From Promethearchaeota archaeon (GTDB lineage Archaea; Asgardarchaeota; Lokiarchaeia; Sigyniarchaeales; SOKP01), in assembly GCA_011364925.1 (NCBI GenBank), contig RDOA01000007.1, forward strand, positions 70,936-115,492: a stretch of DNA of 44,557 nt. The letters run 5' to 3'. Both the position numbers and the translations under genes were made by a program. Below the pieces are notes generated by a model. The model did not search any database. It was given only the letters and a program-made list of their open reading frames with translations, and was not told the DNA's origin. Position 1 is the stretch's first letter; every line of letters begins with the position of its first letter. Positions 1-44,557 of this stretch are shown here, in pieces.

Positions 1-1659
1 GCGGGGTTTACCGAAACCTTTGGTGGAATGAGCGCAGATTCAATAGTGATTAAATATAACCAAGCAGGCATTCACCAATGGAACGCAACTTGGGGTGGAG
101 ATAAACGAGATGAAACAAATGCTCTCGCTGTAGATCTCCTTGGAAATATATATGTGACTGGAGAAACCGAGAGTTTTGGACCAGGAGATACGTGTGCATT
201 CCTTTTAAAGTATAATTCAACTGGAGATTTGCAATGGAATTATACATGGGGAGGAGCTTATCTCGATGCCGGAAGTGGACTTGTTATCGATTCTTCATTT
301 AATGTGTATATGGGCGGTTCAACATCAAGCTTTGGTCCAGCCGTACCCGATGCAAACTGGTTTTTGGCAAAGTTTGATAGTTCAGGTAATCAACTGTGGA
401 ATTATTCATGGGGAACTGGTGAAGGAGAATGGGGAGGTCGTATTGCTATAGATTCTACAGACCATATATATTATATAGGATCGACTTGGGGTCACGGAGG
501 GCCTTCGGCAAATGTAGGATTAGTTAAATTTAACAGTTCAGGAGATCTAGAATGGGCTCGTTATTGGGGACCTGGTGGATATGATTCTCCAAGAGATATA
601 GTTATCGATTCCTCTAACTATATCTATATCGTAGCAGGGTCGGATACTCGGGGTTACGGCGGTAGAGATGTGGCGTTAATTGTGTACGATGATTCTGGAA
701 CGCTACAATGGACTGATAGTTGGGGGAGTAGCGGATTTGACGATCCAAAAGCATTAACATTAGACAGCGAAGGTAATATTTACGTTACCGGAGTAACTGA
801 CAGCTTTGGTAATGGAGATTACGATGTTTTTACCTTACTTATTGAAGAATCCAGTTCAATCCAAAGAGTGAAGATCTTTGGGTCTAATGAAGACGAGGAA
901 AGTCGTGATATAAAGGTAAATTGGGCAGACGATGTGTTCATCGGAGGGTTTACAGAAAGTTTCTGCACAGGAAGCGGCGATATGTTGATGCTTACTTATG
1001 AAATGGATCTTCTTCCTCCAATTATTTCGATAATCGATCCAGCACCAAATGAATTTTGTGGTGTAAATGGACCAGATTATGAAATAATTATAACGGAAGA
1101 TAATCCTGATACTCTTTGGTATACACTAGACGGTGGCATAACTAATGTTTCACTTTCAGGACTCATAGGTACGATCGATCAAACCGAATGGAGTAAATGT
1201 GGCAACGGTACCGTAGATATAACCATTTATGCTAGAGATTTATCTGGATTTGAGTTATTCGAAACAGTAACAGTAAAGAAGGATATTATCGCCCCCGTTT
1301 CTGAGATTGATTATACACCATACAGCGGAACTAACCAAGTAATTGCAACTACACCATATACTTTGAGTGCCAGCGATGGAGGTGGGTGTGGAGTTGCTGT
1401 AATTAGATATAGAATAGACTCTGATACTTGGACCGATTATACTGGGGCTTTTACACTAGGAAGTTTAAGTCCAGGATCGCATCAAATAGAATTTTATTCT
1501 GTAGACGATTTGGACAATGTAGAAGATATTCAGAGTATTAATGTTCAACTTATTGAACTTCCACCAGAAATTAGTGGATACAACCTTTTAATATTATTGA
1601 GTATAATCGGAATCGTAACTCTGTTGCTTCTGCGAAAAAAATTTAGATCAAAATTTTAA
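1..1659 (+). CDS. Beta-propeller (SBBP-like repeat) surface protein, 5' truncated
   Basis: The reading frame is open from base 1, so the protein begins upstream of the window; the ATG at base 28 is internal, because the residues before it (GFTETFGG) already belong to a repeat. About seven repeats of roughly 45 residues follow, with recurring elements such as GNIYVTG, ESFG and LQWNYTWGG. These resemble SBBP beta-propeller repeats of extracellular proteins. After about residue 350 come two Ig/OmpL47-like beta domains; the second contains YRID, W-x-x-YTG and PGSHQIEFYSVDD. The C-terminus is P-E-I-S-G-Y, one hydrophobic helix and a basic tail (RKKFRSK), the layout of an archaeal C-terminal sorting or anchoring signal. 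It is probably displayed outside the cell. The ligand is unknown. The family call is firm; the function is not. Confidence 0.8.
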   Translation, partial: AGFTETFGGMSADSIVIKYNQAGIHQWNATWGGDKRDETNALAVDLLGNIYVTGETESFGPGDTCAFLLKYNSTGDLQWNYTWGGAYLDAGSGLVIDSSFNVYMGGSTSSFGPAVPDANWFLAKFDSSGNQLWNYSWGTGEGEWGGRIAIDSTDHIYYIGSTWGHGGPSANVGLVKFNSSGDLEWARYWGPGGYDSPRDIVIDSSNYIYIVAGSDTRGYGGRDVALIVYDDSGTLQWTDSWGSSGFDDPKALTLDSEGNIYVTGVTDSFGNGDYDVFTLLIEESSSIQRVKIFGSNEDEESRDIKVNWADDVFIGGFTESFCTGSGDMLMLTYEMDLLPPIISIIDPAPNEFCGVNGPDYEIIITEDNPDTLWYTLDGGITNVSLSGLIGTIDQTEWSKCGNGTVDITIYARDLSGFELFETVTVKKDIIAPVSEIDYTPYSGTNQVIATTPYTLSASDGGGCGVAVIRYRIDSDTWTDYTGAFTLGSLSPGSHQIEFYSVDDLDNVEDIQSINVQLIELPPEISGYNLLILLSIIGIVTLLLLRKKFRSKF

Positions 1660-1769
1660 TTTTTTTTTTCTATTTTATAAGCAAAATTAATAGCACGATT
1701 CAGATGTAAAACTGCTTCTTCTAAATATAAAGCTGCTAAGAAAAATTTTATATTACCGTAATGATTCAT
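1656..1769 (-). CDS. Possible 37-residue small protein or gene remnant
   Basis: The gap between the surface protein and the ABC transporter encodes, on the minus strand, a short protein starting at ATG (1769-1767) and stopping at 1658-1656, overlapping the end of the surface gene by 3-4 bases. Its centre (FLAALYLEEAVLHLNRA) is a well-formed amphipathic helix, unlike a random AT-rich frame. The frame stays open upstream of the ATG into the start of the ABC gene (reading GPRLILEF just before it). It could be a small helical protein or the C-terminal remnant of a larger all-alpha domain such as HEPN. Low confidence; coding is inferred only from composition. Confidence 0.25.
   Translation of the reverse strand: MNHYGNIKFFLAALYLEEAVLHLNRAINFAYKIEKKN
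1660..1669 (+). terminator. Oligo-T tract after the surface protein gene
   Basis: Ten consecutive T residues start one base after the stop codon. Archaeal RNA polymerase commonly terminates at such tracts without a hairpin, so this is a plausible end for the upstream transcript. The inference is from position and sequence only. Confidence 0.4.
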
Positions 1770-1799
1770 AAATTCAAGAATTAAACGAGGTCCTATTAT

Positions 1800-2741
1800 T
1801 TGAAAGATCCTATTATTCAGACATTTAGTTTAACTAAAGCCTTTAAAGATGTCATAGCGGTCAAAAATTTAAACTTAAAAGTCTCAAGAGGGATATATGG
1901 ACTCCTAGGACTTAATGGAGCGGGAAAAACAACCACGATAAAAATGATGGTTGGTTCATTGTTTCCAACTCAAGGTAGTATCGAAATATTTGGTCAAAAT
2001 ATTCATAGAAATGCAAAAATGGACATTCATAAACGAATTGGCTATGTTCCTGAACACCCAACGTATTTTTTATCAATGACCGCAGAAAAATTACTCACTT
2101 ATATCGGTTCAGTGTTTCAGATGTCTATCCAAGAAATCAAGAGAAGGATAACTGAACTCCTTAGACTTGTAGAATTAACTGATGCGAAATCACGCATAAT
2201 CGCAAAGTATTCTGCTGGAATGAAACAAAGGATTGGTATTGCTCAAGCGTTAATGAACGATCCTGAACTTTTAATTTTAGACGAGATTACCTCAAATTTA
2301 GACCCAATTGGGCGGAATCAAATGATAGAATTGCTAAAGGACCTCAAAAAACAGGGTAAAACAATTTTCATATCCACTCATGTTTTACCTGAGATACAAA
2401 AGATGAACGCAGATTCTATTGCTATTATTGATCACGGTCATCTTATTATGGAAGGAACTGTTGACAAATTAAATGAGGAACTTAAAACAAAAGAAATCGT
2501 AATAAGTCCAAACCATAAATTGCTTCGGGAAGCTCTTTTTTCAGTCGTGTCAAACATCAAAGAAGAAGAAGATACATTAGTAGTTAATACTGACAAATTA
2601 GACGAAGTCTGGCAATTAATCGCTAAAGTCGCTCTTCAAAATAATATTCTTATCAAGGAATTTCGCTCTACTTTTCTAAATATCGAACAAATTTTTATGA
2701 AAGCGTTAAACTCCAAACAAATTGAGGGGATTGAAAAATGA
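1800..2741 (+). CDS. ABC transporter ATP-binding protein (ABC-2 exporter type)
   Basis: This is a 313-residue nucleotide-binding subunit that should power the membrane partner encoded immediately downstream. Walker A is GLNGAGKT (37-44), the signature motif is the variant SAGMKQR (138-144), Walker B is LLILDE (157-162) and the H-loop histidine is H194. The Q-loop position reads VPE, as is common in ABC-2-type ATPases. The C-terminal 100 residues form the extra domain typical of NatA/NosF-like proteins. The start is TTG, supported by a GAGG ribosome-binding site at 1787-1790 and the lack of an earlier in-frame start. The stop overlaps the next gene by four bases (ATGA), so the two are translationally coupled. 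The substrate cannot be read from the ATPase. Confidence 0.93.
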   Translation: MKDPIIQTFSLTKAFKDVIAVKNLNLKVSRGIYGLLGLNGAGKTTTIKMMVGSLFPTQGSIEIFGQNIHRNAKMDIHKRIGYVPEHPTYFLSMTAEKLLTYIGSVFQMSIQEIKRRITELLRLVELTDAKSRIIAKYSAGMKQRIGIAQALMNDPELLILDEITSNLDPIGRNQMIELLKDLKKQGKTIFISTHVLPEIQKMNADSIAIIDHGHLIMEGTVDKLNEELKTKEIVISPNHKLLREALFSVVSNIKEEEDTLVVNTDKLDEVWQLIAKVALQNNILIKEFRSTFLNIEQIFMKALNSKQIEGIEK

Positions 2742-4624
2742 ATAACATAATTAAGAAGCTATATTTAGGAAAATTCTCAACCCTTATCCTTTCTTTATTT
2801 ATTATTGGATTAGTCATGACTTATTTTACACTCCTTAATAATAATCAAGTTAAAACATATTCTCAAGATATTTCTGCTCCACTCCAAAATAGCATAACTT
2901 TTGAAAGTGGATATATCCTGATTGAAAATCAAACCATCTCTGAAGATCTTATTATTAAATTCACTGCAAGCGTTACTTTTGTGAATTCTACTCTGTTAGG
3001 TAGCGTTTATATGTTCAACACTGGGAATCTTTTTATACTTCAAAATTCATCCATAACGCAGAACGTTGTGATTTCAGATTACTCATATCTCTATATAGCG
3101 AATTCTACAGTTGGAGGTTCTATTGAATCTAGAGACACAACAATTATGGAACTATCCAGTTGTTATACTCCTTTAACGACAGTTTGGAAATTTGATTCCG
3201 CGACTATTCTTATAAATAGTAGTATCATTTCCACATTTAATGAGTTTGGAACTGGTGGAAACACTTATATCATAGATTCACAAATCACTTTAGTTTCATT
3301 GAATGGATTACCAACCTCACAGACATTCATTACGAATTCTGATATACTCATTTTAAATGATTTGGTGTTTCCTGCAGTCTATATTACTGGACCAGTTAGA
3401 TTCAGTATTCTTACATTTAATGCAAGCTATTCTACATCTGAGCGAATTATTAACCTTACTTGGATAGGATGGGATAGCCCAATCATAAACGGTTATGTCA
3501 ATATTACATTTGAAATCTTTTTGGATAACCAACTCTATACCGAAATTAATGGTTCTGGTTTCTTTAATCAGAACATTAGAAGCTACCAAATGCAAATACC
3601 GGAGCCAGGCAAACATAATATAACCATTGTATCGATCGATAGTAAAGGGAATAGCTATTCGTCTACGATCATTATTGAGATAATCAACTATCCTACATTT
3701 CCTTGGATACCTTTCGTTATAATTGTAGCAGTTATTATAGGGGTTATCGTCGCGTTGATGATTTGGATAAAGAATAAACGGAAACGCGGGTACTTTAGTT
3801 CAATAGGAACAATATTTAAAACAGAATTGGTTGCAAGCAAGAAAAAACTTCTAATACTAGGGGTTACAAGTGTTATTCCGGGGTTAATCCTCTTTTTTTC
3901 CTTTTTTGTGATAAACCAATTTATTGGCTCGATGGCAATTGATGGTATTAGAGATTTCATTAATATGTTCTTTAATTTTTATATTTACTATTTTGGATTA
4001 ATCTTTAGTATTAGTGTAGGTGCTGGATCTGTAGCTAGCGCGAAAAAAAATGGGACTCTATCGTGGTTTTTTAGCAAGCCGGTAAGAAGGTGGGAGTTTC
4101 TTTGGGGTAAAATATTTTCTTTTATCGTAATGATTATCATCACTATGATTTTCGTCTCGATATCGTTTACTCTCAGTGCCTTGTTTTTCATAGATCCAAT
4201 ATACATCGGAGATATTCTTTCTATAGGGGGATATATATTTCTTATAGGTCTAATAGCTCTAATCCCTTTAACAGCGTTAGTTGTGTTTTGTTCAAGTGTG
4301 TTTAAAAAAATTGGTTTAGCATATGTAATACCCATTGTATTTTTTATGGCGTTACCTACGATAACTAGTTTTCTCCCAATTTTAGCGGGAAGTGATTGGC
4401 CAATGCTCTTTTCGTTCACATTTTACTTTGAACAACTTTCTAAAGTCTGGATTTCTAATATAGGTGGATTATTTGGTTCAATTGGAACTTATGGTGAATT
4501 ATTAGGTATTACCATTACGCCTTTAACATTAGAACCCATAATGGTTATTCTGATAATGCTGAGTTTAGCTGTAATATTTTTTGGACTTGCTACAATAATT
4601 TTCCAAAGACAAGATATCCCTTAA
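2738..4624 (+). CDS. ABC-2 type permease with large extracytoplasmic domain
   Basis: The 628-residue protein is the membrane subunit for the preceding ATPase. One N-terminal helix (about 14-32) is followed by about 290 residues with no membrane segment. These are rich in Asn, Ser and Thr, with short repeating strands of the kind seen in beta-solenoids (for example YILIENQTISEDL and YLYIANSTVGGS), and probably lie outside the cell. A second helix (about 325-345) and a basic loop (KNKRKRG) lead to an ABC-2 membrane domain of about six helices (370-628). That domain contains SVASAKKNGTLSWFFSKPVRRWEF, shortened here to its recognisable core KNGTLSWFFSKPV. Exporters of this class move lipids, peptides or ions; the large outer domain is unusual and may bind a surface substrate. 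Confidence 0.85.
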   Translation: MNNIIKKLYLGKFSTLILSLFIIGLVMTYFTLLNNNQVKTYSQDISAPLQNSITFESGYILIENQTISEDLIIKFTASVTFVNSTLLGSVYMFNTGNLFILQNSSITQNVVISDYSYLYIANSTVGGSIESRDTTIMELSSCYTPLTTVWKFDSATILINSSIISTFNEFGTGGNTYIIDSQITLVSLNGLPTSQTFITNSDILILNDLVFPAVYITGPVRFSILTFNASYSTSERIINLTWIGWDSPIINGYVNITFEIFLDNQLYTEINGSGFFNQNIRSYQMQIPEPGKHNITIVSIDSKGNSYSSTIIIEIINYPTFPWIPFVIIVAVIIGVIVALMIWIKNKRKRGYFSSIGTIFKTELVASKKKLLILGVTSVIPGLILFFSFFVINQFIGSMAIDGIRDFINMFFNFYIYYFGLIFSISVGAGSVASAKKNGTLSWFFSKPVRRWEFLWGKIFSFIVMIIITMIFVSISFTLSALFFIDPIYIGDILSIGGYIFLIGLIALIPLTALVVFCSSVFKKIGLAYVIPIVFFMALPTITSFLPILAGSDWPMLFSFTFYFEQLSKVWISNIGGLFGSIGTYGELLGITITPLTLEPIMVILIMLSLAVIFFGLATIIFQRQDIP

Positions 4625-4665
4625 GAATAAAATATAGAAGGTTTTGTAAAGAAAGAAGAAGAACC

Positions 4666-5988
4666 TTAATTTATTTGATAAAATTCTTCTTCGAATTCAG
4701 GCTTTCCTTGATATTTTTGCATGAAGAGAAGCGGGGCTTTTTCGAGATTTTTGAAAATGTACGATGGTACTTTGATCCCTGCTTGTTTTAGTGCATTTTG
4801 TACGTTCTCAGGTTGAGGTGGGCAACCATCAATTGCGATGAGCTCATTAATATTTGGATGGTCTTTATTTAAATTGTATTGGCATTGACCTAGTAAGATT
4901 GTCTTATTCATTCCTTCAGAAGGCTCCATGATTTTTCCCGTAAGTATTTCAACATTATCGAAATCTTCACCTTTCCATGCAGATTTAATTGCTGTTAAGA
5001 TTACGCCATTGTAGAAACTACAGTAAGTACATATCGTTTCGTCGTACTTGGGATAACTAATTCCCCCTATTCCTGCTTTTGCATAAGCTAATGGCAGAGT
5101 GTTGTTCTTTTCGTAGATAAAATCCCATCCATGTGGTACAGCAAGATCATCAATTCTTTCTCCTTTAACTTCAATATCCGATAAGTCAATTGGGCGATTT
5201 CTATCTTTTGCCGCTTGAACTAAATGAGGAACGGCGATAGGATCAATACCTAGAAGATTTGAACCAACTAAATCAGCTGAGAGTATGTTAGTTGAAGCTA
5301 CAATTATATCGCTTCTATGGGCTTTACCATCAAAAGTAGGACCTCGTTCTAACGTATATATCCCATCTATGATTGTTAACCCGGGAGGTGCTTTGTTTGC
5401 TAATTGCGACACGTTATAGTGTAGATTATATTTTGGGTCATCTCCATGAAATTTTTTACGCGATGGGATATTGATCGTCCCTTTTAAATTTTTTATTCCT
5501 AAACTCACGACACATTGCGCGTGAGTTTTTAGAACGGGTACATCAATAAGAAAGTCCGAATGAAGCATATCTGCGTTCATTTTTGCTGTGACTCCTTCAG
5601 CTAACTCAACCTTTTCAAACTGTCTCTGAAATATGTCGTATACTTTCACTCCATATCGTTTTTTAAAGATATTATAACCAAGCTTTTCGAAAGCATCTTC
5701 GGCAGTTTCTCTATCTTTTGGATTTTCCGTAACAATTCCCTCTCCGATAGATATATCCTTAACACCTTGTTCTTTAAGAAGTATTAAAATCTCTTCCATT
5801 ACAGTTGAAGTCGTAAGCATTCCCCATTTAGGAAAATCGCAATGTCTATTCCAATAAACCAAGTTAGGTTTAATGAATACTTTCGCGTTCGAGTCAAGTT
5901 TTTCAAATCCATTTGCAAGTTCGATAGCCTTTTTTACGGAATTCTTCCCTTTCTCATATTTTACTATAGATACGATTGATTTACTCAT
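4666..5988 (-). CDS. DUF362 family protein with C-terminal cysteine module
   Basis: The 440-residue soluble protein carries the DUF362 core: VFIKPN near residue 37-42, the K-T-H motif at 154-156 followed by SLGIKNLKGTI, and D-G-I-Y-x-x-E-R-G-P around 208-217. The family is widespread in anaerobes but its reaction is not settled. The last 120 residues add four spaced cysteines, C320, C323, C369 (GQC) and C389 (GCPPQP), which look like ligands for a metal or Fe-S cluster, suggesting a redox role. The start is ATG at 5988. It is convergent with the ABC permease and a separate unit from the ATPase genes upstream. The family call is good; metal binding is inference. Confidence 0.8.
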   Translation of the reverse strand: MSKSIVSIVKYEKGKNSVKKAIELANGFEKLDSNAKVFIKPNLVYWNRHCDFPKWGMLTTSTVMEEILILLKEQGVKDISIGEGIVTENPKDRETAEDAFEKLGYNIFKKRYGVKVYDIFQRQFEKVELAEGVTAKMNADMLHSDFLIDVPVLKTHAQCVVSLGIKNLKGTINIPSRKKFHGDDPKYNLHYNVSQLANKAPPGLTIIDGIYTLERGPTFDGKAHRSDIIVASTNILSADLVGSNLLGIDPIAVPHLVQAAKDRNRPIDLSDIEVKGERIDDLAVPHGWDFIYEKNNTLPLAYAKAGIGGISYPKYDETICTYCSFYNGVILTAIKSAWKGEDFDNVEILTGKIMEPSEGMNKTILLGQCQYNLNKDHPNINELIAIDGCPPQPENVQNALKQAGIKVPSYIFKNLEKAPLLFMQKYQGKPEFEEEFYQIN

Positions 5989-6152
5989 ACCGATATACCA
6001 TTTTCTTTTCTTTAATACTTTTGGTGAATTGAATATTTACTATTTTAAAAATTAAATTGTTTTTAAAATGAACCTAATGACTACTTAACATCTTTTCTGA
6101 GTCTTTCTTTAGGATAGCATTGATGTTTTATTTCGTCATCATCATCTTATAT

Positions 6153-6162
6153 AAAAAAAAAA
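6153..6162 (-). terminator. Oligo-U tract after P-type ATPase 1
   Basis: A run of ten A on the plus strand gives U10 in the minus-strand transcript, four bases beyond the ATPase stop. This is a likely factor-independent archaeal termination site. Confidence 0.4.
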
Positions 6163-6166
6163 TAGA

Positions 6167-9040
6167 TTAGAAAAAGATGCCCAACTTACGAGCTCCATAT
6201 TTAACGATTTCAAAAGATACAATACAGATTAACGAAATCAAAAAGCACACTAACCAATCCAAACCTGTCAGAAACATAAACCTAAAATTTAAACCCCATT
6301 CAGCTAGCGTTACTTGAAAACCCGGAATGTACATGAGCGCGAGAAATACACTGAACAGACACCCGATTAATAAATACATAAACTTTGTGCTGTCTTCTTT
6401 AATGCTCTTAATCAACGATTTATTAGGTCTGCGAATTTGAAAAACTAAAAACGATTCACAAAAGAATAATGTAACCATGAGCATCGTAAGAGTTTTTGCT
6501 TCTTGAGGATAGACCCATACATCTAAAAGAGGTATATATTCTGGAAAGGTAACATAACCTCCACTTAAGCCACCAAAGTTGAGATTTTCTGGAAACACCG
6601 GATAAACTCCCGTAATTGTGGTGAAATAGACTACAAACATACTAATCGATAATAAAGCTCCAAAGACAAATAAAAGAATAACAGTTTTTTTTGAAAGAAT
6701 CTCTTCTTCATCGTGAGGCTTTTGTTTCATAACATCCTTCGATGTTCTATCAAAAGTGAGAATAAGCCCCGGAAATAAGTGCAATGTGACTGAGAGGAAA
6801 TACCATTGGAATAAAAATGCTTTATCTAAGAAATAGGGAAATTTTAATATTATAGACAGAATAAACTGAACAATTCCTTCAAAAACATTAATACAAATGT
6901 AAAAGAACACTACAGCTCTTATACGCGAAAATATTCCACGCCCTTGTTTGATCCCCGTAACTATTGAATTAAATGAATCGTCGCTTATAATCATATCAGC
7001 GGCTTCTTTGCTTACATCTGTTCCTTGAATCCCCATAGCAATGCCAGCATCTGCCATATTAAGAGCTAAAGCATCGTTCACTCCATCACCTGTCATAGCT
7101 ACGACTTGATTCGCGTCTTGATATTTTTCTATAATTTCTTGTTTATGTTCAGGAGATACTCTTGCAAACACTTTAATTTTGCTGAAATCATAAAACGAAC
7201 TTACATCCTTTATTTCTTTTCCTTCAACCACAGTTTCATCTTCACTTTGGATTATTGAAATCTGCTTAGCAATTGCTCGAGCGGTTTTTACCGAATCTCC
7301 CGTAATCATTACAACTTCGACTCCCGCATCGTGGCATTGTTCGACGCTTTGTTTTACACCTTCTCTGGGAGGGTCTAAAATTGTACAAAATCCAATATAT
7401 ATCATATCGGATTCACACAATTCTCTACTTCTATCGTCTTCTGGAGGGAGAGCATCTAATTTTTTATAACATAAACTTAAAATCCTAAAGCCCTTTTCAG
7501 CATAAGCATCTGCAATCTTCATAATCTTTTCCTTAATCTCATCTGTGAGATCTAACTCTTGGTCTTTATATAGAACTTTTTTACATAGTGGCAATAATAT
7601 CTCGCTCGCACCTTTAGTGAAGGAATAATACTTATCCTCTCGCTTATAAATTTTAGTCATCCGCTTTACTTTAGAATCAAACGGATATTCTTTAATATAC
7701 TCGAAATCTTCAAGTAAATAATCTCCCATTCCTTTTTGAAAAAGTACCATTAAAGCACCTTCGGTTGGAGAGCCAATAACGTTCCAGTTTGGAATTACTT
7801 TTCCCGATACTACAACTTCATTTTTTACCAAAGCTGAATTATTATTTAGAAAACCTGAAGTGAGGAGCAATTTGAGTTGAGGAAAATCATCAATATGCTT
7901 TACGATTACAGAATTTTTGGGATCATCTATTAAAATAATTTCTCCTTCTGGACTATATCCGCTACCTGTAACCTTATAAGTTGAACCGTTTGTCCAAACA
8001 TGTTGAATTGACATTTGGTTTTTAGTTAACGTGCCGGTTTTATCCGAACAAACTACGCTTACACGTCCAAGACTATCTACTGAAGCTAAATTTCTGATAA
8101 TTACCCCATGTTGAGCCATAGCTAACACCCCAGTTAGTAGGATAATTGTAACGAGTAGGGGAATATTAATTGGAAGCAAATCTAAAGCGGAATTCAAGCT
8201 CTTTACTACATCAATAGTACCGTATGCAAAATAAAGTATGATTAATATAATAAACCAGACTCCAAAGACAATTAATCCAAGCCATTTTCCAAAGTTGTTC
8301 ATTTTCTGTCGAATAGGAATATCTGAAGTACCAGCTTCTTCTAGTCCTCGCGAAATCTTTCCAATTTCTGTATCTTTTCCCGTTTTTACTGCTATTGCAG
8401 TAGCATTACCTGTCGTGACAAAAGTTCCATAAAAAACCATATTATGTTTTTCACCAATTGAAATATCTTCTTTCTTTAGAGCAGTACCTTCTTGAGTTTT
8501 CCTTACAGGCTCTGATTCACCAGTAAGACTAGACTCATTAACTTCGAGATTAGAAGATTGGACTAATCTGCCATCTGCTGGTACTCTATCTCCCTGTTTT
8601 AAAACTAGTAGGTCTCCTGTTACAACATTTTTAGTCGGTATGTCAGCTTTTTTTCCATTTCGGATAACAGTAGTAGTAGGAGCAGTCATCTCTCGTAATG
8701 CGTTTAACTTTTTTGTTGCTCTATATTGCTGAATGATTGCTACAAAACAATTAAGAGCTACTATTCCCAAGGTGAGAAGGATAAAAACTAAATCTTTTTC
8801 CCCACCAAAAACTGAGGCTAGAAATAAAATTAACGCCCCAATTAAGTATATCACAATCAACCAATTAAATAACGGAGCAAGATAGATTTTAATAAAACCT
8901 TTAGATGCTTTAGGAATTTCGTTAGGCCCGTATTGTTCTAGCCTTTTTTGGGCTTCAGCATCCGATAAACCTTTAGTAGAGTTAGTTTGAAATTTGTTGT
9001 AGATTTGCTCTAACTCCACATTAAAATAAGTCTCTTCCAT
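6167..9040 (-). CDS. P-type cation-transporting ATPase (paralogue 1)
   Basis: A 957-residue ATP-driven cation pump. The actuator motif is TGES (173-176), the phosphorylation site CSDKTGT has Asp333, and the hinge motif is TGDGVND (650-656). About ten membrane helices are present, six of them after the P domain, as in P2 and P3 pumps. Membrane-site residues are unusual. M4 has P-I-N-I-P (290-294) where SERCA has PEGLP. M5 keeps N718-x-x-E721, aligning with SERCA Asn768/Glu771. M6 has His754 where SERCA has Asp800. P-I-x-x-P in M4 recalls P3A proton pumps, while the length and M5 recall P2 pumps. The transported ion therefore cannot be named. The ATG start is clear. It lies 189 bases downstream of a paralogue on the same strand. 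Confidence 0.95.
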   Translation of the reverse strand: MEETYFNVELEQIYNKFQTNSTKGLSDAEAQKRLEQYGPNEIPKASKGFIKIYLAPLFNWLIVIYLIGALILFLASVFGGEKDLVFILLTLGIVALNCFVAIIQQYRATKKLNALREMTAPTTTVIRNGKKADIPTKNVVTGDLLVLKQGDRVPADGRLVQSSNLEVNESSLTGESEPVRKTQEGTALKKEDISIGEKHNMVFYGTFVTTGNATAIAVKTGKDTEIGKISRGLEEAGTSDIPIRQKMNNFGKWLGLIVFGVWFIILIILYFAYGTIDVVKSLNSALDLLPINIPLLVTIILLTGVLAMAQHGVIIRNLASVDSLGRVSVVCSDKTGTLTKNQMSIQHVWTNGSTYKVTGSGYSPEGEIILIDDPKNSVIVKHIDDFPQLKLLLTSGFLNNNSALVKNEVVVSGKVIPNWNVIGSPTEGALMVLFQKGMGDYLLEDFEYIKEYPFDSKVKRMTKIYKREDKYYSFTKGASEILLPLCKKVLYKDQELDLTDEIKEKIMKIADAYAEKGFRILSLCYKKLDALPPEDDRSRELCESDMIYIGFCTILDPPREGVKQSVEQCHDAGVEVVMITGDSVKTARAIAKQISIIQSEDETVVEGKEIKDVSSFYDFSKIKVFARVSPEHKQEIIEKYQDANQVVAMTGDGVNDALALNMADAGIAMGIQGTDVSKEAADMIISDDSFNSIVTGIKQGRGIFSRIRAVVFFYICINVFEGIVQFILSIILKFPYFLDKAFLFQWYFLSVTLHLFPGLILTFDRTSKDVMKQKPHDEEEILSKKTVILLFVFGALLSISMFVVYFTTITGVYPVFPENLNFGGLSGGYVTFPEYIPLLDVWVYPQEAKTLTMLMVTLFFCESFLVFQIRRPNKSLIKSIKEDSTKFMYLLIGCLFSVFLALMYIPGFQVTLAEWGLNFRFMFLTGLDWLVCFLISLICIVSFEIVKYGARKLGIFF

Positions 9041-9229
9041 GAAACATTCTCCCGCGACTATTAATGATTTTATAGTTGATTATATTAAACATTTATATTA
9101 AATTTAGAATAACATTTCTTATTTTTATTTTATAGTATTTTTGTTAATAAAATTAGATATGAAAACAAAAAGCACCTTTACTTATTAAACCTTTAAAAGC
9201 CTTTAAATGAGATAATAACAGAGAATTAA

Positions 9230-12115
9230 TTAGAATATCAACCCTTTCGATCTGGCAATATATTTAAAAATTTCTATCCCTAACAAACCCGGCAGTGCCA
9301 AAGCAATACAGATTAACCAATCTGTTCCACTAAGAAACAGGAAATTAATTTGAAGGTTTAGTCCAAATTGGTCGTTTATATAGTAATTTACTGGTTGTGA
9401 AAACGATACGAAAAGTACTTGTAAAGCAAGAGTGAACACGCAAATTAAAAAAAGCGCAGGACTAAATTCTTTTGTAATACTTTTAAATAAGTTTTTATTA
9501 GGACGCCGAATACTCCAGATAAACATAGTTTCAAGAATGTAAAGCGTTGTAACAAACATCGTTCTTGCTTTTTGCGCCAATAGTTCGGCAGGTGTAGAAC
9601 CAAATGGTATATAACTAAGACCAGGATTTAGATTCCATTCGTTTAAGGGGATCATTCCTCCTAAGGTTAATTGTAGTGCTAAGACTAGTCCAATACCCAT
9701 TAAAATTGCATGGATTACCAAAAGTATCCACATATTCTTATTTAACAGTTGTTCTCCGTTTCTGGGGGGTTCTTTCATTACATCTTTGGGATGTTTATCA
9801 ATTACTAAAGCCAAAGCGGGTAGAGAATGCACAATCCCATAAATGTAAATATGTTGCCACTCGGAACTAAAAAGTTGAAATAATGGAACGAATTCATAGG
9901 AAAAGAAAATGACAGATTCCATTAAATTTAAACAAATAAAAAAGTAAATTATTGTGCGAATTCTCGAAAATAAGCCACGCCCGATTTTTACACCCCTTAC
10001 GATAGATGTAAAATTGTCATCGCTTATGACCATATCCGCAGTTTCCTTAGCAACGTCAGTTCCAGTTATACCCATAGCTATTCCTGCATTTGCTAGTTTC
10101 AAAGCTAATGAGTCGTTAATGCCATCACCAGTCATAGCACAAATACGATTCTTTGATTGGTATCTTTTTACTATTACTTCTTTATCAGAAGGATTCACTC
10201 GAGCAAAAACTGACACCTTTTCGAAATTTTCACCACTTAGATCCTTAATTTCGTTACCCTCTACAACTAAATCTCCTTCTTTATAAATTCGCATCTGGGA
10301 GGCAATCGTTTTTGCTGTAGCAGGGTGATCCCCGGTGATCATTGCAATTTTAATGCCAGCAGATTCAGCTTCTTCAACTGATTCTCTAACTCCAATTCTT
10401 GGTGGGTCAAGTATCGAAACATACCCCAAGAAAACAATTTGATTTTCAATATCTGTTCTGACGAACTCTTGATTATTCTTAATTTTTCTATAACCAATAG
10501 CTAACGTTCTATACCCTTGGTTTGCTCGTATTTGAATATTTCCAATTATGGAGGTTCTAAGTTTTTCAGTTAACGGTTCTTCCGCTCCATTTATTTCAAT
10601 TTGAGTGCTTATATCTAAGATTCTCTCGGGAGCTCCTTTCGAGAACGCTAAAAACTCAGAGTCATTTTCGTTAAGCTTACATACAGTTGTCATTCGTTTA
10701 AGATCAGAATTGAATGAGAATTCCTTGGAAAGAGTATACTGCTTTTTCAAATCGTAAGGAAGAAATCCTGCCTTCTCTGCTAACACGAGCAATGAAGCCT
10801 CTGTTGGGGAGCCTAAAGCTTTTCTTACGGCTAATTCTTTCGATTCTTTTAGTCGTACTTTTACGTCTTCATATACTAATTTAGCAGTGTTATTTAACAC
10901 GCTTGATTCTATAAATTTTATAAAAGTTGGATTTTCCTTTAATTCTGTAGCTTTTCCGTTCTCTTGTATCATCCCTTCGGGATCATAACCCGAACCTGAA
11001 ACATGGTATTCTTTATTGTTTATCCAAAACATCTCGACAGTCATTTCGTTCTTAGTAATAGTTCCCGTTTTATCTGAACAAATCACAGATACTCTTCCAA
11101 GGGATTCTATTGCGGACAAATTTTTAATGATAACTCCGCTCTGAGCCATATTTAGTACCCCAGTAACAAGCACGAGGGTAGTTAATAGCGGTAAATTGAT
11201 AGGCATAATTCCCATCGATCTTAAAATAGATGATATAACCGCTTCTCTAATGTGTTCGCCAACAAATAATCCTTCTAACCCTAAAACTGCAAACTTATAC
11301 GCGATTAACGCAATTAGATAAAGGATAACTATTGTTCCTAAGATGTAACCTAATCGATTCAGCTTTCTTGTGAGTGGAATTTCCTCTATGCTTCCCATTT
11401 CGTTTAATTGGTTCGAAATTTTCCCGATTTCGGTATCAAGTCCCGTCCCGGTGACTAACGCTTTCGCTCTCCCCGTATGTACATAAGTTCCCATAAATAC
11501 CATATTAATTTGCTTTTGAATGGATAAGTCTTTTTCTTCTAGTAGTTCAGTACTTTTTTCCGCTGGTTCACTTTCTCCAGTAAGAGGTGCTTCATCAACC
11601 GATAGATTCGTTAACTCGATAATTCTCGCATCTGCGCCAATTTTATCGCCTTGATCTAATAGAATGATATCTCCTGGAACGAGTTCTTTTGAAGGAATCT
11701 CAAATTGAATCCCATCTCGTAACACAACGGTTTTCAAAGCGGCAATTTGTCTGAGGGCTTCTAACGCTTTTCGAGCCCGATATTGTTGGGTAATAACTGT
11801 AATTGAATTTATAATTACTACGGTAAAAGTGATGATAGTAGAAGTTCGATCTCCGAGTAGCACAACAATACTCCCTGAAACTATCAATATTATTATTAAG
11901 AAATTAAAAATTGGTGCGAGGTATATTTTCCATAATGATTTTCTAATTTTCGGCAATTCATTGAAGCCATACTTTTGAATTCTGCCTTCAATTTCTGATT
12001 CTTTCAATCCTTCGTTAGGACTGGTTTTGAATTGAGTGAGTAATTCGTCTAACGGCGTGAAGTAAGCTTGATTAGAAGGGTGTTGGGTTTGATTCATAGG
12101 AAGATCTACTTTCAA
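9230..12115 (-). CDS. P-type cation-transporting ATPase (paralogue 2)
   Basis: A 961-residue pump sharing the architecture of its neighbour and clearly a paralogue. TGES is at 179-182, the phosphorylated aspartate is D348 in CSDKTGT, and TGDGIND is at 662-668. M4 reads P-I-N-L-P (305-309), M5 has N730-x-x-E733, and M6 has His763 at the SERCA Asp800 position, so the odd site residues are the same in both copies. The farthest in-frame start is TTG at 12115; an ATG at 12097 would remove six residues and may be the true start. The two genes probably arose by tandem duplication and may act together or in different conditions. The ion is unknown. Confidence 0.94.
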   Translation of the reverse strand: MKVDLPMNQTQHPSNQAYFTPLDELLTQFKTSPNEGLKESEIEGRIQKYGFNELPKIRKSLWKIYLAPIFNFLIIILIVSGSIVVLLGDRTSTIITFTVVIINSITVITQQYRARKALEALRQIAALKTVVLRDGIQFEIPSKELVPGDIILLDQGDKIGADARIIELTNLSVDEAPLTGESEPAEKSTELLEEKDLSIQKQINMVFMGTYVHTGRAKALVTGTGLDTEIGKISNQLNEMGSIEEIPLTRKLNRLGYILGTIVILYLIALIAYKFAVLGLEGLFVGEHIREAVISSILRSMGIMPINLPLLTTLVLVTGVLNMAQSGVIIKNLSAIESLGRVSVICSDKTGTITKNEMTVEMFWINNKEYHVSGSGYDPEGMIQENGKATELKENPTFIKFIESSVLNNTAKLVYEDVKVRLKESKELAVRKALGSPTEASLLVLAEKAGFLPYDLKKQYTLSKEFSFNSDLKRMTTVCKLNENDSEFLAFSKGAPERILDISTQIEINGAEEPLTEKLRTSIIGNIQIRANQGYRTLAIGYRKIKNNQEFVRTDIENQIVFLGYVSILDPPRIGVRESVEEAESAGIKIAMITGDHPATAKTIASQMRIYKEGDLVVEGNEIKDLSGENFEKVSVFARVNPSDKEVIVKRYQSKNRICAMTGDGINDSLALKLANAGIAMGITGTDVAKETADMVISDDNFTSIVRGVKIGRGLFSRIRTIIYFFICLNLMESVIFFSYEFVPLFQLFSSEWQHIYIYGIVHSLPALALVIDKHPKDVMKEPPRNGEQLLNKNMWILLVIHAILMGIGLVLALQLTLGGMIPLNEWNLNPGLSYIPFGSTPAELLAQKARTMFVTTLYILETMFIWSIRRPNKNLFKSITKEFSPALFLICVFTLALQVLFVSFSQPVNYYINDQFGLNLQINFLFLSGTDWLICIALALPGLLGIEIFKYIARSKGLIF

Positions 12116-12201
12116 AATGAAGTGTTTTATATACTAATGAATGGTGAATTTATATTTTTAATTATGTGTCCATTCCTCTTTTTATGTAGGAATTTTAAGA
12201 A

Positions 12202-13164
12202 TTAGATGCTAAATTCTTGAGGATCTCCTAAGATGCTTACTAAGATGTGATACTTTTTCCTAATGGTGGTACTTGAAAATCTACTAGTTTGTTCGACGAT
12301 ACTTTGGGTAAATATTTTGCGGTTTTCAAGCGTTTGTCCTATGTAATAGATTAGTCCGGCTGTGAAAGCTTTGTAATTTAAATTTTGGATGTCTTCATAC
12401 GGGATTATTCTTAAAATTTTATCGGCAGTTAGTTGCATTTCCATTTTTAAATTCGTATAATCTTGTTCGTTTTGAAAATATTGTTTTACTCGTTCGAATT
12501 GAATGTTGTTTAAATCTTTTTGAAAGAGAATTTTAATTTTTTTCTTGATTTCTTGTTCTAAGTTTTCAAGGTTATTATACAATTTTAATCTCTTATCCGT
12601 TCTCATCAATTTTAACATCGCGTTGTTAAGCATTTTCTTATTTATTTTGTGTCCAAGTTCTTTAGCAGCGTTTATGAAATCTTCAACTCTTACATTTGTA
12701 GTTTCTTTTATTTCCATCCATATAATCGCTAAAAAGATGATAACCATGTTTTCGTAGGTTTGACGATGGTGCCTATTATACCGCAAATATTTTTCCTTTA
12801 TTTCGGAGTATTTTATGTTATCAATATTCATTCCAATACCATAGCTTTTAAGCATGCTTATCGTTTTTTTTTGTTCTGTAAAGCTAGTTTGAGAGTCTTG
12901 GAACCACTTGTTTAATGTTTTTAACTGTTCGTATCGTTTTCTTGTCTCAGGATCTTGAATTGCTTTAGAATCGCCTATTCTGATCTTTCTTTCGTAATCT
13001 AATTGCGAATCTGAATAAAATTCTGGAATAGGAGCTCTTTCAAAAGCGATTTGGTCTGTCTCAGTTAACCCACAATCTTGACAAACAAAAAAACCACCTT
13101 CTTGTTTCACATTTTTATGCTCGCATTCAATATAATCTAACGAGTCTTTATTATTTTCATTCAA
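12202..13164 (-). CDS. Divergent transcription initiation factor B (TFIIB-like)
   Basis: A 320-residue TFB-like protein. The N-terminal zinc ribbon is C14-x-H ... C28-x-x-C31-G, the CxH variant seen in some archaeal TFBs. The linker shows no recognisable canonical B-reader, and the two all-alpha cyclin-like regions (about 70-200 and 210-318) are highly divergent; the second ends with FSSTTIRKKYHIL, matching the end of cyclin repeats. TFBs recruit RNA polymerase to TATA/BRE promoters, and paralogues often act as alternative factors. The start is TTG, preceded by GAAAGGT, with no in-frame ATG nearby. A more conventional TFB lies 830 bases away on the same strand. The family is fairly sure; the degree of divergence leaves room for a specialised role. 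Confidence 0.75.
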   Translation of the reverse strand: MNENNKDSLDYIECEHKNVKQEGGFFVCQDCGLTETDQIAFERAPIPEFYSDSQLDYERKIRIGDSKAIQDPETRKRYEQLKTLNKWFQDSQTSFTEQKKTISMLKSYGIGMNIDNIKYSEIKEKYLRYNRHHRQTYENMVIIFLAIIWMEIKETTNVRVEDFINAAKELGHKINKKMLNNAMLKLMRTDKRLKLYNNLENLEQEIKKKIKILFQKDLNNIQFERVKQYFQNEQDYTNLKMEMQLTADKILRIIPYEDIQNLNYKAFTAGLIYYIGQTLENRKIFTQSIVEQTSRFSSTTIRKKYHILVSILGDPQEFSI

Positions 13165-13337
13165 GTACCTTTCAATTATTTGTATAGTTATTTTCGCAAT
13201 TGAATCAAAAAAAATAGGAGTTTCTAATTTAATAACTTTAATTTTAAATAAAAAACCATCAAATTAAATATTATATAAAAGATTCTTCAATGAATATAGA
13301 ATAATAATTTTTTTTAGGAATACCGAGTTGATAAAAG

Positions 13338-13907
13338 TTGGAAAGAAAAGCCGTTCTTAAGTGGTTGAAATTTTTTAGTATTATCTTTGTTCTGCTTTCT
13401 GTAGTCGAACTCCTTGATTTAATATTATTCAGCACTATTATCAATCTAAATTTAGATGGAACTTCGTATACTGTTGCAAATGTAATCTTTCAATCTGGCT
13501 TTATGGCAGTTCACGCCACGCTTTTATGGGTCTTTTTATTATTCGTTATTTGTGCTTATATTGCTATATCTTTTTCAATATTCACTATCGCTAAAAAAGA
13601 CTCCATTGAAAATCATACTCTTGCTAAATTTTTACTATTGATTGGATTATTTCTCATAATTGGTGGGTTTATAAAAACAAATTTTATGACACTATTAGGT
13701 AATAGCCATATCAATACAGGCATTACAACCACTACCCTTCAAAATGCGCTATATAATCCCGCTATTACTCCATTATTTGGAGCGATAATGTGGATCTATT
13801 TTACGGTGGTTGTAAGCTTTTTCTTGTTTTCTGGATTGGTCTTTGGAGGAGTAGGTCTTAGATGGATGCTTATTATTCAAGAAGAAAAAAAACACAATCA
13901 AATTTAA
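13338..13907 (+). CDS. Small multi-pass membrane protein of unknown function
   Basis: The 189-residue protein has four strong hydrophobic segments at about 10-32, 55-82, 95-115 and 150-178, with short polar loops and a basic C-terminus. I do not recognise a family. The TTG at 13338 is the first possible start after an in-frame TAA at 13332. The gene sits alone on the plus strand between two TFB genes transcribed the other way. Clean hydrophobic periodicity and length support real coding; nothing indicates substrate or role. Confidence 0.6.
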   Translation: MERKAVLKWLKFFSIIFVLLSVVELLDLILFSTIINLNLDGTSYTVANVIFQSGFMAVHATLLWVFLLFVICAYIAISFSIFTIAKKDSIENHTLAKFLLLIGLFLIIGGFIKTNFMTLLGNSHINTGITTTTLQNALYNPAITPLFGAIMWIYFTVVVSFFLFSGLVFGGVGLRWMLIIQEEKKHNQI

Positions 13908-13992
13908 AATCTGACTTTTAGTTCTTTCATTTAGGCAGATAACAAAAAATAAAACAAAAAAAGAAAAATGAAATGACCATTTATTGATCAAT

Positions 13993-14928
13993 CTAAAGTC
14001 TAGATTTAATTTGTTTTGCCCTAGATCTTAGTGTTACTTCTGTAATCTTGGCAACATCTGCTACAAGAGATTGCGTTTTTCGAATCGAACCATCTTTCGC
14101 TGCAATGTAAATACATGCTGCAGCTAATCCTTTTGGATCTTTTCCTGTTCGCGCTAACCCGTTCTGAGACGCAGTTCTTAACATGTCGATCGCTTTCTTC
14201 TGAACATTCATTGGAAGGTTTAATTCGTTCCCAAACCTAAAAACTAAACTTTCAGCGGTAATAGGCTGATATCGCAAACCTAACTGAGGCAAAACCTCTC
14301 TTATAATCATAGCTAAACTTCTATGGACAGTTCTCCTAGGAGTTAAAGAAGCTTCACATACCTCATCTAATAATCGTGGGAAATCGTGAACCCTAATCGC
14401 AGCGTATAAAGATCCTGCAATAAAGCCATTAATTGATCTTCCCATGGTTAACTTCTTTTTAGCAACAATACTATATACTTTCCAGGCTGTTTCTGAAATG
14501 TATTCAGGAATGTTTAACTTTGAAGTTAACATTTTTAATTTGGGTTTAGCTTCCCAAAAGTTCCTTTCTATACTTGAAATTAACGAGTTTTGAATTTTTG
14601 ATAGACGTGAAAATAATGCTTGGTCTTTTGGACCTATTGATTTACCTTTCGAATCGGTCTTTGTAGTTGGGAGCATTGTCCTTGGGCCAAAATCTCTCCA
14701 TCTTGGTTCTGTTCGGCGACGATTCTGAATCTCCTCAATAGTGTAAGCTCTCCTTTCATTTCCTACAAACGTTCGATCCGCAATCATACCGCAATTTAAG
14801 CAAACTTCATTACCATCGCGTTCTTCGATGTTAGGATTAGAGCAACAATCAACAAGTTTAGCAGACGGTAAACTGTCTTGATCAATATGGTTACTTTTGA
14901 TAAGATCACGGTAATTACTATTCATCAT
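13993..14928 (-). CDS. tfb: Transcription initiation factor B (TFB)
   Basis: A 311-residue general transcription factor that bridges TBP-bound promoter DNA and RNA polymerase. The zinc ribbon uses C28/C29 with C43-x-x-C46-G. The B-reader/linker region around 60-100 contains EPRWRDFG and TMLPTTKTDSKGKSIG, in the usual place though somewhat divergent. Two cyclin repeats follow: the first includes MGRSINGFIAGSLYAAIR, the second GLARTGKDPKGLAAACIYIAA. Two consecutive ATG codons (14928 and 14925) can serve as start. The upstream region holds an inverted repeat (14993-15023) that may regulate it. This is probably one of several TFBs in the genome. Confidence 0.93.
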   Translation of the reverse strand: MMNSNYRDLIKSNHIDQDSLPSAKLVDCCSNPNIEERDGNEVCLNCGMIADRTFVGNERRAYTIEEIQNRRRTEPRWRDFGPRTMLPTTKTDSKGKSIGPKDQALFSRLSKIQNSLISSIERNFWEAKPKLKMLTSKLNIPEYISETAWKVYSIVAKKKLTMGRSINGFIAGSLYAAIRVHDFPRLLDEVCEASLTPRRTVHRSLAMIIREVLPQLGLRYQPITAESLVFRFGNELNLPMNVQKKAIDMLRTASQNGLARTGKDPKGLAAACIYIAAKDGSIRKTQSLVADVAKITEVTLRSRAKQIKSRL

Positions 14929-14992
14929 GCATCACAAAAAATGTATTTTTACATAGTGTCATCTAAAAATAAAATTCTATAAGAAATTAGAT

Positions 14993-15023
14993 GATATTAC
15001 GAGTTTAATAACGTAATAATATC
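14993..15023. promoter_or_regulatory. Inverted repeat in the divergent tfb/nitroreductase intergenic region
   Basis: The arms GATATTACG (14993-15001) and CGTAATAATATC (15012-15023) are complementary, with a 10-base spacer and one 3-base bulge. It lies 64 bases from the tfb start. Such symmetry is typical of a dimeric regulator's operator, though an RNA hairpin is possible. No TATA assignment is certain; a TTTATAAA at about 15043-15050 could be a plus-strand TATA box. Confidence 0.35.
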
Positions 15024-15086
15024 CTTATATCCAAGCTGCATTTATAAATCTTTGTCTCAAAAATCATAACACTCAAGAGAGGGGGA

Positions 15087-15158
15087 ATGAAGTGGGACTT
15101 AGATAATGGGATTTTGCACGCCTCTGTCAATATTTTACGAAAAACCGTAAGGTTTTAG
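15087..15158 (+). CDS. Possible 23-residue leader peptide
   Basis: ATG at 15087 follows a purine-rich AGAGAGGGGG (15076-15085) and opens a frame of 23 codons (starting MKWDLDNG) that stops at TAG 15156-15158. The gap to the nitroreductase start is 52 bases. The segment is visibly more GC-rich than its surroundings, and a TATA-like TTTATAAA lies at about 15043. The last codons run through a perfect hairpin (15141-15156). It could be a leader peptide, a small protein or just part of a structured leader. The ribosome-binding site is rather close to the ATG. Low confidence. Confidence 0.25.
   Translation: MKWDLDNGILHASVNILRKTVRF
15141..15156 (+). other. Perfect 6-bp hairpin with GTAA loop
   Basis: AAAACC-GTAA-GGTTTT forms a perfect six-pair stem closed by a GNRA-type tetraloop in the leader of the nitroreductase gene. 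AGAGG (15078-15082 region) and CCTCT (15121-15125) could make a second stem around it. It may be part of a folded 5' leader. Confidence 0.35.
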
Positions 15159-15210
15159 ATGTATCGCCTTCTAATTATAAATAAAAAATTTTGTCGTTCT
15201 GGTTTAGAAA

Positions 15211-15726
15211 ATGGAATTTTACGATGTTATAAGAAAACGAAGAAGTTATAGAGCTTATAGGGCTGAGATGCCAGAAGAAGAAAAGGTAAACCGAATTTTA
15301 AACGCTGCCCGGCTTGCTCCGACGTGGGCTAATATGCAAGGCATGCATTATATTGTCGTTAAAGACCCCGAAACTGTAAAGCGCGTATGGAAGGGAGTGG
15401 GGCAAAGCCAAAAATTTGTCGAGGCTCCTATGTTTATTGTCGGTGTAATTTCTGAATCCGATTCTGGAAAAAATTCTAGTGGGTTAGAATGTTTCCCTTT
15501 AGATTGCGGGATTTGTTTTGAACATTTAATTTTAGCGGCTACGGCTGAAGGTTTAGCCACCTGTTGGATTGGTTGGTTTAACGAGACAAAAGTAAAGGAA
15601 GTGCTTGAAATACCGAAGAAGTATAGAGTTCTCGCATTAACACCACTAGGGTATCCTGTTAGAGAAAAAGGAGAAGTAGTAGATCGAAAACCCATCGAAG
15701 AAATTGTGCATTATAATAAGTTTTAA
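15211..15726 (+). CDS. Nitroreductase-family flavoprotein
   Basis: A 171-residue FMN-dependent oxidoreductase of the nitroreductase fold, in the short form common in archaea and anaerobes. The N-terminal FMN-phosphate-binding motif is RKRRSYRAYR, followed by ARLAPTWANMQ (flavin contact). AATAEGLATCWIGWF marks the helix that packs at the dimer interface, and the C-terminus contains TPLGYPV. Members reduce nitro compounds, quinones or unsaturated substrates with NAD(P)H, or act as partners to other redox enzymes. It stands 64 bases upstream of the AOR-family gene on the same strand, which suggests co-transcription. The natural substrate is unknown. Confidence 0.92.
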   Translation: MEFYDVIRKRRSYRAYRAEMPEEEKVNRILNAARLAPTWANMQGMHYIVVKDPETVKRVWKGVGQSQKFVEAPMFIVGVISESDSGKNSSGLECFPLDCGICFEHLILAATAEGLATCWIGWFNETKVKEVLEIPKKYRVLALTPLGYPVREKGEVVDRKPIEEIVHYNKF

Positions 15727-15790
15727 TTTTTCTTAAGCTCCTATTTCATGATGAAGTAAAAATCAAATAATTTCTAATTTTATTCTAATT

Positions 15791-17512
15791 ATGAAGATTG
15801 TAAGAATCAATGTTAAAACGCTTAAGATTAATTATGAAGAAATACCAAGCAATTCAAAATACTATTTGTTAGGTGCTCGGGGGTTAACTTCACAAATTGT
15901 TTTAGATGAAGTCCCTCCCAAATGTAACCCATTTGGACCAGAAAACAAGCTTATTTTGGCAAACGGGCTACTCACAGGAAGTCCCTTTCCCAATTCTGGA
16001 AGAAGCTCAATAGGAAGCAAAAGTCCTTTAACTAATGGGATCAAAGAGGCTAATGTAGGTGGTAGACCTTCACTCATGCTGGCTAAATACGGTATAAGAG
16101 CATTAGTTTTTGAAAACATATCCTCCGAACTAAGAATTCTCTTAGTAAATGAGAGCGGAATAGAGTTATTACCTGGTAATGAATATAAAGGATTAGGAAA
16201 CTACAAGCTACATGAGAAACTAAGAGGAAAGTATGGTGAAAACATTGGAATATATTCTATTGGACCAGCAGGTGAACACAAAATGAAATCAGCAAGCATT
16301 GCTGCGAACGATATGGAAGGGTATCCAAGCAGACAGGCAGCTCGAGGAGGTTTAGGGGCGATTATGGGCGCAAAAGGCATCAAAGCCATAATAATTGTAC
16401 CTACAAAGGAATCAAAAGTAAAAATGCACGATCTGAAGAAGTTTAGAGAAACATCAACTCCGTTTGCTAAAGAATTAGCAGACACTAAGAAAGTATTTTC
16501 TACATTCGGGACGCCCTTAATGATGAGACCTATGAGTGAACGGCAAGGAATTCCTACAAAAAATTTTCGAATGGGCTCCTTTGATAGAATATCCGAAATT
16601 TCAGGTGAAAAATTACACGAACTCGTAATAGCAAGGGGGGGTAAGAAAAATTTAGCTTGTTCTCCCTACTGCGTTATTCGATGTTCTAATCTTGTCGTAG
16701 ATGAAAATGGTGATCATATAACTTCAAGTTTTGAATACGAAACTATGGCTTTGAACGGCGCAAATTTAATGATCGATGATTTAGACAGCTTAGCCCGAAT
16801 TGATCACTTATGTGATGATGTAGGAGTCGATACTATCGAATTTGGTGGAACTATTGGTGTAGCAATGGATTGCGAGAAGATTTCATGGGGTGATGCAAAA
16901 TCTGTTCTTACTATTTTAGACAAGGAAATTCGCAATAATAAAGATATAGGCAGTTTATATGGTAATGGCGTTAAAAATATTGGAGAGAAGCTGGGTGCTA
17001 AGAGAATACCAGTGGTTAAAGGACAAGGTATTTCTGCGTACGACCCAAGAGTTTTTAAAGGAATGGGCGTTACATACGCAACGAGTCCGCAAGGTGCAGA
17101 TCATACGAGTGGGGCCGCTATAGCTGGAAGAGTGGCAAGTCAAATAAAAGATTATGGTGAGTTGACTGAAAACAAAGGTAAGTTGGATTTGTCGTACGAA
17201 TTACAAACCTATACAGCAGTTCTAGATTCGATGGGTTGCTGTTATTTTATAGGTCCGAGTTATGAGAACATGGAGGTTATAGCTTCTGCTATTAATGCTA
17301 TGTATAATTTTAGCTTAACAAGGGAAGATGTCATCAATATCGGGAAGAAGATTATAAAGACCGAAATCGAGTTTAACGAAAAAGCGGGTATTTCAGCTGA
17401 TATGAACGATGTGCCTGAATTTTTAAGAAACGAGCCCTCTGATCCTAGTGATTTAAAATATACTTTCACAAAAGAGGAATTACGCGACTTTTGGAAGAAA
17501 TTAGATCAATGA
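15791..17512 (+). CDS. Aldehyde:ferredoxin oxidoreductase family tungsto/molybdoenzyme
   Basis: A 573-residue cytoplasmic oxidoreductase that should hold a bis-pterin tungsten (or molybdenum) cofactor and one 4Fe-4S cluster, passing electrons to ferredoxin. The family motif ARGGLGAIMGAKGIKAI is at 185-201. The cluster cysteines read C290-x3-C294-x3-C298, not the C-x2-C-x3-C of archetypal AOR, with the distal ligand at C483/C484 (DSMGCCYF). The Cx3C spacing points to a side branch of the family, so the substrate may not be a simple aldehyde. The ATG at 15791 is the first start and the N-terminus aligns with family members. A nitroreductase gene precedes it. Confidence 0.9.
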   Translation: MKIVRINVKTLKINYEEIPSNSKYYLLGARGLTSQIVLDEVPPKCNPFGPENKLILANGLLTGSPFPNSGRSSIGSKSPLTNGIKEANVGGRPSLMLAKYGIRALVFENISSELRILLVNESGIELLPGNEYKGLGNYKLHEKLRGKYGENIGIYSIGPAGEHKMKSASIAANDMEGYPSRQAARGGLGAIMGAKGIKAIIIVPTKESKVKMHDLKKFRETSTPFAKELADTKKVFSTFGTPLMMRPMSERQGIPTKNFRMGSFDRISEISGEKLHELVIARGGKKNLACSPYCVIRCSNLVVDENGDHITSSFEYETMALNGANLMIDDLDSLARIDHLCDDVGVDTIEFGGTIGVAMDCEKISWGDAKSVLTILDKEIRNNKDIGSLYGNGVKNIGEKLGAKRIPVVKGQGISAYDPRVFKGMGVTYATSPQGADHTSGAAIAGRVASQIKDYGELTENKGKLDLSYELQTYTAVLDSMGCCYFIGPSYENMEVIASAINAMYNFSLTREDVINIGKKIIKTEIEFNEKAGISADMNDVPEFLRNEPSDPSDLKYTFTKEELRDFWKKLDQ

Positions 17513-17539
17513 AATGAAATTTTTTAATTAGCGATTCTA

Positions 17540-18079
17540 TTAGATGTAGTTTAATAATCCCTTTTTTCTCATTAAGAATTCTGCAAAGATAATCAGAACT
17601 AACCCAAGGATAAGAGTCGGTGTTATAAAAGCAAGAATTACAATTATTTCTCCTAAATGTAACCATAGAGTAATGTTTAAAATGTAAGAGCCAAGACCGC
17701 TCATTATGAATATTATTTTTCCTTTTTTATATAATGAAAGAGAGAAATGCCAGCAACATATTAATAGAATGTTTGAACATTCAAATAAGGAAAATATGAT
17801 TAGAAGTGAGTTAAGCGTGAAGAACACAATAATATTTATACAGATAATTGCGAGAGAAATTAAGAGTAAAAATATATTGGAGTTTTTAACAAAAAAATCA
17901 CGCTCTATCTTTAACAGAACGCTCAAAGTAAAAGGGAAGAAAATAATAATCAACAAACAATAAAATAGAAACGTATTTTGTGCTAAAATAATAAAGAGGA
18001 TTGATAAAATTATACTTAACATTATTAGAAAAGAGCCTAAGATCCGAAGAAACCCTTCCTTTTTACCATGTATGCTCAT
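17540..18079 (-). CDS. Small multi-pass membrane protein of unknown function
   Basis: The 179-residue protein is almost entirely hydrophobic, with about six predicted helices and basic ends (GKKEG near the start, RKK near the end). No family is recognised. ATG at 18079 is used. It is transcribed against its neighbours, inserted between the AOR-family gene and the flavoprotein gene. Because the region is very AT-rich, hydrophobic frames arise easily, so coding is likely but not certain. Confidence 0.5.
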   Translation of the reverse strand: MSIHGKKEGFLRILGSFLIMLSIILSILFIILAQNTFLFYCLLIIIFFPFTLSVLLKIERDFFVKNSNIFLLLISLAIICINIIVFFTLNSLLIIFSLFECSNILLICCWHFSLSLYKKGKIIFIMSGLGSYILNITLWLHLGEIIVILAFITPTLILGLVLIIFAEFLMRKKGLLNYI

Positions 18080-18196
18080 TTCTAATCATTTTAAAGATAT
18101 TTTAACTCTAAGAAATTATAAATTTAAATAGAAAAAAAAGTATTTTGAATTAACGAATATTTTTGTACGTTGACTAATTTTTGAGTTTTGTGAAAA

Positions 18197-19567
18197 ATGA
18201 ATAAAGATGATATTTTAACTCAGTTAGAAGATATAGTAGGCAAGGATTTTGCAACAAATCGCTCAGAAGATCTGTATATTTATTCTCAAGATCCAGGTGC
18301 GTCATTGCCAAGAAAAGTTGATTTCGTTGTAATGCCTAGTTCTACCGAAGAAGTTCAAAAGATTGTAAGAATTGCCAACCAAGAGCGTATTCCTATCGTT
18401 TCCATGGGTGGTGGTCTTACTTTGAGTGGGTTAATAATTCCAGTTAAAGGCGGGATAATCTTAGATATGAAACGAATGAATCGTATAATTGAAATTAATC
18501 AATTTAGCCAATATGCACTCATTGAAGCAGGGGTTACAACGGGGCAAATCCTTTCACATCTAAACGAAAATTACCCCCATCTTCAACCTCCAATTCCAGA
18601 TGCTCCTCCTTCTGCTACAGTTGCAGGAAATACGCTAATCCACGGCTCTGGATACTTATCCCAAAGATACGGAGGTCATGGTTCTATGATAAACGGTTTA
18701 GAAGTCGTATTAGCTAATGGAGAGGTATGTAAGCTTGGATCTTGTGCTCTTTCTGATTATTGGTTTGATAGAGGACCAATTCCAGATTTCATTGGTCTAT
18801 TTACTAGCGCGTTTGGAACTATGGGCGTAATAACTAAGCTTTCGGTACAATTATTTCCAAAACCGAAGATGCGAGATATTATTTTTGGATTATTGAATGA
18901 TCCCAAAGATATTCCAGACTTGCTTTTAAAGATCACAGCAACGGGCTATGCGGAGGATATACTTCTAGGAATGCAAGATAAACCCGAATGGATGAAAGGT
19001 TATGTGTTCGTTATGACATATATCACGGGTGATTCGGAAGAAGATATTGATCGCCAAAGTAAAGTTTTAAAACGCATATATCGTAAAACTAACGCAAGGT
19101 TTATGAACGCTCCAGAAAAAATGAAAAATCTCTACTTAGACAAACCAATTTTTGCTGCTGGAGCTGCAGATTTTAGAAAAGGTGGTGGTTTTGAATACGT
19201 AGGAGCGTTTATGCCACTTGAAAAAATTCCTGACGCATATGAAAAAGGCGCAGAAGTTGCAAGGAAGTATGGAATTTCTCCAACTTTAGGTTCAAGGTTA
19301 ATAGGTGGAGTTCATACAATTGTAATGTTTTTTTCATACTCGTTCAATAGAGCTAACGCTTTAGATATGGAGAATGCTAGAAGTGCGCTTCACGAAACCA
19401 ATCAGTTAGCGCTAGACTTAGGGGGTATTCCATGGAAAGCAGAGTTAGAAGGCCAAAAGTTAATCCTTAACCAAATAGATCCTAGTTATACTAAATTAAT
19501 GAAAACGATTCGGACCGCTCTGGATCCGAATGGTATTATGAATCCAGGAAATTGGGAGGTTGATTAG
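18197..19567 (+). CDS. FAD-linked oxidase (GlcD/D-lactate dehydrogenase type)
   Basis: A 456-residue flavoprotein of the PCMH/VAO fold that oxidises a 2-hydroxy acid or similar substrate. The FAD-binding domain spans about 30-220 and includes MPSSTEEVQKIVRIAN, the pyrophosphate loop VSMGGGLTLSG and the segment ATVAGNTLIHGSGYLSQRYG. The C-terminal FAD-oxidase domain ends in ALDPNGIMNPGNW, the usual terminus of GlcD-type proteins. The next gene begins two bases after the stop and encodes an Fe-S electron acceptor, so the two subunits probably form one complex. Glycolate, lactate or another 2-hydroxy acid cannot be distinguished here. Confidence 0.93.
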   Translation: MNKDDILTQLEDIVGKDFATNRSEDLYIYSQDPGASLPRKVDFVVMPSSTEEVQKIVRIANQERIPIVSMGGGLTLSGLIIPVKGGIILDMKRMNRIIEINQFSQYALIEAGVTTGQILSHLNENYPHLQPPIPDAPPSATVAGNTLIHGSGYLSQRYGGHGSMINGLEVVLANGEVCKLGSCALSDYWFDRGPIPDFIGLFTSAFGTMGVITKLSVQLFPKPKMRDIIFGLLNDPKDIPDLLLKITATGYAEDILLGMQDKPEWMKGYVFVMTYITGDSEEDIDRQSKVLKRIYRKTNARFMNAPEKMKNLYLDKPIFAAGAADFRKGGGFEYVGAFMPLEKIPDAYEKGAEVARKYGISPTLGSRLIGGVHTIVMFFSYSFNRANALDMENARSALHETNQLALDLGGIPWKAELEGQKLILNQIDPSYTKLMKTIRTALDPNGIMNPGNWEVD

Positions 19568-19569
19568 AT

Positions 19570-20742
19570 TTGGAAATAAAAACGGAACAAGATTGGAAGG
19601 ATATCGTTCATAGATGTTTTAGATGCGGCTACTGCAAATTTACGCATGAGTTTTCTGATTACAATTGTCCAAGTTACAAGAAACATTTATTTGAGACTTA
19701 TTCTACAGGTGGTAGGTTATGGCTAATTTATGGAATCATTAGCGGAGAAATTCCATGGAGTCAAGGCGTAGCAAATGTGATTTACGCGTGTTCCACATGT
19801 GGAAACTGCACTGAAAACTGTAGGTTTGAAAAATTTAACGATTTTTTGGTCGACATTATTGAAGCTGCTCGAGCTGAAGCCGTTGCAAACGGATTTTGCC
19901 CTGAAAAGCAAAAAGCTTTAATTGAACGAATTGAGAACCAAACAATGTTTAATCCCTATGGCGAGTTAAACTCAGATAACGACGATTTAAAGAAGGAATA
20001 TAATCTACCTGACGAAGCAGAATGGGTTTATTTTATTGGTTGCACATCCAATTACCGTCAAAAGAATCTAAGGGACGCTACTTTAAGGTTTTTGAAGAAA
20101 ACTAATATTGATTTTACTTTAATTGATGAGCATTGTTGTTGCAGTCCCGTTATGAGAACGGGCCAAATAAATTCCGTTAAGGATTTCATCAATTACAATA
20201 TTAATCAAATTAATAAAACAGGAGCGAAAAAAATCATCACTTCATGTGCTGGGTGTTATCGTACGCTAAAAAAAGATTGGTTAAAATACGGTTTTGATTA
20301 CGGTTTTCAAGTATTTCATACTGTAGAATTAGTTAAAAAACTATTAGACGACGGGAAAATAAAATTTAATTCGGAATACAATAAAACAGTTACGTATCAC
20401 GATCCCTGCCACCTTGGAAGGCACATGAATCTTTACGAGATTCCAAGAGAGGTATATAAGAGTATTCCCGGCATCGATTTTAAAGAAATGAAACGGAACC
20501 GAGAAAACGCATGGTGTTGCGGTGCGGGAGGTGGCGTAAAAATTGGATATCCTGAATGGTCTCTAGAAATTTCAAAGGAGCGCCTGGACGAGGCGAAATT
20601 AACGGGGGCTTCTGTAATATCCTCCGTGTGTCCATTTTGTAGAACAAATTTGACCGATGCTAACAACAAGTACAATATGGGTTTTGAAGTTATTGATTTA
20701 GTAGAGATTTTGGATGAGTTAGAATTAGAAATTTCTGACTAA
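19570..20742 (+). CDS. Fe-S oxidoreductase with two CCG domains (GlcF/HdrD type)
   Basis: A 390-residue electron-transfer subunit. Two N-terminal 4Fe-4S sites use C16/C19/C22/C33 and C74/C77/C80/C84. Two CCG domains follow. The first has C158, then C189-C190-C191 (HCCCSP, where the family usually shows CCG) and C226-x-x-C229. The second has DPCH at C280, WCCGAGGG at 316-317 and C354-x-x-C357. Such proteins pass electrons between flavoproteins and quinone, thiol or ferredoxin partners. The TTG start two bases after the flavoprotein stop, with no earlier start in frame, argues for a coupled pair. No membrane segment is present. Confidence 0.92.
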   Translation: MEIKTEQDWKDIVHRCFRCGYCKFTHEFSDYNCPSYKKHLFETYSTGGRLWLIYGIISGEIPWSQGVANVIYACSTCGNCTENCRFEKFNDFLVDIIEAARAEAVANGFCPEKQKALIERIENQTMFNPYGELNSDNDDLKKEYNLPDEAEWVYFIGCTSNYRQKNLRDATLRFLKKTNIDFTLIDEHCCCSPVMRTGQINSVKDFINYNINQINKTGAKKIITSCAGCYRTLKKDWLKYGFDYGFQVFHTVELVKKLLDDGKIKFNSEYNKTVTYHDPCHLGRHMNLYEIPREVYKSIPGIDFKEMKRNRENAWCCGAGGGVKIGYPEWSLEISKERLDEAKLTGASVISSVCPFCRTNLTDANNKYNMGFEVIDLVEILDELELEISD

Positions 20743-20778
20743 TGACTTACTTTCGTTATTATAACAGGTGTTATTGAA

Positions 20779-21645
20779 TTGAGATTAGGAGCTCATATGA
20801 GTGTTTCAGAAGGCAAGCACATGGCTTTCTACTTAGGGAGAGACTTGAAATGCGAATCCATACAAGTTTTTATAAGAAATGTGCGCTCTTGGGCTACAAA
20901 ACCTTTGGAGCAAAAGGATATCGACAAGTTTCTTGAGACTAAAGAGGAATTTAAAGAAGAAATATGGCCGGTAATAAGTCACAATAGTTACTTAATTAAT
21001 TTAGCGAGTCTAGATCCCGAAAAACTTAAGAAATCGTACGACGCTATGTTAGATGAGTTGAAAAAAGCTACTCAATTGGAAATTGAATATGAAAATATGC
21101 ACCCTGGCGTTATTCCTATTAGCGACAAAGAAAAAATCACTAAAGATGAAGCTTTTACGCAAATCGCTACTCAACTCAATAAATTAATGGATGAGACTAA
21201 AGGATCTAAAGTAAGGATTTTATTAGAAACTACTGCGGGTCAAGGAAAAGGTTTAGGGAATAAGTTTCACCATTTAAAGACTTTAATCAATAAAATCAAC
21301 GATAAAAACAGGATCGGGGTATGTTTTGATACAGCACATTCTTTTGCTGCGGGATACGACTTTACCACTAAAAAGAAGTATGAGGATATGTGGAATGATT
21401 TTGATGATGTCATTGGATTGAAGTACCTATTTGCATTCCATCTAAACGATACTGAAAAGGAATTAGGATCGAGAGTTGATCGTCATACTCACATAGGTCA
21501 AGGAAAAGTTAGCAAGGAAGCTTTTGGATTCTTGGTTAATGATGAAAGATTTAAAGATCTTCCAGGAATTCTAGAGACTCCAAAAGAGAAAGATTTGAAA
21601 GAAGATGTTATGAATCTAAAAATGCTTCGATCGTTGATAAAATGA
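20779..21645 (+). CDS. nfo: Endonuclease IV (AP endonuclease)
   Basis: A 288-residue TIM-barrel DNA repair enzyme that cuts DNA at abasic sites with three zinc ions. Metal and active-site segments are visible in order: GAHMSVSEG, FIRNVRSW, SHNSYLINLAS, ENMHPGV, LLETTAGQGKGLG, GVCFDTAHSFAAGYD, FHLNDTEKELGSRVDRH and GILETPKE. The length matches the family. The start is TTG at 20779, with AGGTG about nine bases upstream. It is on the same strand as the Fe-S gene 36 bases before but functionally unrelated; it converges with the SET-domain gene nine bases further on. Confidence 0.96.
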   Translation: MRLGAHMSVSEGKHMAFYLGRDLKCESIQVFIRNVRSWATKPLEQKDIDKFLETKEEFKEEIWPVISHNSYLINLASLDPEKLKKSYDAMLDELKKATQLEIEYENMHPGVIPISDKEKITKDEAFTQIATQLNKLMDETKGSKVRILLETTAGQGKGLGNKFHHLKTLINKINDKNRIGVCFDTAHSFAAGYDFTTKKKYEDMWNDFDDVIGLKYLFAFHLNDTEKELGSRVDRHTHIGQGKVSKEAFGFLVNDERFKDLPGILETPKEKDLKEDVMNLKMLRSLIK

Positions 21646-21654
21646 CATATAATA

Positions 21655-22053
21655 TTAATCATGAACCTTGAACCACAGTGGGCTAGTATCATCTACTAGA
21701 CCGTTGTAATTAACTGTCAATTCCTCTCCCTTTTTTATGTCTCGAACTGCAGAAAACTCAATGGCTTCATTGTCGTAATCATACAGATATTTCAAATTAG
21801 GAGTGTACGAATGGTTTATAAATTGACTAACGCTAAGAGTGATTGCATTTTTGAAAGCGGGCATATGTTTTGGATCTTCCCAAATGTAACAATAATTGTA
21901 CAAATGTGTTTTTTTAATTTTTTTATAATCTTCATTGGGTATTAAGATTATGTACGCAATATCTACTAAAGTTCCTTTAGTAATGGGTTTTTTAGCAAAA
22001 GCGCCTCTCCCCTTTTCCTTAGAAATGAATTTAACTTGAATATACTCGTGCAA
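21655..22053 (-). CDS. SET-domain protein (putative protein lysine methyltransferase)
   Basis: A compact 132-residue protein that is essentially a bare SET domain. It has KGRGAFA at 14-20 (SAM-binding), N80-H81-S82-x-x-P85-N86 (the NHS-x-x-PN pseudoknot motif) and GEELTVNY with catalytic Tyr116. SET enzymes transfer methyl groups to lysine. The post-SET cysteine cluster is absent, as is usual in microbial stand-alone forms. The TTG start at 22053 is backed by AGAGGG seven bases upstream. It is the last gene of a minus-strand run with Mg2+-transport genes, 28 bases after the SIS gene. Substrates could include chromatin or ribosomal proteins, but none can be named. Confidence 0.88.
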   Translation of the reverse strand: MHEYIQVKFISKEKGRGAFAKKPITKGTLVDIAYIILIPNEDYKKIKKTHLYNYCYIWEDPKHMPAFKNAITLSVSQFINHSYTPNLKYLYDYDNEAIEFSAVRDIKKGEELTVNYNGLVDDTSPLWFKVHD

Positions 22054-22081
22054 TTAAATCCCTCTAAAATAATATATCTTA

Positions 22082-22678
22082 TCATTCAATTGATGCGTGT
22101 CGCTTATCAATATCCTCTTCACTTATGTTTAATAGAAGCATGAGGGAAGAACCTATAGAATCTAAGGTAGATAGCGTAGAAATATCGAATAAAGAAGTGA
22201 AGGGGGCTAATGATTCTTGTAAAATCGCTTTTTCTTTGCTTTTCCCCTCAATTATTATTACTAAATTAGCTATCTTTGCAATAGAACTCTTAGGATTCCC
22301 TGTAAATAAAGCGATTTTCCCTCCAATATTTTTTGCCTCTTCAGCTATAGCTTTAGGTGATGTTGTTTCACCGCTTCCACTTATTAGAACCAATAGATCG
22401 TCTTTGCTATATCGATATGTAACAGCATCAGAAACATAACAAGAATTAATACCCAGATGCATTAACCTCTGAGCGAAACATCTCCCTATAAATCCAGATC
22501 TACCAGCTCCATACACAAAAACTATTCTATTTTTAGAATTAATTGTAACAATCATATCAATTAATTTTAGGATTTGAGATGTGTCAATTGATTCAAAATT
22601 TTTTTTAATTATTTCTGATATTTCCATCATTGTATTTTGAAATCTTTCTTTTATATCGTTTGAATTGACGCCATCCAT
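22082..22678 (-). CDS. hxlB: 6-phospho-3-hexuloisomerase-like SIS-domain protein
   Basis: A 198-residue SIS-fold sugar-phosphate isomerase. The phosphosugar-binding motif VYGAGRSGFIGRCFAQRLMHLG, of which GAGRSGFIG is the key part, SGSGETTSP and the terminal RHASIE all match 6-phospho-3-hexuloisomerase, which interconverts hexulose-6-phosphate and fructose-6-phosphate. In archaea this enzyme serves the reversed ribulose monophosphate route to pentoses. The usual partner, hexulose-6-phosphate synthase, is not in the window. The ATG lies two bases after the stop of the PhoU/RCK_C gene, so the two are co-transcribed. That coupling to Mg2+ transport is unexplained. Confidence 0.88.
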   Translation of the reverse strand: MDGVNSNDIKERFQNTMMEISEIIKKNFESIDTSQILKLIDMIVTINSKNRIVFVYGAGRSGFIGRCFAQRLMHLGINSCYVSDAVTYRYSKDDLLVLISGSGETTSPKAIAEEAKNIGGKIALFTGNPKSSIAKIANLVIIIEGKSKEKAILQESLAPFTSLFDISTLSTLDSIGSSLMLLLNISEEDIDKRHASIE

Positions 22679-22680
22679 TG

Positions 22681-23886
22681 TTATTTTTCCTCCTTTGAGA
22701 AATCAGGATGCACACAACTTCTCCATTGATCGACAGTCTCTTTAGGACCTAATCCTATCAAAAGATCTCCTACTTCAAAAAGGAAATCAGACTTGAAACT
22801 ATAAATCCATTTATCTTCGCGTTTGAGAGCTATAATGTGAAAGCCTCGCTTATATTTTTGATTTTGTAATTGCTTATAGGTTTTATCTTTGAAATAAGAA
22901 TCACTCGAAATAGTTTCTCGTACAACAATTTCGGGTGTTTCTTCAATAGCTTTCTGTAGTATGATATGTGGTTCAAATCCTTCTATAATATTTTCAGCTA
23001 TGTGAGCTGCGGCGTCAGCAATCCCTTCACAAGAAAACACGATTCTCATAATTCCAGTTAATGATCGTGGCGAATCTACTAAATGAGCAAATTCTAATAG
23101 ATCCTTTTCGAAATTAATGTTGAGTCCATCTAAAATATCTTCCATTTCGAGGACATCTTCGGCGACTTCGTAGCTATTAAAGAATAGTGCTGCTAACGCC
23201 AATTCTACCATTGTTTCTGAGATATCAGTAATTAATACGTAATCTTTTTTAAGCACTTGGATATAATCAAGGATTTCGGGATTTGCTAGATCAAAATCCG
23301 CTTCTTCTTCCACATTATCAATATTGAAAGAAAATTTTTCGTTATCGTAAGCTAACGCTTTCAATTGTTTGATTGATTCAATCTCGCCTTTGATTATTAA
23401 AATATCGTGAACTTGGATTACATTATCTTTTTCGAATAACCACTCGTCCTGTCTTTTAATTGCTATTAGATCCACTCCATATTTTGATCTAAAATGAACA
23501 TCCCTACGATTCATCCCTATAAAATCACAATTCTCATTGACAGTTATTTTTACAATGGGTTCGGGAACTTCGTCCCAAAATAATTGCGTGAATTCAGATA
23601 TGTCACTATTGATATATACAACTCGAGCGATATCTGCAAGAGCATCCGAAATTTTGTCAATAGAATAACCCATTACCACTATGGGTTCTAAAGCTTTCGC
23701 TTCTTTAAAGCCACCAGCTTGAGTTTGAATTATCTGCAAATTCAAAAGAAATACTAATTCATGGATTCTTTTTTCAATTTTAGAAGTTTCGTCTGCAATT
23801 TCTCTAATACTAAACTTTATTGCGCTATAAGCGAGATCTATCATTAAATCTATTTTCTTTTTCATTTCTTTTAAGATATCTTTCAA
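22681..23886 (-). CDS. PhoU/RCK_C (TrkA-C) regulatory protein
   Basis: The 401-residue soluble protein alternates two helical PhoU-like parts (about 1-95 and 205-300) with two RCK_C ligand-binding domains (about 105-190 and 315-395). The RCK_C parts show DVHFRSKYGVDLIAIKRQ and KYKRGFHIIALKRE, each followed by the strand pattern V-x-D-x-L-x-I-x-G. This is the layout of archaeal COG3273-type proteins, which travel with MgtE-like permeases and are thought to gate or regulate them. Here the gene follows two such permease halves with 65 bases between. The start is TTG at 23886, or ATG at 23865. The bound ligand is unknown; c-di-AMP and Mg2+/nucleotides are possibilities. Confidence 0.88.
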   Translation of the reverse strand: MKDILKEMKKKIDLMIDLAYSAIKFSIREIADETSKIEKRIHELVFLLNLQIIQTQAGGFKEAKALEPIVVMGYSIDKISDALADIARVVYINSDISEFTQLFWDEVPEPIVKITVNENCDFIGMNRRDVHFRSKYGVDLIAIKRQDEWLFEKDNVIQVHDILIIKGEIESIKQLKALAYDNEKFSFNIDNVEEEADFDLANPEILDYIQVLKKDYVLITDISETMVELALAALFFNSYEVAEDVLEMEDILDGLNINFEKDLLEFAHLVDSPRSLTGIMRIVFSCEGIADAAAHIAENIIEGFEPHIILQKAIEETPEIVVRETISSDSYFKDKTYKQLQNQKYKRGFHIIALKREDKWIYSFKSDFLFEVGDLLIGLGPKETVDQWRSCVHPDFSKEEK

Positions 23887-23951
23887 TGAGATTGGTTGAT
23901 ACTTAAACTTCTTCCTTTTTTCTTGTTTTTTAATTATTTTCTCACTCTCGT

Positions 23952-24506
23952 TTATAATATAAATATGTGGATGAATATTATTATTAATAAAGGTGTTAAA
24001 AAGTCTGATAAAGAGGTTATAATAGGAATTAAATAATTATTGGGATCTTTTCCATTTCTAAATAATAATATGGAACCGATAAATAAAAATACAAACATAA
24101 CTCCAAACAGAATTAAAACTGTAACATTTAAAATTGATATAATCAAAAGGGGATTAACTATTTCTATTCCAGTAACAATTCCTATTATATATCCTATGCT
24201 GATTAATGCTGCAAGACTTAATAAAATTGTTATCAATAGTCCATAAAAATCTTGTTTCAATCGATTGGATGTCTTAATTTTTGGAGATAAAGTCCCTAAG
24301 TACAAGTGGGAAGTAAGTCGAGATACTAGCACCGTTGAGATGTTACCCGTTAGTGAATTTAAAGAGGGTAATACCAATAAAATTATCGGAAAACTTGCTA
24401 ATATCTGCTCATTACTAGATAACAAGGTACCTGAAAAGAGTCCCATTACTGAACTAATTAAAACGACGATAATTGACTCTTTAAAGATTTTTTTAAAGTA
24501 ATCCAT
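23952..24506 (-). CDS. MgtE-type divalent cation transporter half (second)
   Basis: A 184-residue membrane protein of five helices corresponding to the transmembrane domain of MgtE Mg2+ channels, without the N and CBS regulatory domains. It has LPSLNSLTGN near residue 45-55 and KDPNNYLIPIITSLSDFLT at the end; the aspartate of SDF matches the pore Asp of MgtE. An open frame extends 14 codons upstream, but ATG at 24506 fits best. It is two bases after the stop of the first half, has GGGGGT eight bases upstream, and gives exactly the same length as its partner. It probably forms a heterodimeric pore with the first half. Confidence 0.85.
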   Translation of the reverse strand: MDYFKKIFKESIIVVLISSVMGLFSGTLLSSNEQILASFPIILLVLPSLNSLTGNISTVLVSRLTSHLYLGTLSPKIKTSNRLKQDFYGLLITILLSLAALISIGYIIGIVTGIEIVNPLLIISILNVTVLILFGVMFVFLFIGSILLFRNGKDPNNYLIPIITSLSDFLTPLLIIIFIHIFIL

Positions 24507-24508
24507 TA

Positions 24509-25063
24509 TTATGGAACCCCCAGCATGATTATTGTTAAGTAGAAACAAATGATTGTAAAAAAATCGTCAATTGCCGTCATCATGGGATTAACTACATTAT
24601 TTGGATCTAAACCGCGTTTAAATGCGATAAAATTTAAAAGAGTTGAGCACGGGATTGAAATCGATAAAGTGAAAACGATTGAAACAACCGGAATTGCAAT
24701 TAATAACCCGATATTGAAAATATAAAGTTTAACTAGTAAAAAGTTCATTAAAATGCTGAATATACCGATGGCAAACGCAGTTAAAAGCGATAACAAGAAG
24801 GTAGCCATGACATTTTCAAACCATGATTTAACATTAAATTCTCCAATGATAAAGTCTCGTGAGGTTCGAGCTATAAAAGGGCCACTCAAATTTCCTCTAA
24901 GCGACAACAGGGCAGGAATAATTAGAATTAGTAAAATAAAACTCTTAAAGGAGATGATTAAAAGAGATAGCACAATCCCAGCAAGGATATCACCCACAAT
25001 GGAAACCATTTCAGACGGAAAGTTTTCTTTAATGATTTTACCTTTAGAATCTTGTGCTTCCAT
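24509..25063 (-). CDS. MgtE-type divalent cation transporter half (first)
   Basis: A 184-residue, five-helix MgtE membrane domain. The first signature, IPALLSLRGNLSGPFIARTS, and the last, GLDPNNVVNPMMTAIDDFF, are the two halves of the pore; Asp167 aligns with the ion-binding Asp of bacterial MgtE. The ATG at 25063 is preceded by GAGG. It heads a minus-strand run of five closely spaced genes (gaps of 2, 65, 2 and 28 bases). Single-domain paired permeases of this kind correspond to archaeal COG1824. Mg2+ is the likely substrate by homology; other divalent cations cannot be excluded. Confidence 0.87.
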   Translation of the reverse strand: MEAQDSKGKIIKENFPSEMVSIVGDILAGIVLSLLIISFKSFILLILIIPALLSLRGNLSGPFIARTSRDFIIGEFNVKSWFENVMATFLLSLLTAFAIGIFSILMNFLLVKLYIFNIGLLIAIPVVSIVFTLSISIPCSTLLNFIAFKRGLDPNNVVNPMMTAIDDFFTIICFYLTIIMLGVP

Positions 25064-25280
25064 GTGTCATCCTCATCATCAGATGATGTTAACATTTCCT
25101 TCATTTTCTTTAATATTTAATAAATCTCTAACTTATTTAAAAATTGCTATATATCATTAAATTTATCAAAAATTAAAATTCAATTAATTTCATTGATTCT
25201 TTTTATAGAGTTGATAAATGAAATGTGATTTCGTTCATTCAAAATTAGTTGCACCTAAAATGAAATAATAAAAAAAACTT

Positions 25281-25292
25281 AAAAAAAAAAAA
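25281..25292 (-). terminator. Oligo-U tract after the large surface protein gene
   Basis: Twelve A on the plus strand (U12 in the transcript) lie directly after the stop codon of the minus-strand surface gene, with a second A9 run at 25270-25277. This is a likely terminator. Confidence 0.45.
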
Positions 25293-25294
25293 GG

Positions 25295-27667
25295 TTATTT
25301 AAGAAATTTTTTTCGATATATTGATATTATTCCTAATATTGCTATTGCACTAAATCCTAACACTAGAATAGGTTCATATCCAGGTATTTCAGAAACTTGG
25401 CTTAAATCTATATAAGCGAAAGCAGAAATCATACCTCTTGGCCCCCAAGCTCCCGTTGTAAGAGTTATCGAATTAGCATCGTAGTCATAAACTATGTTAT
25501 CATAAAATTCCGGAGGTGGTGAATCCCATTCCTCTGTTCCAGACGTGTTATAAGCGAAAAAGATTAGTTCAGTTTGGCTTAAATCTATTGTAGATGGAAA
25601 GTAAATGGTAAAAGTGATATTTCCATCAACCTGTCCATAGTTCGTAATTAACTGATCAAAAAATATCAATGCACTACCATTTGGTAAGGAAACATTTACA
25701 GGATTAAATGGGATTACACAGTAAATGTACTCAGCAGTTGGACCCGCTAACACATTCATTTCCACATCGACAGAGATATCCAGTGAGAAATCACTTTGTA
25801 AAGCAAACGAATTGCTTCCAGCTGAGAGCGTCTCAACTTTCTTCATATAAGATGAGATAAAGGTCCATTCTGAACCTGGAATTGGAGCTTTCACCCATCC
25901 ATGCATCATAATAACTCTTCCTGTTGGTACTTCAAAATGATAATAGAGCGTCTTATCTTCAGTTGAGTTGTGTAGAAATATGGTATCTGAAGATGTATAT
26001 GTGATCTCGTCATAAATTGATTCGAACATTACGAAGAAATCACCCATGTCAGATGCAATAGTATTTTCAGGGACTAACAAGGGCGGACCACCAGCTTCAA
26101 AGATTATCGGTGAAATAGGCCAATATGTATTTGCGATACATATGATATCAGTACCCATTAAAGACCAAGATTCTGTATTCGTATCCCAAACTTCAAAAGA
26201 TGCTTCAAGATATGAGAAGAATTGTAATTCTGGTTGTCCCGTTATAGGAATTGTAACTCCAATAGTACTGTACAAGTAAGCAAGCTCTGTCATATTCGCA
26301 TAAACAGTATATGATCCGCTAACAGTACCTCTGAAATCTCTCTGAGTATCTTCATTTGATTTGGTGTAAAAGGTGTCGCCAGGTGCTAATGACCAATCAA
26401 CAAGAGTTTCAGATTTAAGCTCATAAAACATAGTGTTTGACCCATCATATGTTAGAAAGGATTGAACTAACCCAGTAGTCTTATCGATCGATACCTCAGC
26501 AAAATCAGTCCCTGTCGAATTTTTGAGGATAGTTCGAAGATATCCGTTCTCATAATATGTGATTTCGTCGAATGGTGTATCCCAAATTTTAATTGTATCA
26601 TTATTCCACATAAACTCAAAATTTTCTTTTTGTACATTGCTAGGATATACAAATGTTAACATCGGACCCATCGAATCATAATATTGTGGATAAAAATTAT
26701 TTGCTAAACCTATTGGTTCATCAATTTCAATGAGTTCATAGTCAGTTCCATTCCAATCATAAATATCAGCATACACAACCTCATAAATCATATAGATGAT
26801 GGAGGATTCGTCAAACCAATTTTTAGTCTTCTCAAGCATAAGAGGTGAAATATCTGTTATGTGAAACTTAACATCCATTGCGTCGTCTATCCAGTCCATA
26901 CCTTCGTAAAGATCGTAAAGAATATCTTCTCCTACACTAACACCCCATTCTACTTCATCAGTTATATCAAAATCAAAAACTCTCGTTATTGTTGCATTTA
27001 TATAAACCGGACCATTCATCCAGATCACTAAATACGCATTCGCAGATTCTAAGGTACCATTATCATAATAAAAACTCTCTATGAAATATCCATCAGTTGA
27101 ATTTGAGAATAAAATTCTATTGGTTGCAGGATCCGATTCAAAATGGTCATACTGATTGTTCCCTGTAGCTATTCCAGAGGGATAATAGAATGATTCGTTT
27201 AAAATATCATCCATTATATCAACTTGAAGACCACTTGAGCCATTTAGTGGTAAAAGCATAGCTGTACCACTACGTCCCGCTCGATATTTATGTTCAATAG
27301 TGTCGGAACTATTAAAACCAAAAAGTGCAAATTCATAAGGATCTTCATAGGCTTCAATTGCAGCACTTGTCAGGTTATAAAAACATTGAGTGGCATTTAC
27401 TTGTGAAAAATCATTAACACCAAGATAATCCAAGGTAACATTTTCTATTGATGTGATGTTGTAAATCCAGATATCTTTAAACATTGCAACAACTTCTCCA
27501 TTGGTAACATTAGTTACGATAAATTCGGTTTCATAATATAACTGGTCCCCCACATCTACACCCCAGTGCCATCCATTATTTGGATGTGACATAGGGATAT
27601 CTGGACCCGCTTTTACATTTAAGAGAATATTGCTTAAGCTTGCACTTGAAGTTAGTACAAATAGCAA
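25295..27667 (-). CDS. Large secreted/surface protein with C-terminal sorting-type tail
   Basis: The 790-residue protein has a hydrophobic start (LLFVLTSSASLS), then a long Asp/Tyr/Thr/Asn-rich beta region with repeated sections starting W-G-V-x-V-G-D-x-x-Y (for example HWGVDVGDQLYY and EWGVSVGEDILYD). It ends with E-I-P-G-Y, a membrane helix and RKKFLK. It should be exported and anchored. Only a TTG at 27667 is available in frame, which leaves no basic n-region. The codons just upstream (KKSYFKTILTL) would supply one, and a one-base shift in the A7 run at 27692-27698 would join them to a TTG at 27716. The annotated 5' end is therefore probably incomplete. Function unknown. Confidence 0.8.
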   Translation of the reverse strand: MLFVLTSSASLSNILLNVKAGPDIPMSHPNNGWHWGVDVGDQLYYETEFIVTNVTNGEVVAMFKDIWIYNITSIENVTLDYLGVNDFSQVNATQCFYNLTSAAIEAYEDPYEFALFGFNSSDTIEHKYRAGRSGTAMLLPLNGSSGLQVDIMDDILNESFYYPSGIATGNNQYDHFESDPATNRILFSNSTDGYFIESFYYDNGTLESANAYLVIWMNGPVYINATITRVFDFDITDEVEWGVSVGEDILYDLYEGMDWIDDAMDVKFHITDISPLMLEKTKNWFDESSIIYMIYEVVYADIYDWNGTDYELIEIDEPIGLANNFYPQYYDSMGPMLTFVYPSNVQKENFEFMWNNDTIKIWDTPFDEITYYENGYLRTILKNSTGTDFAEVSIDKTTGLVQSFLTYDGSNTMFYELKSETLVDWSLAPGDTFYTKSNEDTQRDFRGTVSGSYTVYANMTELAYLYSTIGVTIPITGQPELQFFSYLEASFEVWDTNTESWSLMGTDIICIANTYWPISPIIFEAGGPPLLVPENTIASDMGDFFVMFESIYDEITYTSSDTIFLHNSTEDKTLYYHFEVPTGRVIMMHGWVKAPIPGSEWTFISSYMKKVETLSAGSNSFALQSDFSLDISVDVEMNVLAGPTAEYIYCVIPFNPVNVSLPNGSALIFFDQLITNYGQVDGNITFTIYFPSTIDLSQTELIFFAYNTSGTEEWDSPPPEFYDNIVYDYDANSITLTTGAWGPRGMISAFAYIDLSQVSEIPGYEPILVLGFSAIAILGIISIYRKKFLK

Positions 27668-27824
27668 AGTTAGGATAGTTTTAAAATACGATTTTTTTAA
27701 ATTCGTCGTTTATCAACCCTAAACCTAGTTTTATAAAATAAATTTAAATTATTGATATTAATACATCTTTATATAATTGTGCTAATATTAAGTTCAATAT
27801 TTGTGTCAAGTAAATAAGTAGGAT

Positions 27825-29339
27825 TTAAAGGTTTTTAAGCCAATTAGGATCAATTTTATTTAAGGCGCCCTCGACTTCTTTTCTAACGTCCCAATTATCG
27901 TCCCATAAAGAATTTGATAAAGCCTTAAGCGCTTCTCTATTGCCCATTTGACCTAATGCCTTTGCAGACGCTATCCTAATTTTTGGATCTTTATCTTTGA
28001 GCATATCTATGAAAGGAGAAATGTCACTGATGGTTTCAAACTTTCCTAGCGCTAATGCTATCCAGCTTTTAATGAAAAGATCATCATCGTTAATTAAAGG
28101 TAGTAGATCTTCCACATTCTCTTCACTGCCTAATTTTATCAATACTTTTACTGCTGCTCTTCGTGTCTTCCAATCTTGAGATTTCAAAAGCGTTTTTACT
28201 TCACCAATAATTATTTGATTTGGATTGATAGATAATGAATCAATAGCAATCTCTCTTACCTTATTGACAGCATCGTGTAATAACCCTAATAACAGGAATT
28301 TTTCTTGATCATTACCTATTTTACCTATTAACTTTGCACATAAGCTCCTTACTTTCCATTCTTTTGCTTTAAGCCCTTCAATGATTTGATATGGAATTCT
28401 ACCTCCAGAAATTTGAACGAGGGAATTAAAGGCTAATTTTCTTATTTTGTTATCGTTGCTTTTAAAAGAGTTGATCATATAATCAATCGAACTTTTATCC
28501 TTGAGTAAACCTAAGAGTTTGATTGCTTCCTTCCTCTCAACCATATTTTTACTGTTTGCGACTTCGTAAACTTTTTCATAGGAGTTTTGTGTAATGTAGA
28601 TGTTCTTTAACGATTGTAGGGCTAACTTGCGGATCTCTTCATCCTTATGTTTTAGTAAGTTTAGAAGAGGATCTATTGCTCGCTTGCTTTTTATATACCC
28701 TAAAGCCTTAATGCTTGCCTTTTTAACATCAACATCAATATCCTCCAACAGATTTATGATAAGACGTGCGTCTTTTGTTTTAATAGTTTTTTCTAATGCT
28801 TGAATCGCATTACTCCTGACTTCGGGATCGGTTTTATGAAGCAATTCTTTTAAAAAATTCGTTGATTCTTCATCCTGAATCCTACCTAAAATGAAAGGAA
28901 TTGAACGCTTAATATGGACATTTCCTTTATTATAAAATCCTATTATTTCGTTTAGGTTTCCTAAATTTCCTATATTTACTACTGAGTTGATTACACTGTC
29001 CCTAATTTCTAAAGAAGGATTGCTAAGCATTTCCAATAGTGGGATTAATGAAGTATGGCTTTTTTCTTTCCCTAATGCAACCACTGCCATTTTCCGAACT
29101 TCAATGGAATTATCAGAGAGAGCCTTAATTAAAATTGATTTTGAGGATTCTGGCACGTTATTAGATAAATATTTAACAATTTCAGCTCGTACTCTCCCAT
29201 CTGATTCAATTTTATATTGTTTAGAGAAAAAAGTCAAGCTTTCGTTATCATTTAAATTTCCAACAGCGTTTAATATCCTTATTTTTTCTTCTGGAGTTGT
29301 CGCTTTAAGATACTCCTCCCTAAATTCTGGAAAATTCAT
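27825..29339 (-). CDS. HEAT-repeat protein
   Basis: A 504-residue alpha-solenoid made of about 15 HEAT repeats of 31 residues, with the typical pattern D-x-x-V/I-R-x-x-A-x-x-A-L-G (for example DPKIRIASAKALGQMG and EVRKMAVVALGKE). Such scaffolds bind other proteins; HEAT repeats of this PBS-lyase-like type are common in archaea. ATG at 29339 is preferred over the TTG at 29345, because AGGGAT lies about nine bases before it. No enzyme domain or membrane segment is present. The partner is unknown, and the neighbouring genes give no strong clue. Confidence 0.93.
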   Translation of the reverse strand: MNFPEFREEYLKATTPEEKIRILNAVGNLNDNESLTFFSKQYKIESDGRVRAEIVKYLSNNVPESSKSILIKALSDNSIEVRKMAVVALGKEKSHTSLIPLLEMLSNPSLEIRDSVINSVVNIGNLGNLNEIIGFYNKGNVHIKRSIPFILGRIQDEESTNFLKELLHKTDPEVRSNAIQALEKTIKTKDARLIINLLEDIDVDVKKASIKALGYIKSKRAIDPLLNLLKHKDEEIRKLALQSLKNIYITQNSYEKVYEVANSKNMVERKEAIKLLGLLKDKSSIDYMINSFKSNDNKIRKLAFNSLVQISGGRIPYQIIEGLKAKEWKVRSLCAKLIGKIGNDQEKFLLLGLLHDAVNKVREIAIDSLSINPNQIIIGEVKTLLKSQDWKTRRAAVKVLIKLGSEENVEDLLPLINDDDLFIKSWIALALGKFETISDISPFIDMLKDKDPKIRIASAKALGQMGNREALKALSNSLWDDNWDVRKEVEGALNKIDPNWLKNL

Positions 29340-29481
29340 ATACAATATCCCTAATCTTATACTTTGAATAAAATGAGTCTATAACTAGAAAATCGAGTTC
29401 CTATTTTTATTATTACGCAAATGTAAAATTATACTCCTTGTAGTAAAATTAAATTCTATCGTTACATATTGAATTTTGATT

Positions 29482-30186
29482 ATGAAATTTATCCCCTATG
29501 AGTCTCGCACAAAGGCTGGAGAAATTTTAGCTGAATTTGTACTAAATCGCAATCAAGATATAAAGCGAGTAATTGAAAAAAACAGAGAAAACGTTTTCTT
29601 GTTTGCTATTCCTAATGGTGGCGTCTCCGTGGCGGAAGGATTTTGCAGTGTAATTAAAATTAATTACGATATCTTAATCGTTAGAAAGATTAAGATTCCT
29701 TATAACACTGAAGCCGGTTTTGGTTCAGTTACTACAGATGGCACGGTCTTAATTAATGAATCATTGCTACCCCATTTAAATCTACCAAAACAGTCAATAC
29801 AAAGATCTATCGAGACCACAAAGAGGGAAATCCGGGAAAGAATCGATTTTTACGGTAAAACTTCTGATGTAGAATCACATTATAAATCTTTCATAAAAGA
29901 TAACTATGTGTTTATAGCGGACGATGGTTTAGCTTCAGGATACACTATGCTGGCGGCTATTAAGATGATTAAAAAATACAAACCGAGACAATTATTTGTA
30001 GGAGTCCCAACTGCACCATTACACACCGTAAACAATATTAAAAGCGAAATTGATGAGGTGTATTGCCCTAATATAAGAGAAACGTCTTGGTTTGCTGTAG
30101 CTGATGCGTACAAATATTGGTACGATGTTTCAGAAAATGAGGTTTTTGATATAATTAGAACATCATCATATTATATTAACAAATAA
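29482..30186 (+). CDS. Predicted phosphoribosyltransferase
   Basis: A 234-residue type I PRTase of the COG1926 kind. The PRPP-binding loop is ADDGLASGYTM (acidic pair then Gly-rich loop), preceded by FAIPNGGVSVAEG and VRKIKIPYNTEAGFG and followed by VGVPTAPLHTV. The C-terminus FAVADAYKYWYDVSENEV is typical of this family. These proteins use PRPP, but for most the base acceptor is unknown. ATG at 29482 is chosen; a TTG at 29476 would add two residues. There is no clear ribosome-binding site, so the mRNA may be leaderless. It diverges from the HEAT-repeat gene. Confidence 0.92.
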   Translation: MKFIPYESRTKAGEILAEFVLNRNQDIKRVIEKNRENVFLFAIPNGGVSVAEGFCSVIKINYDILIVRKIKIPYNTEAGFGSVTTDGTVLINESLLPHLNLPKQSIQRSIETTKREIRERIDFYGKTSDVESHYKSFIKDNYVFIADDGLASGYTMLAAIKMIKKYKPRQLFVGVPTAPLHTVNNIKSEIDEVYCPNIRETSWFAVADAYKYWYDVSENEVFDIIRTSSYYINK

Positions 30187-30240
30187 TTTGGAACACAACT
30201 ATTTGTAGAGTATAAAAGAAAAGTAAAAAAAATAAGAAAT

Positions 30241-30477
30241 TTACGAACTGAGTAATTGAAAGAGTATCGTGGCGTGAGGGATATAGAATTGATCTTTTAC
30301 TTTTATTACAACTGTATGGAAGTATTCGGCTAAACCTAGAAAACCTCGTATAACAGATTCATCCTCTTCGAACTTAAAAACAACTCTGGCAATAGCTGCA
30401 CTGGTGCTAAAATTGGCTTTTTCATATACCCTTTCATCGATTAAGGGAATTTTCAATTCGTTTACAATTTCATACAC
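30241..30477 (-). CDS. Small hypothetical protein (78 residues or more)
   Basis: The frame encodes a mixed alpha/beta sequence with no membrane segment, including YEKANFSTSAAIARVVFKF and GLAEYFHTVVIKVKDQFYI. It looks like a real folded protein and not a chance frame. The first conventional start is GTG at 30477, but protein-like sequence (IPKRELFIKR) continues in frame up to a stop at 30540-30538 with no ATG, GTG or TTG. The true start may therefore be a rarer codon such as ATT at 30507, or the 5' end may be decayed. No family is recognised. It converges with the phosphoribosyltransferase gene. Confidence 0.45.
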   Translation of the reverse strand: MYEIVNELKIPLIDERVYEKANFSTSAAIARVVFKFEEDESVIRGFLGLAEYFHTVVIKVKDQFYIPHATILFQLLSS

Positions 30478-30607
30478 TCGCTTGATAAAGAGTTCTCGTT
30501 TCGGAATGTTTATACACCTATTAAGATTGAATTCTAATTATTAAAGATACAAATGAAATATGATATATAATATATTAGATTTGAAAAATTTAATTGTTTT
30601 TTTTTTC

Positions 30608-30675
30608 TTAACAAATTTCAGATTGTGGAGATTTTGTTTAACTAGTATAAAAAATGCGATACAAGTATTATAAAA
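30608..30675. repeat. 68-bp dispersed repeat, copy 1
   Basis: The segment from TTAACAAATTTCAGATTG to CAAGTATTATAAAA matches copy 2 at 33133-33200 in the same orientation, with four substitutions in 68 positions and no gaps. Both copies follow a long T run. It contains complementary ends ACAAATT/ATTTTGT (one mismatch here, perfect in copy 2), the palindrome ACTAGT and ATAC-AA-GTAT. It is outside any convincing gene. Confidence 0.85.
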
Positions 30676-30842
30676 TTCGGGATTAAGAGTTATCTTGTAA
30701 TATAGAGATAGGATACTTCTCATCCGAGAATAAATCAAAAAAGAACTCAATAGGAGCAATAGCTTTTTTAAAAACCTTTAATTTATGCGGAGGATTCTTT
30801 ATAGGACTAATCTAAAGTAATACCATTATTTTAAAAAATAAT

Positions 30843-30853
30843 AAAAAAAAAAA
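30843..30853 (-). terminator. Oligo-U tract after the substrate-binding protein gene
   Basis: Eleven A on the plus strand, about 34 bases beyond the stop codon of the minus-strand gene, give a U11 tract in its transcript; a plausible archaeal terminator. Confidence 0.4.
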
Positions 30854-30886
30854 TTTTTAATAATGATTTGATTTAAATCTGCATTT

Positions 30887-32656
30887 TTAACTGAAGTAGC
30901 ATCCGTAAAAATAAGTTCTGGAAGCAGGGTTTGAAACGAATCCATGGAAATTGTTCACCCAGGCGTCATAATTGATAGCCGAGACAAGTGGCATTCCAGG
31001 GTAGTCTACCTCAACCATTTCTCTTTGAAGTTCCCAGTACATTAACTTTCTTGTTTGTGGATTAGTCTCGGTGAGACCAGCGTCCATCAGTCTCTGTGCG
31101 GGTGCCGTAGTTGGGTTATAGTTTACGTTGTAGTTTCCCCCGTTCATATCTGATTGATTACTCCAAATTGGGTTAAACCAGTTCTCGGGATCGAGATAAT
31201 CAGGCGCCCAACCAAGAGCGTATGTATCCATTTTATGGCGATCAACCAAGATTGCATCAAGCATGTCGCCAAACGCGACACCAATCGAAGATAAGTCGAC
31301 ACCGATGTATTGGCAATCAAACGATAATCTATCTCCATAGGCTTGCCTTTTCGTATTTCCGAGATTCCAGGTAAAGTTATAGGAAGCAATTGGAGAACCA
31401 CCGGTAGCAACCGTAATCCATTGGGCATCTGTACTTGCAGCGGTTAAGCCCTTCGCGGCGCAAATCGGACCCCAAACAGGGTCAGTCAAGAGAACGTTTC
31501 TCGCAAAGGCTCGATCGAAGGTAGGAGCATTTAAACTATAGTTGGCATATGCTATTCCCATTGGTATATAAGTAGGCCATCTGACCGCATCACCATTCCG
31601 AATTACATCAATTACATACGTGTAGTTATACGAGTAGGCGATTGCTTTTCTCATAACAACGTCAATATGATCAACATTGAAAGTGATATAGTCACTTGAA
31701 AAAAAGTTTCCGGCATAAACCAAGTCTAAATTTGGGTCAGCTTCAATTTGGGTGAAGAATGGTCTGTCTGGTCTTATTAATACATTAACGTCACTAGATA
31801 AGAACGCTTGGTTCATAGTGTTTATATCGTCAAAAACATCCCAAATGACTGAGTCAAGTTGTGCGGGTCCTTGCCAATAGTCGTCGAATTTGACTATCTT
31901 CTGTTCGACATCAGCTAAAATGTATGAAAGTTCGAAAGGACCTGTTCCTACTAATTTCTCGTCGTTTCGATAGTATCTATTTGGTGGAGCGTGATTTGGG
32001 GATAACATTGACATACCATAGAATCCCAAAAGTGCCATGAAAGAAGCTTTTACCTCGTTTAACACGATCTTAATTACATAATCTGAAACTACTTCAGTCC
32101 TATTAAGAAGTAGCGACCCAGTAGAAGTTTTGTATAAGATAAAAGTCTGAGTTGGTAGAACGGTAGTAGGCAAAGAAGTATTGAATGGGAAATCGTATCC
32201 ACCAGCTGTATATCCATCAGGATAGTAGGAATTACCAGACCAATTCATAAAGTAATTATACCTATCAAGGGTCCATTTAGCGGTATAAGCGTTGAATAAC
32301 GTTCCGTCGTGGAAATAAACGCCCTGTCTAAGAGGAATAGTGTATTCTAAACCGTCTGGTGAAATGGTAGGTAACGCTGTTGCTAATAATGGGATAGTTG
32401 GGAAAGCTGGATCTGACCAGTTTACTACATATAATGACTCAGCAATATTTTCGATTACATTGCTAGACGCAGTATCATACGCGTATTGTGGATCAAGATC
32501 TACTACAGTGTCTGTTGTAGCGACAATAGCTTCTTGCTTTGGCGGCGGTGGAGTAGGTTGAATAAGTCCCAAGAAGCTACCAAGGATTATGTTACCTACA
32601 CCAGAAAAGATTAACGCAATCGCGAGAATCACTATTACTATATTTTTTCTTTCCAT
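30887..32656 (-). CDS. ABC-type oligopeptide-binding protein (SBP family 5)
   Basis: A 589-residue extracytoplasmic solute receptor. One N-terminal membrane helix (about 5-28) is followed by a Pro-rich linker (PTPPPPK), then the family 5 fold: DTVVDLDPQYAYD, FPTIPLLATALPTISPDG, RQGVYFHDGTLFNAYTAKWTLDR, and near the end ALGWAPDYLDPENWFNP. Such receptors deliver oligopeptides, nickel or sugars to an importer. No permease or ATPase gene is adjacent, so it is an orphan receptor or uses a transporter encoded elsewhere. Its base composition looks a little richer in G+C than its surroundings, and it is bracketed by two copies of a 68-bp repeat, which may hint at transfer. ATG start at 32656. Confidence 0.92.
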   Translation of the reverse strand: MERKNIVIVILAIALIFSGVGNIILGSFLGLIQPTPPPPKQEAIVATTDTVVDLDPQYAYDTASSNVIENIAESLYVVNWSDPAFPTIPLLATALPTISPDGLEYTIPLRQGVYFHDGTLFNAYTAKWTLDRYNYFMNWSGNSYYPDGYTAGGYDFPFNTSLPTTVLPTQTFILYKTSTGSLLLNRTEVVSDYVIKIVLNEVKASFMALLGFYGMSMLSPNHAPPNRYYRNDEKLVGTGPFELSYILADVEQKIVKFDDYWQGPAQLDSVIWDVFDDINTMNQAFLSSDVNVLIRPDRPFFTQIEADPNLDLVYAGNFFSSDYITFNVDHIDVVMRKAIAYSYNYTYVIDVIRNGDAVRWPTYIPMGIAYANYSLNAPTFDRAFARNVLLTDPVWGPICAAKGLTAASTDAQWITVATGGSPIASYNFTWNLGNTKRQAYGDRLSFDCQYIGVDLSSIGVAFGDMLDAILVDRHKMDTYALGWAPDYLDPENWFNPIWSNQSDMNGGNYNVNYNPTTAPAQRLMDAGLTETNPQTRKLMYWELQREMVEVDYPGMPLVSAINYDAWVNNFHGFVSNPASRTYFYGCYFS

Positions 32657-33298
32657 TTTTTAATCACATTATAAATTTTGTTATATATTTTTAATTTAAA
32701 TGTATGGCTTAGGAATTTGCTAGTTATGTATACTTATAATAGTAATTACAATTTTGATGTATTGTTGTACAACATTTACCGTTGTAATTCCTTTTTTATT
32801 TAAAATGACTATTTTAAAATTGATTAAAAGATCTTAAATGAGAAGATGGATGATGGATAATAATCTCAATTATCTTAAAGAATTTATTGGGCAACTACAG
32901 AAAAAACTCCTTTTACCTCAATATTTAGACATAAATGAGAAATATTTTGGTATAAAGAAGCAACTATCATTATTTTTCACCTGTGGAAATCAAAAAGAAG
33001 GTTGTTTTCATTCAAATTAAAACATTTTTATAATTACAACTTCCGAATGGAATAAGTGGTAAAAACTTCAATCACGGCGATAGAAAATCATTATAATAGG
33101 ATAGAACATAGAAAAAATGAACTTTTTTTTTATTAACAAATTTCAGATTGTGGAGAATTTGTCTAACTAGTGTGAAAAATGCGATACAAGTATTATAAAA
33201 AAATAAAAATAAAAATATAAATTAATATAATACAATTACTACTATAGCTATATATTATTCCATAAAAAATTAAAAAAGCTAGAGGAATTGATGGAAGT
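32657..33298. other. Intergenic stretch containing repeat copy 2
   Basis: About 640 bases, very AT-rich. It contains the second 68-bp repeat (33133-33200), probably the promoter of the substrate-binding protein gene at its left end, and the start region of the next gene. A 60-codon plus-strand frame (32838-33020) ends in a Cys-containing tail, but I see neither a ribosome-binding site nor a family match; it could be gene debris. Confidence 0.5.
33133..33200. repeat. 68-bp dispersed repeat, copy 2
   Basis: Same orientation as copy 1 (30608-30675), 64 of 68 bases identical. Differences are T/A, T/C, A/G and A/G. The first restores a perfect ACAAATT/AATTTGT stem. The T-to-C and the second A-to-G lie at facing positions around ACTAGT and would preserve pairing. 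It sits about 480 bases upstream of the substrate-binding gene and 98 bases before the proline-rich protein gene. Confidence 0.85.
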
Positions 33299-33997
33299 TT
33301 GGTTTCGAAAGATCAAAAGAAATTAGAGAGAGTCGTAAATTTTATGAAAAAGGGATTGGAATCCCTTTCTGACGATTTAGAAGAAACAGTTAAAGGAATT
33401 AATGATTTTATAAAATCATTAAACAAGGCACTTAAAGATTTGAAAGATGTCTCAGTAGAACCATCATTAAAGACTGTAAGTACATCCTCTAAAAAAGTTG
33501 TATCCACCTCAACGGGTCAAGCGAAGACTGCTGCTGCCAGCACATTATTCAATTTATTAAGCGGTACTCCTGGAGCGGCACCGGCTATTGCAAGTGCTTC
33601 TCCGTCTATTGAAGCCCCACCTTCTTCTCCTACGGTTGGACCTCCAAAAAGACCTGCAAGTGGAGTTCCTCCAAAAGCTCCCTCTACAGGTGGCCCTCCT
33701 AAGCGTACTAATCTACCACCTGCACCCAAATTACCTCCAGTAGCTGGAACTGGTCCGCCACAAGCACCGAATAAAGGAGTTGTTCAAACACCATCATTTG
33801 CTAAAAGACCAACTCCACCTGCCGCTCCCGCTACCGGAATTCCCGCAAGACCACCTAGTGCGCCATCAACTAGCTCTGCTCCAGCCCCAGCTCCAGCTCC
33901 TGTAAGTGCAGCTCAAAGTGGTGGGGGATTAAGTTCTTTACGCGACGAAATGCTAGAGGAATTAAATCGCTTAAAGAAAATCATGAGAGGAGATTAA
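33299..33997 (+). CDS. Coiled-coil / proline-rich protein of unknown function
   Basis: The 232-residue soluble protein has three parts. Residues 5-50 form an amphipathic coiled coil (KLERVVNFMKKGLESLSDDL). Residues 90-203 are a disordered Pro/Ala/Ser region with repeated G-P-P-K-R, P-P-K-A-P and (AP)4 elements. Residues 211-230 are a charged helix (LRDEMLEELNRLKKIM). The layout recalls eukaryotic proline-rich adaptors that bind profilin or SH3-like partners and oligomerise by coiled coils; that is inference from architecture. The start is uncertain: TTG at 33299 is the only conventional one in frame. A good AGAGG-ATG pair at 33281-33293 lies in another frame that closes after 12 codons. An actin-family gene lies 2 kb downstream. 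Confidence 0.75.
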   Translation: MVSKDQKKLERVVNFMKKGLESLSDDLEETVKGINDFIKSLNKALKDLKDVSVEPSLKTVSTSSKKVVSTSTGQAKTAAASTLFNLLSGTPGAAPAIASASPSIEAPPSSPTVGPPKRPASGVPPKAPSTGGPPKRTNLPPAPKLPPVAGTGPPQAPNKGVVQTPSFAKRPTPPAAPATGIPARPPSAPSTSSAPAPAPAPVSAAQSGGGLSSLRDEMLEELNRLKKIMRGD

Positions 33998-34002
33998 GAA
34001 CC

Positions 34003-34010
34003 TTTTTTTT
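34003..34010 (+). terminator. Oligo-T tract after the proline-rich protein gene
   Basis: Eight T residues five bases after the stop codon; a probable termination tract. Confidence 0.35.
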
Positions 34011-34097
34011 ACCTTTAATCTTTATTCCTAAGTGTTTTTAGCATCATCTACTTTCAGCAACAACTTTTTATTACAACTAATAAAATCTTAATTATTA

Positions 34098-34844
34098 ATG
34101 GAAAATAATGATTTAAATACTGTCGATAACGAAATCCCAATTGTAGTTCCAAATCGTATTTTAGTGTTTGCTGGCCATCCAGACGACGAAATAATCTCAT
34201 GTGGCGGTACTATAATTAAATATCAAGCTTTAGGATCCCAGATAATTATAGTGGTAGCAACCATTGGATTAGGCGGTTATGCAAAAAATGAAGAAGAAGC
34301 CAAGATAGAATCTCGAAGAAAACAGGAACTCGATATGATTAGAGCAGTATTAAATTGCAAAATTATTGAATTAGGATACTCTGAACTAAGCGTAGATCGA
34401 GATCATGTATTAGAAATAACAAATTTAATAAGAGAAATTAAACCACAAGTCATTTTGCTCCCTCACTATTCAGATTTTCACCGAGTCCATAGGAATCTTT
34501 CTTTAATTACAAAAGAAGCAATATACCATAGTTCTACAGGCAAAGCATATGGAGGTTCGGGACGAAATTGGACCCCTTTAGGAGCATATTACTACGAATC
34601 TCCGTCATGCAAATTTCAATACATTGACAGTTCGGTCTTTATCACCGTAGACATTGAAAAACAGTGGGAGAAAAAAAGAGAATTATTTAATAGAGTTTAT
34701 AAGTCCCAGAGTGAAGTTTTAGAGAGAGTAGTAGAATGGGCCGAGGATACTGCGATTTTACGCGGAAATGAGATCAACTCTCAATATGGCGAAGCTTATA
34801 TACCTGATACTACTTATACACCATTGAAAATTTTGTTAGTATAA
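34098..34844 (+). CDS. PIG-L/LmbE family N-acetylglucosaminyl deacetylase
   Basis: A 248-residue zinc-dependent deacetylase. The zinc/catalytic motif A-G-H-P-D-D-E is at 25-31 (H27, D30) and the second motif is P-H-Y-S-D-F-H-R-V-H with H123, D126, H128 and H131; the usual HPDH has Val in place of its Asp. Members remove N-acetyl groups from GlcNAc-linked lipids, mycothiol/bacillithiol precursors or oligosaccharides. In archaea a role in glycolipid or surface glycan synthesis is the most likely. There is no membrane helix, unlike eukaryotic PIG-L. ATG start. It ends directly against the converging membrane protein gene, with no base between stop codons. Confidence 0.93.
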   Translation: MENNDLNTVDNEIPIVVPNRILVFAGHPDDEIISCGGTIIKYQALGSQIIIVVATIGLGGYAKNEEEAKIESRRKQELDMIRAVLNCKIIELGYSELSVDRDHVLEITNLIREIKPQVILLPHYSDFHRVHRNLSLITKEAIYHSSTGKAYGGSGRNWTPLGAYYYESPSCKFQYIDSSVFITVDIEKQWEKKRELFNRVYKSQSEVLERVVEWAEDTAILRGNEINSQYGEAYIPDTTYTPLKILLV

Positions 34845-35780
34845 TCAGTTTCTTTCCCAGTACTCTTTAAGTTTTACTCCTAAATCCGATCCAATCGGAG
34901 TGGAACTATACGCTTTAGAATAATAATTTAAATCTGATAAAAAATCCTCTAACCTGTACAATTTAGAATATTCTCTCATCCGTTTATCATGTATTTGTTT
35001 AGTTTCGCTAAGAGAAGCTATCGCGTCAAAATCAGTTTTAATAGCCTTTAAATCTCTAAAACTTAATTGAAAGTAATACTTTCCATGCTTTCGAATTTTA
35101 AACGGTACCCATAATAGATACATTAAAATGATTCCTAAATTAAACTCGAGCAGAGTATTTATTATCATAGTTAAAAAACTCCAACCACCTTGTTCCTGAC
35201 GAATTCCTGAAACTGAAAGAGTAAATTCGAGAGCAAATTCAACTAATGTTCCAACAAGAAATAGATATAAAATATCTTCTAATCTTAGTTTTTTCTTAAA
35301 ATATAATATTGTAGCAACGACAATATTAATAAGGACTAATATTAATTCGTTTAATCTCTGATTATCGACATTCATATCTCTATATACTTTAATGATTGCA
35401 TCGTTTAGAGGTATAATTTGAGATCCCACAGCAACAAGAGTCCAACCAATGTAAAGTAATAATGTCCAAAATAATAACTCTTTTCTATTTCTTTTTTCAA
35501 ACATGACTATTACATAAGAGAACTGAACAAATCCGGGTGAAAAACAGAACCATACAAAGAACAGAAAGGGATTTATTGAACCAATATAATGCCTTGTTTG
35601 AGTAATTAAATACCAATACACATAATCTACGAAGATATATATTATCCAACCAACTAACCCCCACAAAATTGGAGTCCAATACTTCTTTTTGATTAAAAAG
35701 AACACCCAAATTGTTATAAAGATGATGTCAAAGTAAATAAAATCTATTCCTATAGTTCTAGCCACTACTGAGGTTGTCAT
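34845..35780 (-). CDS. Multi-pass membrane protein of unknown function
   Basis: The 311-residue protein has about eight predicted membrane helices in its first 235 residues, many aromatic (for example VDYVYWYLI and FLFFVWFCF). A 75-residue soluble tail follows that is Tyr/Lys/Asp-rich and probably cytoplasmic (LRAI-like segment RDLKAIKTDFDAIASL, then YSKLYRLEDFLSDL). I do not recognise a family. ATG start at 35780. It lies tail to tail with the PIG-L gene and head to head, 211 bases apart, with the actin-related gene. The divergent promoter arrangement with the actin-related gene could mean shared control, but no operator is evident. Confidence 0.75.
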   Translation of the reverse strand: MTTSVVARTIGIDFIYFDIIFITIWVFFLIKKKYWTPILWGLVGWIIYIFVDYVYWYLITQTRHYIGSINPFLFFVWFCFSPGFVQFSYVIVMFEKRNRKELLFWTLLLYIGWTLVAVGSQIIPLNDAIIKVYRDMNVDNQRLNELILVLINIVVATILYFKKKLRLEDILYLFLVGTLVEFALEFTLSVSGIRQEQGGWSFLTMIINTLLEFNLGIILMYLLWVPFKIRKHGKYYFQLSFRDLKAIKTDFDAIASLSETKQIHDKRMREYSKLYRLEDFLSDLNYYSKAYSSTPIGSDLGVKLKEYWERN

Positions 35781-35991
35781 GGTAATTTTTGGACTTTATT
35801 TTTTTATAGAAGAAATATTTGATAGCTTATTAAACCCTTCAAAAATAACGAATTTTCGGAAGAGGGAATAATAAGCATTTAAATTCTAGTCAAATACATT
35901 TTCAAGAATTCAATCTTATTTAGCTAAAAATAAATAGGTTAAATTGTTAATTTATCTAAAGAGGAATGCAAGAAATTTAACAGTTTAAGAT

Positions 35992-37104
35992 ATGAATCTA
36001 ACTGTAGTATTAGATATTGGGCAATTTTCAGCTAAAGCGGGATTTGCGGGAGAAGATATGCCATCTCAAGTGTTTTTTACTATTGTAGGAACGCCTAAAT
36101 ATCGACAGATTGATTACGAATACACAGGTCCTAGGAAAGACGATTTCTATGTCGGAAATGAGATTCAATCGATCGGGTTGTATAAACTCTATTATCCCAT
36201 AAATAAAGGAATAATTCAAGATTGGCTTTCGTTCGAAAAGATAATAGATTACATTTTTTATAATTTAAGAGTAGATCCGAGCTTAGTTAATGTGTTATTT
36301 GCAGTACATCCTTTATTTCCTTATAGTGATTTAAAAAGATTATTTGAATTATTTTTAGAAAATTATCAATGTAGAGCTTTTTATCCCGTATTAGATTCTA
36401 TGCTTACATTATACGCAGGCGGGTTCCAAACGGGATTAGTTGTAGAGATCGGAGATAGCCTTACCAGATTAACTCCGATTTATCAAGGATACAAATTAGA
36501 TCACGCGATAAAGCATATCGATATTGGTGGGAGAACTCTCACAAGATTTATGGAGAAAATTTTAGGTGAAAGAGGTTTTTCCGCAGATTCCTCAATCAGA
36601 AGAGAATTAGTCAGAGCTTTAAAAGAAAAGGCATGTTTCGTCTCTCTCGATTATAAAGAAGATCTTAAGAGAGTTGAACAATACGAAAAGGAATATTCTT
36701 TACCAGATGGTTCCACAATCTCGCTAGCGAAGGAGAGATTCGAGGTTCCAGAATTACTATTCAATCCATCTATAGAATTAGAGGAACGATCCCTTCCAGA
36801 AGCAATCATGGATGTAATTGATATGTGTGACGTAGATGTCAGACCAGATTTATTAAACAACATTTTTTTATCAGGAGGATCATCTATGTTTCCTAATATT
36901 AAGTCAAGAATTTATCAGGAATTAGAAATTGAATTAGCTCGTCGAAGTAAAAAAAATCAGGTAATCAAAATCATTGCTCCCAGGGAACGCACTTTTTCAG
37001 TTTGGGTTGGAGGTTCAATACTATCAATGATTCCTGAATTTGAGCAGAACTGGATAACTAGGGCAAAATATTTCAATGAAGGCATCCCTAAAAATCTTCT
37101 CTAA
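35992..37104 (+). CDS. Divergent actin-related protein
   Basis: A 370-residue actin-fold protein, colinear with eukaryotic actin over its whole length: KAGFAGED (15-22), LYYPINKGIIQDW (66-78), GDSLTRLTPIYQGYKLDHAI (154-173), VRALKEKACFVSLD (207-220), FLSGGSSMFPN (292-302) and ERTFSVWVGGSIL (332-344). Lys18, Glu214 and Lys336 of actin have matches, so nucleotide binding is likely. Catalytic spots differ: phosphate loop 1 reads D8-I-G-Q-F for DNGSG; Asp135 replaces Gln137; Glu152 replaces Asp154; Asp155 (actin Asp157) is kept; Arg159 replaces His161. The D-loop is changed and the HRKCF end is missing. It is therefore an ARP, unlike conventional lokiactin, and its polymerisation and ATPase are uncertain. 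ATG start. Confidence 0.93.
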   Translation: MNLTVVLDIGQFSAKAGFAGEDMPSQVFFTIVGTPKYRQIDYEYTGPRKDDFYVGNEIQSIGLYKLYYPINKGIIQDWLSFEKIIDYIFYNLRVDPSLVNVLFAVHPLFPYSDLKRLFELFLENYQCRAFYPVLDSMLTLYAGGFQTGLVVEIGDSLTRLTPIYQGYKLDHAIKHIDIGGRTLTRFMEKILGERGFSADSSIRRELVRALKEKACFVSLDYKEDLKRVEQYEKEYSLPDGSTISLAKERFEVPELLFNPSIELEERSLPEAIMDVIDMCDVDVRPDLLNNIFLSGGSSMFPNIKSRIYQELEIELARRSKKNQVIKIIAPRERTFSVWVGGSILSMIPEFEQNWITRAKYFNEGIPKNLL

Positions 37105-37211
37105 GCATCTCCACTGTGTTATTAAAATATTACAAGCGTATTACTGTTTTTTAATAATATTATTCTGGTATTATAACATAATAAAATTTCATTTTAAGTG
37201 GAGAATTAAAA

Positions 37212-37577
37212 ATGGAAGATCCTCAAAATACGAATCTTGAGCAATCAAAATTACTAAAAAGATATTATAAACCAGATTATTCTCAATTATTTAATAAATT
37301 GAAAGACCTTAAAACACCCGTAAAAAACGACATTTTAATATCCTTGCTAGACGGAAATTGGCACACAGAGTTAGACTTAATTAGAGTAGCGAAACAAAAA
37401 ATAAAGTATATGGGTGCCGTTACTTTGGGAACAATGATACATTCATTGAATCACCAACTCAAAAACGATTATGTTGAGAAGAGAATAATAAACGGCAAAC
37501 TCTCCTACAGAATATCAGATAACTACGTTGGGCTTACTCGAGCTGCTTATAACAAATACAAGTTTAAAATGGATTGA
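37212..37577 (+). CDS. Small winged-helix protein
   Basis: The 121-residue protein has a disordered, charged start (1-35) and a winged helix-turn-helix domain. Helix 1 is PVKNDILISLLDGNW (36-50), the middle segment is HTELDLIRVAKQKI, the recognition helix is LGTMIHSLNHQLKND and the wing is VEKRIINGKLSYRIS (88-102). It could bind DNA as a regulator. Winged helices also occur as protein-protein modules, as in ESCRT-II, so function is open. ATG start at 37212, with GTGGAG seven bases upstream. It is on the same strand 107 bases after the actin-related gene and converges with the topoisomerase gene. Confidence 0.72.
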   Translation: MEDPQNTNLEQSKLLKRYYKPDYSQLFNKLKDLKTPVKNDILISLLDGNWHTELDLIRVAKQKIKYMGAVTLGTMIHSLNHQLKNDYVEKRIINGKLSYRISDNYVGLTRAAYNKYKFKMD

Positions 37578-37599
37578 GGCTTATCAGATCTTACTTTTT

Positions 37600-39771
37600 T
37601 TACCTTCTTTTTACACATTCCTCTTTTATAATTTGAAAATCTGAACAATTAGAGCAAAAAGCATTAGTTCCTTCTTTATAACTCGCACTCCAACATCTAG
37701 GACATATATAATAGGTCAAACTCTTATTACTCTTCACTTTTGTAATTTTAAAAACGTTGAATCCACATTTTGAGCAAGTTGTATTTTTAAGTATATTGAC
37801 TCTTCCTGTATTTGGAACTGATATATATGTTTTACAATTGTTGTCAGTACACGCAAGGAACCTTTTATTCTGAGAAGTAGTAACTAGTTTCATAGGGTTC
37901 TTTTTGCATGTGGGGCATTGGGAAGTAGTTAAAGGGAAATTTTGTTGCATTGCTGTTTTTAAATTTCCCTTCACTTTATCAAATTCGAAGGTTATAGCTT
38001 TTATATTACTTCGGAATTTATCAAACAAATCGAGGAATAAGTGCTTTACTGTCTTTACAACATCATCCATCGATTTTCTCTTTTCCTTAACGTCCTCGAG
38101 TAGATTCTCAACGTAACGAGTGAACTCAGGTTTTAAAAATGGTAACCACACCTTAATTAATTCACTTATGAGATATTTACCCCATTCTGTTATTTTAAAG
38201 CGGTTTTTAGCAACACGATGAATTAATTTACGATCTTCTAATATTTTAATAATAGTTGGACGGGTAGATTTTGTTCCTAAATGCTCTTTTTCCATCAATT
38301 TTAGTAAAGATGTGTCTGAGTAATGCGGTGGTGGTTGAGTTTCTTTTTCGTTCAATAGGATTTTGTTTATAGCAAGTTGTTTAGCTTTGATTTCAAACAA
38401 CGGTTGATATTGCTTTTTCAAAAAAGGAGCTATTTCGTAAAAACCACTTTCTACAAGAGCAACTATCTGGGAAGTAAATATTTCATTTTTAATCGATAAC
38501 CTAAGTGTAGTTCTTAACTCCTTTGCAGGTTTTCCAAAAAGAGCTAAATAATGTCGCGCTAAGATATCGTACACTTTCTTTTGAAGACTATTTTCGAATT
38601 TCGAACTATTTTGCTCTAAACTTACCAATGGAGTAATTGGGGGATGATCTCCGGCATCAACCTTTCCTATAGTTGGCTTCATTCGATTTTCCGTAAACAG
38701 CTTGGTAGTATAAGATCCATAGTTTGAATGAGGTTTAAAGTTCTGAAGGTATAATTGGTGGTCAAATGTAGAATTATATTTGTCGCTATCAGTCCTAGGA
38801 TAAGAGATAATTTGATTTAGGTATAGTGAATTCATTGTGTTCATTGCCGCTTTTGCACTAATCCTCAAAGTTCTAGTCAGCAATACAAGTGCTTTGGAAG
38901 TGTTTAAAGGCGTTGGGGGATTAATTATTGCTGAATCTCTTGTGTTGTTTATTATTAATGCGATTTTCTCATTTTTAATATTTTGATAAATTTTCTTTGC
39001 TTCGAGTTCCTTTTCCTTGATAAACGGATTTTTGATATGCATCGCTTTAATAATATGAGAATTGTGGACTAAATCAGCTGTAATCGTCCAGTATGGCTCG
39101 GGAACAAATTGTTCGATTTCGAGGTCTCTAAGATAGATTAAATAGAGCAACGAAGTTTGAACTCTTCCTATTGACACAAATCTGTTATGAATTTCGTCCA
39201 GTATCGGCTTAAAAGTGTTAGTAACCTCCCGTGTGCTTGAGAAACCAATGATTGCGTCGATTATCGCTCGAGCTTCACCGGATTCTCCCCAGCTCCATTT
39301 TGGGCTTATCAGATTTTGATATTTTAAGAGTATCTCTCTTTTCTCTAGTGAACTTAACCATAATTGGTTGACTTTAATGTTTTTGTTAGCCTTTACGACA
39401 TAAGGCAGTGCGTCAAAAAGCCCGATATTACACCCTTCTATATCTGCGTCAGTCGCAATCACGCATTCATTGCATATTTTGGAATAATCATTTAGGGCTT
39501 TTATGTAAGATCTTGCGTAATTTATTGCCATTTTTGCGATTGCGCTAGGATTTGTAATGATCTCTCTTGGATCTGATTTAGTCCAACTTTTATACGCATC
39601 CGTGTTCCTATATTCTAATATATGTCCGCGAAGAGGCAATACATAAATATCTTTAGAAGGGATTTGATAGACATTTAGAAATTTAGTTCTATTGATTACT
39701 TTAACAGATCCTAATGCTTTAGCAATTGCTTCGGCAGCCTTATTTTTTTCAGAAATTATTAATGTCGGCAT
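37600..39771 (-). CDS. topA: DNA topoisomerase IA
   Basis: A 723-residue type IA topoisomerase that relaxes or decatenates DNA through a single-strand break. The Toprim domain has catalytic Glu8 (SEKNKAAEAIAKAL) and the metal triad D108-x-D110-x-E112 (ATDADIEGC; the residue after EG is Cys where Glu or His is usual). The gate region has SIGRVQTSLLYLIYLRDLEIE, and the 5Y-CAP segment ISYPRTDS carries the nucleophile Tyr324. The C-terminus holds zinc ribbons (CPTC ... C-x4-C, CSKC ... CPRC and a final CSNC). Length and zinc fingers fit archaeal TopA/Top3-type enzymes. No helicase part is fused, so it is not reverse gyrase. ATG at 39771. Confidence 0.95.
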   Translation of the reverse strand: MPTLIISEKNKAAEAIAKALGSVKVINRTKFLNVYQIPSKDIYVLPLRGHILEYRNTDAYKSWTKSDPREIITNPSAIAKMAINYARSYIKALNDYSKICNECVIATDADIEGCNIGLFDALPYVVKANKNIKVNQLWLSSLEKREILLKYQNLISPKWSWGESGEARAIIDAIIGFSSTREVTNTFKPILDEIHNRFVSIGRVQTSLLYLIYLRDLEIEQFVPEPYWTITADLVHNSHIIKAMHIKNPFIKEKELEAKKIYQNIKNEKIALIINNTRDSAIINPPTPLNTSKALVLLTRTLRISAKAAMNTMNSLYLNQIISYPRTDSDKYNSTFDHQLYLQNFKPHSNYGSYTTKLFTENRMKPTIGKVDAGDHPPITPLVSLEQNSSKFENSLQKKVYDILARHYLALFGKPAKELRTTLRLSIKNEIFTSQIVALVESGFYEIAPFLKKQYQPLFEIKAKQLAINKILLNEKETQPPPHYSDTSLLKLMEKEHLGTKSTRPTIIKILEDRKLIHRVAKNRFKITEWGKYLISELIKVWLPFLKPEFTRYVENLLEDVKEKRKSMDDVVKTVKHLFLDLFDKFRSNIKAITFEFDKVKGNLKTAMQQNFPLTTSQCPTCKKNPMKLVTTSQNKRFLACTDNNCKTYISVPNTGRVNILKNTTCSKCGFNVFKITKVKSNKSLTYYICPRCWSASYKEGTNAFCSNCSDFQIIKEECVKRR

Positions 39772-39955
39772 TAGATTCTTGATTACATGCCTTCTATATT
39801 TTAGATTATTATTATTTCAAAGGTTTATAAATAACAATAGATTTATATATTTCTAATTGGTGTTTAATAAACATCTTCAAATTGAACAAGTGAATTCGGC
39901 TTATTATAATTTTACACCATAAAAAATGACTTGATATAAAACTTTAAAAGTTCAA

Positions 39956-42900
39956 TTAATCCTTTGGCAAAGTAAAACTAAATTTTGTACCCAAATCTCT
40001 CCCTTTCGATTCAACCCAGATTTTTCCTCCATGTGCTTCGATAAAGCCTTTAGCGATATACAGCCCTAAACCGCTACCTTTATTAAGTGTAGAGTACCCA
40101 TCAACTCCTTGTTCAATTGAAACAAATTTTCCAAAAATTTTATCTATCTCTTCAGGAGTTAATCCTTTTCCATTATCTTCAATACTGAAGATAAGACTTT
40201 CATCATCCTCATCTACTAATATCGTGATATCTCCACCATTAGAAGTGAACTTGACTGCATTTGAAAGAAGATTTAGGAAAACTTGTGAAATTCTGAAATG
40301 ATCCACTTCCAAATTAAGATCTTTTGAGATTTCAAGATTTATGGTTAACTTTTTTTGTCTAATCTGAAATTCTAATTCAAGAAGGCAGTTATTTATTAGT
40401 TCATGAACATTTTCTTCTCTTTTAACTAATTCAACTTTTTTTGCGTCAATTTTCATAACATCTAACAATCGGTTTATATATTCCTCTAACCGATGGACAT
40501 TATTTAATACTCTTCCGAGATCCTCCTTAATCTCTTCACCTAATTTCTTTTCTCTTAGAAGTATCAAATCAATATACCCTCCTACAGAAATAAGAGGGGT
40601 TTTTAAGTCGTGAGCTGCAATGCTGATAAAATCTGTCTTTAACCTATCCAATTCCTTTAATTCAATATTTTGTTGTCTTAGGATTTTTTCAGATTCAATT
40701 AATTTCTCTTCTGCAATTTTTTTTTCTGTTATATCCTGAATAATAGCTTGAATCACAATTTCGTCTCCTAATTTAATCGTTGATAGTTCAGAGGAAACCC
40801 ACAAAGGTTTCGAGTGTTTATCAAAGATTTTAATGGTTTGAGGTTTCATAATGATCCGTGAAGGTTCTCCTTTATCGATAAGCTCAGAAATTAATCTCAA
40901 ATTTGGTTTAGTCTCATCAGGATAAATCCCTGCAAGTTGTAAGTAATTTTTTCCCAAAAGATCCGCTTTGTTATAACCAAAAAGATCGGTGGTTTTAGTG
41001 TTCATGTCCAAGACCTTACCATCATAATCTAAAAGAACAATACTAAAAGGAGAATTCTCGTATAAATGGCGATATTTTTCCTCAGATTCCTTAATTTTAA
41101 TTTCGGCCATCTTTCTATCGGTTATATCGCTAAAAGTAACAGCAAAATATCCTCTTTTTGGAGAATATCCTGAAACTTTATACCAGCGACCTAATGGTTC
41201 GGAGTAATCTTCTATGTTTATAGGTTCCCCCGTAAGACCTACAGCTCCAAATCGGCCGATCCAATCTGCAGGATCATTTTCAATTCCGGGTAACACCTCT
41301 GTCACAGTTTTTCCAATTAAATTGTTTATTTTTATACCAGTCATTTCTTCAAAATGAATATTTGCTTCGAGATATCTGTAATCACATGGTTTATTATTTT
41401 CATCTACAATTACCTCGTGGTATGCGAAAGCTGTATTCATATTTTCAAATAACGAGCGATATTTTTCTTCTGATTCTCTTAATCTTTCTTGAGCGAGATT
41501 CTGTTCTGTTACATCCATTATGAGTGCCAAGTCTGCAAATTTATTTTGATACATAATTGTTTTACTATAAGATTCAATCCGCTTAATTTCTCCGTTTTTA
41601 GTAGTTATTCTATATGAATCAGTATCAGAAATATTTTTTTCATCAAATAATCGGCTTCGAAGCCGTTCTTCAGCAGCTTCTCGATCTTCATCATATACCT
41701 GATTAATCATTTCATTTGATGTCCAACTCAGCATCTCATCAATTGAATATCCACTGATTCTTGACATCGCTTCATTTGCATATATTACTTTATTATCTTG
41801 AAGAATGGTAATACCTATCGCTGAATGCTCGGCAATCGTCCTAAACATTTGTTCTGATTCTTTTAACTTCTGCTCCGCATTTTTACGTTCTGTTATATCA
41901 ATTACTGAAATTAAATCAGCTGGTTCCCCTAAAAAATCTATTGATTTAGAGTAATTATCTAACCATCTAATGTCCCCTGATTTTGTGATCAATCGATATT
42001 GATAATTAGAAATGTAATCACTCTCGCCATGTTGTTTCTTACTTAATTGTTCCATGACTCTGATTCGATCTTGCGGATGAATATGTTCAAAAATTTTAGT
42101 AGGACCTAAAGCTAAAACTTCGTTGATAGTAAATCCACCTAAATTCGAGACTAATTGATTTGCATACTTTACTTTATTATCCTGTAAAATTGCTATTCCC
42201 ATTAACGAATTTTCTGCTATTGTTCTGAACTTTTGTTCTGATTCTCTAAGTTCCTTTGTTCTTTCTGATACGATTCTCTCTAGTTCTTTATTCAATACTT
42301 TCAATTCCTCTTCAGACTTCTGCAACCTTAAGTCAGCATTTTTTTTCTCAGTTACGTCTTGGATTAACACTTGTATCAATGTTTCCTCTCCCAATTTAAT
42401 TTTCGAGCTAGTTAAATTAATCCAGATGTCTAATCCATCTTTTCGAGTCATTTTTAACTCAAGTGGTTTCATAGATTCACCTTTCACAAAACTTGTAAAT
42501 TTGCTTCTAATAAGGGAGATAAAATGTTCTGGCCTTTCAAACATATTTAATATTTCCACAAAGTTTTTACCAATGAGATCTTCTCGGGTAAATGCGGATA
42601 GCATTACATCCGTAGTTGCATTGCAATCTATTAATGTACCGTTTAAATCAACGATCCAAATTGCGTAAGGAGATTTTTCAAAAAGGTGTCTATATTTCTC
42701 TTCTGATTGTTTTAACCGTTGTTCTAACTTAAATTTCTGAGTTATATCACGGGATATTCCATAAAATCCAACTTTATTTCCAATATTATCTTTATTTAAG
42801 TAAACCGAAGTTTCTACGATAACTCTCTCATTACCTTTTTTGATGAACTCAAATCGAAAAGAATCTGCGGGTTTTCCGGTTTTATAAACAGTATTAAATA

Positions 42901-43441
42901 CTTTAAACACCCTATTTTTATTTTCCTCATCCATCAGTAGTTTATAATTTTTCCCAATCATTTCATTTAGAGCATAACCCGTCATTTGAGAGAAAGATTT
43001 GTTCATAAATGTGAATGTACCTTCTAAATCTACTTCAAAATACGCTTCAACTATATTTTCTACAATATCACTATACTTCAATTGAAAAAAGGAGATGTTT
43101 CGAGCGGTTAAAAACAGTTTAATTTCTTGATTTGAGTTTCGAAATAATTTTCCTTTAAACTCATAATACTCAAAGCCTTCTTTTTGACGTATTCTTAAAG
43201 TTTCAGTAGCTTTGCCATGTTTCAATAGTTTCTGGAGATATTTTTGGCAATTTGGTATATCCTCAGGGTGAACAACATTGAATATTTTCTCGTTCAAACT
43301 GATATAGCCCAATTTTTCTAAATGAATTTTTTTGTTTACATATTCACATTTAAAATCTTCTTTTAAAACGAAAATTAGGTCTTCATAATTTTCTTTAAAG
43401 ACTTCTCCAATGTTATACCCAAAATCAGAATTAGATGCCAT
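39956..43441 (-). CDS. Multi-PAS sensor histidine kinase
   Basis: A 1161-residue soluble sensor kinase with no membrane helix. About seven PAS/PAC modules occupy residues 1-915, several with the linker DITERKNAEQKLKESE-like ends (for example DITEKKIAEEKLIESE) and sensor starts such as FRTIAENSLMGIAI. The HisKA domain has phospho-acceptor His944 in AAHDLKTPL. The ATPase domain has the N-box NAVKFTSNGG (Asn1061), DNGKG (Asp1089) and GSGLGLYIAKGFIEAHGG. No receiver domain is fused and no response regulator is adjacent, so the output partner is elsewhere. PAS domains may sense redox, ligands or light; no cofactor-binding residue can be assigned. ATG start at 43441. Confidence 0.94.
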   Translation of the reverse strand: MASNSDFGYNIGEVFKENYEDLIFVLKEDFKCEYVNKKIHLEKLGYISLNEKIFNVVHPEDIPNCQKYLQKLLKHGKATETLRIRQKEGFEYYEFKGKLFRNSNQEIKLFLTARNISFFQLKYSDIVENIVEAYFEVDLEGTFTFMNKSFSQMTGYALNEMIGKNYKLLMDEENKNRVFKVFNTVYKTGKPADSFRFEFIKKGNERVIVETSVYLNKDNIGNKVGFYGISRDITQKFKLEQRLKQSEEKYRHLFEKSPYAIWIVDLNGTLIDCNATTDVMLSAFTREDLIGKNFVEILNMFERPEHFISLIRSKFTSFVKGESMKPLELKMTRKDGLDIWINLTSSKIKLGEETLIQVLIQDVTEKKNADLRLQKSEEELKVLNKELERIVSERTKELRESEQKFRTIAENSLMGIAILQDNKVKYANQLVSNLGGFTINEVLALGPTKIFEHIHPQDRIRVMEQLSKKQHGESDYISNYQYRLITKSGDIRWLDNYSKSIDFLGEPADLISVIDITERKNAEQKLKESEQMFRTIAEHSAIGITILQDNKVIYANEAMSRISGYSIDEMLSWTSNEMINQVYDEDREAAEERLRSRLFDEKNISDTDSYRITTKNGEIKRIESYSKTIMYQNKFADLALIMDVTEQNLAQERLRESEEKYRSLFENMNTAFAYHEVIVDENNKPCDYRYLEANIHFEEMTGIKINNLIGKTVTEVLPGIENDPADWIGRFGAVGLTGEPINIEDYSEPLGRWYKVSGYSPKRGYFAVTFSDITDRKMAEIKIKESEEKYRHLYENSPFSIVLLDYDGKVLDMNTKTTDLFGYNKADLLGKNYLQLAGIYPDETKPNLRLISELIDKGEPSRIIMKPQTIKIFDKHSKPLWVSSELSTIKLGDEIVIQAIIQDITEKKIAEEKLIESEKILRQQNIELKELDRLKTDFISIAAHDLKTPLISVGGYIDLILLREKKLGEEIKEDLGRVLNNVHRLEEYINRLLDVMKIDAKKVELVKREENVHELINNCLLELEFQIRQKKLTINLEISKDLNLEVDHFRISQVFLNLLSNAVKFTSNGGDITILVDEDDESLIFSIEDNGKGLTPEEIDKIFGKFVSIEQGVDGYSTLNKGSGLGLYIAKGFIEAHGGKIWVESKGRDLGTKFSFTLPKD

Positions 43442-43598
43442 TATTTAGCACAACCTTTTGAACTTATTAGATATAAAGTTCCTATTTTATTAACTAGTTA
43501 ATCTTTTTAATAATTATATGCTTTCCTTAAAATTATTGCATTAAAGTATTAAAGGGAAATTTTCGATCTTTATCATACTAATATATCTTTTATGAAAT

Positions 43599-44207
43599 AT
43601 GGTTGTTGTTGATCCTTCATTTGAAATTGACGAGAAAGGGAGGGTAATTTGCCAGTCTCACTCTAATTATCCTAACTTAATTAAGCCAAATAAGACATAT
43701 TTAGAGGAATTACAGTTAGAAACCCTATTAACCTGTAAATCGTGTTCACATTATGTAAACGATGATTGTTACTTTCCTAAATCTGAGATTGACAAAATAG
43801 AAATAGATAGATTAAGTAGATCTCGTTTTCAATGCAATCTTTGTGGAAATAAAATTGATAGAATGCTGACAATAATGCAAAAAATTTACTTCGAGGTAAA
43901 GTTCAATATGAAAATGCCGTTGTTATGCTGTAGTTGTTATCAAAACATTAAAAACGACAAATTCCCCGAATATCTTCGAAGGAGAATAAGGGAATCATTA
44001 TTATTTTATACTCCTAGCGTATTTTTATTGATTAATCCCTACCCTTTTAACCTTATTGTTGCTTTTGTGTATGCCTTATCTGCTTTTTTGCTGAAAATAA
44101 TTATTAAGCAAAAATTTCACTATAGTCTCTTCTTAGTCGATTTATTAAATGGAAGAAAGTTCTATAAGAAATATTTTAAAAATAAAAAGAGCGTCGATCT
44201 ATCCTAG
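43599..44207 (+). CDS. Zinc-ribbon membrane protein of unknown function
   Basis: The 202-residue protein has cysteine pairs typical of zinc ribbons: C46-x-x-C49 and C57, C79-x-x-C82, and C110/C111-x-x-C113, with C18 earlier. Two hydrophobic segments (about 136-170) and a basic tail (KKYFKNKK) follow, so the ribbons probably sit in the cytoplasm against the membrane. I do not recognise the family. ATG at 43599 is the first start in frame. It diverges from the histidine kinase, 157 bases away, and its end overlaps the last gene of the window by nine bases. Confidence 0.65.
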   Translation: MVVVDPSFEIDEKGRVICQSHSNYPNLIKPNKTYLEELQLETLLTCKSCSHYVNDDCYFPKSEIDKIEIDRLSRSRFQCNLCGNKIDRMLTIMQKIYFEVKFNMKMPLLCCSCYQNIKNDKFPEYLRRRIRESLLFYTPSVFLLINPYPFNLIVAFVYALSAFLLKIIIKQKFHYSLFLVDLLNGRKFYKKYFKNKKSVDLS

Positions 44208-44557
44208 GTTACCGAACCAACCTCTAACCTGTTTTCGCATTATTTCTTGTTTTTTAATAATTAAATCTAGATTTGCCTTAGTTTTATTTTTTAAATTTTC
44301 TATATCAGGAACGAATTGATATTTGGCGAAATAATCTTTAATATTTGCTGAAATAAGATTTTGTGGAATTTTTAGATGATTATTTTTAAATCTCTCGTAA
44401 GAAGACTCCCATGATTCGAGAAAGGTTTCTAGATTATCTCTGTTCTCAAATATAGGCAGCACTCCTAGATTATTAGGGGACGTTATTGCTACATTTGCCC
44501 TACTTACTGAAAAACGGCTTCCGTTAAAAGATACTGCTATACCCTCTTCAACTTTTA
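44199..44557 (-). CDS. Hypothetical protein, truncated by the window end
   Basis: The minus-strand frame is open from the window edge to a TAG at 44201-44199; about 118 residues are visible and the N-terminus is outside. A GTG at 44462 is only an internal codon: the upstream residues (VEEGIAVSFNGSRFSVSRAN) are equally protein-like. The C-terminal part is helical and charged (FLESWESSYERFKNN, ANLDLIIKKQEIMRKQ). No family is recognised. It overlaps the zinc-ribbon gene tail to tail by nine bases. Confidence 0.65.
   Translation of the reverse strand, partial: KVEEGIAVSFNGSRFSVSRANVAITSPNNLGVLPIFENRDNLETFLESWESSYERFKNNHLKIPQNLISANIKDYFAKYQFVPDIENLKNKTKANLDLIIKKQEIMRKQVRGWFGNLG

Follow-up and report, generated by a model that had tools for sequence, protein, structure and literature searches.

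The locus

The window, a stretch of 44,557 nucleotides from the 3.9-Mb genome of a lokiarchaeial archaeon (G000), harbors a gene for an actin-related protein (ARP), which is listed in Table 1 with the features of its product and with its neighbors.

Table 1. Features of the window; occurrence counts refer to ARP orthologues or loci, in which residues carry actin numbers.
Feature	Position	Strand	Remarks
ARP gene	35992..37104	+	370 aa, ATG start
Phosphate loop 1, D8-I9-G10-Q11-F12 (actin D11-N-G-S-G15)	36013..36027	+	Q14 in 54/59, F15 in 53/59 orthologues
K15 (actin K18)	36034..36036	+	Phosphate-binding lysine kept; invariant in the ARP family
H106 (actin A108, Pro-rich loop)	36307..36309	+	His in 54/60 orthologues
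D135 (actin Q137)	36394..36396	+	Asp in 53/60 orthologues, Gly in 6, Glu in 1, Gln in 0
Phosphate loop 2, E152-I-G-D155-S-L-T-R159 (actin D154...H161)	36445..36468	+	E154 in 56/61, R161 in 61/61
K211-E212 (actin K213, E214)	36622..36627	+	Nucleotide contacts kept; invariant in the ARP family
T334 (actin K336)	36991..36993	+	T/I/V/M/A/F/R in orthologues, never Lys
c2, coiled-coil and proline-rich, C-terminal helix LRDEMLEELNRLKKIMRG	33299..33997	+	Upstream of ARP; near it in 49/63 loci
c7, PIG-L family de-N-acetylase	34098..34844	+	Upstream of ARP; PF02585, 73.5 bits
c1, winged-helix-like	37212..37577	+	121 aa; downstream of ARP, codirectional; weak AspA match, E=0.04
Membrane-protein-like ORF	34845..35780	-	Between the PIG-L gene and ARP
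Type IA topoisomerase gene	37600..39771	-	Syntenic with ARP in 49/63 loci
Histidine kinase	39956..43441	-	1161 aa; next to the topoisomerase gene
Two adjacent P-type cation ATPases	6167..12115	-	About 960 aa each, same strand

The gene c1 is found in 57 of the 63 ARP loci, mostly 100-200 bp downstream, and a PIG-L gene lies near the ARP in 37 of them, in both lokiarchaeial families that carry it, with a gap of only 18 bp in one locus of the second family (L123). These neighbor counts are lower bounds, because contig ends cut some of the loci. Searches of c1 and c2 against Pfam and PDB profiles gave nothing significant. Tandem duplicates of c1 occur in two loci (L106 and L108), and in Harpocratesius a c1-related domain ends a long disordered protein (L132). 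Only in the window and in the loci closest to it (L076, L077) does the membrane-protein-like ORF stand between the PIG-L gene and the ARP. The histidine kinase has several PAS domains.

Relatives of c2 (L177-L188) are spread across Asgard archaea. They contain 13-18% Pro and a conserved C-terminal helix, LRxEMLxELxRLKxIM, and their N-terminus is a coiled coil or, in some relatives, a membrane-like segment. The family could consist of profilin- or actin-binding assembly factors with a WASP/Ena-like layout, and to us the tail looks reminiscent of the LKK motif in WH2 domains. A heimdallarchaeal profilin has been reported to bind polyproline (PMC8410842).

A full-length actin-family protein

The ARP scores 297.9 bits against the Pfam Actin profile PF00022 (cut-off 27) over residues 4-364, and its best PDB matches are actins (E 2e-90). 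In BLAST alignments it shares 43.4% of its residues with yeast actin and 42.9-43.3% with the genome's two lokiactins. The AlphaFold2 model, built on an alignment of 52 Asgard actin-family sequences, has a pLDDT of 92.1 and a pTM of 0.89; an input of orthologues alone gave a pLDDT of 74 and a poor nucleotide site, and the value rose to 92 once lokiactins and other ARPs were added. Only the D-loop (42-48) is modeled with uncertainty. Foldseek superposition on actins gave a TM of 0.91 over 370 columns, which, together with the pLDDT, identifies the four-subdomain actin fold. The product is a full-length actin-family protein, and its first-pass annotation as an archaeal actin-related protein is borne out, the archaeon being an Asgard archaeon. 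The colinearity with actin that had been claimed from end to end holds nearly throughout, except for small gaps (one residue at actin position 93 and at least two near 233-235), an insert of about four residues in subdomain 3 inside the basic stretch ARRSKKNQ, and the C-terminal tail of actin past about residue 366, which has no clear counterpart.

The catalytic site

In actin, the attacking water is held by Gln137 and gives up its proton to His161 (PMC10062479; PMC9597168), and the flip that brings His161 towards ATP is dependent on Ala108 (PMC10062479). Reading the site column by column from alignments, in actin numbering, reveals that the ARP is changed at exactly the catalytic trio, plus Ser14, Gly15, His73 and Ala108. 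The replacements first noticed by eye, of Gln137 by Asp135, Asp154 by Glu152 and His161 by Arg159, and of GSG by GQF in the phosphate loop, each reappear in these columns. Loop 1 differs from actin by N12 to I9, S14 to Q11 and G15 to F12 and keeps D11 and G13, and loop 2 also has G158 replaced by S156 and keeps G156, D157 (D155) and T160. His73 is Lys in the ARP, and at position 108 lokiactin and actin carry Ala or Pro.

The residues that contact the nucleotide are present (D11, K18, G156, G182, K213, E214 and G302), as is G301, and across the whole ARP clade D11, K18, G182, K213, E214 and G302 are kept. The counterparts earlier proposed for Asp157, Lys18 and Glu214 are correctly aligned (D155, K15 and E212), but the one proposed for Lys336 is not, as the ARP has T334 there. 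This last difference is not diagnostic, because lokiactins also lack a Lys at this position, having Met or Gln.

Conservation and phylogeny

All ARP orthologues come from Lokiarchaeia: two families of one order account for them, apart from a fragment of a third family that is 50% identical and stops at a contig edge. Orthologues from the genus share 80-94% of their residues with the window ARP, the remaining members of the family 61-78%, and those of the second family 48-58%. The second family contains Prometheoarchaeum sp. MAGs as well as Harpocratesius repetitus. A profile of the ARP family gives complete orthologues 586-695 bits and every other actin in 228 genomes of the phylum at most 394. 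Residue counts were taken from 63 loci, leaving out at each position the loci cut off there. Among some 60 orthologues none has Q137 and none has H161; D157 is present in 52/61, K336 in none, and T160 is retained in the first family.

In the tree, the clade that carries the D137/E154 pair is supported at 100/100, with a stem of 1.4 changes per site, so that the pair does mark a clade, as the first-pass annotation had proposed to examine. The group closest to it, with weak support (90/90), is another set of Asgard ARPs, which likewise carry Glu154. Comparison with members of the genus yields a dN/dS of 0.02-0.04, with synonymous sites near saturation, and the ARP is under strong purifying selection. 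The residues shared by 61 orthologues, the clade and the dN/dS together indicate that the exchanges are old, fixed and selected. Chance or sequencing error is ruled out by the independent assemblies from which the orthologues come and by the dN/dS, and close homologues with canonical residues, which would have spoken for such an error, did not appear among the orthologues. An assembly error or a pseudogene has a negligible probability: in one orthologue (G019) a TAG interrupts the reading frame close to the end of a contig, yet the 61 orthologues share the same residues in intact frames under the selection just described. Where the ARP is missing, its absence looks like an assembly gap: the G023 contig stops shortly before c1, on its upstream side, and in G011, G014 and G001 c1 and c2 are missing too.

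The site is eroded further in a part of the second family, the lineage of Harpocratesius and Prometheoarchaeum, which has G137, D154, A157, I160 and R161, and this version is present both in a closed Harpocratesius genome and in Prometheoarchaeum MAGs. One member of the first family (L098) also has G137. The clade therefore contains a graded series, from D/E/R with D157, through D/E/R with A157, to G/D/R with A157. To our knowledge, no cultured strain carries the first-family version.

Other actin-family proteins of the genome

The source genome has five actin-family genes, which are two lokiactins, the window ARP and two more divergent ARPs. The search for a canonical lokiactin that had been suggested for this genome hence found two, and the earlier statement that known lokiactins keep most of the altered residues is borne out, as Q137, D154 and H161 stand in all 16 compared, which represent this and other Asgard classes. 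Elsewhere in the class, lokiactins of other families (L060, L062, L064 and L067) carry Thr where actin has D157. Both divergent ARPs have altered sites, T137/E154/W161 in L004 (G000:C22) and E137/N154/Y161 in L005 (G000:C90), and such proteins are not rare in Asgard archaea. The genome also has several gelsolin-domain matches and one weak profilin-like match; a search of it for ARPC4, run without a positive control, gave no match.

Lokiarchaeum ossiferum has three ARPs besides lokiactin, and the filaments seen in it are formed by lokiactin (PMC9834061). In the literature searched, mainly outside subscription journals, no publication was found that describes a changed catalytic trio in an Asgard ARP. 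Asgard ARPs as such are already known, and the window's clade is an actin-family group separate from lokiactin, for which descent from Arp4 has no support from identity or the best tree.

Comparison with known actins and Arps

Lokiactin (asgardactin 01) and the ARP have in common the actin fold, 43% identity and the contacts D11, K18, K213, E214 and G302. They differ in the site, which is DNGTG/Q137/D154/H161 in lokiactin and DIGQF/D137/E154/R161 in the ARP, in the basic stretch inserted in subdomain 3, and in the hinge and D-loop, which are divergent in the ARP. Lokiactin occurs in all Asgard classes (PMC9834061), whereas the ARP is confined to Lokiarchaeia. Membership of the ARP in lokiactin was rejected, given the fully supported separate clade, its long stem and the absence of the canonical residues. 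The weakly supported sister group, typified by L004, is likewise a lokiactin paralogue with an altered site and Glu at 154, but L004 has 525 aa, T137, W161 and 31% identity to the window ARP.

Among eukaryotic proteins, Arp4 (ACTL6A/BAF53) has also lost Q137 and H161 and has an aromatic residue for G15, and the second-family orthologues further share A157 with it. Arp4 differs by its large insertions, by keeping D154 and by being a subunit of nuclear complexes, and the window ARP is 26% identical to it, with 150 bits as against 302 bits to actin. Arp4 has Thr at 137 and binds ATP, with hydrolysis not above background; Arp8 has Glu at 137 (Glu266) and no His161, and combines tightly bound ATP with a weak ATPase (PMC3510490). 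The ARP resembles Arp8 in its acidic residue at 137 and the loss of H161, and is unlike it in that Arp8 has large insertions and keeps D154. Arp2 and Arp3 are 34% and 28% identical to the window ARP and do not group with it in the tree.

The human beta-actin mutant Q137A+D154A+H161A is altered at the same three positions, although it has Ala there and is otherwise wild type, while the ARP has D/E/R plus an altered P-loop. This mutant binds nucleotide and polymerises with no appreciable ATP hydrolysis (PMC6867828). In MreB the catalytic residue at position 137 is acidic (PMC9597168), but MreB belongs to another family with another filament type, and its residue at 161 is acidic where the ARP has Arg.

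Proposed function and alternatives

As the nucleotide contacts are kept, the ARP very probably binds nucleotide. Its ATP hydrolysis is probably strongly reduced. Binding without fast hydrolysis is the best supported reading, since mutation of the trio abolishes the ATPase of human actin and some orthologues have Gly137; the further erosion of the site in the Harpocratesius/Prometheoarchaeum lineage and in L098 likewise indicates that hydrolysis is not what the clade conserves. In having Y/F for G15 and A for D157, and in lacking Q137 and H161, the eroded version is like Arp4, which binds ATP without detectable hydrolysis. Slow hydrolysis may occur nonetheless, given that an acidic residue at 137 is catalytic in MreB and accompanies the weak ATPase of Arp8. 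The model that is somewhat favored proposes a Lokiarchaeia-specific paralogue of lokiactin that holds ATP-Mg, hydrolyzes it slowly or not at all, and works with lokiactin. Without the proton acceptor His161, and with Asp instead of Gln at the attacking water, the ARP would stay in the ATP (or ADP-Pi) state, like the human triple mutant, and could be a durable subunit, either of lokiactin filaments, as their cap, seed or copolymer, or fixed in a complex, that ATP ageing does not release. The two lokiactins, the gelsolin-domain matches and the weak profilin-like match leave the filament role to other proteins. The step from held ATP to a regulatory partner is an inference, and direct partnership with lokiactin is plausible at slightly less than even chances; a structural subunit permanently bound to ATP would be as good an account as the switch-like role first suggested.

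It could instead be argued that the site is that of a rewired but active ATPase, in which Asp137 works as the Glu of MreB does, Glu154 makes up for the shorter Asp, and His108 or Arg161 replaces His161, so that the protein would form dynamic filaments of its own with different kinetics. The altered residues are conserved and not decayed (D137 in 53/60, E154 in 56/61, H108 in 54/60 and R161 in 61/61), and the window's own family retains D137, E154 and H108 so tightly that selection for a working, altered site is conceivable. T160, retained in the first family, has its parallel in MreB, where the Glu is accompanied by a Thr and by an acidic residue near 161 (PMC9597168), and His108 belongs to the loop controlling His161 in actin (PMC10062479). 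This reading is nevertheless unlikely, as D137 has become Gly in the Harpocratesius/Prometheoarchaeum lineage and in L098 and the gene persists, and the acidic residue of MreB at 161 is Arg in the ARP; H108, D137 and E154 seem by eye to covary, but the one to three independent changes per position are too few to demonstrate it. As for filament contacts, the ARP is identical to lokiactin at 23/41 residues of the barbed-end groove and 8/21 of the pointed end, counted over actin contact residues, as against 157/359 overall. This difference is too small to be decisive between a partner of lokiactin and an independent filament former.

A third proposal, which is improbable, likens the ARP to Arp4, as a structural subunit locked on ATP in a complex outside the cytoskeleton, possibly on DNA and with c1 as a partner. 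The second-family orthologues do resemble Arp4 at the site (I/M12, Y/F15, A157, no Q137, no H161), and c1 stands alongside the ARP in most loci and weakly matches the DNA-binding AspA. The AU test leaves room for a joint clade of ARP and Arp4 (p-AU 0.37), but the best tree places them apart, and the identity to Arp4 is far below the 43% shared with actin and lokiactin. Moreover, c1 is only a putative DNA-binding protein, c1-like domains occur beyond the range of the ARP, and in several genomes c1 lies kilobases away from it.

Implications

The reading of the ARP as a lokiactin paralogue with held ATP bears on the question of whether the division of labor between a hydrolyzing actin and ATP-locked Arps predates eukaryotes. 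In its most specific form, which is rather doubtful, a vertically inherited, ATPase-disabled paralogue would stably seed or cap the filaments of lokiactin, its gene lying beside that of a proline-rich, possibly profilin-binding protein. If true, this would be a prokaryotic counterpart, separately evolved, of the eukaryotic partition between actin and regulatory Arps. Some 60 genomes offer a natural pair in one cell, a canonical lokiactin and a paralogue altered at the catalytic trio, and the graded series of sites permits a side-by-side assay. The clade may thus provide a natural test of why ATP splitting matters in the cytoskeleton of the closest prokaryotic relatives of eukaryotes.
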